Origin: Methanoregula sp.
Lineage (GTDB): Archaea > Halobacteriota > Methanomicrobia > Methanomicrobiales > Methanospirillaceae
NCBI RefSeq assembly: GCF_028712425.1
Contig: NZ_JAQTQD010000019.1
Coordinates: 1-52,331 of the forward strand
Reading direction: 5' to 3'
Length of the DNA stretch: 52,331 nt
The notes under the pieces are model-generated. The model was not told the origin of the DNA. It saw only the letters and a program-made list of their open reading frames with translations, and ran no database searches. Below are positions 1 through 52,331 of this stretch, in pieces. How positions within the stretch are numbered: position 1 is the first letter of the stretch; each line of letters opens with the position of its first letter. Both the position numbers and the translations under genes were made by a program.

Positions 1-23
1 GCGGCAAAAAGTATGGGTCAAGC

Positions 24-96
24 AGCCCGGTAGTGTAGCGGTCAATCATAGGGGACTCTGGATCCTCTGACAGCAGTTCGAATCTGCTCCGGGCTA
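24..96 (+). tRNA. tRNA-Gln (CTG anticodon)
   Basis: A 73-nt cloverleaf: acceptor AGCCCGG pairs with CCGGGCT, followed by discriminator A; T-arm contains TTCGAAT. The anticodon stem GGGGA/TCCTC closes the loop CTCTGGA, giving anticodon CTG for the glutamine codon CAG. CCA is not encoded. A T-rich stretch (TTTCTTTTCTTT, from 98) follows and probably ends transcription. The promoter lies mostly outside the window. Confidence 0.95.
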
Positions 97-137
97 TTTC
101 TTTTCTTTAGATTTTCACGTTGATGCGGATTGTGCCT

Positions 138-851
138 TCAGGCGATAACTGCCGACAGGAGACAGGCAAGGAAGATTGCACCAAACATCCCGCTCCCGCC
201 GATGCTGACTTCCGGTATTTCTTGGTCCTGGATACGCGGTAACTGCGCAATTCCCGCACCCAGCAGCGTCCCGGCAGTCCCGGCCACAAAGGCCGTTACC
301 GCGGCAAAAAGTCCTGTTCCCCCCGTGAGCAGAAGCCCGCACAGGATTGCCACAAGGCCGGGCATGAAGAGCGGGGCACGAAGACCGTAGCCCGGGATAT
401 ACCGCGTAGCAAGCCAGGCAATGATGGCAACGATGATTACACCGGCTAAAACTGGCTGAAGGATCCCGCTTCCTTCAACAACATATGCCTGATACATGAG
501 GTAGGCCGATGCTGCAAGCGGGATCACCGCACCGCCAAGGTTAAGCGAAACCACCGTCTCCCAGACGGGCTGGCGGGCAAAGGAATTTCCTGTCCCGAAC
601 AATGGCATTTCGGGGGTATCGACACGGACCATGTCCCGTTTGATCCGGTACAGGGGGATGTTCACGAGACTTCCCATGAGCATGAGGAGAACAACCGCAA
701 GCGCTGCGATCCATGAGAAGCCAAGGCGGGTGAAGGCTGCCCCGACAAGCCCAAGGAACAGGAGCGGAATAATCAGGATAACAAGTGCGATCAGCAGCAG
801 CAGGGCAATGATCGAGAGGGGGCCGACAGAATGCACACGAATACCGTTCAT
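138..851 (-). CDS. DUF1614 family integral membrane protein
   Basis: A 237-residue, strongly hydrophobic protein with about six to seven predicted membrane segments (near residues 12-37, 44-66, 104-124, 132-150, 158-180 and 218-236). The pattern, including the G-N-x-G-G-A-V-I-P stretch near residue 105 and a glycine-rich C-terminal third, fits the DUF1614 family, which is common in methanogens and of unknown function. Its ATG overlaps the flpA stop codon (ATGA), so it is the last gene of the operon nop5-flpA-DUF1614. No catalytic motif was recognised, and its place next to the rRNA methylation genes does not explain its role. Confidence 0.8.
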   Translation of the reverse strand: MNGIRVHSVGPLSIIALLLLIALVILIIPLLFLGLVGAAFTRLGFSWIAALAVVLLMLMGSLVNIPLYRIKRDMVRVDTPEMPLFGTGNSFARQPVWETVVSLNLGGAVIPLAASAYLMYQAYVVEGSGILQPVLAGVIIVAIIAWLATRYIPGYGLRAPLFMPGLVAILCGLLLTGGTGLFAAVTAFVAGTAGTLLGAGIAQLPRIQDQEIPEVSIGGSGMFGAIFLACLLSAVIA

Positions 852-1471
852 ACTTCACGCGTCTCCTTGAGGGGGATTTTACAGACAATGGCTGCATGGT
901 CCTTGTGGTAGGGGGAGAGCCAGGTGCTCTCGATGACCTCAAGTCCGAATGCGGCCAGTCGTTCAATCGTTTCACGGAATACCTCTTCAGGGCTCTTCCG
1001 GATATCCACGCTCCGTGTCTTGAGCATCAGGATCACCTTCCCATCAGGCTTGAGGAATACGCAGTTCCTGATGAGAATTTCCGCCTGGTCAGGCTGCGCA
1101 ACATCCTGGTAGAGCAGGTCGACTGCCTCCATGACGGGTGCATATTGTTCCGGGCGGGATGCATCGGCCATGATCGGGACGATATTCTCCCGCCGCCGTG
1201 CCACTTCCAGCAGGTCCTGCATCGGCCGTGGGGCAAACTCAACTGCGTAGACAACCTCAACGTAATCGGCAACATGCGATACGGTTGTCCCGTTCGCGGC
1301 GCCGAGATAGAGTACTTTCATCCCCGGTGCCAGTTCAATCCCGGTGCCTGCATAATAAAGCGCTGCAAGCTTGCTCCGGAAGGGATCCCAGACCCGGGCA
1401 CCAGCAAGCATCCGTTCCCCGTACACCCCGCCCTCGCCACGGGAGACCAGCACCTCACCAATCCGGATCAT
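848..1471 (-). CDS. flpA: Fibrillarin-like rRNA/tRNA 2'-O-methyltransferase
   Basis: A 207-residue archaeal fibrillarin. It is the catalytic subunit of C/D-box sRNPs and transfers methyl from SAM to ribose 2'-OH at sites chosen by guide RNAs, working with Nop5 and L7Ae. The start MIRIGEVLVSRGEGGVYGER and GARVWDPFRSKLAA are typical of the family. SAM motif I (VLYLGAANGTTVSHVAD) lies at residues 53-69, with acidic residues at E78 and D103 and the family D-V-A-Q-P at 123-127; a late His in YHKDHAAIV completes the expected catalytic set. Length is normal for archaea, which lack the eukaryotic GAR domain. Start and stop overlap its neighbours by 4 nt (ATGA), so it is translationally coupled to nop5. 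Confidence 0.97.
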   Translation of the reverse strand: MIRIGEVLVSRGEGGVYGERMLAGARVWDPFRSKLAALYYAGTGIELAPGMKVLYLGAANGTTVSHVADYVEVVYAVEFAPRPMQDLLEVARRRENIVPIMADASRPEQYAPVMEAVDLLYQDVAQPDQAEILIRNCVFLKPDGKVILMLKTRSVDIRKSPEEVFRETIERLAAFGLEVIESTWLSPYHKDHAAIVCKIPLKETREV

Positions 1472-2328
1472 GATTCTTTTCCTCCCAGCCGGTCGATCCG
1501 TTCCTGGGCACGGTCAAGGAATTCAGGGACTGCTACGCCGCGATAATAGTCGAGCCGGGCTGCAATCGCAAGTTTCCCGGCGAGCGCCCGTGCAACCTTC
1601 CCCCGGAGTTCGCGGGAGGCATTGTGCACACGGCGGTGCTGGAAGATGATTCCGTGCTTAGGCGGGGGTGACCGTGTCCTCAGGTGGGAAAAGAGTGCCG
1701 TCCTTGCCCCGAGCACCTGGATAGCACTGGCCGGCAACCGGCTGAGCGGGAGAAGACCGCCCGCATGTGCCATGAGCCGGGCCGCAACCAGCCCCCCGAT
1801 GAGAGCGCTGGTATTGGGCATCACGCGGTTGGCTTTTGCCGATACCTCCTTTGCCAGCTCGGTCCTTGCCGCTGACAGCTGGTCAACCTGCTGTGCCACT
1901 TTTCCCAGTGCTCCCCTGGTCTTCTCAGCGATACGCCTGACCTGGATATGTGCCGGTGTCCTGCGATACTTCCGGGAGAATGTCGGGTGCCGCACCTGGT
2001 TCCATTCTGCCACCCTCTCGGAGAGCAGGTTGATCACCTCGTCCATCTCGTCGAGGGTCCGGACCATCTGGAGGAGTTCGGTGTCCTTTCCCGCATATTC
2101 CTCGCGTACCCGCTGCTCTGCCCGCAGAAAACAGACCTCGCGGAGCAGGGAGAGATACCCGGCCCGGTCCGTGCAGGTGCCGCAGGCCACTGCATCTTCC
2201 CACCGGAGCGGAATAAAACCGTCCATTGTCGCCTGGAGTGTCTCAAGACGCTTCGCCAGCGCCGCGGGATCGCCGCATGCTGCCTGGCACCTGCCGTCTC
2301 CGGCATCCCCAAACCAGTAGGACTGCAT
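1468..2328 (-). CDS. nop5: Nop5 (NOP56/58-family) C/D sRNP core protein
   Basis: A 286-residue scaffold of the C/D-box sRNP, which bridges L7Ae-guide RNA to fibrillarin. The N-terminal domain begins MQSYWFGDAGDGRC; a coiled-coil region follows (about residues 80-150), then the NOSIC/Nop domain with TSALIGGLVAARLMAHAGG and the PKHGIIFQH signature. ATG at 2328 is chosen over an in-frame ATG 13 codons upstream because the family starts at this YWFG segment and a TATA-like CTTTATTG (about 2354-2361) lies 26-30 nt upstream, fitting a leaderless transcript. The lysine-rich C-terminal tail seen in many homologues is missing, so it is slightly short. It overlaps flpA by 4 nt. Confidence 0.93.
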   Translation of the reverse strand: MQSYWFGDAGDGRCQAACGDPAALAKRLETLQATMDGFIPLRWEDAVACGTCTDRAGYLSLLREVCFLRAEQRVREEYAGKDTELLQMVRTLDEMDEVINLLSERVAEWNQVRHPTFSRKYRRTPAHIQVRRIAEKTRGALGKVAQQVDQLSAARTELAKEVSAKANRVMPNTSALIGGLVAARLMAHAGGLLPLSRLPASAIQVLGARTALFSHLRTRSPPPKHGIIFQHRRVHNASRELRGKVARALAGKLAIAARLDYYRGVAVPEFLDRAQERIDRLGGKES

Positions 2329-2393
2329 ACCGGACAGTAAGGACGCGAGGGGCAATAAAGATCGCATATTTCCCCGGGATGGATTCCGGAGGC

Positions 2394-4154
2394 TTACTCA
2401 ATCCCCTCCGGGCGGGAGGGAGAGTTCCGGAGATGCCGGAGATCGCGGACAATAGCATACAGCAGGACAAAGAAAATGGCGAATTTCACGGTATAGAAAA
2501 TAAAGGGGATTGAGGGGAGGGAATTTTCCAGCACCGAATAATCCCAGTAGGGTTTATACACAATCCCCATCAGCGCGGGGGTTTCGAGGAACATGACAAC
2601 CTGGACCACGTAAAACAGCACAAGATGCCGCAGGGATCGCAGGAGAAATATGGCAAGGAACGGCGTCAGCCACACAAGGTAATACGTGGCCATTACTTTA
2701 TTGCAGAGGAAAAAGACCAGGACGCTGAGCAACAGGACACAGGTCAGGGTGAGTTCAGAGGTATCCAGGTGCCGGAAATACCAGTAAAGCAGGAGACATT
2801 CTGCAAAAACCATGATGATGAGGAACAGGTTGGCAGGGGCCTGGACGTGGAAAAACGAGAAGATCGTATCAAGGTAATACACAAAACTGTGGGCCTCCGG
2901 CTGTCGCACGATATGGAAGCGGTATGTCTCGATGAACTTCTCCGTATTGAGCAGGACGAACGGGACCATGCATGCCGCTGCCGCCAGGATGGATACGGCT
3001 ACTCCCTTCCAATAATTCTTCATGTCCCTTCCGTTTTTCAGGTTGGACAAGAAAAAGACGGGAAAACAGGCAAACGGGAACCATTTCAGCAGGACTCCTG
3101 TTGCTGCGGAAAGGTACGATACCATCTCCTTCCCATGGATGAAGCAGCAGAGCGAGAATACCAGGAAAAACGTCGGTATTATGTCAAACAGGATCGGGAT
3201 GAAAAATGCCGTGGAAAAAGCGGTTGCGTACAGGAGCCCGGCCCGGAATGCATGGGTCTGGCCGAAGAACCGTGCTGCAAGAATATAGACGCAGGCAAGT
3301 GTTCCAAGATCGAACAGCAGGTTCATGGTCCCGAATGTGAACAGGAACCCGGTAAAGTCAGGGCTGGAAAGAAGGGGGAGATATGCAATAATCAGCGGGA
3401 GAAAGAACAATTGCGGGTATTCTGCATAGAAGCTGATATAGGGTAATCGACCATGGAATATCGATTCGGCATACCAGTAATACAGCGTCATGTCTGCGGT
3501 GAGGATGTGCTCAAGTGCCGGAAGGGCAACGGAAATCACCAGCAGCTTGACCACAAGACCGGTAAACGCCAGGATGATGAGGTCGGCTTTCAGTACCTGC
3601 CACCCGATCCCTTTGAGAGGGACACCGAAGAACCTGACGGGTGTGACTGGACTGGTCGGGACATCAGTCTCTTGTTCTGGCATGGCCTTTCGAAGATTCC
3701 GGTATCCCCACCAGCCAGCAAAAAAGATGAACAATATCCCGACAGGAACAAAGAGTTTTCCGGGCGGGTCTGTTGCAACAGCGTATCTGACAAGGCCCGA
3801 CATAAGGAAAAGTGCCCCTGAAATCAGGAGGAGCCCCGGCACCCATGCAACAAACTTCCCACCTGTTTTCCAGAAACCATACAGTGTAAGGATAAATGCC
3901 CCGACGAGACAGATGGTGGCGACAAGCCATACTACCATACCGGAAATCACTTCGCCCGGCCCATGGCCGGTCAGGATGCTGAGGATTTCCTTTGATAACG
4001 GGATGAGCAGGATATCATTTCCCGCCATTACCTGGCACCGGAACATGGCCCACTGGAGAGAAAATGCCTGTTTGGAGCCAGAGGTTTCGATATACAGGGG
4101 CAGAAAGAACGCCAGGTAAGGCAGGAGCAGGAGCGGGTTCCGGTCAGTCGCCAT
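2394..4154 (-). CDS. Polytopic GT-C glycosyltransferase-like membrane protein (GT87/DUF2029-like)
   Basis: A protein of about 586 residues with at least twelve hydrophobic segments. After several N-terminal helices, an extracytoplasmic loop reads YYWYAESIFHGRLPY then EYPQLFFLP, the acidic/E-Y-P loop typical of GT-C enzymes such as GT87 (alpha-mannosyltransferases and DUF2029 proteins). Such enzymes use polyprenyl-phosphate sugars on the outer membrane face; the substrate here is unknown. The frame stays open to a TTG at 4292, overlapping the next gene, but that extension (S-Y-H-S-P-P-L-L...) looks non-coding, so ATG 4154 (MATDRN) is preferred; ATG 4193 is an alternative. Surface glycan or S-layer glycosylation is the likely setting. 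Confidence 0.75.
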   Translation of the reverse strand: MATDRNPLLLLPYLAFFLPLYIETSGSKQAFSLQWAMFRCQVMAGNDILLIPLSKEILSILTGHGPGEVISGMVVWLVATICLVGAFILTLYGFWKTGGKFVAWVPGLLLISGALFLMSGLVRYAVATDPPGKLFVPVGILFIFFAGWWGYRNLRKAMPEQETDVPTSPVTPVRFFGVPLKGIGWQVLKADLIILAFTGLVVKLLVISVALPALEHILTADMTLYYWYAESIFHGRLPYISFYAEYPQLFFLPLIIAYLPLLSSPDFTGFLFTFGTMNLLFDLGTLACVYILAARFFGQTHAFRAGLLYATAFSTAFFIPILFDIIPTFFLVFSLCCFIHGKEMVSYLSAATGVLLKWFPFACFPVFFLSNLKNGRDMKNYWKGVAVSILAAAACMVPFVLLNTEKFIETYRFHIVRQPEAHSFVYYLDTIFSFFHVQAPANLFLIIMVFAECLLLYWYFRHLDTSELTLTCVLLLSVLVFFLCNKVMATYYLVWLTPFLAIFLLRSLRHLVLFYVVQVVMFLETPALMGIVYKPYWDYSVLENSLPSIPFIFYTVKFAIFFVLLYAIVRDLRHLRNSPSRPEGIE

Positions 4155-4272
4155 GAGAGTATTCTCTCTATTCTTCTCTCTCGGATTGTTCATGATTGTA
4201 TCTGCTTTCACTCTTGGGAGGAGAGGCGGACTATGGTATGACAAAAACACCGGTTCTTTCAGTTCTCCCTCG

Positions 4273-5490
4273 TCAGGCCCACGTAATCCCAAACGACCAC
4301 AATATGACCGGAATCATGATCGATCCCATACAATAAACTGCCGGCAGGTTTATGAAACGCGGCACAAGACCGACTGCCGTTGCGAGGATGAGCACGAGAA
4401 AGCCGAATGGGCCGGTGAGGAGAATGCTCAGGCCAACCACGAAGGCGATCACAACACGGTTAAGGAGCAGGTTGTCAAGCCTGCCAATCCTGTGGGCAGA
4501 GCGGGAGAGCCATACAGTAATGAGGTACGCAGCGCAGGCTGCCAGAACTCCCGCTACCATCAGATCGCCCATGGAAGGCAGGGGCAGTTCGGCAAGAGCC
4601 GCTATCACGCCATTCCTCATCCGCTCAAGCGCAAAAAGGGCGGCAAGACCGATGAAGGCGTTTGCGGTGTTCGCTGCATTGGTGGCAAGGAGGTATGCCC
4701 TCCGGTCCCTGTCATACCCGATGATGGACGCAAGCACGCCGTTTGCAGAAGCCGTGGAAAGCCCCGGGAGCCATCCAACGGCAATCCCTGCTGCTGTCCC
4801 GAGGATGGATGACCGTGCCACCATCCGGTCAGGTATCCGGATACCCCGGAACTGTTGCTCCGGCACCGTCCCCTGCGATGCTGTCAGGAGCACGGAGATG
4901 CCAAACAGGCCGCAGAGGAGCGGCATCAGGATCGCACTGCTCCCGGCAAGGGTATGCCAGCCAAGGAAGGCATACCGGAGGGCAAACACGCCAAGGATTC
5001 CCGAAACAAGGAAGATCGCAAGCCCCCACAGGGGGGCATCGCTTGTCACCAGCATCCACCCAACCGCGGCTATCAGTAAGATCCCGATCCACCAGTCGAA
5101 CCAGGGCTGGAGTGACGGAAGGAGAAGAAAACAGACAATAGACAGGGGCACTGCGATGACCATCGCACAGGCACTCCCGAGTGCCGCGATCCGCACCGCT
5201 TCCTCGCCATTGCCCTCGAGACAAAGCGCGTGCGCCGGGAGCACGGCAAGCGCTGTATCAGCATCCGGTATGCCAAGGAATGTTGAGGGTATTGCGTCGA
5301 CAAAGGTATGGGTGATAAGGGCGGAAAAGAGGGCACATGCAAGGGCAACAGGCCCGAGCAGGGAGAGGAAAATGACCTGGAGACCGACGAGGACGCCTGC
5401 AAGGGTATTTGCATGGACACCGGGAATGATCCCGCTTATCGTCCCCAGTATCACCCCGGCGAGGACACCCAGCAGGATCTCAATCATCAA
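4273..5490 (-). CDS. TctA-like (DUF112) archaeal membrane protein
   Basis: A 405-residue membrane protein with about ten to eleven hydrophobic helices. The N-terminus GVLAGVILGTISGIIPGVHA and the later ILGTAAGIAVGWLPGLSTAS form the two glycine-rich G-x-x-x-G-x-x-P-G repeats of the TctA family, the large membrane subunit of tripartite tricarboxylate transporters. No TctB or periplasmic TctC gene is nearby, which is usual for the archaeal branch, so the substrate and even transport activity are inferred only. It starts MMIEILLG at 5490, just after an AT-rich region (TATATATATG) shared with divergent hemD. Confidence 0.82.
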   Translation of the reverse strand: MMIEILLGVLAGVILGTISGIIPGVHANTLAGVLVGLQVIFLSLLGPVALACALFSALITHTFVDAIPSTFLGIPDADTALAVLPAHALCLEGNGEEAVRIAALGSACAMVIAVPLSIVCFLLLPSLQPWFDWWIGILLIAAVGWMLVTSDAPLWGLAIFLVSGILGVFALRYAFLGWHTLAGSSAILMPLLCGLFGISVLLTASQGTVPEQQFRGIRIPDRMVARSSILGTAAGIAVGWLPGLSTASANGVLASIIGYDRDRRAYLLATNAANTANAFIGLAALFALERMRNGVIAALAELPLPSMGDLMVAGVLAACAAYLITVWLSRSAHRIGRLDNLLLNRVVIAFVVGLSILLTGPFGFLVLILATAVGLVPRFINLPAVYCMGSIMIPVILWSFGITWA

Positions 5491-5575
5491 TGATATATAT
5501 ATGGTATTGTGAATAAAAATTAACCGAAATGCATACCATCATCTCCCCGCGAATACTACACCAAGGCAATCCGCC
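5491..5575. promoter_or_regulatory. Divergent promoter region, TctA-like gene / hemD
   Basis: An 85-bp AT-rich spacer between divergent genes. TGATATATATATGG at about 5490-5503 can serve the minus-strand gene, and GAATAAAAATTAAC at 5511-5524 lies about 55 nt before the hemD ATG and would give a short leader. Inferred from base composition and archaeal TATA consensus only. Confidence 0.45.
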
Positions 5576-6265
5576 ATGAAGATCGCAGTCACACGCCTGA
5601 AAGGAAAAGAGAAGAGCGACGCTTCCCGCTGCCGTGCCTGCGGCCACGAATGCTATAGCGTCCACCCGCTCAGGTCAGAGCTGCGTGAGAAGGAGATCGC
5701 CGCCTTCATTGATGCAGCCTCCGCAGGAGAGTTCGACTGCATCTTCTTTACGAGCGCCCTGCCGGCGAAGATCATCGCCCCCCGCCTCTCAACGTCTGCA
5801 CGGGTGATAGCAATCGGCCCCCAGACTGCAAACGAGCTCAGGGAATACAATGTTGAGTGCGAAACGCTCACCAGTTTCTATTCCCGGGACTTCGTGCCGT
5901 ACCTGGGCGACTGGATCAAGGGGAAGCGGATCGGTATCCCCCGGGCAGATGTCCCGAACCAGAAACTCCTTGACGCGATAACAAACGCAGGGGGGACCGT
6001 CAGCGAGTTCCGGTGCTACGGGCTTGAGCCGACCGGTGAGGACCTCCCCCTTGACGATGCAGACGCAATCCTCTTCACCAGTGCCATGTCCTATACCAGG
6101 GCCCGCTGGACTCCCCGGGACGGCCTGCTTGTGATGGCAATCGGCGATATCACTGCCGCTGCCATGCGTGCCGGGGGGACGACTCCCGTCGTGGTCGGCG
6201 ATGGTTCACTCGAAGGCTCCCTGGCTGCTTTGAACGCATCCCTAGGAAAGACCGGGAGTATCTGA
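5576..6265 (+). CDS. hemD: Uroporphyrinogen-III synthase
   Basis: A 229-residue HemD, which cyclises hydroxymethylbilane with inversion of ring D to uroporphyrinogen III, the branch point to sirohaem, cobalamin and coenzyme F430 in methanogens. The family is poorly conserved; support comes from the start MKIAVTRLKGK, the two-lobe arrangement, FDCIFFTSALPAKII (residues about 54-68), VIAIGPQTANEL, and the second-lobe DAILFTSAMSYTRAR then VMAIGDITAAAMRAGG. It ends one base before the cbf5 start, suggesting co-transcription. The lone hemD location, without other haem genes, is common in archaea. Confidence 0.88.
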   Translation: MKIAVTRLKGKEKSDASRCRACGHECYSVHPLRSELREKEIAAFIDAASAGEFDCIFFTSALPAKIIAPRLSTSARVIAIGPQTANELREYNVECETLTSFYSRDFVPYLGDWIKGKRIGIPRADVPNQKLLDAITNAGGTVSEFRCYGLEPTGEDLPLDDADAILFTSAMSYTRARWTPRDGLLVMAIGDITAAAMRAGGTTPVVVGDGSLEGSLAALNASLGKTGSI

Positions 6266-6266
6266 T

Positions 6267-7349
6267 ATGGAAGTCCCCCACCTGCCTGAGGGTCCGGAGA
6301 CGATCCATCTCTGGAGCAAGGCCGGGATCATCGTTGTCGACAAGCCTCGCGGACCCTCTAGCCACGAGGTAGCCGCGTGGGTGGGAAAGATGCTGGGGTG
6401 CCAGGTGGGCCACTCGGGCACGCTCGACCCACAGGTATCCGGCGTGCTGCTGGTCATGCTCGGCAACGCCGTCCGCCTTGCCCCGCTCCTGCTCCAGCAC
6501 GACAAGGAATATGTCTGCCTGATGCGGCTGCACGGGGATGTGGACCGGGAGCGAATCGATAAACTCGCAGAGGAGTTCACCGGCCGGCTCTACCAGCGAC
6601 CGCCCCGGAAAAGCGCGGTGAAGCGGAACCTCCGTATCCGCGAGGTCCACAAACTGGAGATTCTCGACGTGGAAGGCCGCCTCGTCCTCTTCCGGGTGCA
6701 CTGCGATGCCGGTACTTATATCCGCTCGATCTGCCACCACATGGGGTTTGCTTTGGGCGTCAGCGCCCACATGGTGGAATTGCGCCGGACCCGCTCGGGC
6801 ACGTTCCCGGAATCGTCGATGTATACCCTGCACGATGTGCAGGACGCAGCTGTTGCGGCACGGGAGGGAGACCGGTCCGCGTTGGAGAAGATGATTGTAT
6901 CTGTCGATGCAGCCGTCCCCGAGCTGCCAATCGTGCTTGTCCGCGATGGGGCAATAGATGCGCTCTGCCACGGCGCCTCGCTTGCCGGCGTGGGCGTGGT
7001 CAATACGATGGAGTTTGCAAAAGACCAGACCGTTGCCGTGCTCTCGGAGAAGAAGGAGTTCATCTGCCTCGGAAAGGCGCTCGTGCCGTCGGGTTCTTTC
7101 AGCCCCGGCGACACCGGGCTTGTCATCGCGCCAACCACGGTCTTCATGCAGCCCGGCACCTATCCCCGTGCCTGGACAAAGTCCGACAAGGTCTACCCGT
7201 CAAAAGCGGAGAAGAAGGCAAAACAAAAAGCGGCAAAGCCGAAGTCCCCGCGTCCCGCGGGAAGATCGGGGAAGCCTGCCGGCAAGAAGTCCTTCGGAAG
7301 ACCTGCCCGGAGACCGGACAACCGGGGCCAGAAGAAGAGATACCATTAA
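6267..7349 (+). CDS. cbf5: tRNA/rRNA pseudouridine synthase Cbf5 (archaeal dyskerin/TruB type)
   Basis: A 360-residue catalytic subunit of H/ACA sRNPs (with Nop10, Gar1, L7Ae) that also makes pseudouridine 55 in tRNA. The N-terminal GIIVVDKPRGPSSHEV and GHSGTLDPQVSGVL carry the catalytic Asp, D54. YQRPPRKSAVKR and RVHCDAGTYIRSICHH are further TruB-family motifs. A PUA domain occupies about residues 215-295. The last 65 residues are an unusual Lys/Pro/Arg-rich tail (KKAKQKAAKPKSPRPAGR...), reminiscent of eukaryotic dyskerin tails and probably RNA-binding. It follows hemD after a single base and is followed by tRNA-Ser. Confidence 0.96.
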   Translation: MEVPHLPEGPETIHLWSKAGIIVVDKPRGPSSHEVAAWVGKMLGCQVGHSGTLDPQVSGVLLVMLGNAVRLAPLLLQHDKEYVCLMRLHGDVDRERIDKLAEEFTGRLYQRPPRKSAVKRNLRIREVHKLEILDVEGRLVLFRVHCDAGTYIRSICHHMGFALGVSAHMVELRRTRSGTFPESSMYTLHDVQDAAVAAREGDRSALEKMIVSVDAAVPELPIVLVRDGAIDALCHGASLAGVGVVNTMEFAKDQTVAVLSEKKEFICLGKALVPSGSFSPGDTGLVIAPTTVFMQPGTYPRAWTKSDKVYPSKAEKKAKQKAAKPKSPRPAGRSGKPAGKKSFGRPARRPDNRGQKKRYH

Positions 7350-7384
7350 AAAAAGCCCCGGCTAACAAATAGGATACACTTTTT

Positions 7385-7468
7385 GCTGAGGTAGTCTAGC
7401 GGTAGGGCGCAGGCCTGGAAAGCCTGTGGTGCGAAAGTGCCTCGGGGGTTCAATTCCCCCCCTCAGCG
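7385..7468 (+). tRNA. tRNA-Ser (GGA anticodon)
   Basis: An 84-nt class II tRNA with a long variable arm. Acceptor GCTGAGG pairs with CCTCAGC, discriminator G; anticodon stem CAGGC/GCCTG closes loop CTGGAAA, giving GGA (codons TCC/TCT); T-arm GGGGGTTCAATTCCCCC. It begins 36 nt after the cbf5 stop codon. A T-rich stretch TTTTATTATTTTTC follows as a probable terminator. Confidence 0.95.
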
Positions 7469-7470
7469 TT

Positions 7471-8290
7471 TTATTATTTTTCTGGTTCGCGTGAGGGGGG
7501 TATCAGGGACACCCCCCTGGCGTTCCGGAAAAAATTCGTGCAGACCCCCCCTGCATGCGGGTGGGGGGGTATCCGAAAGACCCCCTCCCCCCTTTGGCCG
7601 GAACAGACCCCCCGTTACCAGATTTGAGTGGGCCCGGACTGGCAGTCCTCTCCCGGTACCCTCTCTGAAAAGACCCGTGCAGTATTGCGTACATCCCAGT
7701 TTTGAGTTGGGGGGTATCCGGGACACCTCCCCTCCCCTTCCGTTTTCAAAACGATCAGACCCCCACCCTGCCTGACAGGGGGTATCCCGGATCCCCCCCT
7801 TCATGTGGCTGAAAAACCGGAAAAAGGGACAACCGGACCGGATAGCGTGATACTCTTTACGTCGAGGAATACAGGTGTACAGGAAATTGGACCGGGCCGT
7901 GGGAGGTAGGGGGGTATGCGGGAGACCCCCCCCACCATGAAAATTTTAGTGGGGGGTAGCTACCCCTCCTCCAGCAGGACCCACCCCCCTCCATGCCATT
8001 TTCAAACCTGCAGGACAAGACCCCTACCCACCCCTGCCACTGAGGGAGGGGTGGGCTGGGGTCCTTTATTGCACTGGCAGCGAAACCTGTTCACCTGAAC
8101 ATACCGACAGAGCCCTGTTTTTCAGCCAGACCGGAAAACAAAAACGTGGAGGGGTAGCTAGCCCTCCCTTGGCGGGGGGGTGGGTAGGGGTCCCTCATGT
8201 GGTGGGGGGGTCCCTGCTGCCGGATCCGGCCCGGGACAATGAGAAGGGTGGGTACCCCTCCTGCATTTTTCCCGCACCGGGGCCCGTCAA
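7471..8290. repeat. Array of degenerate G-run/C-run palindromic repeats (non-coding)
   Basis: About 820 bp without a credible gene. At least seven copies of a palindromic core, a G5-7 run, then TATCCGGGACA or close variant, then a C5-8 run, occur at 7495-7517, 7563-7585, 7709-7732, 7778-7799, 7909-7933, 7951-7969 (GGGGTAGCTACCCC) and 8149-8167. Spacers share a second submotif, seen as CAGACCCCC preceded by an A/T-rich tract (for example TTTTCAAAACGATCAG at 7743-7758). The same unit recurs at 46996-47260. Long stop-free frames exist only because the sequence is G/C-rich and repetitive. Function is unknown; G-quadruplex or cruciform structure is possible. Confidence 0.8.
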
Positions 8291-8306
8291 TAAACCTGCC
8301 GAAAGT

Positions 8307-9020
8307 TTATTGCTCTTCCAGGCAGTTTCTGGCAAAAGCAAGATACTCCGGAACGACCTCGAACCCGAGGAAATGCCTGCCTTCCTGTTTCGCCACCAGC
8401 GCGACTGTGCCGGAGCCGAGGAACGGGTCGAGAACGAGGTCGCCCGGATTGCTTGAGTACAACAGGATCTTCCGGACCAGTTCACGGGGGAGCTTCGTGG
8501 GCGTCTTCTTCTTCCCCTTCCAGTACTCGCGGTTGATCACCCAGACATCCTCGGGATAATGGTCGATCTTGTTGAACGTGTACTGTTCTGGGTCCTTTGC
8601 CACGAAGAGGATGTGATAGTGGCTGGTCACGTATTTCTTCTTCGTGAAAACACCGAACTGGTACTTCCAGATAAGGTGGTTGATGGTGGTGAGCCCCGCA
8701 TCATCGATCCCTTCGAGAATGTCCCGGAGCCGGTTCCACCCGGAAAAGATGTACATGCTGCCGGCCGGAGAGAGAACACGGGCCGCTTCAGCGATCCACT
8801 GGCGCGTGAACTCACCGTACTCTTCTTCCGGCACCTCGCGATAGCCTTCGAGGACATTGGCCCCCTTCCGGTTGTAGTTCAGACGCTGGGCCTTAAAATC
8901 GATGGCAAACGGCGGGTCGGTGACGATGAGGTCGACCGTGCCATCCGGGATGCGGGGGAGAAGTTCGAGCGCGTCGCCCTGGTACAGGGTATCCGGCCGG
9001 AACGCGCCGGGCTTCTTCAT
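8307..9020 (-). CDS. DNA methyltransferase, beta class (N6-adenine or N4-cytosine)
   Basis: A 237-residue stand-alone DNA amino-methyltransferase. Catalytic motif IV, DPPF, lies at residues 35-38 (VDLIVTDPPFAIDFKA) and the SAM motif I equivalent, VLDPFLGSGTVALVA, near residue 196-210 at the C-terminus; this order marks the beta class. D-P-P-F/Y is found in both N6-adenine and N4-cytosine enzymes, so the base modified cannot be called. No restriction endonuclease or specificity gene adjoins it. Its ATG directly follows the iorB stop codon with no gap, so it is probably transcribed with iorAB. Just downstream is the G-run repeat array. Confidence 0.88.
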   Translation of the reverse strand: MKKPGAFRPDTLYQGDALELLPRIPDGTVDLIVTDPPFAIDFKAQRLNYNRKGANVLEGYREVPEEEYGEFTRQWIAEAARVLSPAGSMYIFSGWNRLRDILEGIDDAGLTTINHLIWKYQFGVFTKKKYVTSHYHILFVAKDPEQYTFNKIDHYPEDVWVINREYWKGKKKTPTKLPRELVRKILLYSSNPGDLVLDPFLGSGTVALVAKQEGRHFLGFEVVPEYLAFARNCLEEQ

Positions 9021-9605
9021 TCAGCTCTTCCCGCCGGCGTCCCGCCCCATCTGGAAGGCCTTTGCATTGATCTCGACCATCTTTTTCGGGACCAGCCGCT
9101 TCACTGCTTCGAGCAGGCTCTCCGGTTTTAACGGTATCCAGCGGGAGGCCGCCCCGAGCATCACGACGTTCTGGGAGAGCGGGCTCCCCGCCTCGGTTGC
9201 GATGCGATCTGCCTCGACAAGACAGAGGCCGTGTTTTTTGAGTGCGGCGATAATCTCATCCTCGGTCGGGGGAGTGAGTTTCTGGGTATAGACTGAGGTC
9301 GGTATGACAAGGTTCCTGCTCACAACCGCAGTTCCCTCCTTTTTCAGGTAATGGGAATACCGCAGCGCCTCCAGGAAGTCAAACGAGATCAGGAGGTCTG
9401 CCTGCCCGGGGGCGATGAGGGGGCCGTAGAGGCCGTCGATCCGTATGTGGCTCTCCACGGACCCGCCGCGCTGGGCCATGCCGTGGGTCTCCGCACCCTT
9501 GATCTGCCTTCCCTCGATGAGGCTGGCCTCGCCGAGGATATTAGATGCAAGGATCGTGCCCTGCCCGCCTATCCCGACAATCAGGATGTCGTAACTGCCG
9601 GTCAT
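9021..9605 (-). CDS. iorB: Indolepyruvate:ferredoxin oxidoreductase subunit beta
   Basis: A 194-residue gamma-domain subunit of indolepyruvate ferredoxin oxidoreductase, which oxidatively decarboxylates aryl pyruvates to aryl-acetyl-CoA with ferredoxin; in methanogens it can also run reductively in aromatic amino acid synthesis. MTGSYDILIVGIGGQGTILAS at the start, then KGAETHGMAQRGGSVESHIR, are hallmark motifs of the POR/KOR gamma domain. ATG 9605 is chosen because it overlaps the iorA stop codon (ATGA); an upstream in-frame start would intrude into iorA. Its stop codon abuts the methyltransferase ATG. Confidence 0.95.
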   Translation of the reverse strand: MTGSYDILIVGIGGQGTILASNILGEASLIEGRQIKGAETHGMAQRGGSVESHIRIDGLYGPLIAPGQADLLISFDFLEALRYSHYLKKEGTAVVSRNLVIPTSVYTQKLTPPTEDEIIAALKKHGLCLVEADRIATEAGSPLSQNVVMLGAASRWIPLKPESLLEAVKRLVPKKMVEINAKAFQMGRDAGGKS

Positions 9606-11371
9606 TTCTTCCCCTCCTTTGAGATAGCCCCCACAGGACAGAGCTGGGCGCAGACCGCACATCCCATGCAGAGATCATTGATCCGCGCTTTCTCATCGGC
9701 GAATTCGATCGCGGGGCAGCCGAACCGGACGCAGGTCCCGCACCCAGTGCAGGCCTCGGCATCGACCTCGTAGCGCCCGCGTTTTATTCCCATACGGCGG
9801 GCAGTGATGACGCACATCTGCTTGGCGATGATGACCTTGACGCCCTTCCTCTTCTTTGCCTCGGAGAGGACATTCACCATCCCGGTGACATCGTAGGGAT
9901 CAACGGTCTCGACAAAGGTCGCACCGCAGGCCCGGCAGATGGCATCGAGCGAGATGGCCGGGGTTTCCACGCCACACGCCGTCAGGCCGGTGTTCGGGTT
10001 CGGCTGGTGACCGGTCATGGCCGTAATCCGGTTGTCGAGGATGACAACAGTCATGTTCGCTCCATTGTAGACCGCGTTCATCAGGCCCTGGATGCCGGTG
10101 TGCAGGAACGTGGAGTCCCCGATGGTGCAGACCACGTCGCGGGTCTCGCCCGAGTGCGCAATCCCGCTCGCGTTCGTGATCGACGCGCCCATGCAGATGG
10201 TCGTGTCCACGGCCCCCAGCTGGAGGCCAAGGGTATAGCACCCGATGTCGCTTGGGTAGATCGCATCGCGGAAGACTTTCTTGATCGCGTAAAACGCCCC
10301 GCGGTGAAGGCAGCCCGCGCAGAGGATCGGGGGACGGACCGGCAGGTCCGTGACGGGCGCGGGCGCGGCAAACGGGCTCTTTTTGAGGAAGCCGGCCTTC
10401 TCCATGATGCCCGCAACTGCCTGCGGCGATAACTCTCCTTCGTAGGGCGCATACCCGTTCTTCTTGCCAAAGACCGGGACCATGCCTGCCACCTGGCGGA
10501 CGGCCTCCTCTACTTCCGGCGCCAGCTCTTCAATAACCAGGACCTTTTCGTGCTTTTGGACAAACACCCCGAGCCATTCCTCGTCAATCGGGTATGCCCC
10601 AATCTTCATGAAAGAGACCGCATCCGACAGGAGTTCCTGCACGAACGTAGCCCCGATACCGCTCGCGATGATCGCGGTCTTCCCGCGGACCTCGTACCGG
10701 TTCAGGCCGAGTTCGACGAGCCGTTTCCTTATAGCGGGTTGTTTCTCGTTGAGTTTCTTGTGGAGGACACGGGTATGGGCCGGAATGACAACGTACTGGC
10801 GGGGGTCCTTTTTGAACTCACCCTTCCGCGTGCTCTTTATTGCGTCGCCCAGTTCAACATCCCCCTTCGAGTGGCAGATACGCGTCGTGGGGCGGAAGAT
10901 CACAGGGATGCCGAACTCCTCGGAGAGGGCAAACGCACGGGGGATCATGTCGTGCGCTTCCTGAACTCCCGCTGGGTCGAGGCAGGGCACCCGCGCAAAG
11001 TGCGCATAGCACCGCGTATCCTGCTCGTTCTGGGAACTGTGGGCGAACGGATCGTCCGCGCTCAGGATAACAAGCCCCCCGGTCACACCGGTATAGGCGC
11101 TCGTCATCAGCGGATCGGCAGCAACGTTCAGGCCCACGTGCTTCATGGTGCAGATGGCGCGGACGCCGCACCATGCCGCAGCAAGCGCGTTCTCCAGCGC
11201 CACTTTCTCGTTCACCGACCATTCAAGGTAATACGGCCGTTCCGGCTGTGCCCGCAGCGTATCGATCACTTCGGACGACGGCGTGCCGGGATAGCCGCAG
11301 ACAAAGTCCACGCCCGCTTCGAGGCATGCATGCGCTATCGCTTCATTCCCGAGGAGATACTTCCGTTCCAT
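9602..11371 (-). CDS. iorA: Indolepyruvate:ferredoxin oxidoreductase subunit alpha
   Basis: A 589-residue thiamine-diphosphate subunit. The N-terminal pyrimidine-binding region has GYPGTPSSEVIDTL and VGLNVAADPLMT; the C-terminal half has PPILCAGCLHRGAFYA and the TPP motif GDSTFLHTGIQGLMNAVYNG ending in the usual N of VVILDNR. Two ferredoxin-type [4Fe-4S] motifs close the protein (CTGCGTCVRFGCP and CMGCAVCAQLCP). Length is normal. It heads the operon iorA-iorB-methyltransferase and is divergent from tRNA-Ile. Confidence 0.97.
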   Translation of the reverse strand: MERKYLLGNEAIAHACLEAGVDFVCGYPGTPSSEVIDTLRAQPERPYYLEWSVNEKVALENALAAAWCGVRAICTMKHVGLNVAADPLMTSAYTGVTGGLVILSADDPFAHSSQNEQDTRCYAHFARVPCLDPAGVQEAHDMIPRAFALSEEFGIPVIFRPTTRICHSKGDVELGDAIKSTRKGEFKKDPRQYVVIPAHTRVLHKKLNEKQPAIRKRLVELGLNRYEVRGKTAIIASGIGATFVQELLSDAVSFMKIGAYPIDEEWLGVFVQKHEKVLVIEELAPEVEEAVRQVAGMVPVFGKKNGYAPYEGELSPQAVAGIMEKAGFLKKSPFAAPAPVTDLPVRPPILCAGCLHRGAFYAIKKVFRDAIYPSDIGCYTLGLQLGAVDTTICMGASITNASGIAHSGETRDVVCTIGDSTFLHTGIQGLMNAVYNGANMTVVILDNRITAMTGHQPNPNTGLTACGVETPAISLDAICRACGATFVETVDPYDVTGMVNVLSEAKKRKGVKVIIAKQMCVITARRMGIKRGRYEVDAEACTGCGTCVRFGCPAIEFADEKARINDLCMGCAVCAQLCPVGAISKEGKK

Positions 11372-11468
11372 GATCCCAGTTCCGTATAATTACCGTGGTC
11401 TTTTTACACATATCCCTATCTAAAGATCCCTTACAGAGATCCGCTATGTCCGCTTGTGGATTCACAAC

Positions 11469-11481
11469 CTATAAAAACTCC
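11469..11481 (+). promoter_or_regulatory. Probable TATA box for tRNA-Ile(GAT)
   Basis: CCTATAAAAACTC about 40-50 nt before the tRNA 5' end; transcription would start about 20-25 nt before the mature tRNA. Based on match to archaeal TATA consensus. Confidence 0.45.
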
Positions 11482-11519
11482 GGTGGAGTAGTAATTAGGG
11501 TAAAATCCAGCCAACTATC

Positions 11520-11593
11520 GGGCCCGTAGCATAGCCAGGTGGTGCGCCCGGCTGATAACCGGGAGGTCATGAGTTCGAATCTCATCGGGCCCA
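11520..11593 (+). tRNA. tRNA-Ile (GAT anticodon)
   Basis: A 74-nt cloverleaf with acceptor GGGCCCG/CGGGCCC and discriminator A; anticodon stem CCCGG/CCGGG closes CTGATAA, giving GAT for ATC/ATT codons. T-loop TTCGAAT is present. No intron. Its acceptor stem is the same as that of the CAT tRNA at 25721-25795, which helps identify that gene as tRNA-Ile2. A poly-T-rich tract follows (TTTTCATTGTTTTTGCTGTTTTT). Confidence 0.96.
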
Positions 11594-11689
11594 TCGCATT
11601 TTCATTGTTTTTGCTGTTTTTACCATACCTTTACAGCAACGAGACCTGTCGGTCTTTTTCATAAGAATGAAAAAAGGGGGGGCGCAGGA

Positions 11690-12229
11690 TCATTCCTGCT
11701 GTTTCTTCCCGAACACGTACCCGATGACAACCTCCAGCGAGGCAAGAAGGGCCTCCTCGTTCTTGAGATAGTCGTGCATTGCGCGGTAGAGCATGAACAT
11801 GACATCATACCCGTAAAGCTCCAGCGCCTTCTGCGGAGTAACGGGATTGAGACAGGAGTCTGTTAAAAATCCGTCAAAACTGTACATCAGTTCAAAGAAA
11901 TCCCCGTCCTCCGAGAGGACACAGAACTGGTCGACAACGGGCATCGAGGGATTGTCGGGGCGGAACGCGGAGGGCTGTTCCGACTTCCCGAGGACAATCA
12001 TCTTCTGGGGATAGTACTGCGGGTCGTAGATCTCTCCCTTGGTGTCCTGCTTGCCCCTCCTGAGCATATTGAGGCCGACCTGTTTCACGACCGGCACCGC
12101 CGACGCTGCCATCTTTTTTAAGAGCCGCGCCTCGTTCTCCTTCACCTTCCCCGCGAGCGCCTTCTCGTTCTCCTGCAGTGCGTCAATCTTCTGCATGAGG
12201 GCTTCAAATCCCTTCTCGATATCGTCCAT
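11690..12229 (-). CDS. Conserved hypothetical protein with N-terminal coiled coil
   Basis: A protein of about 179 residues that I do not recognise. Residues 1-40 (MDDIEKGFEALMQKIDALQE...) form a heptad-type coiled coil, followed by a basic stretch (LNMLRRGKQDTKGEIYDPQYYP) and a compact C-terminal domain rich in aromatic and acidic residues. ATG 12229 is preferred because GGGGAG lies about 9 nt upstream and a TATA-like TTTATAGC (about 12285-12291) would place the transcript start about 30 nt before it; 17 further codons upstream are open but unlikely. No signal peptide, membrane segment or cysteine motif. Monocistronic. Confidence 0.7.
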   Translation of the reverse strand: MDDIEKGFEALMQKIDALQENEKALAGKVKENEARLLKKMAASAVPVVKQVGLNMLRRGKQDTKGEIYDPQYYPQKMIVLGKSEQPSAFRPDNPSMPVVDQFCVLSEDGDFFELMYSFDGFLTDSCLNPVTPQKALELYGYDVMFMLYRAMHDYLKNEEALLASLEVVIGYVFGKKQQE

Positions 12230-12374
12230 TCTCAAAAACTCCCCGGGTAACTGTCTGTATCGAAGATAAGAAATGTTCATGCCCGGGCTATAAAACGACT
12301 CCTTTCCGGTTCCTGATCATATCCATGACACCAGAAGTGCCGCAGGAACCGGCGACAGGGCGCTCGCAGGAAAT

Positions 12375-12391
12375 TTTGGTATTCCCCCAAA
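12375..12391. promoter_or_regulatory. Palindrome TTTGG-N7-CCAAA, probable metal-regulator operator
   Basis: TTTGG TATTCCC CCAAA overlaps a TATA-like ACTTTATCC 26-34 nt upstream of the regulator's ATG at 12424. The same half-sites with the same 7-nt spacing recur before cbiM (14629-14653), and nowhere else that I noticed. This suggests autoregulation by the 12424 repressor together with control of cbiM. Confidence 0.6.
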
Positions 12392-12423
12392 CTTTATCCG
12401 CGATCACCGATAACCAACAATAG

Positions 12424-12891
12424 ATGACACCGGTCGACGGGCTCGAACTGGCGCCACGGAAGGTCGCGTTTCTCCGCTTTCTTTCGGAACGGGGCGGCAG
12501 TGTGCGGACAACGGAGATCGCCGCCCACTTCGGCGTTGATCCCTCGACAATAACCAAGATTATCGGGGAACTGGCGGAGACGGGATACCTGCACCATACG
12601 CCTTACTATGGCGTCAGCCTCACCGATGAGGGAAAGAAGTACGCGGGATTTTTAGTGAAGCGTCACCGTATCCTGAGCCTTCTCCTTGTCAGGAACGGGC
12701 TCTCCTGCGAGGATGCCTGCCGGGAAGTCTCCCGGTTCGAGAGTTTCATCTCCCGTAATGCCATCGACACCATGTGCCGGGCCATGGGCCACCCGCAGCA
12801 GGGCGCCTGCGGGGAGATCACCCATGACGACGGGTGCATGGCTGACAATGCAGGGCATGAACACGGGAAGAAAGGGAGCGTGCGCTCATGA
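12424..12891 (+). CDS. DtxR/MntR-like metal-dependent transcriptional regulator
   Basis: A 155-residue protein. The N-terminal winged helix (residues about 8-62; VRTTEIAAHFGVDPSTITKI is the recognition-helix region) and the following LTDEGKKYAGFLVKRHRIL linker-dimerisation segment match the DtxR/MntR family, repressors that bind DNA when loaded with a divalent metal. Metal-ligand candidates are H-R-x-x-L region residues, E and C in CEDACREVSRFE, and an unusual His/Cys tail (ACGEITHDDGCMADNAGHEHGKK). The downstream cobalt/nickel importer genes, starting with a 4-nt overlap, imply sensing of Co or Ni rather than Fe or Mn, which is inference. A matching operator lies in its own promoter. Confidence 0.85.
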   Translation: MTPVDGLELAPRKVAFLRFLSERGGSVRTTEIAAHFGVDPSTITKIIGELAETGYLHHTPYYGVSLTDEGKKYAGFLVKRHRILSLLLVRNGLSCEDACREVSRFESFISRNAIDTMCRAMGHPQQGACGEITHDDGCMADNAGHEHGKKGSVRS

Positions 12892-13709
12892 GCCCGTCCA
12901 TGATATCGGAGCATATCCCGGACCTCGACCTCATCACCAGCTGCGCCGAGCGGCAGGATTCGGTCTTCTCACGGGCAAGTCCCTGGACCAAGCTCATCCT
13001 GCTCATCCTGGTCGTCCTTGTAATCACCCTCACGGCGAACCTCCTCGTCCTTTCTGCCATATATATCGGCATTCTCGTATCCTGCTTTGCTGCCGGACTC
13101 CCCATGAGAAAGATTATTGCCTGGTATGCCATGCCCGTGATCTTCGTTCTCTCGCTTGTGGGGATCCTGGCATGGACAGAGCCTGGCATCGCGCTCATCT
13201 CCATCCCCCTCGGCGGATTTGTTCTCACGCTTACCGACCAGGGCGTTCTCCTCGTCGTCACCCTGCTATTGAAGGCGCTCATCTCGGTCACGTTTTCGCT
13301 CTTCTTCCTCATGACAACGAAGTATGCCCACTTCTCGGCCATGGTCTCCCGCATCTTCCCGTCACCGCTCGACCAGGTCTTCCTCCTTGCCTACAGGTTC
13401 CTCTTCCTGACCCTTGCCATGGCCGCATCCCTCTTAAAGGCAGTCCGCTCGCGGGGCGGGGGGCTCATCCGGTCCATCCGGGTCCAGGGGCGCCTCTTTG
13501 CCGGTATCTTCGGCCTTGTCTTCATCCGTTCCTTCGAGCGTGCGGAACGCGTTGAGAAAGCGATGGCGGCACGGGGGTATAACGGGTCATTATCCGCCCA
13601 CACGAAGATACCGGCGCCGGGGATTGCCGGATATTTCCTGATCTGCGCAGGGTGTTCTGCAGTACTTCTGCTGCTCTGGATCTCCCCGCACGCGGCGGGA
13701 GGGTGGTGA
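12888..13709 (+). CDS. cbiQ: ECF transporter T component (CbiQ family)
   Basis: A 273-residue membrane protein, the transmembrane coupling subunit of an energy-coupling-factor importer, probably for cobalt or nickel. About five to six hydrophobic helices; the cytoplasmic coupling motifs appear as A-x-x-x-R-G variants: KAVRSRGGG (near residue 190) and EKAMAARGYNG (near 230), which contact the ATPase. It starts 4 nt inside the regulator gene (ATGA) and ends 3 nt before cbiO. Confidence 0.93.
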   Translation: MSPSMISEHIPDLDLITSCAERQDSVFSRASPWTKLILLILVVLVITLTANLLVLSAIYIGILVSCFAAGLPMRKIIAWYAMPVIFVLSLVGILAWTEPGIALISIPLGGFVLTLTDQGVLLVVTLLLKALISVTFSLFFLMTTKYAHFSAMVSRIFPSPLDQVFLLAYRFLFLTLAMAASLLKAVRSRGGGLIRSIRVQGRLFAGIFGLVFIRSFERAERVEKAMAARGYNGSLSAHTKIPAPGIAGYFLICAGCSAVLLLLWISPHAAGGW

Positions 13710-13712
13710 ACC

Positions 13713-14630
13713 ATGACGATCATGCGCCACGATCCCGACCACCTGCACTGCGAGCATGGCGATCCCTCGCGCGAACTGATCCACGTTGACTGCGCCAGCC
13801 ACACGTATCCTGACGGGAGCGTCGGGATCCACGAGATGTGTTTCCATGTCTTACAAGACGAGATCGTTGCCCTGTGCGGCCCCAACGGCTCGGGCAAATC
13901 CACGCTCATCGAGCACCTGAACGGCCTGCTCCTTCCCACGCAGGGGGATATCGTAATCAACGGCAGGTCGGTCACCCGCGGGGAACGCGAGGGTCTCTGG
14001 AAAGAAGTCGGGGTGATCTTCCAGCGTTCCGAGGAGCAGTTGTTTGCGCCCACCGTGCTTGACGATGTGATGTTCGGCCCGCTGAACCTCGGCATGGCAC
14101 CGGATGATGCGAGGGCGGCAGCGCTCGAAGCGCTTGAGGCTGTCGGTGCCGCAGGGCTTGCGGGAAAACTGCCCAATTACCTGAGCGGCGGGCAGAAGAG
14201 GCTTGTCTCGATTGCCGGGATCCTCGCCATGAAGCCGCGGATTATTGCCATGGACGAGCCGACCTCCGACCTTGATCCCGTCCACAGTGCCCGGATCGAA
14301 AGCCTCATCGCGGACCTGAAAACACGGTATGGCATCAGCGTGGTGATCGCAACCCACGACCTCGAACTCGCGGCCCGGATCGCGGACCGGATCTGCCTTG
14401 TGAAAGACGGGGCGGTCTTTGCCGAGGGGAGCCCGCGGGAGGTCTTCTATGACTCCGCACTTATCGGTGAGGCGGGGCTGAAACAGCCGGATACGGTCAT
14501 GACATGGCTTGAGTACTGCAGATCACACGGCGGGCCGCGGGAAGAGCGGCCCGTGACAAGGGCCGAGCTGGTGCAGTTGCTCGGGGCACATCCCGGCAGG
14601 GAACCGGAACAAAAGGACAGGGAACCGTAA
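13713..14630 (+). CDS. cbiO: ECF transporter ATP-binding subunit (CbiO family)
   Basis: A 305-residue ABC ATPase. Walker A GPNGSGKST at residues 56-64, Q-loop in VIFQRSEEQLF (the S-E-E-Q-L-F variant typical of CbiO/EcfA), signature LSGGQKR at 157-163, Walker B IIAMDEPTSDLD at 177-188, and switch His in IATHDLELA. The first 25 residues are enriched in His, Cys and Asp, unlike most homologues, and could bind metal or be partly untranslated. ATP hydrolysis by a CbiO dimer powers uptake through CbiQ and CbiM. The stop codon forms the left edge of the downstream palindrome. Confidence 0.96.
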   Translation: MTIMRHDPDHLHCEHGDPSRELIHVDCASHTYPDGSVGIHEMCFHVLQDEIVALCGPNGSGKSTLIEHLNGLLLPTQGDIVINGRSVTRGEREGLWKEVGVIFQRSEEQLFAPTVLDDVMFGPLNLGMAPDDARAAALEALEAVGAAGLAGKLPNYLSGGQKRLVSIAGILAMKPRIIAMDEPTSDLDPVHSARIESLIADLKTRYGISVVIATHDLELAARIADRICLVKDGAVFAEGSPREVFYDSALIGEAGLKQPDTVMTWLEYCRSHGGPREERPVTRAELVQLLGAHPGREPEQKDREP

Positions 14631-14653
14631 AGTTTGGTGTTATACCAAACTTT
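14629..14653. promoter_or_regulatory. Perfect inverted repeat AAAGTTTGG-N7-CCAAACTTT before cbiM
   Basis: Nine-base perfect arms separated by TGTTATA, immediately upstream of a TATA-like GTTTTTAAGC (14661-14670) and about 75 nt before cbiM. The core TTTGG-N7-CCAAA matches the site at 12375-12391, so it is probably an operator for the metal regulator. Because it starts at the cbiO stop codon and ends in TTTT, it could also act as a terminator of the upstream mRNA. Confidence 0.65.
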
Positions 14654-14727
14654 TGCCCGGGTTTTTAAGCTCCCCGGGATAATGGTTGATCAAGGAAGGA
14701 AACCTTCACCCGGGAGAAAAGAGAGCC

Positions 14728-15378
14728 ATGGCACACATCCATCTCGAAGACGGGGCATTTTCGCTCACCTGGGTCCTTGTCTGGTGGCTCCTTGCCCTCG
14801 TATGTATCGGGATCGCGCTCTGGATCTTACGGTCTAAGGGGCGAAAGGATACCGGCAGGATCACCCTTGCCGCGTTTGTGACCGCAGCAGCGTTTGCGCT
14901 CTTCCAGGTCAATATCCCGCTCTTCGGCGGAGTCCACCTGAACCTCACCCCCCTTGTCGGCATCCTTGCCGGGCCGGTGCTCGGCTCGCTCGTGGTGCTG
15001 GTCATCAATATCCTCTCGGCAGCCATCGGCCACGGGGGATGGGGGCTTGTCGGGGCAAATGTGCTCGTGAACCTTGCCGAAGTCCTCGTTGCCTTTGCTG
15101 TTTTCCGGGGATCACGTACGTTCCTTCCCGATCTCTTCTCCCGGGCAGGGATTGCTACATTTGCCGGACTCTTCACGGGCAATCTCATCATGATCGGGAT
15201 CATCCTGGTCTCCGGAGTCCAGGGAGTCACCCAGTCACCAGAACAGGTCCTTGCCGGCCTTTCTCTCATTGTCGCGGTGAACATGGGAGTTGCCGTGATC
15301 GAGGCGCTCCTCTCGGGACTTATCGTGCGGTATATCGGGAATGTCCGGCCGGACCTCCTGGGGGAGCAGAAAGGATGA
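14728..15378 (+). CDS. cbiM: ECF cobalt/nickel substrate-binding permease (CbiM/NikM family)
   Basis: A 216-residue S component with about six to seven membrane helices. The metal site of the family uses the protein N-terminus and early His residues; here the start is M-A-H-I-H-L-E-D-G, shifted by one from the usual M-H-I-x-x-G, so removal of Met would leave Ala-His with His at position 2. Other family features are VHLNLTPLVGILAGPVLG and SAAIGHGGWGLVGANVLVN. ATG 14728 is chosen for this reason; an upstream in-frame ATG at 14686 would bury the motif. AGGAAGG lies upstream. A possible separate promoter and operator precede it. The small cbiN-like gene overlaps its stop by 4 nt. Confidence 0.9.
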   Translation: MAHIHLEDGAFSLTWVLVWWLLALVCIGIALWILRSKGRKDTGRITLAAFVTAAAFALFQVNIPLFGGVHLNLTPLVGILAGPVLGSLVVLVINILSAAIGHGGWGLVGANVLVNLAEVLVAFAVFRGSRTFLPDLFSRAGIATFAGLFTGNLIMIGIILVSGVQGVTQSPEQVLAGLSLIVAVNMGVAVIEALLSGLIVRYIGNVRPDLLGEQKG

Positions 15379-15659
15379 GCGGGCCAATAGAAAAGCGGGG
15401 ACCAATTCTCTTCTTCCTGATCGCAGCCATCCTCATCGCCGCCGCGATCCTGGCATTCCAGGCAACCGGGCCGCAGGGCATTGAGGAGCGGTTCCATGCG
15501 GCCACCGGCCTTTCCCATGGGGGGCATGAGGAAGAGGACGGGCACGGAGGCGATGGGGGAACGGGGATAGCCGTTGAAGGAGACCTGGTGCTGTACGCGA
15601 TCGTCCTCTGTGGCCTTGCACTCGCCTGCATGGCGCTGTATTATCATTATCGGATATAA
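15375..15659 (+). CDS. Small CbiN/PDGLE-like membrane protein with His-rich loop
   Basis: A 94-residue protein with two membrane helices (about residues 9-30 and 68-90). Between them, TGPQGIEERFHAATGL resembles the PDGLE domain that replaces CbiN in many Co/Ni ECF systems, followed by a metal-rich loop of His, Glu, Asp and Gly (SHGGHEEEDGHGGDGG). In this family the extracytoplasmic loop helps load metal into CbiM. It begins with ATG overlapping the cbiM stop codon, which supports the same operon. It was assigned by position and topology more than by sequence. Confidence 0.82.
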   Translation: MSGPIEKRGPILFFLIAAILIAAAILAFQATGPQGIEERFHAATGLSHGGHEEEDGHGGDGGTGIAVEGDLVLYAIVLCGLALACMALYYHYRI

Positions 15660-15688
15660 GCAGGGAGCTTACGCCATCTGCCCGGAGG

Positions 15689-16945
15689 TCAGGTCACCCG
15701 CTCGCCCAGGAAAAAGTACTTCCGGTCTTTTTTCAGAACAACACGCCCTTCATATCCCGCCGGCAGGTCTTCATTGATGACGATACCCTGGTAGGAGGGG
15801 GACCGGGCCATGACGGACCCTTTCCGGATCGTTTCCGTGACGATGAACGAAACCTCCCGCCCAAGCCAGGGCCGGTTTACCTCTGCATAGACCTGTTCGG
15901 AACAGGACAGCATGATGCGGGAGCGGTCCTTTTTAACAGAATCCAGGATGTCCTTTTCCTGCGAGAGGGGAGTGAACGGCCGTTTCGAGTACCGGGTCAC
16001 GTTCACCTTGTTGGGCAGGATGCGGCGGATGAGGTCGAGCGAGGCGGAGAAGTCCTCCTCCGTTTCCCCGGGGAGCCCGGTGATCATGTCGGTCATCACC
16101 GTGATCTCCGGGTAGCGTTTCCTGAATGCGGCGATGATCGTACAGAAGTCCCGGACTGTATACTGCCGGCCCATCCGTTCAAGGATGGTATCGGACCCGG
16201 ACTGTACCGGGAGGTGGACGAACCGGAAGATCCTCTCTGAAGAGAAAGATTCCACGATCGCATCGAGATCATGCCGTACCGTTGCAGGATTCATCATCCC
16301 GACACGGATGCGGTAGTTTCCCGGCAGGTCACCGATACCGTTCAACAGGCCGGCAAGCGACAGGCCGATGTCCTTTCCATAGGAACTGACATCCTGGGCC
16401 GTCAGCTGGATCTCCGCTGCACCACATGCGGCGTAAGCAGCTACCTGCCGGCGGATCTCGTCCGGCAAAAAACTCCGGAGCGGGCCGCGTGCCTTGCGGG
16501 TGATGCAATAGGTGCAGGTGCCGTTGCACCCCTGTGCAAGCTGCACAATCCCCACGCTCCCGGCAGCAACCGTGCCCACCCCGCGATACCACTCCTGGAT
16601 TGCGTCCGGGGAGATGAACCCGGGATTGCAGACAGAGAGGATCGCCTCCTTCTGGACCTGCGGCATGCAGCCGGTGACATAGAGTTCCCGGTCCCGCAAT
16701 GCCGAAAGCCGGCGGAGCATCCGCCTCTCTGTCGGCCCTACCACGGTACAGGTATTCACGATGACGATATCGGCGTCGTCTGCCGAATCCGAGATTGTGC
16801 AACCATGGCGTTTCAATACCTCGGTGAGTTTGGCTGTATCCCCGAAATTATACCGGCACCCGTAAGTCTCGATACAGACCCTCCGGTTGCAGAGCCCGGG
16901 CGGGATGGTCTCATATTCTCGGGATTTCCGGTTACCTGCCGCCAT
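15689..16945 (-). CDS. tRNA-t6A37 methylthiotransferase (archaeal MtaB/CDKAL1 type)
   Basis: A radical-SAM enzyme of about 418 residues that inserts a methylthio group into N6-threonylcarbamoyladenosine 37 of tRNAs. The N-terminal UPF0004 domain has the three cluster cysteines (ETYGCRYNFGDT, VNTCTVVGPTE, YVTGCMPQV); the radical-SAM motif C-x3-C-x2-C is CNGTCTYC; a TRAM domain ends the protein (LGREVSFIVTE...YFFLGERVT). The Y-N-x-x-D at the first Cys suits the archaeal/eukaryotic e-MtaB branch. ATG 16945 is preferred to an ATG 11 codons upstream because the family starts close to this point; either is possible. It is divergent from nadX. Confidence 0.9.
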   Translation of the reverse strand: MAAGNRKSREYETIPPGLCNRRVCIETYGCRYNFGDTAKLTEVLKRHGCTISDSADDADIVIVNTCTVVGPTERRMLRRLSALRDRELYVTGCMPQVQKEAILSVCNPGFISPDAIQEWYRGVGTVAAGSVGIVQLAQGCNGTCTYCITRKARGPLRSFLPDEIRRQVAAYAACGAAEIQLTAQDVSSYGKDIGLSLAGLLNGIGDLPGNYRIRVGMMNPATVRHDLDAIVESFSSERIFRFVHLPVQSGSDTILERMGRQYTVRDFCTIIAAFRKRYPEITVMTDMITGLPGETEEDFSASLDLIRRILPNKVNVTRYSKRPFTPLSQEKDILDSVKKDRSRIMLSCSEQVYAEVNRPWLGREVSFIVTETIRKGSVMARSPSYQGIVINEDLPAGYEGRVVLKKDRKYFFLGERVT

Positions 16946-17008
16946 CGTTTCGCCATATGATGTTTCCGGGCACAACACTTAACCGATTGCACCCGTAACC
17001 TGTTTACC

Positions 17009-17767
17009 ATGTTACGGATCGGGCTGCTCGGCTGCGGCAATATCGGGCATATCATTGCACGTCATGCAGGCCGGTTCACGATCAAGGCGGTCTATGACCA
17101 GGTTTATGAGCGTGCACGCGAGATCGAGGCGATCTCCGGTGCAACCGCATACCAGGAATTCGATTCGTTTATCGGGGCCGAATTCGACATCGTGGTCGAA
17201 GCAGCGTCAGTCAGCGCAGTCAGACGGCATGCGCCGGATGTACTGGCCCACGGGAAGGATATGGTGATCATGAGTGTCGGCGCCCTGACCGACCCGGGGT
17301 TCCGGAACCTGGTCCGTGCCAAGGCACGGGAAAACGACAGGAAAGTCTACATTCCCAGCGGGGCGATCTTCGGACTCGACAACCTCAAGATCGGGAAATT
17401 ATCGGCATTCAGTAAGCTCCTGCTCCGGACAACCAAGAGTCCGGCAGCACTGGGAATCGAGGCAGACGAACGGCGGCAGATCTTTGCCGGGAAGGCCAAC
17501 GAGTGTATCAAGTCCTTCCCGAAAAATGTCAACGTATCGGTTGCCATGAGCCTTGCTGCCGGGATGGATGCCGATGTCGAGCTCTTCGTTGATCCCGCGG
17601 TGGACCAGAATGTCCACGAACTCTTCATCGAAGGGGACTTCGGCGAGACCTATATCCGCGTCACCAACATGCCCAGTCCTGACAACCCGGCAACCAGTTA
17701 CCTTGCCGCACTCTCCGTGCTCTCGCTTCTGGAAAAGATGGACGATCCGATTGTTATCGGAACATAA
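17009..17767 (+). CDS. nadX: L-aspartate dehydrogenase
   Basis: A 252-residue NAD(P)-dependent enzyme that converts aspartate to iminoaspartate, the first step of NAD synthesis in archaea lacking aspartate oxidase. Rossmann motif RIGLLGCGNIGHIIA spans residues 3-17; FDIVVEAASVSAVRRHAPDVL, VIMSVGALTDPGF and VYIPSGAIFGLDNLK are family signatures. It is followed 20 nt later by nadC, which supports the role. Quinolinate synthase (nadA) is not in the window. Length matches the family (about 235-270). Confidence 0.95.
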   Translation: MLRIGLLGCGNIGHIIARHAGRFTIKAVYDQVYERAREIEAISGATAYQEFDSFIGAEFDIVVEAASVSAVRRHAPDVLAHGKDMVIMSVGALTDPGFRNLVRAKARENDRKVYIPSGAIFGLDNLKIGKLSAFSKLLLRTTKSPAALGIEADERRQIFAGKANECIKSFPKNVNVSVAMSLAAGMDADVELFVDPAVDQNVHELFIEGDFGETYIRVTNMPSPDNPATSYLAALSVLSLLEKMDDPIVIGT

Positions 17768-17787
17768 GGGATGAAGGGGGAATTGTC

Positions 17788-18630
17788 TTGACGGTTCTCG
17801 ATGAATTGCTGGGTTTCCTCAGAGAGGACACTCCTGCGGGCGACGTGACATCAGACGCGGTCATTCCCGATATCACCTGCACGGCCGCTATCCGGGCGGA
17901 ACAGGACGGCATCCTTGCAGGGATCGAGGAGGCGACGCTCCTCTTCACCCACTTCGGTGTCGCGGTGACGGGAGGAAAGCGCGATGGCAACACGGTACGA
18001 AGGGACGAGTCCGTTCTCATTCTTTCGGGAACCGCGAGAAACATCCTCCTTGTCGAACGGACCGCGCTCAACATCCTCGGGCGGATGAGCGGTATTGCTA
18101 CCCGCACAGCGGCCATGGCGGCAATCGTGAGACGCACAAACCCGGCGTGCCGGGTGGCCGGCACCCGGAAGACATGCCCCGGCTTCCGGCGGTTTGACAA
18201 GAAAGCCGTGCAGATCGGCGGCGGCGATCCCCACCGGATGAACTTAAGCGACGGTATCCTGATCAAGGACAACCACCTTGCTCTGGTACCACTGGAAGAG
18301 GCGATCAGGAAGGCGCGGGCACACTCGGCCTACAAGAAGATCGAGGTCGAGGTTGAATCGGCAAACGATGCGGTTCTGGCTGCACGAGCCGGCGCTGATA
18401 TCATCATGCTCGACAACATGACGCCGTTGCAGGTGCAGGAGACGCTTGCAGTACTCCGGAAAAACGGGGTACGAGACCGCGTCGTCATCGAGATCTCCGG
18501 GGGAATCGACGAGGAGACGCTGGCGGCCTATGCGGCCTGCGGCGTGGACGTGATCAGCATGGGATCGCTCACCCACAGCGTGCGGAACTTCTCCTTCAGC
18601 CTTGAGATCCGGCCGGTCACCACCACCTGA
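17788..18630 (+). CDS. nadC: Nicotinate-nucleotide pyrophosphorylase (quinolinate phosphoribosyltransferase)
   Basis: A 280-residue type II phosphoribosyltransferase that turns quinolinate and PRPP into nicotinate mononucleotide and CO2. Motifs: GDVTSDAVIPD near residue 17, ERTALNILGRMSGIATRT (substrate-binding Arg), AGTRKTCPGFR (catalytic TRKT), KAVQIGGGDPHRMNLSDGIL, KIEVEVESANDA, and the C-terminal ISGGIDEETLAAYAACGVDVIS. The start codon is TTG at 17788, preceded by AAGGGGG; no ATG sits at this position. Forms a pair with nadX. Confidence 0.96.
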   Translation: MTVLDELLGFLREDTPAGDVTSDAVIPDITCTAAIRAEQDGILAGIEEATLLFTHFGVAVTGGKRDGNTVRRDESVLILSGTARNILLVERTALNILGRMSGIATRTAAMAAIVRRTNPACRVAGTRKTCPGFRRFDKKAVQIGGGDPHRMNLSDGILIKDNHLALVPLEEAIRKARAHSAYKKIEVEVESANDAVLAARAGADIIMLDNMTPLQVQETLAVLRKNGVRDRVVIEISGGIDEETLAAYAACGVDVISMGSLTHSVRNFSFSLEIRPVTTT

Positions 18631-18723
18631 ACTGATTTTTCCCTTTTTATTCCTTCACCCGCGAAATCCAGGAGAGAAACCATTATCAGGGGTCATCCCA
18701 AATGGGAGGTTGTTGAGGGAGCG

Positions 18724-19314
18724 ATGCTGGAGAATGGGGCGGCACCCACGGTACCGGAACCAGCAGGGCCGGCCAGTGTGGAAGACCCGGAGGTGATCGA
18801 AGAGCGGCGGAAGCACCGCGTCCGCGGCCTGATCGCCCTGCTGAAGGATCCCAACCTGAATTACCGCTGGAACGCAGCGGAATTGCTCGGGCCCGAGCGC
18901 GACCCGGAGGCAGTGGGCCCGCTCATCGAAGCGCTGAAAGACCCGTATGTCGATGTCCAGTGGCTTGCCGCAAAGTCGCTGGGGCAGATCGGCGACAAAC
19001 GCGCCCTTGAGCCCCTGCTGGAGGCATCGGCATCCGGTGACAAATGGCTGAGGGCAGGTGCCGCGTGGGGCCTCGGGAAACTCAACGATCCAAGGGCGGT
19101 TGACCGCCTGCTTGCCCTCCTCAAGGATCTGAAGGCCAAAGTCCGGAAAGAGGCCGCATGGGCGCTCGGGGCAATCGGGGACACGCGGGCAGAGCCCGGC
19201 CTGAAAGAAGCTCTCAATGATCCCGATGCGGGCGTCCGCGAGGCAGCGCAAAAAGCGCTCCTTGCCATCGGTGCGAGACCGGAAGAACCGACCGTCCCTC
19301 CGGGGCCGGCATAA
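18724..19314 (+). CDS. HEAT-repeat (PBS-lyase-like) protein
   Basis: A 196-residue solenoid. After about 25 Ala/Pro-rich residues come five roughly 31-residue helical repeats, with recurring W/V-R-x-x-A-A-x-x-L-G (RWNAAELLGPE, VQWLAAKSLGQIGD, WLRAGAAWGLGKL, VRKEAAWALGAIGD, VREAAQKALLAIG). Such PBS-lyase HEAT proteins usually mediate protein-protein contacts; no enzyme activity is implied. The C-terminus is Pro-rich (RPEEPTVPPGPA). It stands alone after nadC, with an AGGGAGCG before its ATG. Confidence 0.9.
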   Translation: MLENGAAPTVPEPAGPASVEDPEVIEERRKHRVRGLIALLKDPNLNYRWNAAELLGPERDPEAVGPLIEALKDPYVDVQWLAAKSLGQIGDKRALEPLLEASASGDKWLRAGAAWGLGKLNDPRAVDRLLALLKDLKAKVRKEAAWALGAIGDTRAEPGLKEALNDPDAGVREAAQKALLAIGARPEEPTVPPGPA

Positions 19315-19355
19315 TCACCTCCCCATGCCATAACGATCCACGGGCTCTTTTCCGG

Positions 19356-19724
19356 TCAGGGAACCGTTGTAACCCGTAAGTCCCCGGCATTACTGATCAC
19401 GATCTCCTTTTTTCCCCGGTACGTTTCGACAATTCCGAATGCCCGTACCGTGTCGTTCCGGTGGATGACAAGCCCCCGGGCTGCGGATTCCGGGATGAAG
19501 AGTGTTGTGTTTGCAACGAGAAGGGAGAGGTGCCCGCCATTCTCGATCAGGTTCACCCGGGTAACAGTCCCTTCGATAACAACCAGTTCGCCATCCGGTG
19601 AGTCAGCGGAGAACGGCCGGGCAAACGGCTGCTTGCCAACGATGGTCAGGGCACTGTTTGCCGTGATGACTACTGCCGCAACTCCCACGAGCAGGAGAAG
19701 GGCGACACGTTCCTGGCGCATGAG
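19356..19724 (-). CDS. Membrane-anchored OB-fold protein
   Basis: A protein of about 122 residues. An N-terminal hydrophobic segment (ALLLLVGVAAVVITANSAL, residues about 6-24) serves as signal anchor, and the rest (LVVIEGTVTRVNLIENGGHLSLLVANTTLFIP...VRAFGIVETYRGKKEIVIS) has the spacing of a single OB-fold of the tRNA-anticodon/nucleic-acid-binding type. The fold call is moderate; the ligand is unknown and could be nucleic acid or protein outside the membrane. ATG 19724 is chosen among three nearby ATGs because it puts charged residues just before the anchor. A TATA-like sequence at 19747-19758 is shared with the divergent HTH gene. Confidence 0.7.
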   Translation of the reverse strand, partial: LMRQERVALLLLVGVAAVVITANSALTIVGKQPFARPFSADSPDGELVVIEGTVTRVNLIENGGHLSLLVANTTLFIPESAARGLVIHRNDTVRAFGIVETYRGKKEIVISNAGDLRVTTVP

Positions 19725-19772
19725 CATGAGATATTGTATAAAAATTAAAGTATAAATAACCGACAAGTTGAT

Positions 19773-19791
19773 ATGTTAACGGTGTTAACAT
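19773..19791. promoter_or_regulatory. Palindrome ATGTTAAC-GGT-GTTAACAT, probable operator
   Basis: Perfect 8-bp arms with a 3-bp centre, 8 nt before the ATG of the HTH gene at 19799. A TATA-like GTATAAATA (19750-19758) would start transcription inside or next to the palindrome, so a bound protein would block initiation. The HTH protein itself is the simplest candidate ligand. Confidence 0.6.
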
Positions 19792-19798
19792 CACTTTC

Positions 19799-20044
19799 AT
19801 GCAACCAGCAACACTACCACCATCCTCAAAGACGGTGCTCCAGATCCTCGACGACGGCGGGTCGATGACCCACAAGGACATTGTCGAGAGAAGCCGCCTT
19901 GCGCCACGGACCGTCCGCTATGCATTAAAGAAACTCAAGGAGCGCGGCCTCATCATCGAGAAGTTCAACTTCCGGGATGCCCGCCAGATCATCTACCAGA
20001 ACAGGTCTTCCTACGTGGAAAAGCCCCAGAGTGCATTTGCATGA
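19799..20044 (+). CDS. Small winged-helix (MarR-like) DNA-binding protein
   Basis: An 81-residue protein that is almost entirely a winged helix-turn-helix: helix 2/turn/helix 3 is MTHKDIVERSRLAPRTVRYA and the wing follows KKLKERGLIIEKFNFRDARQIIYQN. No ligand-binding domain. It ends with a 4-nt overlap (ATGA) into a second HTH gene, so the two are co-translated. The palindrome 8 nt upstream suggests autoregulation. Targets are unknown; the divergent OB-fold gene shares the promoter region. Confidence 0.82.
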   Translation: MQPATLPPSSKTVLQILDDGGSMTHKDIVERSRLAPRTVRYALKKLKERGLIIEKFNFRDARQIIYQNRSSYVEKPQSAFA

Positions 20045-20343
20045 CCAAGCACTGCTGTACCCTGATGCACTGCGACACTATGGTCAGGAACCTCCTGCCC
20101 CCCATGCGGGCCGAGATGGTCTTCCGCCTGGTGCAGAAGCAGGGGCTGAGCCAGAGCGACGCGGCAAAAAAACTTGGCGTCACGAGAGCGGCAGTCTCGC
20201 AGTACCTGAGCAGGAAACGGGGTGCAGGAGAGGTCGAGATCTCCTCGGAACTTGACCTGATGATCGACCGCTGGGCGCTTGCCGTAGTCACGGGGGAGAG
20301 CGACATCAACCTCTGTGATGTATGCCAGTGCGCCAAAAAGTAG
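20041..20343 (+). CDS. Cro/XRE-like HTH regulator with cysteine motifs
   Basis: A 100-residue protein. The HTH is GLSQSDAAKKLGVTRAAVSQ (residues about 36-55), typical of the archaeal regulators found as N-terminal domains in predicted thiamine or nucleotide-linked regulators. It carries Cys pairs at both ends: CCTLMHC near residue 5 and the C-terminal CDVCQC, suggesting a metal or redox sensor, which is inference. ATG 20041 overlaps the stop of the preceding HTH gene; the later ATG for MVRNLLPPMRAEMVF would remove the first Cys cluster. Confidence 0.8.
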   Translation: MTKHCCTLMHCDTMVRNLLPPMRAEMVFRLVQKQGLSQSDAAKKLGVTRAAVSQYLSRKRGAGEVEISSELDLMIDRWALAVVTGESDINLCDVCQCAKK

Positions 20344-20401
20344 AATCCTTCCGGACTTTTCTTACCAAACCTTTCCGCTCTGATGGTGCGGCCCTGACCG
20401 G

Positions 20402-22072
20402 TTACCTCCTCCTGCGATAGTACCCGTATCCCAGGAGGGCGGCAACAACCAGCAGCGCTGCCGCGATCTTCATGTAATCCGTGCCGGGACCGGGTGCCCG
20501 TACACCGGGATTCCAGTCATCTTCAAACACGGACGCGAAATAGCCGGCAACTCCGGGATGGTCGATGATTACACCGGCCTCCCGGTTGAAATTCGGGGAG
20601 TTGCTGTTCCAGTTGATGCTGCTGACAAGCACTTTCCTCCCGTCGACAATGACGCCCTTGTTGTGGATCTTTGCGAGCCGGCTTGTCTCAAGGTCTGCCA
20701 GCCGGCCTTCGAGCGGAAGATCTTCAGCCGCTGCAATGCGGTTGATGATTGCAACCATCTCGTCATTGTCATTTTTCCCCTCGGTATTGTACCAATAGGA
20801 GTCAAGGAGCACCCGAACACGGACCCCGCGTCGCGCGGCATCGACTGCCGCAGCGAGGAAGGGATTCAGGGTGAACCGGGTCTCGTTCGTGATGTAGGCT
20901 TCCTCGATATCGATACTCTTCTCTGCTGAGGCGATCAGTGCCGTCACCTGGCTGCTGGTGTCGGGCGCAAGGACAGGGCGGACGGTTGCACCGGTAAACG
21001 TCCGCGGGTGAAATACCGGGATGTGCGTTTCCGTGGAGAGCACTTCGTGCCGCCCGGGCCTGCCGGAGTAAGGGACAACGGAAGGGCTCCGCAGGTCCTC
21101 CTGGAATACCGTGACGAAGTATGCTGCCGTTGCAGGATCATACAGGACAACGCCCCACCCCCGGTTCCCCGAGGTGCCTTCCGGTGCAAACCCGTTGTAC
21201 TTGAAGTTCTCGCTCACGAGAAGGACTGTCGTCCGGTCGATGACAACATACTTGGCATGATCATACCGGTACGGGGCATGTGCGGTCCCTGTCGACACCA
21301 TTGCATAGACAGGCACCCCGCTCTGGTTCAGGTCCCACAGCGCCGCCTTCTCTTCTTCACCAATGCCCCCGACCGGTCCACCCTCGACAAGGACGGTTAC
21401 AGCAACACCCCGCGCCCGGGCGCGGGCCAGCGCATCCGCCATGGCCGGGCTCGAAAATTCGTACACGTTGAGCAGGATCTCCTCCGATGCATTGCCGATC
21501 ACCGACATGAATACCTCATCCGAACAATCCGGGGAGACAAACGCCGTTACGGTAACGCCGGAGAACTCTGCCGGAAGGAAGCGGGACTGCCCGAGCATGA
21601 GTGGGCGCGGGTCCCAGGTCCCCCCTTCAAGAAAGTGCACCTGCCCTTCGCGTGCCGCAACATCACGGGGCCAGGCAACACTCTGGACGAGCCGTGCTCC
21701 ATCGTACAGCATGAGCGAGTCGTTGGCATTAGCCATCCGCAGGGATCTGCTGCTGATCACGCCCGGGACTGAATCCGAAGAGTCCTGCCACTCGAAATCG
21801 GGGAACCTCCCGTGGCTCTGGAGATATGCTGTCCCGTTCCGCGCAATGGTCAGGGTACCGGCAATGGAACTGCCCGGGGGAAAGCGGAACCCACTCTTTT
21901 CATCAGATACCGTGATCCCGTCCAGCGGGCCGTCTCCCGAGAGGACAAGATATTCGTCGGGATCACCTGCAAGGTAGGGGTCCGGGCAGAACTCGGTGAT
22001 CAGGACCGAGCCTGCTGCACCCGCTACTGCGGGAATGACAAGAAGAACCATGAGCAGGGGAAGCCAACGCAT
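20402..22072 (-). CDS. Secreted, membrane-anchored phospholipase D-fold protein
   Basis: A protein of about 556 residues. A signal peptide (MRWLPLLMVLLVIPAVAGAA) leads an extracytoplasmic region; residues about 20-165 resemble a lamin-tail-like beta domain (ITEFCPDPYLAGDPDEYLVL, GSSIAGTLTIARNGTAYL). Two HKD half-sites follow: HAKYVVIDRTTVLL and HNKGVIVDGRKVLVSSINW, with partner S-E-N-F and N-W-N-S-N, so both catalytic His/Lys pairs are intact. The C-terminus has a membrane helix and RRRR tail. PLD-fold enzymes cleave phosphodiesters; lipase or nuclease cannot be told apart. ATG 22072 fits a leaderless transcript from TATA-like ATTATATAC about 25 nt upstream; ATG 22093 is less likely. Confidence 0.88.
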   Translation of the reverse strand: MRWLPLLMVLLVIPAVAGAAGSVLITEFCPDPYLAGDPDEYLVLSGDGPLDGITVSDEKSGFRFPPGSSIAGTLTIARNGTAYLQSHGRFPDFEWQDSSDSVPGVISSRSLRMANANDSLMLYDGARLVQSVAWPRDVAAREGQVHFLEGGTWDPRPLMLGQSRFLPAEFSGVTVTAFVSPDCSDEVFMSVIGNASEEILLNVYEFSSPAMADALARARARGVAVTVLVEGGPVGGIGEEEKAALWDLNQSGVPVYAMVSTGTAHAPYRYDHAKYVVIDRTTVLLVSENFKYNGFAPEGTSGNRGWGVVLYDPATAAYFVTVFQEDLRSPSVVPYSGRPGRHEVLSTETHIPVFHPRTFTGATVRPVLAPDTSSQVTALIASAEKSIDIEEAYITNETRFTLNPFLAAAVDAARRGVRVRVLLDSYWYNTEGKNDNDEMVAIINRIAAAEDLPLEGRLADLETSRLAKIHNKGVIVDGRKVLVSSINWNSNSPNFNREAGVIIDHPGVAGYFASVFEDDWNPGVRAPGPGTDYMKIAAALLVVAALLGYGYYRRRR

Positions 22073-22138
22073 AACAGGAGTATTTGACGCCAATAAGTAT
22101 ATAATATTTTAAATATTTTTTTCTGGAGGATGTGTTTG

Positions 22139-22744
22139 ATGGAGAGGGGAGAGCGGGAAAGAGCGCTGGTCGTGAAACTCGGGGGGAGCCTGTACGACAG
22201 CGTCCCGTCGCTCGTTCCCGCGCTCTCCGCATCTCCGCGCCCGCTCCTCATTGTCCCGGGGGGAGGGCCCTTTGCCGATGCTGTCCGGCAGGCAGATCCT
22301 GATGATGAGACTGCACACTGGGCGGCCATCGCTGCAATGAACCGTTACGGGATGCATGCAGCGTCTTTTGGCCTGCCTGTCACAGAACAGCCTGCCCTGC
22401 CCGAAAAGACGACAGTCCTCCTTCCGCTGCGCTGCCTCAAAGAGCGCGATCCTCTGCCGCATTCCTGGGACGTCACCTCGGATACCATTGCCGCGTGGGT
22501 GGCAGCAGAGCTCGGCCTCGATCTCCTCCTCCTCAAATCCGTGGACGGGATCCCCGCGGCACACGGGATTCTCGAACGGGTGAGCGCGGTAGTGGAGACC
22601 GATATCGTCGACCCGCTGTTCATCCCCTTTGTTCTGGAAAACACGGTGGAGACCTTTATCCTGAACGGGAGAGCCCCGGATCTCCTTGCACGATTCCTCC
22701 GCGGCGAGCCGGTCCCTGGCACGCGGATCAGTACAACCTTTTAA
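22139..22744 (+). CDS. mfnE: 5-(aminomethyl)-3-furanmethanol phosphate kinase (methanofuran biosynthesis)
   Basis: A 201-residue amino-acid-kinase-fold protein. VVKLGGSLYDS near the start is the ATP-binding motif, LIVPGGGPFADAVR the second glycine loop, and HSWDVTSDTIAAW with LLLKSVDGIPA and FILNGRAPDLLARFL are positions I recall as shared with the characterised M. jannaschii MfnE. That enzyme phosphorylates 5-(aminomethyl)-3-furanmethanol phosphate to the diphosphate used for methanofuran. ATG 22139 is preferred because TGGAGG lies 10 nt before it; another ATG at 22130 is too close to that site. Divergent from the PLD gene. Confidence 0.87.
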   Translation: MERGERERALVVKLGGSLYDSVPSLVPALSASPRPLLIVPGGGPFADAVRQADPDDETAHWAAIAAMNRYGMHAASFGLPVTEQPALPEKTTVLLPLRCLKERDPLPHSWDVTSDTIAAWVAAELGLDLLLLKSVDGIPAAHGILERVSAVVETDIVDPLFIPFVLENTVETFILNGRAPDLLARFLRGEPVPGTRISTTF

Positions 22745-22788
22745 AGGATCCAAAAGAGATAGTATAGGAATCCTTGGAGGAGCCAACA

Positions 22789-22950
22789 ATGTCAGATAAG
22801 AAGTGTACGTCCTGCAATGCTCCGCTTGCAGAAGAGGGCGCAACCGAGTTCGGGTGCCCTGCGTGCGGTGTCGAGATCAGCCGGTGCTACCGGTGCCGGG
22901 AGCAGAGCATCCCCTATACCTGCCCCAAGTGCGGATTCGGGGGACCGTAA
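22789..22950 (+). CDS. HVO_2753-type zinc-ribbon protein (53 aa)
   Basis: A 53-residue protein beginning MSDKKCTSCNAPLAEEGATE with four CxxC pairs (CTSC, CPAC, CYRC, CPKC), enough for two zinc sites. Small archaeal double zinc ribbons of this kind are conserved next to the aEF1B gene, as here, where the gap is 3 nt. TTGGAGG lies about 8 nt before the ATG. The function is unknown; an RNA- or ribosome-related role is suggested only by the neighbour. Confidence 0.92.
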   Translation: MSDKKCTSCNAPLAEEGATEFGCPACGVEISRCYRCREQSIPYTCPKCGFGGP

Positions 22951-22953
22951 GTC

Positions 22954-23211
22954 ATGGGCAGTGTCGCAGTCATCATGCGGGTCATGCCCGAGTCGCCTGA
23001 GGTCAACCTCGAAGAGCTCAAGAAAGCCTTAAAGGAGAAGCTCCCCGGCATCCAGGATGTCAAGGAAGAGCCCATCGGCTTTGGCTTAAAGTCCATCAAG
23101 TTCGCCGCCATTGTCAACGATGCCGGTGGCGAGACGGACATGCTCGAAAAGACAATCGGTGCAATACCCGGTGTCGAGCGGGCAGAGATCGTCGAAGTTA
23201 CGCTGACATAA
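22954..23211 (+). CDS. ef1b: Translation elongation factor 1-beta (aEF1B)
   Basis: An 85-residue guanine-nucleotide exchange factor for aEF1A. It begins GSVAVIMRVMPESPEVNLEELKKAL and contains EPIGFGLKSIKFAAIVND and the C-terminal GVERAEIVEVTLT, all family-typical; length is standard (about 88). It follows the zinc ribbon gene by 3 nt and converges on mdh. Confidence 0.97.
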   Translation: MGSVAVIMRVMPESPEVNLEELKKALKEKLPGIQDVKEEPIGFGLKSIKFAAIVNDAGGETDMLEKTIGAIPGVERAEIVEVTLT

Positions 23212-23230
23212 CCAGTCAGCTATTCTTTTC

Positions 23231-24187
23231 TTACTGCTGTTCCTGTTCCAGCGTTTTAATAATCGAATCGGTACTTGCGCGGATCTTTTCCACGGACTCG
23301 CGGAACGCGATCACTTCCGGTTCATCGAGCCTGATGGTTATCGGAAACACGCCATCGCGGTTGATGCGGGCAGGAACACCGATACAGATGTTGCCGATGC
23401 TGTGGACTTCCTTGTGGATGAAGGCAGAGACAGTGAGGATCCGGTTCTCGTCAAGCAGGATTGTCCGCACGATGGTGGCAATCGCTTCCCCCGGCCCATA
23501 GACCGTGGAACCCTTGTTCTGGATAATGCGGTGGCCGCTGCATTTCACGGATTCGATGAATTCCCTGACCGGAAGGTGCGAGAACTCCGGCAGGTTCGAG
23601 ATCTTGATGCCGCCGATGGTCGTCGCAGACCAGAGGGGGACGAGGCTGTCGCCATGCTCCCCGATAATACGGGTATGGACCTCACTGACATGGACATGGA
23701 AGTAGGACGCAATCAGGGCTTTTAAGCGCATCGAGTCCAGGTGGGTGCCAAGACCGAAGACCTGGTGGGGTTTTAACTTCGAAAACCGCAGGGCAACGCT
23801 GGTCATAACATCGACCGGGTTGGTAACCACAAAGAGCTTGGTGTCCGGGGCGACCTTCCCGATGGTTTCTGCAATCGGTGCCACGATCCGTGCATTTTCC
23901 AGTGCAAGGTCAAGCCTGTCCTGCCCCGCTTTCCGGGGGACACCGGCAAGGATTACAACGATATCCGAACCGGCTGCGTCGTGCAGGTCGGTTGTCCAGG
24001 TGACACGAACGTCTGTACCCCGTGCTGCAAACGAGTCCATCAGGTCCTGCGTTATCCCCGTCAGGAAGGCTTCGCGCCCGGGCCTGCCATGGAGCAGGAT
24101 CTCGTCGATATGCGGGATCGATGATATGGCATGGGCTGCAAACATCCCGACGTTGCCTGTTGCGCCGACAATGGTCACTTTAACCAT
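23231..24187 (-). CDS. mdh: Malate dehydrogenase (LDH-like fold)
   Basis: A 318-residue NAD(P)-dependent enzyme interconverting malate and oxaloacetate. Rossmann motif VTIVGATGNVGMFAAHA (residues 4-20) is G-A-T-G-N-V-G, followed by IVVILAGVPRKAGQDR, where the Arg after P in the substrate loop favours malate over lactate. FVVTNPVDVMTSVAL, GLGTHLDSMRLK and the catalytic His in IIGEHGDSLVPLWS are intact. The ATG lies only 15 nt after the 3' end of the 7S RNA on the same strand, so no room remains for an independent promoter outside the RNA gene. Confidence 0.94.
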   Translation of the reverse strand: MVKVTIVGATGNVGMFAAHAISSIPHIDEILLHGRPGREAFLTGITQDLMDSFAARGTDVRVTWTTDLHDAAGSDIVVILAGVPRKAGQDRLDLALENARIVAPIAETIGKVAPDTKLFVVTNPVDVMTSVALRFSKLKPHQVFGLGTHLDSMRLKALIASYFHVHVSEVHTRIIGEHGDSLVPLWSATTIGGIKISNLPEFSHLPVREFIESVKCSGHRIIQNKGSTVYGPGEAIATIVRTILLDENRILTVSAFIHKEVHSIGNICIGVPARINRDGVFPITIRLDEPEVIAFRESVEKIRASTDSIIKTLEQEQQ

Positions 24188-24202
24188 GATAATCGTAAGA
24201 GT

Positions 24203-24509
24203 GGGGACATGTTCTCGGTCGACTGTACGTTTCTGCGTTCACCAAAGCATTCGTCCTCCGCCCCGTTACCCCATGGGCGCCGGATGTCTGCGGTAAGTCT
24301 GCTCCCTTCCGGGCCTGAACCGGTCCCCGCAGCAACAGGTCGCCATTCCCTCCGGAATTTTGAACACTGGCCATCGACCTCATGGGACGAGGTTTCAACG
24401 TCAGAACACACAGGCTCCCACAGGCCGTTGCAGCCTCGGTCAAACTTCGCCCCCCGCGTACCGACGGTTTCGGGTAACAAGTGACGCCGAGCCACCCGGG
24501 CTAGTCCCC
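24203..24509 (-). ncRNA. Archaeal 7S signal recognition particle RNA
   Basis: About 307 nt. The SRP54-binding helix 8 is plain: on the minus strand GTTCAGGCCCGGAAGGGAGC, with the GGAA tetraloop complementary to 24307-24310, flanked by stem CTGCGG/CCGCAG. The 5' domain has the conserved GTTACCCGAAACCG. The ends pair as GGGGAC (24509-24504) with GTCCCC (24208-24203), which sets the limits given and matches helix 1 of archaeal 7S RNA. Upstream TATA-like sequences are CTTTATTGG (about 24530-24538) and ATAAAAGTATATG (about 24511-24523). End positions could be off by a few bases. Confidence 0.93.
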
Positions 24510-24583
24510 ATATACTTTTATCCACCGGCCAATAAAGGCTTGTTACCTTACGCGGGTTGCGGGTGACGGAACGCGGTTTCCCG

Positions 24584-25615
24584 TCACGGGATGAAGACCT
24601 CCCCACCGACCCGGTCCAGCCATTCTTTCTGGATCTTTCCGGTTGCCACAAGATCCTTCTTCTCGAAAAGATCGAGTGCAGTCAGGGGCGGCGATCCGGG
24701 AACAAGTACTCGCGAAAGCTCGCGGAAATCTCCCTGGTAGACTTCGATGACCTGCTCGCCTTCCGTCTCGGCGATCTTCACCGGCTCTTTCACCACCGGG
24801 TGCTTTGCCATATCCTCAATCTGCTCGAAGATCCGAATGCGGCCGACAGAGAGATACTCCCGGTTCACTTCGAGATTGAACGCGGACCAGAACGCCGACG
24901 CGTACCAGGCGTCGTTCATCACTACCCGGGGAACGCCCAGGCAGGCTGCCACAAGGCCGAGAGTCCCGACACCGGAACAGGCATCGATGAAGTACGGCAC
25001 CGGCGGGCTCCCCACGCGCTGCTGCACGGAGCGGATCTTCGGGTAACCGGCCCGCGGGAACTCGATATGGACAAGCGACTGCTGCTTGTACATCACCAGC
25101 GGACCCGCTGGAAGGGGGAAGACATCGGCCCGTACATCGCACCCAGCAAGCAGCTCGTAGACCCGGGGGACCGTGCTCACATCAGCGGTGGCAAGCCCCG
25201 GCACAAAATCGCCGGTCCTGACAACACCGCGCAGCTCGGGAACTTCCCGCATGAGCCGCTCCGCAGTATTCTTTGTCACCCGGGGGGAGAGGAGGACAAG
25301 CGATTTTTCAGGAAGGAACGGCGGCCGGTCTATCGCAAACCCGGGGTGGATAAGGGGAGACCCGGCCGCGATCAGCGGATCGGCGGGTTGGAGATCTCCC
25401 TCCTTTACCATGACAACCCAGATATGGGCAAAGACCTCATCGATGAACCGCTTCCCGCAGGAGCAGGGTTCGCCATACTCCATGGATGGGAGGGGGAGGC
25501 GTTTGTCCAGCATGCGCATGCTGCATTCCGCGCAGGGAAGAAAAACCGTTGGCAGCGATGAAAGGATGTCCCGTGCGGACTTCACGCAGTCGCTTGCGCA
25601 CACGGGACACTTCAT
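24584..25615 (-). CDS. SAM-dependent methyltransferase-like protein with N-terminal zinc ribbon
   Basis: About 343 residues. The N-terminus starts MKCPVCASDCVKSARD and has further CAEC and CSCG pairs within 60 residues, consistent with one or two zinc sites. The C-terminal half has FIDACSGVGTLGLVAACLG, a Rossmann methyltransferase motif I, then VVMNDAWYASAFWSAFNL as motif II. The substrate is unknown; no N-P-P-Y-like catalytic motif was seen. ATG 25615 is chosen because the ribbon begins there; ten more codons are open upstream. It lies on the same strand downstream of two tRNA genes. Confidence 0.75.
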   Translation of the reverse strand: MKCPVCASDCVKSARDILSSLPTVFLPCAECSMRMLDKRLPLPSMEYGEPCSCGKRFIDEVFAHIWVVMVKEGDLQPADPLIAAGSPLIHPGFAIDRPPFLPEKSLVLLSPRVTKNTAERLMREVPELRGVVRTGDFVPGLATADVSTVPRVYELLAGCDVRADVFPLPAGPLVMYKQQSLVHIEFPRAGYPKIRSVQQRVGSPPVPYFIDACSGVGTLGLVAACLGVPRVVMNDAWYASAFWSAFNLEVNREYLSVGRIRIFEQIEDMAKHPVVKEPVKIAETEGEQVIEVYQGDFRELSRVLVPGSPPLTALDLFEKKDLVATGKIQKEWLDRVGGEVFIP

Positions 25616-25720
25616 GGTGCTTTCTATCAAAGTCCCGGAATACAAAGGTTTTCATATCGTATTCCGTAAAAAACCCGTCAGCGAACAACCTGTTGGACAA
25701 GAACAGGAAAAACCGGGCAG

Positions 25721-25795
25721 TGGGCCCGAAGGGATTCGAACCCATGACCGCCCGGTTATGAGCCGGGCGCTCTAACCGGACTGAGCTACGGGCCC
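25721..25795 (-). tRNA. tRNA with CAT anticodon, probably tRNA-Ile2 (AUA-decoding)
   Basis: A 75-nt cloverleaf: acceptor GGGCCCG/CGGGCCC, discriminator A, anticodon stem CCCGG/CCGGG around CTCATAA, so anticodon CAT. Acceptor, anticodon stem and much of the T arm are nearly those of tRNA-Ile(GAT) at 11520. In archaea this points to tRNA-Ile2, whose C34 is changed to agmatidine by TiaS, rather than elongator or initiator tRNA-Met. The identity call is inference. Confidence 0.8.
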
Positions 25796-25799
25796 CAAG

Positions 25800-25872
25800 C
25801 GCCCCCCACAGGGCTCGAACCTGTGACATTCGGATTAACAGTCCGACACTCTACCAACTGAGTTAGGGAGGC
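25800..25872 (-). tRNA. tRNA-Asn (GTT anticodon)
   Basis: A 73-nt cloverleaf with acceptor GCCTCCC/GGGGGGC (one T-G pair), discriminator G, and anticodon loop CTGTTAA giving GTT for AAC/AAT. It precedes the CAT tRNA by 4 nt, so the two are a tandem transcript. A TATA-like CTTTAAAAGTA (minus strand, 25907-25917) lies about 40 nt upstream. Confidence 0.95.
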
Positions 25873-25977
25873 ACGCGTCTTCGCGTCCTAATAGATTCTT
25901 TCTGAGTACTTTTAAAGGTAACTATAAGGTCGTAGGACCGGTGATCCAAGACGGGGATGCGGGGTATTACCCTCCTT

Positions 25978-26265
25978 TTATTCCTCGCGTTTCATCAATC
26001 CGATCAGACGGATCAGCTCGTCAAGATCCTCGTTCAGGTGCGCAAAGAGTTCAACGGCCCGGGCCGTTGCCACGGCACCTTCCGGAGATGCGCGGATGTA
26101 CCCCAGCTGCTCCAGCACATGAAGGGAATACCGGATGCGGTGCGAAGGTTCCCGTAACAGTTCGGAGAGCTTCATGATCCCGATCGGCTGGTGATCCGCC
26201 ACGGCGCGGGCAACCTCAAGATGGCGGCTGATCAGTTCGACCTCGTCCTTCATCTTCTCAAGCAT
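25978..26265 (-). CDS. Small winged-helix regulator (hypothetical)
   Basis: A 95-residue protein: an N-terminal helix (MLEKMKDEVELISRHLEVAR), then a winged-helix-like segment (PIGIMKLSELLREPSHRIRYSLHVLEQLGYIRASPEG), then a helical C-terminus (AVELFAHLNEDLDELIRLIGLMK), perhaps for dimerisation. It resembles small archaeal PadR/ArsR-like predicted regulators, but no named family is certain. It lies 29 nt downstream of a membrane-protein gene on the same strand. Confidence 0.72.
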   Translation of the reverse strand: MLEKMKDEVELISRHLEVARAVADHQPIGIMKLSELLREPSHRIRYSLHVLEQLGYIRASPEGAVATARAVELFAHLNEDLDELIRLIGLMKREE

Positions 26266-26294
26266 CTTCCCTCACCCATCCACAATGGCCCGGC

Positions 26295-26561
26295 TTACTC
26301 CGGGTTATCCACATCTTCCTTTTTCCCTGGTTGCTGATGAAGCCATGCCTTCGTCAGCTGGTACCGCTTCCGGAAATCCAGCGAGAGGATTGTCGCAACG
26401 ATCAGCATGACGGCGATCAGGGGCAGGCGGTAGGATTCAAGACGCTGCGGCAGAAGGAATAAGAAGAGGACGGATACGGCGACAAGAAGAATGATGATGT
26501 TCAGTTCCACGGCAAGGTGATAAAACTTCCACCGGAACTGGTCTTTCGCATTCTGGTCCAT
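26295..26561 (-). CDS. Small two-helix membrane protein (hypothetical)
   Basis: An 88-residue protein with two membrane helices (VELNIIILLVAVSVLFLFLLP and LPLIAVMLIVATILSL) and a charged C-terminal tail (RKRYQLTKAWLHQQPGKKED). No family recognised. It is divergent from the M24 peptidase gene, the two starts being about 60 bp apart, and probably shares an mRNA with the downstream regulator. Confidence 0.72.
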   Translation of the reverse strand: MDQNAKDQFRWKFYHLAVELNIIILLVAVSVLFLFLLPQRLESYRLPLIAVMLIVATILSLDFRKRYQLTKAWLHQQPGKKEDVDNPE

Positions 26562-26581
26562 CGCAACAATTGTGCTTCCGG

Positions 26582-26591
26582 AATAAAAGTA
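26582..26591 (+). promoter_or_regulatory. Probable TATA box for the M24 peptidase operon
   Basis: AATAAAAGTA about 32-41 nt before ATG 26623 in the spacer of the divergent pair. It matches archaeal TATA spacing for a transcript with a very short leader. Confidence 0.45.
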
Positions 26592-26622
26592 CTTGACGTT
26601 TCACCGCACATATACCGGGCAG

Positions 26623-27750
26623 ATGGATCCACTTTCCGAGGCAATCAGGAAGAGCGGGGCGGATGCGTACGTGATGTATGCCAACTCGCGCGACGCGGAC
26701 ATGCGCTACATGACGAAGTTTGTGACAAGCGACCCATTCGTCTTTTTCCGGAAAGCAGGAGGCAGGGACACGATCATCATCTCCCAGATGGAGATCGGGC
26801 GCGCGTCCCGTGAATCGCCTGCGGCAGTGATGACCCGTGCCGAGGCCCACCTGCCGGAGATCCTGAAAAAAGAGAAAGACCCGCTCCGTGCAACGGCGAA
26901 AATGATTGCGGGCCAGGCCGGAAAGAAGATCCTCGTCCCCCCCCAGTTCCCGGTCGGGCTAGCCCGGGCGCTGGAGAAGCACTGCACCGTGATCGTAGAT
27001 TCCGGGACGGTCCTCTCCATGCGGGCAGAGAAGTCACGGGTCGAGATTGCCGCAATGCGCCGCGTCCAGAAGGTGACCGAGACGGCACTTGGCATCGGCG
27101 TGGACCTGATCCGGAAGTCCACGGTAAAGAAAGGCATCCTCCACCGCAAGGGAAAGCCCCTCACCTCGGAAGATATCCGCTTCGCCTTGCACACCCATCT
27201 TCTGTCCTGCGGTTGTGCAGCAGTTGACACCATCGTTGCGTGCGGGGAGGACACCGCAATCCCGCATGCCACCGGCACCGGACCCCTGCGGGCAGATGAG
27301 CCCATCATCATCGACCTCTTCCCGGTCGAAGAGGCGAGCGGATATTACGCCGATATGACCCGCACGGTCGTCAAGGGCGAGCCCTCGGACGAAATCCGGG
27401 AGATGTACGATGCCCTGTGCGCTGCAAAACACCTCGCCACCTCGATGATACGCCCGGGCGTTCCCGGGGCCGCTGTCTACCAGGCTGTCGTGGACTATTT
27501 CAAAGACCACGGGTACGAGAGCGATACCCGGGGATTCACCCACAACCTCGGTCACGGCGTGGGATTGCAGGTGCATGAGCTGCCAACCGTGGGACCGGCA
27601 GGAAAGGAGCTGCGTGCCGGGAACGTGATCACCATCGAGCCGGGCCTGTACTATCCCGGTACCGGGGGAGTGCGGCTCGAGGACATCGGAGCCGTCACTG
27701 CAAAGGGCTTCTCCAACTTCACGCACTTCTCCGAGGAGCTGGTCCTGTGA
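26623..27750 (+). CDS. M24 family metallopeptidase (Xaa-Pro aminopeptidase/dipeptidase type)
   Basis: A 375-residue creatinase-fold peptidase. The N-terminal domain (residues 1-140) is the usual non-catalytic one. The five metal ligands are present: D and D in IIIDLFPVEEASGYYADMTR, H in FTHNLGHGVGLQVHE, E in ITIEPGLYYPG and E in VRLEDIGAVT. Such enzymes release an N-terminal residue before proline or split X-Pro dipeptides. ATG 26623 (MDPLSEAIRKSG) is chosen over an upstream in-frame start. It overlaps the next gene, a second pita-bread-fold peptidase, by 4 nt. Confidence 0.93.
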   Translation: MDPLSEAIRKSGADAYVMYANSRDADMRYMTKFVTSDPFVFFRKAGGRDTIIISQMEIGRASRESPAAVMTRAEAHLPEILKKEKDPLRATAKMIAGQAGKKILVPPQFPVGLARALEKHCTVIVDSGTVLSMRAEKSRVEIAAMRRVQKVTETALGIGVDLIRKSTVKKGILHRKGKPLTSEDIRFALHTHLLSCGCAAVDTIVACGEDTAIPHATGTGPLRADEPIIIDLFPVEEASGYYADMTRTVVKGEPSDEIREMYDALCAAKHLATSMIRPGVPGAAVYQAVVDYFKDHGYESDTRGFTHNLGHGVGLQVHELPTVGPAGKELRAGNVITIEPGLYYPGTGGVRLEDIGAVTAKGFSNFTHFSEELVL

Positions 27751-28622
27751 AGGACGACATCCTGGAGAACTACCGGACCGCCGGTTCCCTTGCATCGCGG
27801 ATCCTCCGCGAAGGTGCGCAGGGGATCCGGGTCGGGGCCTCCTATCTCGATCTGGTCGAATCCATTGAAGCGCGGGTGAAGGAGGAGGGGGCAGCACTTG
27901 CGTTCCCGCTTAACCTCTCCTTAAACGAGGACGCTGCCCACGACACGGCTTCGCCGGGCGACGAGCGGGTCTTCCATAAGGGGGACGTGGCCAAGCTCGA
28001 CCTCGGGGTGCAGATCGACGGCTACATTGCCGACACCGCTGTGACGGTCGACCTCGGAAACAACTCGCTGCTGCTCGACGCATCGAAAGAAGCCCTTGAA
28101 GCAGCGATCCGGGCAATAAAACCCGGTGTGCATGCCGGGACACTGGGGGCCGCCATCCAGCAGGAGATCGAGAGGAGAGGGTATCGCCCCGTTTCCAACC
28201 TCACCGGCCACGGGCTGGGCCAGTACGTCCAGCACGGCCCTCCGACTATTCCCAATGTCGGTACGGGTGGGGGGACCGTAATTGAAGAAGGCATGGTCTT
28301 TGCCATCGAGCCGTTCGCGACAACGGGAAGTGGTCGCGTAGGGGAGAAATCACGGGCAGAGATCTATTCCCAGATCTCAAATCGCCCCGTACGCATTCCG
28401 GCAGGCCGCACTATCCTGGAAAAGATCCGGGACCGCAGGGGGCTGCCATTCTCCCGCCGCTGGCTTTTGGAGAAGAAACTCGATCTCGCCCTTCCCGCGC
28501 TCGTCCGGTCGGGGACCCTCCATGCCTACCCGGTCCTTGCCGACATCCCCGGTTCGCTTGTCTCCCAGCACGAGCACACCATGATCGTGACTGCCGATGG
28601 CTGCATCGTTACGACCCGGTGA
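27747..28622 (+). CDS. map: Methionine aminopeptidase, type II
   Basis: A 291-residue enzyme that removes initiator methionine. Metal ligands: D-D in VAKLDLGVQIDGYIADTAV, H in NLTGHGLGQYVQH, E in VFAIEPFATTGSG and E in SQHEHTMIVTADG. An inserted helical segment before the last Glu defines type II, as in all archaea. It starts with GTG overlapping the stop of the preceding peptidase gene (GTGA), so the two related peptidases are translationally coupled. Confidence 0.96.
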   Translation: MKDDILENYRTAGSLASRILREGAQGIRVGASYLDLVESIEARVKEEGAALAFPLNLSLNEDAAHDTASPGDERVFHKGDVAKLDLGVQIDGYIADTAVTVDLGNNSLLLDASKEALEAAIRAIKPGVHAGTLGAAIQQEIERRGYRPVSNLTGHGLGQYVQHGPPTIPNVGTGGGTVIEEGMVFAIEPFATTGSGRVGEKSRAEIYSQISNRPVRIPAGRTILEKIRDRRGLPFSRRWLLEKKLDLALPALVRSGTLHAYPVLADIPGSLVSQHEHTMIVTADGCIVTTR

Positions 28623-28676
28623 GAACCAGACAAGAAACCTTATGCATGCCGGCGCCGATTAATTAAGGTTACAGCC

Positions 28677-29951
28677 ATGTCCGGAGACTCTGACACCCTG
28701 CGTATTATGGAGATCGTGCTGACTGCCGAAATCTTCAACCAGAACCCCGAACTTGACATCAACGACATCACGCCCCTCTGCCGCGATGTCTTTGGTGCCA
28801 CCGGTTCCGAGATCAAGCGTCCGGTCTATGTCAGCGACGGGCTGATCAAGCGGGCCCTCTCCATTGCCGACGCCCACACGAAACTTGTGGCAAATCCCTT
28901 TATTTCGTACGAGGAGTTCGGCCAGCGGCTGAAAATTACAGCCCTCGAACCGGCCGGGCAGTGGTTCCTCAAGCAGGGGGGAAAGCCATTCCTCCAGAAG
29001 AACCCGGCGCTTGCCTTCTATTTTGAGAAGATAGGAGGGTCCAACGGGGTGTCCTACAAGGACATCCGGAAGACAAATCCCCCGTTCGAGGACACAAAAG
29101 CCCACCTGGACGCACGGATCTCCCGGCTCATCAGCGAAGACGAGAAACTCCGGGGAGCGCTTGACCTCGTCATCCTCAGCGCACCGGACGAGATCGAGCA
29201 GCATATCGACGACCTGGTCTGCACGGACGGCCAGATTGCCATCATCGACAAGATCCAGCACGCCCTCGACCACCGCGACTTCCTCCAAAGGCACCGGATC
29301 TACGAGATCGGCAAGCTCCTCTTTGTCGGGCCGCCCGGCACCGGTAAGACCTCGCTTGCCCTTGCCATGTCGCGCACCATGCACATGCCGGTCCTCGAGG
29401 TCCGCCTCTCGATGGTCACCTCGCAGTACCTTGGCGAGACCTCGAAGAACATCGACCGCATCTTCGACCTCGCAAAACAGCTCTCCCCGGCGATCCTCTT
29501 TGTCGACGAATTCGATTTCGTGGCAAAGAGCCGCACCGCCGACGACCACGGCGCCATGAAGCGGGCGGTTAACTCGCTCTTAAAGAACATCGACCGGATC
29601 AACCTCATCCGGAACGGCGTCCTCCTGATCGGTGCAACGAACCACCCCCAGCTCCTGGACGAGGCAGCCTGGAGGCGTTTCGACGAGGTCGTTGAGTTCG
29701 CCCTTCCTGACGAGGAGATGCGGAAGAATATCCTGAAAAAAGTCACCGCAACCCTCCACTGCGCCGTCGATTATGCAGCCCTCGCAAAGAAGACCGAAGG
29801 GTTCTCCGGTTCAGACCTCCGCATGATGATCAAGGAGGCAATCCTCTCGGCGCTCATGGACAAGAGGAACGATATCCGGGAGAGCGATATCGAAAAGGGT
29901 ATCGCCATGGTCCGGAACCGCGAGGCGATCCGGCACCAGAACTGGTTATAA
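28677..29951 (+). CDS. AAA family ATPase with novel N-terminal domain
   Basis: A 424-residue AAA protein. Residues 1-205 form an N-terminal region without a familiar domain (ADAHTKLVANPFISYEEFGQ...). The AAA module is complete: Walker A GPPGTGKTS at 218-226, Walker B ILFVDEFD at 273-280, sensor 1 N322 in GATNHP, Arg fingers R333-R334 in AAWRRFDEVVEF, and sensor 2 in FSGSDLRMMIKEA. It is close to Cdc48/PAN/katanin-type AAA domains but single-domain and without the PAN coiled coil. Probable remodelling of proteins, partner unknown. It ends one base before a metallo-hydrolase gene. Confidence 0.9.
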   Translation: MSGDSDTLRIMEIVLTAEIFNQNPELDINDITPLCRDVFGATGSEIKRPVYVSDGLIKRALSIADAHTKLVANPFISYEEFGQRLKITALEPAGQWFLKQGGKPFLQKNPALAFYFEKIGGSNGVSYKDIRKTNPPFEDTKAHLDARISRLISEDEKLRGALDLVILSAPDEIEQHIDDLVCTDGQIAIIDKIQHALDHRDFLQRHRIYEIGKLLFVGPPGTGKTSLALAMSRTMHMPVLEVRLSMVTSQYLGETSKNIDRIFDLAKQLSPAILFVDEFDFVAKSRTADDHGAMKRAVNSLLKNIDRINLIRNGVLLIGATNHPQLLDEAAWRRFDEVVEFALPDEEMRKNILKKVTATLHCAVDYAALAKKTEGFSGSDLRMMIKEAILSALMDKRNDIRESDIEKGIAMVRNREAIRHQNWL

Positions 29952-29952
29952 C

Positions 29953-30675
29953 ATGAAGATCACGCTTCTTGGCACCGGTGACGCAGTCGGCACTCCCCGC
30001 ATCGGGTGCGACTGCTCCCAGTGCACCCATGCGCACCAGTCCGGCGCGACACGTCTCCGCACGTCGCTGTTGATCGAGAACGAGGGAAAGCACCTCCTCG
30101 TCGACTCCTCGCCGGATTTACGGCAGCAACTCCTGCGCTGCGGCTCGCCCCATATCGATGCCGTCATCTGGACGCACGGGCACTATGACCACTTCATGGG
30201 CTTTGGCGAGTTCTACCGGGTCCAGCAGATCCCCCCGGTCTATGCCGCACCGCAGGTCCTCTCGTACTGCAAGGAATTCTTCCGGTTCCTGAATTTCCCT
30301 GCGATCCCCGTCGATCCCTATATCCCGTTCACCCTTTTTGGGATCACGATCACTCCCTTCATGGTCAAACACCCCCCGGCCTTCACCACCGGGATGCTCT
30401 TTGAGACCGGGTCTGCAAAAATCGGGTTCACGTCGGACACCAACCGCGATATCCCGGAAAAGAGCCTTGCCCTTCTCTCCGGCCTGGACCTTTTACTGCT
30501 CGATGCGCTCGCCCCGTCCCACTACAGCATCGCAAAGCACATGAACTACCTCGATGCCTGCACCCTTGCCGGGGAACTGGCCCCCCGCGAGTTCCGCTGC
30601 GTACACCTGAGCCACCATATCCCCTGGGACCTCCCGCACACGGCAAAAGACGGGGATACCTTTACCTTCCCGTAG
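29953..30675 (+). CDS. PhnP-like metallo-beta-lactamase-fold hydrolase
   Basis: A 240-residue MBL-fold protein. The start KITLLGTGDAVGTPRIGCDC carries Cys19, Cys21 and Cys24, the extra zinc-site pattern of PhnP-type phosphodiesterases. The metal motif is WTHGHYDHFMG (H-x-H-x-D-H); later ligands are IGFTSDTN and LSHH. PhnP splits cyclic phosphodiesters; in organisms lacking C-P lyase genes its substrate is unknown. It is separated from the AAA ATPase gene by 1 nt, so the two are probably expressed together. Confidence 0.9.
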   Translation: MKITLLGTGDAVGTPRIGCDCSQCTHAHQSGATRLRTSLLIENEGKHLLVDSSPDLRQQLLRCGSPHIDAVIWTHGHYDHFMGFGEFYRVQQIPPVYAAPQVLSYCKEFFRFLNFPAIPVDPYIPFTLFGITITPFMVKHPPAFTTGMLFETGSAKIGFTSDTNRDIPEKSLALLSGLDLLLLDALAPSHYSIAKHMNYLDACTLAGELAPREFRCVHLSHHIPWDLPHTAKDGDTFTFP

Positions 30676-30743
30676 GCTCTGCTCGAAAGGGCGTTTTTGC
30701 CGACCCATACCTTAATGATTTTCAGGTGCCCAACCATAGGTGC

Positions 30744-31019
30744 ATGATTGTAAAAGTACTCGAGCTCGAGAAGGACAAGGTGCGGCTCATCATCCAGGGG
30801 GAGGGGCACACGTTCATGAACGCCCTTGTCGAGGAGATTTTAAGCGATCCCGATATTGACGTCGCCCGCTACAATATCGAATTCCAGTTCTCGGACCCGG
30901 AACTGCTCGTCACGACAAAGAACAAGAAGAAACCCCTGCCCATCATCAGGAAGGCCTGCAAGCGGATCACCGGCCACTGCGACGAGCTCCTCAAGGGCAT
31001 CAAGAAAGCAAAGGTATAA
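30744..31019 (+). CDS. rpoL: DNA-directed RNA polymerase subunit L
   Basis: A 91-residue homologue of eukaryotic Rpb11/AC19, partner of subunit D in polymerase assembly. It has LIIQGEGHTFMNALVEEILSD and VARYNIEFQFSDPELLVTTK, characteristic of the family. ATG 30744 (MIVKVLELEKDKVRL) matches the usual length of about 90; an earlier in-frame start adds six residues. Followed by strong oligo-T tracts. Confidence 0.96.
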   Translation: MIVKVLELEKDKVRLIIQGEGHTFMNALVEEILSDPDIDVARYNIEFQFSDPELLVTTKNKKKPLPIIRKACKRITGHCDELLKGIKKAKV

Positions 31020-31029
31020 TACCGGGTCC

Positions 31030-31049
31030 TTTTTTTTGAATACTTTTTT
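31030..31049 (+). terminator. Oligo-T terminator after rpoL
   Basis: Two T tracts (T8 at 31030-31037 and T6 at 31044-31049) 10-30 nt after the rpoL stop codon, with a third further on. Archaeal polymerase ends at such non-template T runs. Confidence 0.6.
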
Positions 31050-31141
31050 CTCCGGATTTTTTATCTTCCCTCGGATGGCTTTGCCTGGCAGCACGGGCAG
31101 GCAGGAAAGAAACAACAGCAAAAAAGGTATTGGCCGAAGGC

Positions 31142-31756
31142 TTATTCCGCCCGCTCGGTAAAGACGATGGACCCCGAAATACGGGAGATCCTGATCTTCA
31201 CTTTCTGGCCGGGTTTGGAATTTGCCACGTACATAATATAGCGGCCCATCTTGACAACCCCGTCGCCCCGCTTCGAGACGGACTGGATCTCGACGTCCAT
31301 GACCTGCCCCTCTTCGAGGTTCTCCGAGACCGGTTCGGTCCGGGCTTTCCGCTTCCGGATCGGGCGGTGGCTCCCGCAGGCATCGCACCGGAGGAGCGTG
31401 ACCCGGTCGTCCTTGACAAGCCGTGTGTCCGGCTTGCCGCATTCGGAACAGATTACGAAGTCATCGACATAACTCTTGAAGATGGCCTTGATGAGCTGGA
31501 TCTCGAACTTGCCGTTGAAGATTGCGCGGTTCCCGTCAATCTTGCCGCTGGTACCGAGTTCGCCGAGCAGGAACTTCATCAGGTGGTCAGGGTCCCGGCG
31601 GACCTTCCCGACGATGTCTGCGAAGTTTTCGAGCACGGTCGTCTTGCCTTCCACGTAGGCCTTTGCCTCGGGGACAACAAACCGCTCCGAGGACTCGGTC
31701 CTCTCCGTGATGGAGGAGTATGCCTTCTTGAGGAGTTTTTCGTACGGGTCCGTCAT
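31142..31756 (-). CDS. eif2b: Translation initiation factor 2 subunit beta fused to TRAM domain
   Basis: A 204-residue aIF2-beta. The core ([31 protein letters not shown]) and zinc ribbon ([16 protein letters not shown] ... LRCDACG) are standard and end near residue 138. The remaining 65 residues ([30 protein letters not shown]...[13 protein letters not shown]) form a TRAM RNA-binding domain, an arrangement known in several Methanomicrobia but absent from most archaea. It helps the aIF2 trimer deliver initiator tRNA. Convergent with rpoL. Confidence 0.96.
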
Positions 31757-31875
31757 AGTGTATATAGAAAGGCGATGGCGGACAAAAAGGCTTTCTCAAA
31801 AAAATAAAGTCGTCAGCCGGCGGGTCCGCGGGGATCTGCCTGCTTCCCCGGGCGCAGGCGTCGGACGGTTGTGGT

Positions 31876-32361
31876 TCAGGTCGTGAGGAGGTCCTTGACC
31901 AGTATCTCAATCAGTTCGCGGTTCTTCTTCTCGTTCTCGATGTTCTTCTGGTGGATGCCGCTATTCCCCACGCATTTCATGCCGCGGGCCTCGATCCACT
32001 TCTGGAAGACTTCAGCGGTCTGTCCGGGTTTTCCCCCGTGCGTACAGAACGCCGTTGCGCGCTTGCCCTCGCACCCTTTGAGCGCGTCTATCGCCGCATG
32101 GATCGCTGGCGTTGGCTTGAACGCCCAGACCGGCGAGCCGAACACCAGCTGGTCATAACCCGAGACATCGATCGAGGCGGGTTCAACGGCTGCCGTCTCT
32201 TCACCGCGGGCCATCTTGCACCGGACCAGGAACCCGGTCAGCCGGCCGTATTCCGTCCTGTCGGTCACCTCAACCAGTTGCCCCCGGCACGCCTCCGCGA
32301 TGTGCTGGGCCACGTGGCGGGTGTTGCCGGTCTCGCTATGGTAAATGATGCAGACGTTCAT
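31876..32361 (-). CDS. Flavodoxin-like protein
   Basis: A 161-residue flavodoxin-fold protein. CIIYHSETGNTRHVAQHIAE is the FMN phosphate-binding loop (T/S-x-T-G-N-T) and LVFGSPVWAFKPTPAI the second flavin loop; ATAFCTHGGKPGQTAEV is the third. It probably shuttles low-potential electrons or reduces quinones. No neighbour shows its partner. Length and motifs suit stand-alone flavodoxins of methanogens. Confidence 0.9.
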   Translation of the reverse strand: MNVCIIYHSETGNTRHVAQHIAEACRGQLVEVTDRTEYGRLTGFLVRCKMARGEETAAVEPASIDVSGYDQLVFGSPVWAFKPTPAIHAAIDALKGCEGKRATAFCTHGGKPGQTAEVFQKWIEARGMKCVGNSGIHQKNIENEKKNRELIEILVKDLLTT

Positions 32362-32435
32362 TGGTGTAGTATTGGACAGTCACAAGGAAAAAGCATCGAT
32401 AAGGTTGTGTCACAAACAGTGAGAGAAAAGAAAGG

Positions 32436-32628
32436 AGATTATTTCTTGAATCCCAAGGGACCGCGTTAGCGCTTCGAAGACCGAACGGTCTTCTCATGCT
32501 TCGGGGCGAAAGCCCCTCAGCATCTCCGAGCGGAGAAGAAAATAATTCCGTCAGGAATTATTTACGGAACCCCGAGGGTTTACCCGAGGGGTGAAGGAAA
32601 TAATTTTGTTAAAAATTATTTCCTGAAT
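32436..32628. repeat. Stem-loop module array downstream of and including the ilvC stop codon
   Basis: Six stem-loops in about 190 bp: GAAGACC-GAAC-GGTCTTC (32476-32493), GGGGC-GAAA-GCCCC (32503-32516), CTCCG-AG-CGGAG (32524-32535), AAATAATTCC-GTCA-GGAATTATTT (32540-32563), GAGGGTTTACCCGAG (32574-32588), and a 13-bp-arm hairpin at 32595-32624 that contains the ilvC stop codon. The outer borders are near-identical 14-mers ATTATTTCYTGAAT at 32438-32451 and 32615-32628. The GAAGA..TCTTC and GAGGG..CCCGAG types recur at 38.6 and 41.7 kb. Confidence 0.75.
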
Positions 32629-33605
32629 TGGGGCATCATGCCCCGGACTTCCTTCCCGACTTCCTCGATGAGGTGCTCCTCGTCTGCCTTGGTGAGGGCA
32701 TTGAACATCGGGCGGTTGACCTGGTTCTCTAGCATCCATTCGCGGGCGAACTGGCCGGTCTGGATCTCTTCGAGGATCTCCTGCATCGCCTCGTATGCCT
32801 CGGGGCCGATGACACGCGGTCCGCGCGTGAGGTCGCCGTACTGCGCCGTGTTGCTGATGGACGAGCGCATGTTCGTCAGCCCGCCCTCGTAGATCATATC
32901 CACGATCAGTTTCAGCTCGTGGCAGACTTCGAGATATGCCATCTCGGGTGCATACCCGGCATCGACCAGGGTCTCGAACCCTGCCTTGACGAGGGATGTG
33001 CAGCCGCCGCAGAGGACGGCCTGCTCCCCGAAGAGGTCCGTCTCGGTCTCTTCGCGGAACGTGGTCTCAAGGACGACGGCACGGGTTGCACCGATGCCCT
33101 TGGCATATGCCAGCGCAATCTTGTGGGCCTTGCCGGTGTGGTCCTGGTGGACCGCAATAAGAGCAGGCACGCCCTTGCCCTCCTCGTACTGTCGGCGGAC
33201 CATCCTGCCGGGTCCCTTCGGCGCAACCATGATGACATCGACATTGGCCGGTGGGACGATTTGGCCGAAGTGGATGTTGAAGCCGTGCGAGAACATGAGG
33301 CACTTGTTCTCTTTGATATGGGGGAGGATCTCGGATTGGTAGATGGCCCCCTGGTGCTCGTCCGGAAGAAGGATCTGGATGATGTCGGCGGCCTTTACCG
33401 CATCGGCGACCTTCATCACTTTCATGCCATCCTTCGTTGCGGCGTCCCAGCTCTTGCCGGGGCGCAGGCCGATGACGACATCGAGCCCGCTGTCCCGTAA
33501 GTTCAGCGACTGCCCTCTGCCCTGCGACCCGTAGCCGACAACAGCGATCTTCTTGCCTTTTAAGACGCCGAGGTCAGCATCTGCCTCATAATATTTTTTC
33601 ATCAT
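32616..33605 (-). CDS. ilvC: Ketol-acid reductoisomerase (class I)
   Basis: A 329-residue NAD(P)H enzyme of valine, leucine and isoleucine synthesis that isomerises and reduces acetohydroxy acids. [22 protein letters not shown] (residues 20-41) is the nucleotide loop, [18 protein letters not shown] and the all-helical domain with [19 protein letters not shown] and [20 protein letters not shown] carry the Mg ligands. The start is M-M-K-K-Y-Y; either Met could initiate. The gene stands alone; ilvBN are not in the window. Its last codons (FRK-stop) lie in a large hairpin and appear duplicated 177 bp downstream. Confidence 0.96.
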
Positions 33606-33748
33606 AGATGATCCCTTTCATATCAGCAACAAAGCACATAAATATTATATGAAAAAACTAAAGAGTCACACGAAAAACCCCATGGATGCGATGACTTATT
33701 ACCCGCACACCATCTGATCAGACCACCGATAAATCATTCACCAGAGAA

Positions 33749-34693
33749 CTGCCGGACATCCAGGCCTCGTCACCAGACGTCCGGATCAACTTAACGCGGG
33801 TCGGCGTAAAGAACGTCAAGAAGCTCGTGGAAGTGCACCGGGCGGGAAAACGACCAGTGATCTTCATCTCGAATTTCGATGTCTATGTCGACCTCCCCGG
33901 CAGCCTCAAGGGCGCCAACCTCTCGCGCAATTTCGAAGTTATCGATGAAGTCCTCCAGCAGGCAATCGATGGCGACGTCAACCAGATCGAACAGCTCTGC
34001 AGCGTAGTTGCAAGGAAACTCCTCGACCGGCACGAGTATGCAGACCGCACGGAAGTCCTGATGCGCAGCGAGTTCATGGTCAAGCGCGAGACCCCGATCA
34101 GCAAGACAGCCTGCCACGAGGTCGTCATGGTGCATGCACGGGCCATTGCCCGCCGCACGTTCCGCGCCCCGATCGTGAGAAAGAGCATCGGGGCCGAGGT
34201 CACCGGCATGACCGCCTGCCCCTGCGCCCAGAACATCATGAAGGAGCGCGCCAGCCGGGTTCTCGAAGGGCTTGACGTCTCCAAGGACAAGATCGATGCG
34301 TTCTTCAGCGAGGTCCCCATGGCCACCCACAACCAGCGCGGCAAGGGATTCCTGTGCATCGAGACCGACGACGACCAGCACGTTGACCTTGAGAGGGTCA
34401 TCTGGATTCTCAAGGAATCGATGAGCAGCGGTATCTACGAACTCTTAAAGCGCGGCGATGAAGGAGCTGTTGTTCTGGCCGCGCACAAAAATCCCCGGTT
34501 CGTGGAGGACTGCGTACGGGAGATGGCACGAAAAGTACTGGCCGAGTTCGAGTACCTTTCCGGGGATTCCGTGGTCACGATCAAGCAGACAAACGAGGAG
34601 AGCATCCACCAGCACGATGCGTATGCCGAACGCAAGGCCACGATTGCCGAATTGGTCGATGAATTGAACGGCGAAAAGCACGAGAGCGGTTAA
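33749..34693 (+). CDS. mptA: GTP cyclohydrolase MptA, start codon anomalous
   Basis: An archaeal Fe(II)-dependent GTP cyclohydrolase giving 7,8-dihydroneopterin 2',3'-cyclic phosphate, first step of tetrahydromethanopterin synthesis. Conserved stretches include VYVDLPGSLKGANLSRNFEV, KSIGAEVTGMTACPCAQNIM, MATHNQRGKGFL and NPRFVEDCVREMARKV. Family-like N-terminal sequence (LPDIQASSPDVRINLTRVG) is in frame from 33749, yet the first ATG/GTG/TTG in frame is GTG 33827, which would delete it. The frame is open back to 33695 without a normal start. I set the start at CTG 33749 as a placeholder; see findings. The 3' part is certain. Confidence 0.85.
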   Translation: MPDIQASSPDVRINLTRVGVKNVKKLVEVHRAGKRPVIFISNFDVYVDLPGSLKGANLSRNFEVIDEVLQQAIDGDVNQIEQLCSVVARKLLDRHEYADRTEVLMRSEFMVKRETPISKTACHEVVMVHARAIARRTFRAPIVRKSIGAEVTGMTACPCAQNIMKERASRVLEGLDVSKDKIDAFFSEVPMATHNQRGKGFLCIETDDDQHVDLERVIWILKESMSSGIYELLKRGDEGAVVLAAHKNPRFVEDCVREMARKVLAEFEYLSGDSVVTIKQTNEESIHQHDAYAERKATIAELVDELNGEKHESG

Positions 34694-34853
34694 AAACGAT
34701 AAAATCTTTTTAAAATAATTATAATGGTAAAAAATTCGCATTTATTTTCGCGTTTGTCTTACTTTTTCGTCGAATATTCCAAAACCCCCAGTTTTTGACA
34801 GACGCGGCGAAAATAACGCAGATTCAGGCTTTTTTCCGGCGGGAACTCATTTC

Positions 34854-34985
34854 ATAAAGATTATAAAACGGATGGATCAAGATAAGGATGAACGTACTTT
34901 GTACGCTCACCAATCTCTAGAGATGAGAGATGTATAGAGTTAATTTTGTACAGAAATTAGAACAACATAACATGAGGCGATAATA
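34854..34985 (+). promoter_or_regulatory. frh operon promoter and leader
   Basis: TATA box TTATAAAA at 34861-34868 predicts a transcript start near 34890-34893, giving a leader of about 95 nt. The leader would begin with GAACGTACTTTGT (34890-34902) followed by AATCTCTAGAGA (34912-34923), a pair of blocks found again at 50020-50051. A ribosome-binding GAGGCGAT lies 5-12 nt before the TTG start. The whole spacer 34694-34985 is AT-rich. Confidence 0.6.
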
Positions 34986-36353
34986 TTGTCGAAAGTTGTA
35001 GAGATTTCCCCAACCACAAGACATGAGGGACACTCCAAGCTGACGCTCAAGGTCAATGACCAGGGCATCATCGAGACCGGCAACTGGTGTTCGATCACCC
35101 CGGTCCGCGGAGTAGAGAAGCTTGCAGTCGGCAAGACCCCCGAACAGGTCCCCAAGATTGCATCCCGCGTCTGTGGTATTTGTCCGATTGCTCACTGTCT
35201 TGCCGCCACGGAAGCCATGGAAGCTTCCATCAAGTGCGAGATCCCGAACGATGCAAAGCTGCTCCGTCAGATCCTGCAGCTCGCAAACCGGCTCCACAGC
35301 CATGCGCTGCATGACATCCTGATCCTGCCCGACTTCTATATCCCGGGCACTGAGACCAAGATCAACCCGTTCACAGCAGAAGAGCCGGTGCGCACCGTTG
35401 CAAAGCGCATCCAGCGCCTCCGTGAGATCGGCCAGACCATCGGCCAGATCGCAGGCGGCGACTGCATCCACCCGCGGAACACCCGCATTGGTGGTATGTA
35501 CCGCAATGTTTCCGAGCAGGCCAAGACCAAGATGTACGACCTGGCAAAGGAAGGACTCGTCCTTGCCCACGCCCAGTCCGAGTTCATGATCGCGGTCATC
35601 CGCAACTACCACAAGAGAGACTTCGTGGACGTTGGCGGCATGAAAGTCCCGATGCCCAAGGACCTTGGGTACCACAGCCAGGGTTACCTAGCAACCCACC
35701 CATTCTACGGATCCTCGAGCCTCGAGGAGTGCCCCACCTGGGACCCCCGCCGGTTCAAGGAAGCCCGCCCGTGGGACTGGTACATGGGTGAGATGACTGT
35801 CGACCTCGAGGAGCCCCGCTACCCGATCGGCGGAACGACCAAGGCAGGAACCAAGGTCAACCCGCAGATGGAGGCCTGCACCGGCATCCCGATGTACGAC
35901 GGCCAGCCCGTTGAAGTCGGCCCCCGCGCCCGCCTTGTCACCTACAAGAACTTTGACGAGAAGGGCACCCTGGGCCAGAACGTTGCCCGTGAGATGGAAT
36001 ACCAGGACTCCCTGTACGAGATGCTCGACTGCATTGACGAGCTCAACACCGCCGGCAAGGTTGTTGCAGACTACATCCCCAACGGCGACGGCTCTCTCGG
36101 CTGGGCATCCAACGAGGCACCCCGTGGAACCGATGTCCACCTTGCCCGCGTCAAGGACTGGAAGGTCCAGTACTTCAGCATGCTCGTCCCGACCACCTGG
36201 AACTTTGCAACCTGCAGTGCAGCCCTCCGTGGCGCACCATGGCAGCTTGCCGAGGTCATCATGCGCGGGTACGACCCGTGTGTATCATGTGCAACCCACA
36301 TGGTCGTACTGGACGAAGACAACAAGTTAGTGGCTCAGAAGCTCATCCAGTGA
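34986..36353 (+). CDS. frhA: Coenzyme F420-reducing [NiFe]-hydrogenase large (alpha) subunit
   Basis: A 455-residue NiFe large subunit. Proximal ligands are C63 and C66 in RVCGICPIAHC; the distal pair is C432 and C435 in DPCVSCATH. Both Ni ligands are cysteine, with no selenocysteine codon. Cleavage after H438 by FrhD would remove the last 17 residues. With FrhG and FrhB it reduces F420 with H2 in the cytoplasm, feeding methanogenesis. Translation starts at TTG 34986 with GAGGCGAT upstream. It is the first gene of frhADGB, and codon use (GGC, CTC, AAG, ATC) suggests high expression. Confidence 0.98.
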   Translation: MSKVVEISPTTRHEGHSKLTLKVNDQGIIETGNWCSITPVRGVEKLAVGKTPEQVPKIASRVCGICPIAHCLAATEAMEASIKCEIPNDAKLLRQILQLANRLHSHALHDILILPDFYIPGTETKINPFTAEEPVRTVAKRIQRLREIGQTIGQIAGGDCIHPRNTRIGGMYRNVSEQAKTKMYDLAKEGLVLAHAQSEFMIAVIRNYHKRDFVDVGGMKVPMPKDLGYHSQGYLATHPFYGSSSLEECPTWDPRRFKEARPWDWYMGEMTVDLEEPRYPIGGTTKAGTKVNPQMEACTGIPMYDGQPVEVGPRARLVTYKNFDEKGTLGQNVAREMEYQDSLYEMLDCIDELNTAGKVVADYIPNGDGSLGWASNEAPRGTDVHLARVKDWKVQYFSMLVPTTWNFATCSAALRGAPWQLAEVIMRGYDPCVSCATHMVVLDEDNKLVAQKLIQ

Positions 36354-36363
36354 GTTGCCCCTG

Positions 36364-36894
36364 ATGCTGTATTCGGAGATCGTAATCGTGGGGTGCGGAA
36401 ACCCCCTGTTCGGCGATGACGGCTTTGGCCCCGCGGTGATCGAGGAGATGGAGAAGCTCACACTTCCCGACAATGTAACAATACTGGACGGTGGCGCTGG
36501 CGCCCCGCACTTTATTTTTAATTTCCTCGACCCCGGTGTGACGAAGAAGCTCATCGTTGTTGACATTGCCGATTTTAATGCACCACCCGGGTCGGTATCG
36601 AAGATGCCCGGCAAGGAACTGAAGCCGGGCGCCTACATAGATCCCCATTCCTGGGACGGTGTCGACCAGCTCTGCCGTATCAGAGACCAGATCGATACCA
36701 CCGTTGTCCTGTGCCAGCCGGCAAAGGCGATCAAGAAAGGGGATGCCGAGGTCGAGATGGGACTTTCAGATGCGGTCCAGAACGCGATCCCGAAAGCAAT
36801 CCAGGTGATACTCGAATCAATTGGAGTGGATTATGGGACTACTATCAATCTTCAAGAAGAAGGACGCGAGCGCAGAGCCGCAAAAGCCCGCTAG
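36364..36894 (+). CDS. frhD: Coenzyme F420 hydrogenase maturation protease
   Basis: A 176-residue HycI/HupD-family endopeptidase that trims the FrhA C-terminus after nickel insertion. IVIVGCGNPLFGDDGFGPAVIEEM (residues 5-28) holds the metal-binding Asp/Glu, VTILDGGAGAPHFIFNFL and KKLIVVDIADFNAPPGSV follow. ATG 36364 (MLYSEIVIVG) matches the family; an ATA three codons upstream is not a start. Its last 20 or so codons (INLQEEGRERRAAKAR) overlap an open frhG frame and have atypical codon use. Confidence 0.95.
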   Translation: MLYSEIVIVGCGNPLFGDDGFGPAVIEEMEKLTLPDNVTILDGGAGAPHFIFNFLDPGVTKKLIVVDIADFNAPPGSVSKMPGKELKPGAYIDPHSWDGVDQLCRIRDQIDTTVVLCQPAKAIKKGDAEVEMGLSDAVQNAIPKAIQVILESIGVDYGTTINLQEEGRERRAAKAR

Positions 36895-36937
36895 CGTAGC
36901 ATCAAAACCAGCAGAAACTAAAAAGGAGGTTAAGCCT

Positions 36938-37696
36938 GTGGCAGACAAGATTACATTAGGCTACACCCACCTCAGTGGGTGCACTGGTTGTACTGTAGCA
37001 TTAGCAGACAACTATGCCGGATTATTAACACTCCTCGACAAGTACGTCGACCTTAAGTATATGCCGACACTTGCAGACGCAAGGCACATCCAGAAGGTAG
37101 ACGTCTCGTTCGTCGAGGGTTCAGTCTGTATTAACGACAAACTTGCAGTGGAGGAGATCAAGGAGACCCGTGAGAAGTCAGCAATCGTGGTCGCCCTCGG
37201 TGGCTGCGCCTGTTACGGCAACATCACCCGGTTCTCCCGCGGCGGCCAGCAGAACCAGCCGGCCCACGAGGCATACCTGCCGATCGGCGACCTGATCAAG
37301 GTCGACGTGTTCATCCCCGGATGCGCACCGACACCCCAGATGATCCGGAACGTCGCGGTCATGGCATACCTGCTCCTCAAGGGAACCAAGGAACAGAAGG
37401 ACCTCGCAACTGCATTCCTCACCCCGCTCATGAAGCTGACCGAGAAGAACGAGGCATGCTTCTGCGAGCTGATGACCCAGGTCATCAACCAGGGCCTGTG
37501 CATGGGTTGCGGAACCTGTGCGGCAGCCTGCCCGGTCAATGCAATCACGATGGAGTACGGCAAGCCCCAGGGCGAGCGCGACCTGTGCATCAAGTGCGGC
37601 GCGTGCTACAGCCAGTGCCCCCGGAGCTGGTTCAGCTTCGATGTGGTTGAGAACTACGAGGCGATCAACGAGGCCATTATGGCGGCACTCCAGTGA
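36938..37696 (+). CDS. frhG: Coenzyme F420-reducing hydrogenase small (gamma) subunit
   Basis: A 252-residue [4Fe-4S] subunit from GTG 36938. The proximal cluster uses HLSGCTGCTVALAD, GGCACYGN and IPGCAPTP; two ferredoxin-like clusters are CMGCGTCAAACPV and CIKCGACYSQCPR near the C-terminus. GTG 36938 is chosen since AAAAGGAGGT ends 7 nt before it and known FrhG proteins begin close to this point. The frame is open further up to ATG 36833, which would add about 35 residues (MGLLSIFKKKDASAEPQKP...) overlapping frhD by 62 nt; a lineage-specific extension is possible. Confidence 0.93.
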   Translation: MADKITLGYTHLSGCTGCTVALADNYAGLLTLLDKYVDLKYMPTLADARHIQKVDVSFVEGSVCINDKLAVEEIKETREKSAIVVALGGCACYGNITRFSRGGQQNQPAHEAYLPIGDLIKVDVFIPGCAPTPQMIRNVAVMAYLLLKGTKEQKDLATAFLTPLMKLTEKNEACFCELMTQVINQGLCMGCGTCAAACPVNAITMEYGKPQGERDLCIKCGACYSQCPRSWFSFDVVENYEAINEAIMAALQ

Positions 37697-37707
37697 AGGT
37701 GATTAAC

Positions 37708-38634
37708 ATGGGAGCAGAACTCGGTAAATACAAATCAGTCATCTCAGCCCGGAGCACCGACAAGGAGCTTCTCAAGCACGCCCAGGATGGCGGTATTGTT
37801 TCCTCGCTCTTTGCATTTGCACTCGACGAGGGCATCATCGACGGTGCCATCGTTGCAGCAAGCAAGGAGTTTGCAGCAAAGAACCCCTCCAAGGTCATCA
37901 TCGACAGCAGCAACTTCGACATGATCGAACCCTGGAGACCCATCCCGGCGATCGTCAACACCAAGGCTGAGCTGCTTGCAGCAGCAGGTACCAAGTACAA
38001 CATCAGCCCGAACGTTGCACTCTTAAAGGAGGCAACCCGTGCATTCGGCCTGGACAAGATCGGTATCGTCGGCACCCCGTGCCAGATGCAGGCTGTCCGC
38101 AAGGCACAGTTGTACCCGATCGGCATGAGAGATGTCGGCGCGAGCATTGCGCTTGCAGTCGGTATCTTCTGCATGGAGAACTTCCCCTACCAGAGCATCC
38201 TCCAGCTCGTGGAAGACCACGCTGCGATGAAGCTCGAGTCCGTCAAGAAGATGGAGATCGGCAAGGGCAAGTTCTGGGTATACGGCAAGCGCGGACAGGT
38301 CGTCCAGCTTCCGCTCAAGGTGACCCACAAGTACGAGCAGCCCGGCTGCCACGTCTGCCTTGACTACGTTGCAAACCTCGGTGATATCTCCACCGGCTCT
38401 GTCGGCAGCCCCGACGGCTGGAGCACCGTCTTTGTCCGCTCGAAGATCGGTGACTCGGTCTGGGCCAAGGCAATGGCAGCAGGCGTCTTCGAGACCCAGC
38501 CCATGGAGAAGGTCAAGCCCGGTCTTGAACTCGTGACCAAGCTCGCAAACGAGAAGATCACGAAGAACAAGGCAACCCTCGAGGCCCGCAAGACCTTCGG
38601 TGTCGGCAAGGCACTCAGGAACCCCTACATTTAA
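37708..38634 (+). CDS. frhB: Coenzyme F420-reducing hydrogenase beta subunit (F420/FAD-binding)
   Basis: A 308-residue iron-sulfur flavoprotein that passes electrons from FrhG to F420. It shows the FrhB_FdhB_N and C domains: LKHAQDGGIVSSLFAFALDEG, FGLDKIGIVGTPCQMQAVRK (cluster/FAD Cys), IALAVGIFCMENFPY and CHVCLDYVANLGDISTGSVG. ATG 37708 follows AAGGTGAT by 4-5 nt; an upstream in-frame start lies inside frhG. Last gene of the operon, followed by T8. Confidence 0.97.
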   Translation: MGAELGKYKSVISARSTDKELLKHAQDGGIVSSLFAFALDEGIIDGAIVAASKEFAAKNPSKVIIDSSNFDMIEPWRPIPAIVNTKAELLAAAGTKYNISPNVALLKEATRAFGLDKIGIVGTPCQMQAVRKAQLYPIGMRDVGASIALAVGIFCMENFPYQSILQLVEDHAAMKLESVKKMEIGKGKFWVYGKRGQVVQLPLKVTHKYEQPGCHVCLDYVANLGDISTGSVGSPDGWSTVFVRSKIGDSVWAKAMAAGVFETQPMEKVKPGLELVTKLANEKITKNKATLEARKTFGVGKALRNPYI

Positions 38635-38637
38635 AAC

Positions 38638-38645
38638 TTTTTTTT
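38638..38645 (+). terminator. T8 terminator of the frh operon
   Basis: Eight T residues three bases after the frhB stop codon, directly before a run of stem-loops. Confidence 0.6.
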
Positions 38646-38650
38646 GGTGA

Positions 38651-38837
38651 AGGTCATCAGACCTGAACCACGAGAAGAACGCGCTAGCGTTCTTCGAAAT
38701 TGCGAGGGTCATCAGACCCGAGAAACTAGAAGATTCCGAAGGATTCTTCGCTGTCGTGAGGGTTTGAAGAACCCGAGCGATGAGATGACCCGCCTGTTTT
38801 TCTTGCGTTGCTTTTTTTCTCCAGGATTATTTCCTGT
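38651..38837. repeat. Stem-loop module array downstream of frhB
   Basis: Five hairpins in order: AGGTC-ATCA-GACCT (38651-38664), GAAGAACGC-GCTA-GCGTTCTTC (38674-38695), GAGGGTCATCAGACCCGAG (38704-38722), GAAGATTCC-GAA-GGATTCTTC with one mismatch (38729-38749), and GAGGGTTTGAAGAACCCGAG (38758-38777). The run is followed by ATTATTTCCTG (38826-38836), the border block also seen at ilvC. No credible gene is present; the short open frame here encodes only repeats. Confidence 0.78.
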
Positions 38838-38909
38838 CCCGGTCAGTCGGCAGAAGTCCTCTCCCATAGATAATCCTATAAGTTCACAATTGTAATCTCG
38901 TTGTTTAAC

Positions 38910-39026
38910 ATGAAATGTTCAGTCTGCAATGCTGACCTGCTCATGGGTGAGCGATTAACCGTATCGATTGACTACTGCCCGAAGTGCCGGGACATCTTCC
39001 TGACCCATGACAAGCGGATTGACTGA
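38910..39026 (+). CDS. Zinc-finger microprotein (38 aa, zf-TFIIB-like)
   Basis: A 38-residue open frame, MKCSVCNADLLMGERLTVSI then DYCPKCRDIFLTHDKRID, with two CxxC pairs 17 residues apart, resembling the zf-TFIIB (COG3809) family. It ends 14 nt before the P-type ATPase gene and shares the likely promoter CCTATAAGTT (about 38875-38884). A short sequence with four well-placed cysteines is unlikely by chance, but expression is not shown. Confidence 0.75.
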   Translation: MKCSVCNADLLMGERLTVSIDYCPKCRDIFLTHDKRID

Positions 39027-39040
39027 ACAGGAGCTGCCTG

Positions 39041-41614
39041 ATGCCGGTACTTGACATCAGTACGGTCTCAGGGCTTTCCGGCAGGGAAGCAGAAGAAAAG
39101 ATCCATCAGGACGGGTACAACGAACTCCCCACGGCAGACCGGCGGGGTTTGTCCCGGATCATTTTCGAGGTCATCCACGAGCCGATGTTCCTCCTCCTCG
39201 TCACAGGCGGGCTTCTCTATTTTGCTCTCGGCGATGTAACCGAGGGGGTCATGCTGATGAGTTTTGTCGTGCTTGTCATCGGCATCACCATCTACCAGGA
39301 GCGCAAGACCGAGCGGGCGCTCGAAGCGTTAAAAAACCTCTCCAGCCCCCGTGCCCTTGTCATCCGGGACGGGGTACAGCAGCGGATCCCCGGCCGCGAG
39401 GTAGTGACGGGCGATTCTGTCATCCTTTCGGAAGGCGACCGTGTTCCGGCCGACGGACAACTCGTTATCGCCAACAACATATCCATCGATGAATCGCTGC
39501 TGACCGGGGAATCGGTCCCGGTCCGTAAGATCGCGTGGAGCGAAGGGGTACAAAAAGCCCGGCCCGGGGGGGACGACCTGCCGTTCGTCTGGTCGGGGAC
39601 GCTGGTCGTGCAGGGCCAGGGACTCGCCCGGGTTACGGCAACCGGCGCCCGCACCGAGATGGGGAAGATCGGCACGGTCCTCAAAAAAGTCGAACGGGGC
39701 GAGACGCGGCTGAAGACCGAGATCGACAAAATCGTCCGGACCGTCGCCCTCATCGGACTCCTGCTCTGTGCAATCATCGTGGTTGTTTACGGCCTGACCC
39801 GGTTCACCTGGATCGAAGGGCTCCTTGCCGGCATAACGCTTGCCATGGCAATCCTGCCGGAGGAGTTCCCGGTCGTCCTGACCATCTTCCTCGCACTTGG
39901 CGCGTGGCGGATCTCGCGGCGCAATGTCCTCACCCGGCAGATCCCTGCTATCGAGACACTTGGGTCTGCAACCGTGCTCTGTGTGGACAAGACCGGCACC
40001 CTGACCGAGAACCGGATGTCGGTTGCACGGTTCTCTGCAAACGGGGTGACCTGTGACTGCGCAGCCTCCGGCACCAGCACGGTGACGGATGCCCACCATG
40101 AAGTTGCGGAATACGCCATCCTTGCCTGCAAACAGGATCCCTTCGATCCCATGGAGAAGGCGCTCCATTACCTGCGGGACGGCGACTTCGGGAAGACCGA
40201 GCACATCCATGCGAACTGGACGCTCGTGCAGGAATACCCGCTTTCCCCGGAGCTCCTTGCCATGTCCAATGTCTGGCGGTCCCCGGACGGCGACCGGTAC
40301 ATCATCGCGGCAAAGGGAGCGCCGGAAGCGATCGCTGACCTCTGCCATCTCCACGCTACTGCTGCACAGGAACTTGCCGATTCCGTCAACAGCCTCGCAA
40401 CCGATGGCCTGCGGGTCCTTGGCGTAGCCCGGGCCTCGTTCTCCCTCACCAGCCTTCCCCGGGAGCAGCACGACTTCACGTTTGAATTTGCCGGTCTTGC
40501 CGGGTTTGCCGACCCGGTCCGGCCACAGGTTGCCGATGCTGTCCGTGAATGTTATGCTGCTGGTATCCGGGTCATCATGATCACCGGTGATTACCCGCTC
40601 ACCGCCCAGAACATCGCCCGCCAGATTGGGCTTGTGGACGGCTCCCGCATCATCACGGGCCCGGAACTGGATGCCATGGACGACGGGAGACTGCAGCAGG
40701 AGATCCACTCCGTCTCCGTTTTCGCCCGCGTTGTCCCCGAGCAGAAACTCCGCATCGTGAACGCCCTGAAAGCGACCGGGGAGGTTGTTGCAATGACCGG
40801 CGACGGCGTGAACGATGCCCCGGCCTTAAAAGCCGCAGATATCGGGATCGCCATGGGCGGGAGGGGGACCGATGTTGCCCGCGAGGCGTCTTCCCTCGTC
40901 CTGCTCGACGACAACTTCACCTCCATTGTCGCGGCTGTCCGGCTCGGCCGGCGGATCTTCGACAACCTGAAAAAGGCGATGGCCTACATCTTCTCGATCC
41001 ATGTCCCCATTGCCGGTATGTCGCTCATCCCGGTCCTGCTCAACATGCCGCTCGTCCTCCTGCCGGTCCACGTGGTCTTTCTCGAACTGGTCATCGACCC
41101 GGCGTGCTCGATCGTGTTCGAAGCCGAAAAAGAGGAACGGGATGTCATGGACCGGCCGCCGCGGAAAAAAGACGAGGGGATCTTCACCCGGCGCACCCTC
41201 GCGCTCAGCCTGTTGCAGGGATTTGTGGTCCTTGCCGTGGTTCTTGCAGTGTACGGGAGCGCCCTGTACCGTGGGCTGGATGAAGGGGAAGTGAGGGCCC
41301 TGACATTCACGACCATCGTTGTTGCCAACCTGTGCCTGATCCTGACGAACCGGTCCTGGACGGAAACCATTGTTACCTTGCTGAAGATTCCCAACCGTGC
41401 GCTGTCATGGATCTTTGCCGGTACGCTGGTATGCCTCCTGCTTGTCCTGTTCATCCCTGTCCTGCAGAACCTGTTCCGGTTCTCCGCGATCAGTGCAGCA
41501 GATTTTGCAGTCTGCATCATTGCAGGGGGTGCGGGTGTTTTCTGGTTTGAAGGTTATAAGGTCCTCGTCCGGGAGAAGAGAGATTTCATGCATGGAACAG
41601 GAGAGAAAGACTGA
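39041..41614 (+). CDS. P-type cation-transporting ATPase (P2/P3-like)
   Basis: An 857-residue ion pump. N-terminal cation-ATPase domain (LSGREAEEKIHQDGYNELP), actuator LLTGESVPV, phosphorylation site CVDKTGTLTEN, ATP-binding KGAPEA, hinge MTGDGVNDAPALKAADIGIAMG, and about ten membrane helices with the M4 motif ILPEEFPVVL. The P-E-E-F-P form is common among bacterial/archaeal calcium- or Mg/H-type pumps; the ion cannot be decided. No N-terminal heavy-metal domain or C-P-C motif, so not a Cu/Zn exporter. A zinc-finger microprotein is directly upstream. Confidence 0.93.
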   Translation: MPVLDISTVSGLSGREAEEKIHQDGYNELPTADRRGLSRIIFEVIHEPMFLLLVTGGLLYFALGDVTEGVMLMSFVVLVIGITIYQERKTERALEALKNLSSPRALVIRDGVQQRIPGREVVTGDSVILSEGDRVPADGQLVIANNISIDESLLTGESVPVRKIAWSEGVQKARPGGDDLPFVWSGTLVVQGQGLARVTATGARTEMGKIGTVLKKVERGETRLKTEIDKIVRTVALIGLLLCAIIVVVYGLTRFTWIEGLLAGITLAMAILPEEFPVVLTIFLALGAWRISRRNVLTRQIPAIETLGSATVLCVDKTGTLTENRMSVARFSANGVTCDCAASGTSTVTDAHHEVAEYAILACKQDPFDPMEKALHYLRDGDFGKTEHIHANWTLVQEYPLSPELLAMSNVWRSPDGDRYIIAAKGAPEAIADLCHLHATAAQELADSVNSLATDGLRVLGVARASFSLTSLPREQHDFTFEFAGLAGFADPVRPQVADAVRECYAAGIRVIMITGDYPLTAQNIARQIGLVDGSRIITGPELDAMDDGRLQQEIHSVSVFARVVPEQKLRIVNALKATGEVVAMTGDGVNDAPALKAADIGIAMGGRGTDVAREASSLVLLDDNFTSIVAAVRLGRRIFDNLKKAMAYIFSIHVPIAGMSLIPVLLNMPLVLLPVHVVFLELVIDPACSIVFEAEKEERDVMDRPPRKKDEGIFTRRTLALSLLQGFVVLAVVLAVYGSALYRGLDEGEVRALTFTTIVVANLCLILTNRSWTETIVTLLKIPNRALSWIFAGTLVCLLLVLFIPVLQNLFRFSAISAADFAVCIIAGGAGVFWFEGYKVLVREKRDFMHGTGEKD

Positions 41615-41647
41615 TTTCTGCTGAAACGACAACCGGGAATGACTCGT

Positions 41648-41677
41648 TCATGAACAAATGGGTCATGAACAAATGGA
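41648..41677. repeat. Tandem 15-bp repeat, two copies
   Basis: TCATGAACAAATGG plus one base, twice in direct succession (41648-41662, 41663-41677) between the convergent ATPase and ACR3 genes. Only the last base differs (G/A). Confidence 0.8.
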
Positions 41678-41712
41678 GATTGATCAGAGGGGCGCAAGAC
41701 CAGAGAAACGAC

Positions 41713-41757
41713 AAGAATCCGAAGGATTCTTTGCTATGATGAGGGATTAAATCCCGA
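41713..41757. repeat. Two stem-loops of the ilvC/frhB type after the P-type ATPase
   Basis: AAGAATCC-GAA-GGATTCTT (41713-41731, perfect) and GAGGGATTAAATCCCGAG (41741-41758). Their order, spacing and consensus match those at 38729-38777. They lie in the 3'-3' spacer of convergent genes and could terminate both. Confidence 0.75.
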
Positions 41758-41790
41758 GTCACGAAAAGAACGAAAAAAATTTCCAATGAT

Positions 41791-42864
41791 TTACAACGAA
41801 TCGCACCCGCAGGCATCCCCCTGCCCATTGTACCATTTCTCTTTCAGCCATAACGCCACGTTCACGAGCCCGATCAGTACCGGCACCTCAACAAGCGGGC
41901 CGATGACTGTTGCAAACGCTGCCGGAGATGCAATACCGAAGACCGCGATGGCGACCGCGATGGCGAGTTCGAAGTTGTTGGACGCAGCAGTGAACGAGAG
42001 CGACGCGGACTTCCCGTAGTCAACGCCGAGGCGCCAGGACATCCAGAAACTGGCAAAGAACATGATGACGAAGTAGATGAGCAGCGGGATTGCGACCCGG
42101 ACCACGTCGAGCGGGACATTCACGATATACTCGCCCTTCAGCGAGAACATGACGATGATCGTGAAGAGCAGGGCGATGAGCGTGATCGGGGAGATCTTCG
42201 GGATGAAGGACTGCTCGTACCATTCCTTCGACTTCACGCGGAGCAGGGCGTACCGCGTTATCATCCCGGCAAGGAACGGGATGCCGAGGTAGATGAAGAC
42301 GCTCGTCGCGATCTGGAGGATCGTGATGTTCACCTCGGATCCGGCACCGATACCGAGCAGGGGTGGCAGGTACGTGATGAAGAACCAGGCATACACCGAG
42401 TAGAAGAAGACCTGGAAGAGTGAGTTGAGCCCCACGATCGTTGCGCAGTACTCACAGTCGCCACCGGCAAGGTCGTTCCAGACAATAACCATCGCGATGC
42501 ACCGGGCGATCCCCACAAGGATCAGGCCGTACATGAAGAACGGCTGGTCGCGGAGGAAGACCACGGCGAGGACAAACATCAGCACCGGGCCCACGACCCA
42601 GTTCTGGACAACGGAGAGACCGAGGACCTTCGTGTCGCGGAAGACGTTCCTGAGTTCCTCGTACTTCACCTTCGCGAGCGGCGGGTACATCATGAGGATG
42701 AGCCCGATGGCAATCGGGATCGACGTTGTCCCCACCGAGAGGCCGGTGATCATCGCGGGAACACCGGGCGAGAAGTAGCCGATAGCGATACCGGCCGCCA
42801 TCGCAAGGAAGATCCAGAGCGTCAGGTAGCGGTCAAGAAATGCGAGTTGTTTTATTCCTGTCAT
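41791..42864 (-). CDS. acr3: ACR3-family arsenite efflux permease
   Basis: A 357-residue, ten-helix transporter of the ACR3 (arsenical resistance-3) family. Helix 4 carries the essential Cys context [19 protein letters not shown], and [12 protein letters not shown] is another family signature; the C-terminal [18 protein letters not shown] has the conserved acidic residue. Exports As(III), perhaps Sb(III). ATG 42864 is preferred (GGGAGTGA about 8 nt upstream); GTG 42876 would overlap the previous stop. The C-terminus CGCDSL may bind metal. Last gene of the arsR-linked cluster. Confidence 0.95.
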
Positions 42865-42872
42865 GGTTTGGT

Positions 42873-43319
42873 TCACTCCCCGGTTTTCAGGATAGTTTCA
42901 AGAATTTCTGTTGCATCCCGGACCAGGGCCGGGCATTTCGTGACGAAAATTTCCTCATCCCGCGCCTGCGCATACTCCTCCGGGTTGCTCAGGTTGTACC
43001 CGAGCAGCTCCGTGCAGTTGATGGACCCGTTCTTCTTCGTGAACTCAGCGATGAACTGACGTGTCAGCGCCCGCGTCTTCCCGGTTGCTGCGTCGTCACC
43101 TTCCACGCACTTGCCATACTTCAGGCCGATGACCATGATCGCGCCGGAGACCGCCCCGCAGAGGTTCCCGGTCTTCGATAATCCTCCCCCGAAGCCGCAG
43201 GCAATCTTCTTTGCCGTATCCGGATCAAGCCCCAGTTCCCCGGAGAACACAGAGAAAACGGATGCCGAGCAGGTGAACCTCTTCAGGAACAGGCGGTGGG
43301 CATCATCGGCTTTGGACAT
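42873..43319 (-). CDS. C_GCAxxG_C_C family redox protein
   Basis: A 148-residue protein of the C_GCAxxG_C_C family (putative redox-active, Cys-rich). Cysteines occur as [49 protein letters not shown] and KCPALVRDA, keeping the G-x-C-G-A-x-x-G core. Members often accompany metalloid or sulfur metabolism genes but have no proven activity. It ends in the acr3 leader, overlapping the possible GTG start. Confidence 0.88.
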
Positions 43320-43366
43320 GTCAATTCTCCCGGAATATTGTCACGGTATTGCATTAAACAAACGCC

Positions 43367-44053
43367 TTACCGGGCAATCCGCTCTTCGATAACCTTCTCA
43401 AGGTCTTCGATAAATGCCTTCATTCCTTCACCGGCTTTTGGGTTTACGGCATTCACCGACCGCACGAACTCCCGGATATGGATCAGTCCCGACACTTCCT
43501 TGTCGCAGGTCTTCCCGAGCCGGGGTGCCCGGCAGAAGTGGCAGATCCGAAGACCGTAGTGCCGGAGCTGTTCTTCGCTGATCTGTGTCCCGGGAAGTTC
43601 CGCGCTTGCCGCAACGGTAGAGCCACAGGGAGATCCCCGGAGTACCCTGACAGTTTCAATTGTTCCGTTGTTCCGGACGTTCACATCGAACTGCGGCTTC
43701 CCGAATACCTTTGCGAACTCGTTGATCTCCGGTACCCAGGTATTGTCCTCAAGCGAGCACATGGTCGGAGGTGCAATGATATCTTCGTTGATCGCTTTCG
43801 CCTGCCGGAGGAACCCGGGGCCGAAACTGACGCCAAGGATAACCGGCTTTTTCTTCTCAATGACCGCGAGCGCGACATCAGGGTGGCGGACATAGGAGAT
43901 GTAGAGATCGCACTCCGGGAGGGCGAGTTCGATATCATCGGCAATCGGGCTCTGGATGAAAGGCGCCGGTATCCATTCCGTGGGGAACTTCTCCCGGATG
44001 ATCTCATATGCCCGGTCGCCGAACTTCCCATCGCTTACAATGCCGATCTTCAC
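43367..44053 (-). CDS. DUF166 family protein
   Basis: A 228-residue protein starting MKIGIVSDGKFGDRAYEIIREKF, matching DUF166, a methanogen-rich family of unknown function. Conserved-looking pieces are YISYVRHPDVALAVIEKKKP, GVSFGPGFLRQAK, EDIIAPPTMCSLE and GSPCGSTVAASAELPG, and a Cys set CHFCRAPRLGKTC that could bind a cluster or metal. Its place between an ArsP-like permease and the C_GCAxxG protein suggests a part in the same metalloid/sulfur process, which is inference. Confidence 0.82.
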   Translation of the reverse strand: MKIGIVSDGKFGDRAYEIIREKFPTEWIPAPFIQSPIADDIELALPECDLYISYVRHPDVALAVIEKKKPVILGVSFGPGFLRQAKAINEDIIAPPTMCSLEDNTWVPEINEFAKVFGKPQFDVNVRNNGTIETVRVLRGSPCGSTVAASAELPGTQISEEQLRHYGLRICHFCRAPRLGKTCDKEVSGLIHIREFVRSVNAVNPKAGEGMKAFIEDLEKVIEERIAR

Positions 44054-44064
44054 AGAAACTCACC

Positions 44065-45153
44065 TCACCCCGCAAATGAACCGTAGATCAACCCGGCAAT
44101 CGTGCAGAAGAACACGATCAGCAGCACATAGGCGATGGTCTGCTTTGTCCCCATGAACTTCCGGACCACGAGGATACTCGGCAGGGAGATTACCGGGTCC
44201 GCGAGCACGTACGCAAGCAGCGGCCCCTTTGCCATACCGAGGTCAAGGAACATCTTTGCCATCGGGACCTCAACGAGTGTCGGGAAGTACATGAAGGTCC
44301 CGAAAAGCACGGCGATCAGGTTGGCCATGACCGTGTTATCACCAAGATACAGGCCGAGGAAGTCCTTCGGCAGAAGGGCGCTGATAACCCCGGCGGCTAA
44401 GATGCCAATGAAGAGCAGGGGGAAGATCTTCTTCATGAAGGACCAGGTCTCCTCCAGCCATGCCTTCTGCTCATCCTTCGAGAACCATGTCCGTGCCTCG
44501 ATCACTATCAGGAGGAGGAGGAGCGGGAGGAGGAGGAACCGGAGCGGGATGCCGATAATCCGGTTCTCCATGAAGATCGCCCAGGTGCCCGCGAAGAGGA
44601 TAGCAACCAGTGTCGCGATAAACAGAACAACGTGCTTCTGGCTCTTCCCGCTCTCCGGTATATCGGCCGGACCGCACGCGCAGGCAATGGGGGCCGGCGC
44701 CGGTGTGGTAGTCTCTGCAAAGAGCTTCGAGATGATCAGCCCGATCATGACGGCGAACGTGACGGAGAGGACGATACGGGCGATGGCAAAGTCAGCCCCG
44801 ATCACGCTCCAGGTGAATGCAACAGCGAGGATATTGGTTGCAGGAGCCGTGTAAAGAAAGGCGATGGCCGGCCCGATCCCCGCGCCTTTCTTCTTGATCC
44901 CGGCAAAGAGCGGGAGGATTGTGCAGGAGCAGACCGCGAGGAGGAGCCCCCCGATGACCGCGACCGGGTATGCCTTGTATGCCGGCGACTTTTCTCCAAG
45001 ATACTTCGTGATCGCGTCCTTGTTCAGCAGGGCATTGATTGCGCCTGCGATGAAGAACGCGGGGATGAGGCAGGTGAGGACGTGCGCCGAGAGATAATCG
45101 ACAAGCGCCGTAATGCCCCCGGTAACACCGGCCAGGATCAGGTCTTCGTACAC
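44065..45153 (-). CDS. ArsP-like permease (DUF318/PF03773)
   Basis: A 362-residue permease with two homologous halves of about four to five helices (IPAFFIAGAINALLNKDAI ... LFIGILAAGVISALLPKDFLG), the duplicated pattern of DUF318 permeases. These include ArsP, which exports trivalent organoarsenicals. Family features are PVAVIGGLLLAVCSCTILPLFA with the Cys pair C-S-C-T and FLYTAPATNILAV. A loop with CACGPAD near residue 160 is extra. Substrate inferred from family and the arsR context. Overlaps the DGC gene upstream by 16 nt. Confidence 0.9.
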   Translation of the reverse strand: MYEDLILAGVTGGITALVDYLSAHVLTCLIPAFFIAGAINALLNKDAITKYLGEKSPAYKAYPVAVIGGLLLAVCSCTILPLFAGIKKKGAGIGPAIAFLYTAPATNILAVAFTWSVIGADFAIARIVLSVTFAVMIGLIISKLFAETTTPAPAPIACACGPADIPESGKSQKHVVLFIATLVAILFAGTWAIFMENRIIGIPLRFLLLPLLLLLIVIEARTWFSKDEQKAWLEETWSFMKKIFPLLFIGILAAGVISALLPKDFLGLYLGDNTVMANLIAVLFGTFMYFPTLVEVPMAKMFLDLGMAKGPLLAYVLADPVISLPSILVVRKFMGTKQTIAYVLLIVFFCTIAGLIYGSFAG

Positions 45154-45500
45154 GATGTGATGCTCCCGTTGTCCAGGATCGCCCTGACAACTTTTTCGAT
45201 CTCCTCGAACCGGACTTCGGCCATACCATTCTTCTCAATCCCCAGTTCGGTGGCGATGATGTGGACATCCGGGGCAAGGCCTGCAGCAGAGAGTTTTTTG
45301 GTTGCACAACAATCCGTACACCCGTCGAGGACGATGAGGCGGTCAGATCCAGCCGCCTCTGTCCGCAGGGATTCTGCAGACTGTTTGCAGTTCATGCACT
45401 GGAACATTCCCGGCTTTCGCTGCATCAGGATCATCCCGGCCTGGGTCGTGAGTTTTCCGGTATTGGATACGCCGGAACAGGTTACCAGTGCAGATGTCAT
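45138..45500 (-). CDS. DGC-domain zinc-binding protein
   Basis: A 120-residue protein: MTSALVTCSGVSNTGKLTTQ, then FQCMNCKQSAESLR, and the name-giving VLDGCTDCCATKKL; these Cys positions define the DGC (putative zinc-binding) family. Function is unknown. It is a diverged paralogue of the following gene (45520-45984). ATG 45500 is chosen as the family starts there; earlier open codons belong to the spacer. It overlaps the permease start by 16 nt. Confidence 0.87.
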   Translation of the reverse strand: MTSALVTCSGVSNTGKLTTQAGMILMQRKPGMFQCMNCKQSAESLRTEAAGSDRLIVLDGCTDCCATKKLSAAGLAPDVHIIATELGIEKNGMAEVRFEEIEKVVRAILDNGSITSCTKT

Positions 45501-45519
45501 GATCTCCCTTTCCTTTCCT

Positions 45520-45984
45520 TTAACAGGTCCCGTTGCACCCGCAGCCAGATCCGCTGTCTTTCCGGCCGGACTTCTTCCCGGAAGGCGCGGCATTCTTTAC
45601 GCGCCCCTCGCCCTTCCAGCAGGCGGAAACAACCTTCTCGATGTCTTTATCAGTATAATTCTTCGAAGGGCCCTTTGCAATTCCCATCTCTGTCAGGACC
45701 AGGTGCTGGCCCGCAGCAACGCCCTGCGCCCCCGCAATCTTCTTTGCGCAGAGCATCGGGCAGCCGTCAAGGATGACGACCTCATCGGCATTGAGGGCAT
45801 TTGCAATCAGGTTCTCTGCACCGATCCCGAGCAGGGCAACGCAGGCGATGCTGCCATACCCCTCTTCGGTCAGCTGCAGGGCTGCAAGGTTTGTCAGTTG
45901 TCCGACATTCGCCTGTCCCGCACAGGGAAAGATGATCCGCTTCGGTTCGTTCGCCCCGCAGGAGCAGGTTGGTTTCTCAGTCAT
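45520..45984 (-). CDS. DGC-domain zinc-binding protein with Cys-rich tail
   Basis: A 154-residue protein with CSCG near the start, FPCAGQANVGQLTNLAALQL, ACVALLGIGA, VILDGCPMLCAKKIAG, and a low-complexity C-terminal tail KKSGRKDSGSGCGCNGTC that looks like a metal-binding appendage. Paralogous to the 45138-45500 protein by the A/S-G-x-x-N-x-G-x-L-T start and D-G-C motif. It lies 4 nt after the thioredoxin-like gene stop. Confidence 0.88.
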   Translation of the reverse strand: MTEKPTCSCGANEPKRIIFPCAGQANVGQLTNLAALQLTEEGYGSIACVALLGIGAENLIANALNADEVVILDGCPMLCAKKIAGAQGVAAGQHLVLTEMGIAKGPSKNYTDKDIEKVVSACWKGEGRVKNAAPSGKKSGRKDSGSGCGCNGTC

Positions 45985-45988
45985 GGTA

Positions 45989-46225
45989 TCACTCCGCCAG
46001 CATTTTCCTGATCTCGTTCACATCGGGAACCCGGCCTTCCACCCGCACTTCGCCATTGATGAAGAGCGCCGGTGTCATCATCACGCCCCGGTCAACGATC
46101 GCGTCGATGTCATCGACCTTGATGACCTCTGCCTCCATCTTCAGTTCGTTCACTGCCTGTTCAGCATTCGAAAGGAGCCGCTTGCATTTTGCGCAGCCGG
46201 TCCCGAGCACTTCAATTGTTGTCAT
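45989..46225 (-). CDS. Small thioredoxin-like disulfide protein
   Basis: A 78-residue glutaredoxin/thioredoxin-fold protein (Thioredoxin_3 family, redox-active disulfide protein 2). Active site CAKC in TTIEVLGTGCAKCKRLLS; cis-Pro loop VMMTPALFINGEV. It may supply electrons to an arsenate reductase-like or DGC/C_GCAxxG partner. ATG 46225 is preferred; an upstream ATG at 46243 overlaps the previous gene. Confidence 0.9.
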   Translation of the reverse strand: MTTIEVLGTGCAKCKRLLSNAEQAVNELKMEAEVIKVDDIDAIVDRGVMMTPALFINGEVRVEGRVPDVNEIRKMLAE

Positions 46226-46239
46226 GGTCTTTTTCACCG

Positions 46240-46509
46240 TCATTGTTTGTTCGTTCTGGTCACGTTCCGGTACTCTTCCATGAGTGCTTCGGCGTTGTGG
46301 TTCTCGACCGCGGGCGGGACGTAGTTGTACACCTTCACCCGTTTCATGAGCGCCTCGCGAATCGCGGTATCGCTGGTCAGGCCCTCTGCCCTGACCGTGG
46401 TAATGCTCTGATCAAGCATCGTGATCCCGGTCATGATGCCGTTGATCTTCACCTGCCGGATTCGCCGGAGGGCATCCGCAGCGCAGCACGGTTTGTCTTC
46501 GTTTTCCAT
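46240..46509 (-). CDS. Conserved hypothetical protein, first gene of the arsR-linked cluster
   Basis: An 89-residue soluble protein that I do not recognise: MENEDKPCCAADALRRIRQV, then KINGIMTGITMLDQSITTVR and a helical end. The N-terminal CC pair could bind metalloid. It is the first gene of the minus-strand cluster, divergent from arsR, with the operator-like palindrome 46537-46556 in between, so it is likely induced with the cluster. It overlaps the next reading frame's possible ATG by 4 nt. Confidence 0.78.
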   Translation of the reverse strand: MENEDKPCCAADALRRIRQVKINGIMTGITMLDQSITTVRAEGLTSDTAIREALMKRVKVYNYVPPAVENHNAEALMEEYRNVTRTNKQ

Positions 46510-46536
46510 CTCCTTTGCTCCACAACATATCCCGAT

Positions 46537-46556
46537 GTTTCAAATTTTGTTGAAAC
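46537..46556. promoter_or_regulatory. Palindrome GTTTCAA-N6-TTGAAAC, probable ArsR operator
   Basis: Perfect 7-bp arms, 28 nt before the start of the divergent cluster and 50 nt before arsR. The half-site TTTCAA/TTGAAA is also in the site at 46589-46608, so both are probably bound by the ArsR protein. Confidence 0.65.
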
Positions 46557-46573
46557 AGCATGCACAGGGCAAG

Positions 46574-46608
46574 GTTATATATCTTGTTATTTCAGATTAT
46601 TTTGAAAT
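46574..46608 (+). promoter_or_regulatory. arsR promoter with TATA box and overlapping palindrome
   Basis: TATA-like GTTATATATC at 46575-46584 lies about 25-30 nt before the arsR ATG, fitting a leaderless mRNA. ATTTCA-N8-TGAAAT (46589-46608) covers the expected start site and the ATG itself, so repressor bound here would block transcription initiation. Confidence 0.6.
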
Positions 46609-47023
46609 GAAACGCGTGACCGGATCCTGCTGCAGTCCGAAACGGAGGAGCGCTCCCGATTATGAAGAGATGGAGATCCCCGAGCAGATCCAGAAAGATC
46701 TCGAAGCGTGCGGAGGTTTTGATGCGCTCACCAGGAGCATTCCCGCCCGATCGGAACTCGAAGAAGAGGCCCGGATCCATCACGCGCTCGCTGACCCGCT
46801 CCGGCTTACGATTCTCTATCTCATCAGGGATCAGCCGCTCTGCGTCTGTGTCATTAACCGGTTCATGCGCCTGGCAAACTCCAAGCTGTCCTATCATCTC
46901 ACGATCTTAAAGGAAAGCGGCCTGATCGAAGGCGAGAGCCACGGGAACTGGATCATTTATTCCATCACCGAATGCGGGCGCCGGTTGATGCACTGCAGGG
47001 TGGGGGGGTATGATCGGTCCTGA
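46607..47023 (+). CDS. arsR: ArsR-family metalloid-responsive repressor
   Basis: A 138-residue SmtB/ArsR winged helix protein. The metalloid site is in the helix QPLCVCVINRFMRL (C-x-C of the E-L-C-V-C-D-L type), the recognition helix is RLANSKLSYHLTILKESGLI, and the wing GESHGNWIIYSI. An N-terminal SCC and two Cys later could add ligands. ATG 46607 is set by the leaderless promoter. The final residues RVGGYDRS are coded by the edge of the G-run repeat array, so the 3' end was probably remodelled by the repeat. Divergent from the cluster it likely controls. Confidence 0.93.
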   Translation: MKRVTGSCCSPKRRSAPDYEEMEIPEQIQKDLEACGGFDALTRSIPARSELEEEARIHHALADPLRLTILYLIRDQPLCVCVINRFMRLANSKLSYHLTILKESGLIEGESHGNWIIYSITECGRRLMHCRVGGYDRS

Positions 47024-47260
47024 GCGCAACACGGGGGGGTGGTATGCCGGACACCCCCCTCCTCATTTTTGGGAGACGGGCATTATTGCACACGGATTAT
47101 GGATCATGGCTCCGGCGGAGAGAGGGCATCACTATCCTGCTCAAACCCGGGTGAGGGTGGGTCTCTTCCACTCAATGGGGGGAGGGGGCTCCGGGACACC
47201 CCCCCCACCCCAGGAGGGGGGGCGTATGATCGATTTGAAACAAAAGCAGGTGGGGGGTGT
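46996..47260. repeat. Second array of G-run/C-run palindromic repeats
   Basis: Shares units with 7471-8290. Cores: a G7 run with GGTATGCCGGACA and C6 run at 47033-47059; a G-run with CTCCGGGACA and C8 run at 47177-47207; and the second submotif, GGGGG then CGTATGATCGATTTGAAAC, at 47214-47240, which matches reversed 7741-7765 (CTGATCGTTTTGAAAACG). The first G run (47002-47008) lies inside arsR. Apart from arsR's end no gene is present from 47024 to about 47560. Confidence 0.78.
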
Positions 47261-47559
47261 GCCGGTTCATTCGTCCGCAGCGGGTACGAGAGGTGGATGC
47301 CCGATTGCACGTGATACGATCTCCAGGAGGAGGAGCCCGTAACGCGGGCTGCAGTCACACCCTCCGGTGGTTTGTTCTCATACCAGCCGGTTGACCGTCA
47401 AAACAACAATTCCGGCCGGGTATGCGCAGGGAAAACCACCGGGAAAAACCTGCAATGGCTGGTCCGCTGGAAAGACAGGGACACATGGAGGACTCCCCCC
47501 GCCCCGGCATCCCGGGTGAAAAACAAACCGGTAAAAAAGGAGAGATTATTCCCGTATTG
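47261..47559. other. Gene-free stretch, nothing recognised
   Basis: About 300 bp after the G-run array with no RNA fold, promoter or frame that I can support. Ends at a small possible gene on the minus strand. Confidence 0.5.
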
Positions 47560-47847
47560 TTACATACCACGGGATGATCGTGCGTTCCGTCTTCGCATCA
47601 GCTGGACAAACTGCGGGTTCCGCGGACATTCGTACGGGTTAATCCCGTGCGCCGGGTCCCATTTCCCTTCATTCGGGTTGAACCGGGCCGGGCACGATAT
47701 TTCCTCAACGTGCTGCGAATGGATTCCGGGGACCATCTGTTTTAAGATGTGTTCACAATCCGTGCAGAATGCATGAATACTCATTGTCATGACCTGTTGT
47801 ACATGTTCGTCGGGCATTGCCTGGCAGCATATCCGGGCGGTGTTCAT
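47560..47847 (-). CDS. Possible small Cys-containing hypothetical protein
   Basis: An open frame of 95 codons: MNTARICCQAMPDEHVQQVM then MTMSIHAFCTDCEHILKQMV, later CPARFNPNEGKWDPAHG and YECPRNPQFVQLM. Four to five spaced cysteines (CTDC, C, C) could hold zinc. Composition looks protein-like but I do not know a family. GGTATAAAGC about 47858-47866 is a possible TATA box, which would favour a start at the later ATG 47790 or 47817. Treat as tentative. Confidence 0.45.
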   Translation of the reverse strand: MNTARICCQAMPDEHVQQVMTMSIHAFCTDCEHILKQMVPGIHSQHVEEISCPARFNPNEGKWDPAHGINPYECPRNPQFVQLMRRRNARSSRGM

Positions 47848-48386
47848 GGATGCTTTATACCACCCTTTTGCCAGAAGACCGGATTGCCGGAAAAGATGGG
47901 TATGATTTATGGAATCGCCGGAACAGTAACCGGGATTCACAGGAGTACATTGATAAACGGAGGAGACTTTTTAGAAGTGTTCGTATCTTTCAAGGCGGAT
48001 CCGGTGTGAGCCATTGCATAACAGTATACCAGAATTCACCGCATCACTCCAAATCCGTAATGGAACGGGGAACAATAAGTAGTTTTAGCTTTGCGCGCAG
48101 GTGCTGTGGCGAAGCGGAGATCGCCGGAACAAGAGACCGGTACTCCATAAAGTATTCATACTTTCCTACCGATAATTCTCGATTACCGTACGTAAGTTAC
48201 AATCACAGGTTATCGATGCACAATGGCTCTTCTCATATCATGTAGTATCCCCGGTACCCGGGTTCCCGGGACAGGCAGGAAGACAATCCCGCCGGTCCCT
48301 GTGACCGCTGGCCAACGGTGCCTCACACCGGGGACCGGAATGTACAAAAACCAGATCATACAGTGTTTTCCGGGGTGCAGCTGCCC
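47848..48386. other. Gene-free stretch before deoxyhypusine synthase
   Basis: About 540 bp, lower in GC from 47930 to 48240, without a frame or RNA I can support. Some short inverted repeats are seen but none is striking. It may hold the dhs promoter. Confidence 0.5.
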
Positions 48387-49424
48387 ATGAAGCCGGACCA
48401 GAACAGGACAAAGAAATCCGCGATGAAACGGGTAACTCCGGTTGTTCCTTCAGACAATGTCGGGACCCTTCTTTCCGGCATGGCGCAGACCGGCTTCCAG
48501 GGGAGGAAACTGGGAGAATCCGTCGCGATCTGGCGGCAGATGCTTGCCGATCCTGACTGCACCATCTTCTTCGGACTCTCGGGTGCGATGATCCCCGCGG
48601 GGATGCAGCAGTGTCTCATCGAGATGGTGAAACGCCACTATGTCGACGTGATCGTCTCGACGGGGGCAAACATCTTCCACGATACCTGCGAACACCTCGG
48701 CGTCTGCCATTATATCGGTCACCACCAGACCGATGACCACGAGCTGTACAAGCGTGGCATTGACCGGATCTATGATGTGTTTGCCTTCGAGGAGGAGTTC
48801 CGGACGGTTGACCGGGGCATAGCGTCCTGGTCTGCGTCCCTTGCGCCGTTCCGCGGCTCTTCGCGGGAGTTCATCTCCCGGCTCGGGAAGTGGCTCAGCG
48901 AGGAGAAGCCCGGCGCCGAGTCGCTGACCTCGGTATGTGCAAACGAGAAGGTTCCCATCTTCATCCCCGCGCTTGCCGACTCGTCTATCGGCATCGGGCT
49001 CCTCATAGCCCGGCGCCGTGGGCTGGACATCAATATCGACCAGATCGCAGACGCGGATGAGATCACCTCCCTTGTCGAGGAGGCAAAATGTACCGGCGTG
49101 ATTTATGTTGGCGGCGGCGTTCCCAAGAACTTCATCCAGCAGACGCAGGTGATCGGATCGATTCACGAAAAGGACCTGGGGGGGCACAAGTACGCGATCC
49201 AATACACGACCGATTCGCCGCAGTGGGGCGGGCTCTCCGGCTGCACCTTCGAGGAAGGGATCAGCTGGGGCAAGGAATCGGCAACAAGCAGCCAGGTGCA
49301 GGCCCATGTCGATGCAACCATTGCCCTGCCCCTTGTCATATCCGCCCTGGTTGCAAGCGGCGCAAAGCGGGTGCGGCGCTCCCGGGGGAAAAAGAAGGTC
49401 GTGTACCGTCAGGGTATCGACTGA
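48387..49424 (+). CDS. dys: Deoxyhypusine synthase
   Basis: A 345-residue NAD-dependent enzyme that transfers the butylamine of spermidine to a lysine of aIF5A. It contains FFGLSGAMIPAGMQQCLIEM, DVIVSTGANIFHDTCEHLG, IFIPALADSSIGIGLLIARR and the active-site YVGGGVPKNFIQQT with the catalytic Lys after V-P. ATG 48387 follows GGGGTG by about 9 nt; the later ATG 48423 (MKRVTPVVPSDN) is also possible and closer to family length. Single gene. Confidence 0.95.
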   Translation: MKPDQNRTKKSAMKRVTPVVPSDNVGTLLSGMAQTGFQGRKLGESVAIWRQMLADPDCTIFFGLSGAMIPAGMQQCLIEMVKRHYVDVIVSTGANIFHDTCEHLGVCHYIGHHQTDDHELYKRGIDRIYDVFAFEEEFRTVDRGIASWSASLAPFRGSSREFISRLGKWLSEEKPGAESLTSVCANEKVPIFIPALADSSIGIGLLIARRRGLDINIDQIADADEITSLVEEAKCTGVIYVGGGVPKNFIQQTQVIGSIHEKDLGGHKYAIQYTTDSPQWGGLSGCTFEEGISWGKESATSSQVQAHVDATIALPLVISALVASGAKRVRRSRGKKKVVYRQGID

Positions 49425-49841
49425 TTCTTCTCTATTTTATAGTGATTCATCGTTCCCGGCTACGACGGTGAATGCGTCACGGGAACCGGCTTTTGGGATT
49501 TTTGCGGCATGTGGGGTCTGCCGGCCAGTCAGGCTCCCGTAAACCTGAAATCCCCTTAAATCGTTCCGTTTTCGAATCGGAGGTCATTTTGGAAAACCGG
49601 TCTCCGGAGGATCGCACTTTTTGGCGAATTAGAGTACAGTGCTTTTGAACGAGTCGATTTCCGAGGATATTTCCCCCTACAGGGGCGGATATTGCCCCGG
49701 AAAAATGACAGTATAGGAACTCCCGGTTTGAGGTTCTGCTTACGATCCAGAGATTGGGGTATGCGGGGGACTGGCGAGGGGGGTTGTACGAGCGGATAAT
49801 TTCAGATGACCCCAAAATAATAGACTGTAAGAACAGTGTTC

Positions 49842-49874
49842 CTGCCGGACGATCATTATATGATCGTCCGGCAG
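49842..49874. repeat. Perfect 15-bp inverted repeat with 3-nt loop
   Basis: CTGCCGGACGATCAT, loop TAT, ATGATCGTCCGGCAG, with no mismatch. CAGTGTT on the left and CAGTGTA on the right flank it in direct orientation. Not followed by a T run, so a simple terminator is unlikely. Confidence 0.85.
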
Positions 49875-49963
49875 TGTATGCACATTAATCAATCTCCTGC
49901 GGTGTGAATGTGAAAATCGTGCGCTCAATATACCGGTGTCAGGGGAATATCGACAGATGTATG

Positions 49964-50092
49964 ACCCCTTAGGCCCCTTTATGGCCCCATTCTCCTACGG
50001 GGGTTGTTTTAATTTTTTTGAACGTACTTTGTTTTTAAAAATCTTTAGAGAAAGAAAATCTATTGTGGCCCCTTAGGCCCCTTTGTGGCCCC
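49964..50092. repeat. Direct repeat pair at the 3' end of the DUF4062 gene
   Basis: Two 25-bp copies, CCCCTTAGGCCCCTTT then (A/G)TGGCCCC, at 49964-49988 and 50068-50092, differing at two bases and 104 bp apart. The second copy codes the C-terminal KGPKGPQ of the DUF4062 protein. Between them lies the 50020-50051 element. Confidence 0.8.
50020..50051. promoter_or_regulatory. Second copy of the frh-leader element
   Basis: GAACGTACTTTGT, 7 nt, AATCTTTAGAGA. The frh leader has GAACGTACTTTGT, 9 nt, AATCTCTAGAGA at 34890-34923. No gene starts shortly downstream on the plus strand, since the next gene is antisense. Role unknown. Confidence 0.55.
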
Positions 50093-51520
50093 TTTGCTTA
50101 AGGTATAATATGTGCCTTTTCCTGTAACACTTCCGGGCTTTTCGAAAATTCCTTTATCGACGAGTTCTTTCAGGTCGCGGCTGGCTTCGCGTTTCAGGAT
50201 TTCAGTCACTTTCTGATATTCTGTATTCGTTATCCGCCCCTTCTCCTTCACAAACCTAATAGCCTTCATCTGCCGTTCGGAGAGTCCAAGGTTCATCATA
50301 GTCGATTCTGTCAGCCAGTCTCTCCAGAGAGTGACTACGAACTGTCCGCCGCGTTGTTCGAAACCCGGTTCCGGAAGACCAGCCTCTCTGCAATACGTGA
50401 TCATATCGAGCGTTCCGGTACCGGCCTTCTCGATATAATGCGTTAAGTACAAAGGATGGGCGATGAGGGGGTTGCGGGGAATTGAGGGATGCTCTACCTT
50501 GAGGCTGTCGGGTGTTAGGTCCGAAGGCAGGACTCCCGGGTTCCACACTTCAATACGGTCTGCGAAAACCATGACCTGAACCGCTGCTTTAGACGTGTAA
50601 TCCCGATGGACAACAGCATTGACAAGTGCTTCATGAATAGCAGGGACCGGAATCTCGTAGCCGGTATCGCTGGCCGGTGTTTCATCACGGGGAAAAACAC
50701 GGCGATCGAGTTTTGAAAGAACAAAATCTGCAGCATCGTCCACTTGGTCGAAGAGCGTCCCGATAAAAATCTGATACGAGGGAATTGGTTTCTCTATCTT
50801 TGTGCCCCGGAAGCTCAGGCATTTGATCTCTGCTGCAGGTAAAAAGCTGTGGCTGTTTTTCCCGAAGAGAAGTACCGCTGCATGCGTGGGTAGTGATCCA
50901 TCAAGAAGGTTTAAATGGGATAGGACCCTCTCTGTCGGTGTGCCAGCCCGGAGGGGAAATTTCCGCTCTTTCTTTGAGACCGAAAGGAACCAGGCGATTT
51001 TTTCCGGAGAAATATCATCGATCGATGCACCGGTACATATCGATTCTTCAAATGGCTTGTGTCGCAGAAGGCCATTCTCGCTGAGATACTGGACAAGCGC
51101 TGCATAGACCTGAGTTTTCAGATCCGAAACATCTGTGAAACGTCGCCGTATTACCTGTCCTGCGGCATTGTTAATGAGGGCAGACATCTTATCGTGTCTT
51201 CCCGCGTCGTCGGTACCGTGCACGAAAATGAGCCGATGTTTGCATTGCTCAGTTGCGCGATCAAATTCCCGTTCGGTCGGAGATAGTCCTTCTGCATCTT
51301 CAGGACCGTAGTGTTTCCCGTAAATTCCCAGGTATATTGTGCAACGATTGACTTCATCAAGATAGATTTCATCAGGCCGGTGATCTGCAGCAGGAAGATC
51401 CTCGAATAGAAACGTATGAAAGAACTGTTTCAGAAGAGGATCGCTATGAATGAATTCACGGATTGAACGGCGTTCATCACTGAATTCCTTCTGTACGCTG
51501 CTGATGAAGATGCTTATCAT
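50060..51520 (-). CDS. DUF4062 - RecG-like ATPase (HATPase_c_4) - winged-helix protein
   Basis: A 486-residue multidomain protein. Residues 1-90 are DUF4062 (MISIFISSVQKEFSDERRSI, YLGIYGKHYG), a TIR-like alpha/beta domain common in stress/defence proteins. A middle region with FPLRAGTPTERVLSHLNLLD leads into a GHKL-type ATPase: HEALVNAVVHRDYTSK (N box) and YIEKAGTGTLDMI (G box). The C-terminus (RFVKEKGRITNTEYQKVTEI) is a winged helix, then a repeat-derived tail SKGATKGPKGPQ. Such proteins are predicted regulators or defence effectors. It starts at ATG 51520 directly after a duplicated 17-bp block holding the only AGGA site. Confidence 0.85.
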   Translation of the reverse strand: MISIFISSVQKEFSDERRSIREFIHSDPLLKQFFHTFLFEDLPAADHRPDEIYLDEVNRCTIYLGIYGKHYGPEDAEGLSPTEREFDRATEQCKHRLIFVHGTDDAGRHDKMSALINNAAGQVIRRRFTDVSDLKTQVYAALVQYLSENGLLRHKPFEESICTGASIDDISPEKIAWFLSVSKKERKFPLRAGTPTERVLSHLNLLDGSLPTHAAVLLFGKNSHSFLPAAEIKCLSFRGTKIEKPIPSYQIFIGTLFDQVDDAADFVLSKLDRRVFPRDETPASDTGYEIPVPAIHEALVNAVVHRDYTSKAAVQVMVFADRIEVWNPGVLPSDLTPDSLKVEHPSIPRNPLIAHPLYLTHYIEKAGTGTLDMITYCREAGLPEPGFEQRGGQFVVTLWRDWLTESTMMNLGLSERQMKAIRFVKEKGRITNTEYQKVTEILKREASRDLKELVDKGIFEKPGSVTGKGTYYTLSKGATKGPKGPQ

Positions 51521-51564
51521 ATTGTTGTCCTGCTTGTTGTTGTCGTTATTGTTGTCCTGCTTGT
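51521..51564. repeat. 17-bp direct repeat forming the translation-start region of the DUF4062 gene
   Basis: ATTGTTGTCCTGCTTGT at 51521-51537 and 51548-51564. Read on the gene's strand, ACAAGCAGGACAACAAT occurs twice in the last 44 nt before ATG, so the AGGA ribosome site is present in both copies. The 10-nt spacer is a similar ACAACA-type sequence. Confidence 0.8.
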
Positions 51565-52195
51565 GATCATCCTGATCCGGAAGTCAGAGGATTTTGCTGA
51601 TATAAATGAGAGATATTGAGTGGTTTATGTAAATATCCTTTTAATTCACCGAGCAAACATCTCGTCCTGATCAGAGTTTTACATATTTAGTATAGTCTAA
51701 TCACAACATTCCATAGACATTTTTCAACCAGAGTATCCTGAGTTTTTAAAGATAGATATGATCGTCTCTCAGCTCTTCAGGATAATGCGGAGATGGTATG
51801 GGCGTTGTGAAACTGGAATTATTGCAGCAACTCCATTCAGGATAACCAAATCCATTTAACATTTTTGCGCACTCCAATTCCAAATTTCCGTGCCCCGATT
51901 TTCCTGAATCCCGCGTAAATCTCTCCAATTTTGCTTTTCAAAATTTATTCATCCAAGCAGATAGCCTGCCAGGTTCTACTATTGTATGTCAAAGGGGCCC
52001 CGATGACACTAGACAAAATCGAAAGGAGGTCCGGAGGATCTCCTGCAACGTCGTTTGGACCGGGAAACAGTCGAAGAACCCTCACGGGTTCTTCTCCTCT
52101 TCCTGGTCGGAGAGGTCATTGACCTCGACGATGAGAAGGGAGGCGGAGCCGACCTTCGAACAAAACCAACAGAACAAACAAAGGAGGAAACAAAA
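51565..52195. other. Gene-free, AT-rich stretch and leader of the last gene
   Basis: About 630 bp. 51590-51960 is AT-rich; TTTATATC (minus strand, about 51599-51606) may be the DUF4062 TATA box. From 52003 an ATG opens a 39-codon frame (MTLDKIERRSGGS...) while another frame, open from 52013, runs without stop into the ATG at 52196 and looks codon-biased (EDLLQRRLDRETVEEPSRV...). A strong GGAGGT (52025-52030) and a GAAGAACCC hairpin lie here. Confidence 0.5.
52073..52094. repeat. Hairpin GAAGAACCC-TCAC-GGGTTCTTC
   Basis: Perfect 9-bp arms, 100 nt before the last gene's ATG. It is of the same type as those at 32476, 38674, 38729 and 41713, and may control or attenuate the downstream gene. Confidence 0.7.
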
Positions 52196-52331
52196 ATGGC
52201 AGATTTCGTACAGAAAACCGTAGTAAAGTCGGCGGTCCGCAAGCTCGCGGCCCCGATAGAAAATGTGGCAGCGTTCAACACGATCATCCAGTCGGTCACT
52301 ACCGACAACCCGTTTGCCTGCACAGCCTATG
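52196..52331 (+). CDS. Unrecognised protein, N-terminal fragment at the window edge
   Basis: The first 45 codons of a gene cut by the window end: MADFVQKTVVKSAVRKLAAP, then ENVAAFNTIIQSVTTDNPFA and CTAY. No family is recognised. AAAGGAGGAAACAAAA directly before the ATG is an excellent ribosome-binding site, so the product is probably abundant. A codon-biased frame continues upstream in phase, so an earlier start or a frameshifted N-terminus cannot be excluded. Confidence 0.75.
   Translation, partial: MADFVQKTVVKSAVRKLAAPIENVAAFNTIIQSVTTDNPFACTAY

Follow-up and report, generated by a model that had tools for sequence, protein, structure and literature searches.

The window, by which we mean the whole stretch of 52,331 nucleotides analyzed here (Methanoregula sp., contig NZ_JAQTQD010000019.1), carries at positions 7471-8290 an array of G-runs and C-runs that lies between a tRNA-Ser gene and an N4/N6 DNA methylase gene, exactly as an earlier sequence-only reading of this DNA had placed it. 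The array is made up of sites of two families, referred to as A and B, and these are listed below together with the neighboring genes and a second copy in the same window.

6267..7349, strand +: TruB-type pseudouridine synthase gene, left neighbor and synteny anchor
7384..7469, strand +: tRNA-Ser (GGA), conserved left neighbor of the array, beside TruB in 29 of 30 loci examined
7495..7517, strand n/a: family A dyad P1, GGGGGG T N9 A CCCCCC
7540..7551, strand n/a: family A single half-site S1 (GCAGACCCCCCC), from the sequence and alignment with 27 other copies
7563..7585, strand n/a: family A dyad P2, 69 bp after P1
7604..7613, strand n/a: family A single half-site S2 (CAGACCCCCC), from the sequence and alignment of copies
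7677..7706, strand n/a: conserved block GTGCAGTATTGCGTACATCCCAGTTTTGAG ahead of P3, from alignments A1 and A2
7709..7732, strand n/a: family A dyad P3 (GGGGGGTATCCGGGACACCTCCCC)
7756..7764, strand n/a: family A single half-site S3 (CAGACCCCC), from the sequence and alignment of copies
7778..7799, strand n/a: family A dyad P4 (GGGGGTATCCCGGATCCCCCCC)
7909..7933, strand n/a: family A dyad P5 (GGGGGGTATGCGGGAGACCCCCCCC), end of the composite element
7950..8261, strand n/a: family B array of the GGAGGGGT RGS TACCCCTCC type, with sites at 7950-7969, 8148-8167, and 8242-8261
8307..9020, strand -: N4/N6 DNA methylase gene, right neighbor, not specific to array carriers
46997..47263, strand -: second family A copy in the window, partial (P1 to S3), nhmmer 177 bits, after an ArsR-type regulator gene

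All five dyads P1-P5 have a center resembling TATCCGGGACA; three fit G5-7 T N9 A C5-7 exactly, and the other two are slightly broken. The three single half-sites of this copy read AGACCCCC. The sequence-only reading had counted at least seven copies of one core: the array itself is real, but the count mixes the two families, as it takes in five family A dyads plus three GGGGTAGCTACCCC-like family B sites. The second submotif that it had described (CAGACCCCC) is found near 7541, 7604, and 7756, and related copies read GTTTCAAATCGATCATACCCCCC. With up to three mismatches, the core pattern GGGGGTATCCGGGACACCCCC matched the window 8 times (6 rows at the array and 2 at 47 kb), compared with 0.00 matches expected from 100 shuffles of the window. 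Two ORFs of ∼112 amino acids run across the array (7437-7775 and 7463-7804), and we take both to be spurious because the repeat period of ∼213 bp and the 145- and 133-bp spacings keep no frame. Elsewhere in the window, an archaeal SRP RNA lies at 24201-24511 on the reverse strand (Rfam RF01857, 165.9 bits).

Family B dyads (G4 T N4 A C4, with a 4-bp gap) fill the right part of the window array. Forward matches to this family numbered 14 in the source genome (G000), 9 in Methanoregula formicica (G033), 30 in G061, and 0 in both Methanoregula sp. OWC_0058 (G025) and G011. Family B is related to family A and has repeated spacings of its own (27, 67-68, 93-96, and 102-103 bp). Two further kinds of repeat came to light: beside an array in G018 (positions 1258500-1259250, L173) there is a third, AT-rich intergenic kind with palindromes such as AATCGCGATCATGATCGCGATT, and downstream of tRNA-Ser in G034 (L121), a genome almost without family A, there is a G/C-run array of another sort, containing GGGGGGTAGGGTCCCC and GAGGGGAGGGTGGGGGTCAAAACTTTTTCAAGTGAAGGGGGGG.

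A dispersed composite element in one branch of Methanoregula

Family A is a dispersed, non-coding composite element of ∼450 bp, and the window array represents one of its copies. A genome-wide scan with the core returned 31 forward matches, compared with 1 for a control pattern, and these fell into clusters with recurring internal spacing; hence, the unit recurs at many loci beyond the copy at 47 kb, and the refuting condition set by the sequence-only reading (no unit elsewhere in the genome) does not hold. An nhmmer profile built from six copies matched over most or all of the element in the source genome, M. formicica, and Methanoregula sp. OWC_0058. There are approximately nine family A loci in the source genome, where the contig ends C4 and C45 are counted once in view of their match to L062, and ten in M. 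formicica. Contig C4 stops inside an array, so that arrays break the assembly of the source genome, and its end (L023:3710-3734) holds a sequence that we take to be an Illumina adapter.

The spacing along the element is conserved at ∼69, 145-155, 69, and 133 bp, giving a repeat period of ∼213 bp, and the distances between successive exact dyads group at 68-70, 133-134, and 153-157 bp. Exact G5TN9AC5 sites numbered 16, 15, 51, 22, and 5 in five carriers and 0 in two non-carriers, counts that are not independent because the copies are mutually related; the control pattern was found 0 times in all seven genomes. Among the matches listed, the exact sites lie in array clusters, unlike those of an ordinary operator regulon. 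For the analyses of copies, those with scores under 90 bits were dropped at one step and the truncated L023 and L025 at another. Alignment A1 comprises 28 copies, without L023, L024, L025, L028, L032, L066, L068, L073, L077, and L086 (truncated, weak, or no match), and alignment A2 additionally lacks L062. In A2, the block before P3 reads CATTTTTG in some copies and its reverse complement CAAAAATG in others.

Family A is carried by one Methanoregula branch only. A model built on sequence alone from the 89 best-conserved positions matched 19 of the 39 Methanoregula genomes (E ≤ 0.001) and, across the order, 16 of 232 (E ≤ 0.0001). Of these 16, 15 belong to the genus, and the remaining match is weak and comes from the same taxonomic family. 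In a TruB tree of 30 genomes, which lacks nine of the 39 (no match, or no locus taken), 15 carriers lie on one side, and the exception is a sixteenth, G032, with three weak matches; G011 and G016 are Methanoregula species without arrays. The TruB matches L125 (G021) and L126 (G018) each contain one in-frame TAG. No family A match was found in 72,556 plasmid and 50,697 phage records, and two viral contigs share only one palindrome with the element. A scan of a contig collection gave 10 stretches, nine from Methanoregula sp. OWC_0058 and one from an Oscillospiraceae MAG, which we take to be a chance match. In the open-licence literature, we found no account of such elements in Methanoregula, which does not imply their absence from print.

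Several copies occupy orthologous intergenic positions, as judged by both flanks: the window copy and L087; L027, L071, and L079; L024, L069, and L086; and L023+L028 and L062. Further copies were paired between species by one flank. The spacer after tRNA-Ser holds G-run arrays, at 391-840 bp, in G000, G061, G025, G002, G019, G020, G021, G018, G062, and G030, and is without arrays or has remnants only, at 27-179 bp, in G033, G029, G016, G027, and G005. The M. formicica spacer measures 179 bp and lacks the family A array, indicating that a locus can lose its array. Together with a ∼213-bp unit that is present in G021 and missing from its sister G018 (L178-L181 yielded no sister pair), this bears out the variation in array length that had been proposed. 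The tRNA gene, on the other hand, had been suspected as an integration spot, and this finds no support as the cause: among the loci of the source genome looked at, only the window array adjoins a tRNA, the flanking genes scanned include no integrase family, and at the tRNA-Ser site, the array is inherited in several species.

In a tree of the 28 copies, the 13 copies from Methanoregula sp. OWC_0058 formed one clade (54% of bootstraps), and L029 paired with L031 and L063 with L064, that is, by genome, although judged by flanks L029 belongs with L063 and L031 with L064. Over the full length, L029 and L063 were most alike (0.884). The conflict between the tree and the full-length likeness suggests that copies are mosaic, as after gene conversion. 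The elements sit at orthologous sites between species but resemble copies of their own genome: they are old, vertically inherited, and homogenized.

Half-site conservation and competing explanations

To describe the dyads, we used G-run/C-run pairs with gaps of 0-40 bp from five species and a mixed set, of which 120 of 213 had a gap of 9 bp, the nine bases themselves being variable. Taken over 143 dyad centers, the consensus (M T S C S G S A K) is symmetric. Nevertheless, partner positions showed no compensation: positions 1/9 were Watson-Crick pairs at a frequency of 0.350 compared with 0.368 in shuffled sets, positions 3/7 were complementary less often than shuffled (0.273 versus 0.430), and positions 2/8 and 4/6 were near the shuffled values (0.720 versus 0.644 and 0.692 versus 0.655). 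Such a pattern would be expected if each of two subunits accepted variants in its own half independently of the other. Comparison of copies between species revealed fewer changes in half-sites than in spacers, both between G000 and G033 (0.114 versus 0.282, p = 1.5e-11) and between G000 and G025 (0.148 versus 0.483, with centers at 0.451), and marginally between G018 and G021 (0.034 versus 0.055, p = 0.052), figures that are biased toward half-site conservation because the half-site class is defined by runs and the aligner matches runs. The difference between half-sites and centers was not significant (p = 0.31 and 0.11). Between the sisters G021 and G018, the whole element diverged by 0.049, like other intergenic DNA (0.045), compared with 0.084 at third codon positions.

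Because the 9-bp gap is fixed while the center varies and the half-sites evolve slowest, we tentatively favor the explanation that the arrays serve as a multi-site platform for a putative dimeric DNA-binding protein, a reading held at slightly under even confidence. Each G6T half-site would be read by one subunit of this putative sequence-specific dimer, and the packed sites might allow cooperative loading of many dimers into a chromosome-anchored nucleoprotein complex, with a role in chromosome organization or partition rather than in control of a single gene. Gene conversion between arrays could then keep the sites matched to a protein drifting between species. The positions common to species, the clustering of the exact sites listed, the lack of a shared function among flanking genes, and the confinement of carriers to one side of the genus tree are consistent with such a platform; the sister-species rates, which are like those of other intergenic DNA, the loss at loci, and the existence of array-free species speak against it.

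The main rival, favored by the sister-species rates, is that family A is functionless, self-homogenizing repeat DNA, which we regard as a serious possibility, if a somewhat doubtful one. Such DNA would go back to a single spread in the branch's ancestor, would have persisted in intergenic gaps that tolerate insertions, and would owe the likeness of its copies to gene conversion and unequal exchange among them. The grouping of copies by genome and not by orthologous site, the loss of one ∼213-bp unit in G018, and the lineage-specific DNA that abuts the array at 4 of 8 sister loci all fit this account, which does not, however, predict that half-sites and the 9-bp gap are kept from G000 to G021 and G062 despite changing centers and spacers. 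The same lineage-specific DNA is the starting point for the quite improbable view that the arrays are attachment or recombination platforms for foreign cassettes, that is, hotspots of genomic plasticity. The inserts or replacements within 400 bp at 4 of 8 G021/G018 arrays compare with 2.0 at random intergenic points (p = 0.039, from a crude null); several of the segments are of low GC and hold PD-T7-4-like, nucleotidyltransferase-HEPN, and HEPN genes (L176, L177, L173, L168, and L169), suggesting defense or toxin-antitoxin cargo, and a RhuM-type gene lies beside one array of the source genome (L030). In addition, the M. formicica locus L064 combines flanks of two source-genome arrays (L025 and L031), the left from one and the right from the other, as if a rearrangement had crossed the element. 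Against this, the other four sister loci have no inserts, the far insert junctions inspected hold no array sequence, GC around arrays is only slightly low, and the scan of flanking genes showed no recombinase. The idea is only suggestive. The flanking genes share no function (they include those for 2-oxoacid oxidoreductases, Kdp, surface proteins, transporters, a release factor, and a helicase), and the methylase was rejected as a partner of the array because relatives occur in 24 of 39 genomes, array-free ones included.

That the arrays act as a structured non-coding RNA or an RNA-level regulatory element appears very unlikely. The intergenic location and the conserved blocks of primary sequence would suit an RNA, but RNAalifold on 28 copies gave -21.8 kcal/mol, covariation contributed -0.23 kcal/mol, and one of the 13 pairs showed double changes, the reverse strand being similar and no better; no Rfam family matched the array at its gathering score, with sub-threshold matches only at E up to 1; and the flanking ORFs are convergent, tandem, and divergent, as far as crude gene calls tell. 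Structures at the DNA level fared similarly: the suggestion that the G-runs form quadruplexes finds no support in the 20 motifs counted in 28 copies, which are not in excess of the 18.8 found in shuffles, and the proposed cruciforms are not borne out by the dyad halves, which change without compensation (143 centers). Finally, intergenic palindromes in composite arrays call to mind REP/BIME-type elements mobilized by a RAYT (Y1) transposase, but to this origin we can give hardly any credence. Y1_Tnp was found in 5 of 39 genomes and, among carriers, only as one weak match in G018; there are approximately ten loci rather than hundreds, and exact dyads number 5-51 per carrier genome, that is, not more than 100; and the 143 centers lack the complementary mutations that REPs are described as keeping in their palindromes (PMC2817692).

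Returning to the putative dimeric protein, we noted a second Orc1/Cdc6 homologue, of 374 amino acids and highly conserved, at a distance of 1-6 kb from an array in all six carriers examined, namely G021, G018, G062, G000, G033, and G025 (L164, L165, L188, and L185-L187), with the array directly upstream of the gene in G021, G018, and G062. As this is one syntenic neighborhood, it should be counted as one event or two, not six. A bolder version of the platform explanation, which we consider rather unlikely, is a clade-specific chromosome-organizing system, in which a dedicated dimeric protein, possibly this Orc1/Cdc6-type initiator encoded near one array, would act on approximately ten fixed G6T-N9-AC6 arrays to fold or partition the chromosome, with gene conversion matching both.

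Overall, family A is unusual in that its geometry and its chromosomal addresses are fixed across species and yet its copies are homogenized. To our knowledge, detailed analyses of dispersed non-coding repeats in archaea cover few families. If the arrays are a protein platform, then they point to a new chromosome-binding protein in methanogens; if they are functionless, then they offer a clear-cut example of dispersed archaeal repeats evolving in concert. For M. formicica, an isolate is available (SMSP).

Comparison with known systems

The sites of SegB, of the SegAB partition system, are likewise palindromic and scattered over an archaeal chromosome, and they are protein-bound; their motif, TCTAGA-S-TCTAGA, is described as lying mostly inside genes (PMC12284271). 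TCTAGA occurs 0 times in 32 family A elements with flanks, and SegB sites were accordingly rejected. With REP/BIME elements, as described in PMC2817692, family A shares short intergenic palindromes, regularly spaced composite arrays, and genus-specific flavors, and REP/BIME elements are reported there as binding sites of several proteins. Family A differs from them in its approximately ten loci, its ∼213-bp period, its fixed 9-bp gap without compensation, and its fixed orthologous positions. REP/BIME with RAYT was rejected as tested, there being no RAYT in carriers bar the weak G018 match.

Archaeal origin recognition boxes (ORBs) have a G-string beside the recognition site, a feature that family A shares, but the order of the G-run and GAAAC in ORBs is the reverse of that in the array, most arrays lie well away from orc genes, and no ORB dyad was recognized by eye in the arrays. 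In bacterial parS clusters and iteron arrays, multiple dyads or half-sites at fixed spacing load an oligomeric protein. Family A resembles these in its dyads and half-sites at fixed spacing and differs from them in its many loci and its archaeal host.

Follow-up and report, generated by a model that had tools for sequence, protein, structure and literature searches.

REP and BIME repeats are familiar from textbooks as bacterial elements linked to RAYT transposases, and the BOX elements of Streptococcus pneumoniae are modular, intergenic and structure-forming. REP/BIME/REPIN sequences are short palindromes with more than 100 copies, are extragenic and arranged as doublets or alternating arrays, have a conserved unpaired foot, and sit between co-directional or convergent genes (PMC2817692, PMC3116915, PMC3733652). 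CGTC REPs have no dedicated transposase, are mostly extragenic and downstream of genes, and have been found in five bacterial phyla only (Di Nocera et al. 2013, PMC3733652). PMC3049150 mentions BOX. Among methanogens, the Methanomicrobiaceae (including Methanoculleus) have intergenic G-quadruplex/C-rich hairpin repeats, which lie mostly in convergent or head-to-tail gaps and combine four G-runs with a C3TC3 track (PMC8044849).

Here we describe a REP-like repeat from a Methanoregula genome (G000; 2.67 Mb, 56 contigs, 97% complete). The window, i.e., the whole stretch of DNA analysed (52,331 nucleotides), is its contig C7.

A module of two hairpins

An alignment of 37 copies gives a unit of approximately 54 bp (approximately 49 bp in Methanoculleus) that consists of a B hairpin, a short linker and an A hairpin, each hairpin based on an unpaired foot, 5'-GA...GA-3'. 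The consensus is TC-GA-GGGTC-ATCA-GACCC-GA-GA, the short linker, and GA-GAAGAANNN-loop-NNNTTCTTC-GA; outside the B foot there are two or three more base pairs, with which single-strand DNA folding agrees. A second module class has a longer B stem, TCC-GA-CTGGTC-ATCA-GACCAG-GA-GGA. The initial annotation had regarded A and B as two hairpin types, and the alignment replaces this with one module whose two hairpins have a common foot. A k-turn (tandem G-A by a 3-nt bulge) was ruled out by eye because the bulge is absent.

Every A and B hairpin listed in the initial annotation was found in the window sequence at its listed position, and modules were scored with R1, a covariance model with 37 seed copies. 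Two B+A modules lie in tandem on the plus strand behind frhB, separated by 1 nt. The first (38646..38699; R1 74 bits, E 2.8e-18) starts 11 nt past the frhB stop, immediately behind the frhB T-run. Its B stem is AGGTC-ATCA-GACCT (38651-38664, GA feet at 38649-38650 and 38665-38666), its A stem is GAAGAACGC-GCTA-GCGTTCTTC (38674-38695, GA feet at 38672-38673 and 38696-38697), and single-strand DNA folding (z = -5.7) recovers the outer pairs and the GA/GA gap. The second module (38701..38753; R1 58 bits, E 9e-14; fold z = -1.3) joins the B hairpin GGGTC-ATCA-GACCC (38706-38719) to the A hairpin GAAGATTCC-GAA-GGATTCTTC (38729-38749), which has one T-T mismatch and degenerate or lost GA feet. A third B hairpin follows on the same strand (38758..38776), recognised by its sequence GA-GGGTT-TGAAG-AACCC-GA as the start of a truncated module.

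Between ilvC (32616-33602, minus strand) and the next minus-strand gene there is a minus-strand module (32472..32521; R1 42 bits, E 2.6e-9; fold z = -3.5), with its A hairpin at 32476-32493 and its B hairpin at 32503-32516. This minus-strand B hairpin is the partner of the A hairpin at 32476. The B hairpin listed at 32574 is real and has the usual GA/GA foot, but it is a separate, lone B-type hairpin with a longer outer stem (CCCC-GA-GGGT-TT-ACCC-GA-GGGG, 32570..32591, no strand assigned) and not that partner. AT-rich palindromes, AAATAATTCC-gtca-GGAATTATTT and AGGAAATAATTTT-gtta-AAAATTATTTCCT (window 32540-32624), flank it. A degenerate plus-strand module (41684..41736, A hairpin 41713-41731; R1 31.8 bits, E 2.3e-6) is placed between convergent P-type ATPase and ACR3-like genes, and next to it on the plus strand the B hairpin GA-GGGAT-TAA-ATCCC-GA (41741..41757) represents a second, truncated module.

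Copies had been described as lying behind genes; the copy at 52073, however, is found within the 5' leader of a conserved gene whose start is at 52198. Here, R1 and leader comparison place a module on the minus strand (52069..52130, A hairpin 52073-52094; 45 bits, E 3.5e-10), overlapped in inverted orientation by a weak second module on the plus strand (52108..52161; R1 23 bits, E 5e-4). The conserved leader, ATGTCAAAGGGGCCCCGATGAC... (window 51950-52200; also L247 = C20:8150-8720, L271, L379 and L378), stands upstream of a 167-aa family, MADFVQ..., that has no Pfam or NCBIfam match, and modules are present in it both in paralogs and in a different genus. Module use in a 5' leader is possible in this family.

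An Rfam 15 scan of the window returned tRNAs and SRP RNA only, with no module match above the gathering score. The window also has a perfect 15-bp stem hairpin, CTGCCGGACGATCATtatATGATCGTCCGGCAG (49842-49874), unrelated to the module. A block proposed as a border shared between loci, ATTATTTCCTG, occurs four times in approximately 760 kb of G000, and two of these occurrences are unrelated to modules, which rules it out as a family border.

Covariation, copy number and spread

Stem changes had been described as compensating. Covariation among the seed copies of R1 is biased because they were picked partly for pairing, so the unbiased test uses 131 matches collected by a sequence-only model, R2. 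In these copies, 93.6% of cells are paired (83.0% in column shuffles) and 167 cells have changes on both sides of the stem, compared with 47 ± 7 in shuffles and 14-32 with slid partners, which bears the claim out. The A foot is unpaired yet most conserved (G 115/121 and A 117/120; G 105/105 and A 92/92), and the B foot is GA/GA in 28/40.

The module is abundant. BLAST with 38651-38837 hits 65 places in G000, and R1 has at least 142 matches there, confirming the further genome-wide copies that the initial annotation had proposed to look for. Six other Methanoregula genomes have at least 134, 139, 91, 83, 66 and 52 matches (all R1 genome counts are lower bounds, with 148 candidates scored per genome), and the remaining Methanoregula genomes have few copies or none. 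Two contigs chosen regardless of copies contain 17 copies in 400 kb, and 400 kb sampled from G040, a closed Methanoregula genome, gives 29 R1 matches.

Of 232 genomes of the order Methanomicrobiales, 53 have a match at E <= 1e-4. A further genus of the same family is represented among them, as are most members of Methanoculleus, which belongs to a second family. Closed genomes of Methanoculleus (2,478,101 bp) and Methanoregula (2,820,858 bp) are among those with the module. The Methanoculleus unit is GC-GA-CGGTTC..GAACCG-GA-GC NN GA-GAAGACC..GGTCTTC-GA, with feet that are invariant or nearly so in 22 copies. Its B stems vary (CGGTTC, CGGCTC, TGGTCC, CTGGCC, CGCTCC, CGGACG and others) and the partner strand matches in most copies; A-stem lengths could not be aligned among copies. 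Because this diverged form has the same feet, the family spans two families of Methanomicrobiales.

Proposed mobility, position and rival explanations

We consider it likely that these are REP-like elements, i.e., short non-coding palindromic DNA modules forming a non-autonomous mobile unit whose mover is not a Y1 enzyme. The single-stranded hairpins and their GA feet would be recognised by a host or element enzyme other than a Y1 (RAYT/IS200) transposase. Insertion would occur without a consistent target duplication, at times into the loop of an older module, and arrays may afterwards lengthen or shorten through recombination or slippage.

The clearest site is 3' of mcrA, where G000 and G040 can be aligned on either side and the difference between them is exactly 54 nt: G040 has a complete, reverse-orientation module inside the B hairpin of an older one, with at most 1 nt of microhomology at the junction. 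A third genome, G019, has one uninterrupted, degenerate module there, which makes insertion in G040 the simpler interpretation. At C50:53089, an exact 54-nt module in G000 is absent in G040, in a pair that may be paralogous. Species thus differ by one module at two sites, the direction of change being supported at mcrA only, and a difference of exactly one 54-nt module between orthologous sites means that the module behaves as a unit. The paralogous leader on C20 has an extra module between TGTC repeats. No consistent target duplication was found across the mcrA (none), C50 and C20 (TGTC) sites. At C19:27.9k, approximately 107 nt are missing in G040, and we do not count this as proof of insertion because 7-nt repeats explain it equally as a deletion. 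On these two or three comparisons of related sequences, mobility appears well supported.

Neighbouring copies form 35 same-strand (tandem) and 21 inverted pairs, in arrays with fixed spacings: 1-3 nt in tandem, -8, 5 or 8 nt head to head, and 9-10 or 40 nt tail to tail. A mosaic repeat of approximately 400 bp occurs in at least four copies in G000 (C46:1300-1700, C8:117500-118100, C14:33600-34020 and C18:106030-106440) and embeds modules together with GGGGG/CCCCC palindromes; the B-A module, and also a lone A hairpin, is cleanly present or absent among its copies. Elsewhere, at two orthologous elements, the whole A stem is swapped between near-identical flanks in two species (L383 versus G000:C12:17546; L211 versus G000:C19:7317). 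The swapped stems are perfect or near-perfect, suggesting that replacement may have occurred by conversion or template switching at palindromes rather than by stepwise change.

Some of this could also have arisen had a lost transposon spread the module once, leaving neutral debris, with slippage, gene conversion and segmental duplication as the sole means by which copies now persist or multiply. The tandem arrays (on C34, C17 and C36), the mosaic 400-bp blocks, the deletion with 7-nt microhomology at C19:27.9k and the conversion-like, en-bloc replacement of stems would all fit. However, palindromes and GA feet have been kept across two families while the stems changed freely, which needs a maintaining force, and the insertion at mcrA appears recent and shows no microhomology. 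We therefore regard debris as unlikely, though the best of the rivals.

The genomic position of the modules bears on a second rival. Using gene calls from a simple codon-based caller, 121 copies had usable flanks, and 110 of them are intergenic, although intergenic DNA makes up approximately 16% of the sample. Convergent gaps account for 27 of the 70 copy-bearing gaps (25% expected by length, p 0.007) and divergent gaps for 11 (27% expected, p 0.02). Of 32 same-strand gaps, 23 have the block closer to the 3' end of the upstream gene (p 0.010). The bias to gene ends for which the initial annotation had suggested counting copies is therefore present, at moderate strength: 37 of the 110 intergenic copies have a gene 3' end no more than 100 bp away, and a few modules sit in 5' leaders.

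Gene ends with modules include frhB, ilvC, mcrA, mtrH and fwdC (mcrA and several others were named from sequence). Such genes had been called highly expressed, and by their identity they probably are. Past frhB, modules occur in G000 and, in other species, at loci L031, L035, L037 and L053; many others have none. Past mcrA, they occur in G000, G040 and G019 and nowhere else in the 128 kb scanned, and past mtrH in G000, G040, G048, G019, G002 and G004, the last of which has three copies genome-wide at E <= 0.01. A module or remnant lies 3' of mtrH in L355 (G004), L367 (G001) and L371 (G023), in genomes where other copies are few or absent, a hint that this site is an ancestral position. Modules also lie past the 3' end of L228 (G000:C19:28039-30999), which appears from its sequence to encode a D-family DNA polymerase large subunit with an apparent intein. 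Since approximately 2% of gene 3' ends have a module, recurrence at frhB, mcrA and mtrH is not chance; old shared insertions fit it as well as function does, because of common ancestry and because these genes were chosen after seeing G000.

A T-run ends archaeal transcripts, and at the frhB, mcrA and mtrH sites the module begins just behind the T-run that follows the stop codon. More generally, T-runs between stop and element were weakly enriched (33/59 versus 25.7 expected) and were set aside.

If the modules had been selected as RNA hairpins acting at the 3' ends of mRNAs, whether as intrinsic terminators, as processing sites or as stabilisers, then their bias to 3' ends and convergent gaps, their strong folding, and their positions past frhB, mcrA, mtrH and fwdC would make sense. 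However, at frhB, mcrA and mtrH they come behind the T-run that ends the transcript, two thirds of copies are more than 100 bp from any 3' end, and a few are in 5' leaders. Orientation relative to transcription is random (29:26). RNA made from one strand should enrich G-T mismatches at variable pairs, but these are about as common as A-C (34 versus 25, p = 0.30), so neither strand is favoured. An RNA role is thus quite improbable, and orientation and mismatches both point to the DNA rather than the RNA level.

For the mobile module that we prefer, copies may be retained best beyond transcription terminators and in convergent gaps. Some copies past the frh, mcr and mtr operons could have been kept for a long time, and these might act on the DNA level, managing supercoiling or stopping read-through. 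The fullest version of this reading is tentative: RAYT-independent mobile palindromes of archaea, whose tandem G-A feet are read by a nuclease or transposase, which insert into their own hairpins, and which have a DNA-level role past the frh, mcr and mtr terminators, serving methanogenesis genes under heavy transcription.

The third rival is a true REP/RAYT system, in which a Y1 tyrosine transposase, of either the IS200/IS605 or the RAYT type, moves the modules. Hairpin pairs with an unpaired conserved foot, REPIN/BIME-like arrays, and an mcrA insertion without clear target duplication are what one would expect of it. However, the GTAG/CGTC tag is absent, and Y1_Tnp (PF01797) was found neither in G000 nor in any of seven element-rich Methanoregula genomes, including the closed G040, nor in the closed genomes G178 and G100. 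It matched in 4 of 53 element-positive genomes, one of the four below the cut-off. The RAYT route is therefore not applicable today: Y1 mobilisation of extant copies is largely refuted, a Y1 enzyme may have been ancestral and since lost, and we judge this rival very unlikely overall. A non-exhaustive search found no parent transposon, and there are no consistent MITE borders.

Short hairpins are generally abundant, but chance hairpins in GC-rich intergenic DNA can practically be dismissed given the 65 BLAST places, the 142 or more R1 matches, the unbiased covariation, and a shuffle control in which AAGAA/GAAGA-type hairpins with a stem of at least 8 appeared in none of ten first-order Markov trials versus 3 in the window.

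Comparison with known repeat families

The searchable literature on palindromic repeats in methanogens, which largely leaves out subscription papers, contains no such family, in line with the initial annotation, which knew of no named one. As far as that literature can be searched, this is a genuine and undescribed order-wide archaeal family of REP-like repeats that lacks RAYT and whose foot motif is new. Positions past mcrA, mtrH and frhB are relevant when reading RNA ends or engineering those operons. Because closed genomes of cultured relatives carry modules, both insertion and an effect on transcription are testable.

The Methanomicrobiaceae G-quadruplex repeats come from the same order and are likewise intergenic, but their motif is different: by inspection of the consensus, each strand of our modules carries no more than a single run of three or more Gs, located in the B stem, and quadruplex potential is absent. 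The module resembles BOX in being modular, intergenic and structure-forming, but no shared sequence was recognised and the modular order is different. It resembles CGTC REPs in being mostly extragenic and without a dedicated transposase, and a preference for convergent and same-strand gaps was likewise reported by Di Nocera et al. (PMC3733652). However, its consensus has no 5' CGTC tag, no 8-9 bp stem opening with A-T pairs and no CCA tail, and its stems are freely variable.

The likeness to REP/BIME that was noticed at the outset holds for organisation: extragenic copies, alternating and tandem arrays, and mosaic blocks. Like REP/BIME/REPIN, the archaeal module is a short palindrome with more than 100 copies, extragenic, arrayed and with an unpaired foot, so it is a REP in the general sense (high copy, extragenic, palindromic), and it alternates in orientation as BIMEs and REPINs do, with spacing that is only partly regular. 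In contrast to GTAG REPs and REPINs, its unit is an asymmetric pair of different hairpins. Where those have a one-sided foot, an unpaired GTAG/GTGG 0-2 nt 5' of the hairpin, the module has GA on both sides of each hairpin, and its archaeal host has no RAYT or Y1 transposase. An archaeal family with another foot and no RAYT parts the REP lifestyle from its one known enzyme, and the absence of RAYT makes the hunt for another mobiliser concrete.
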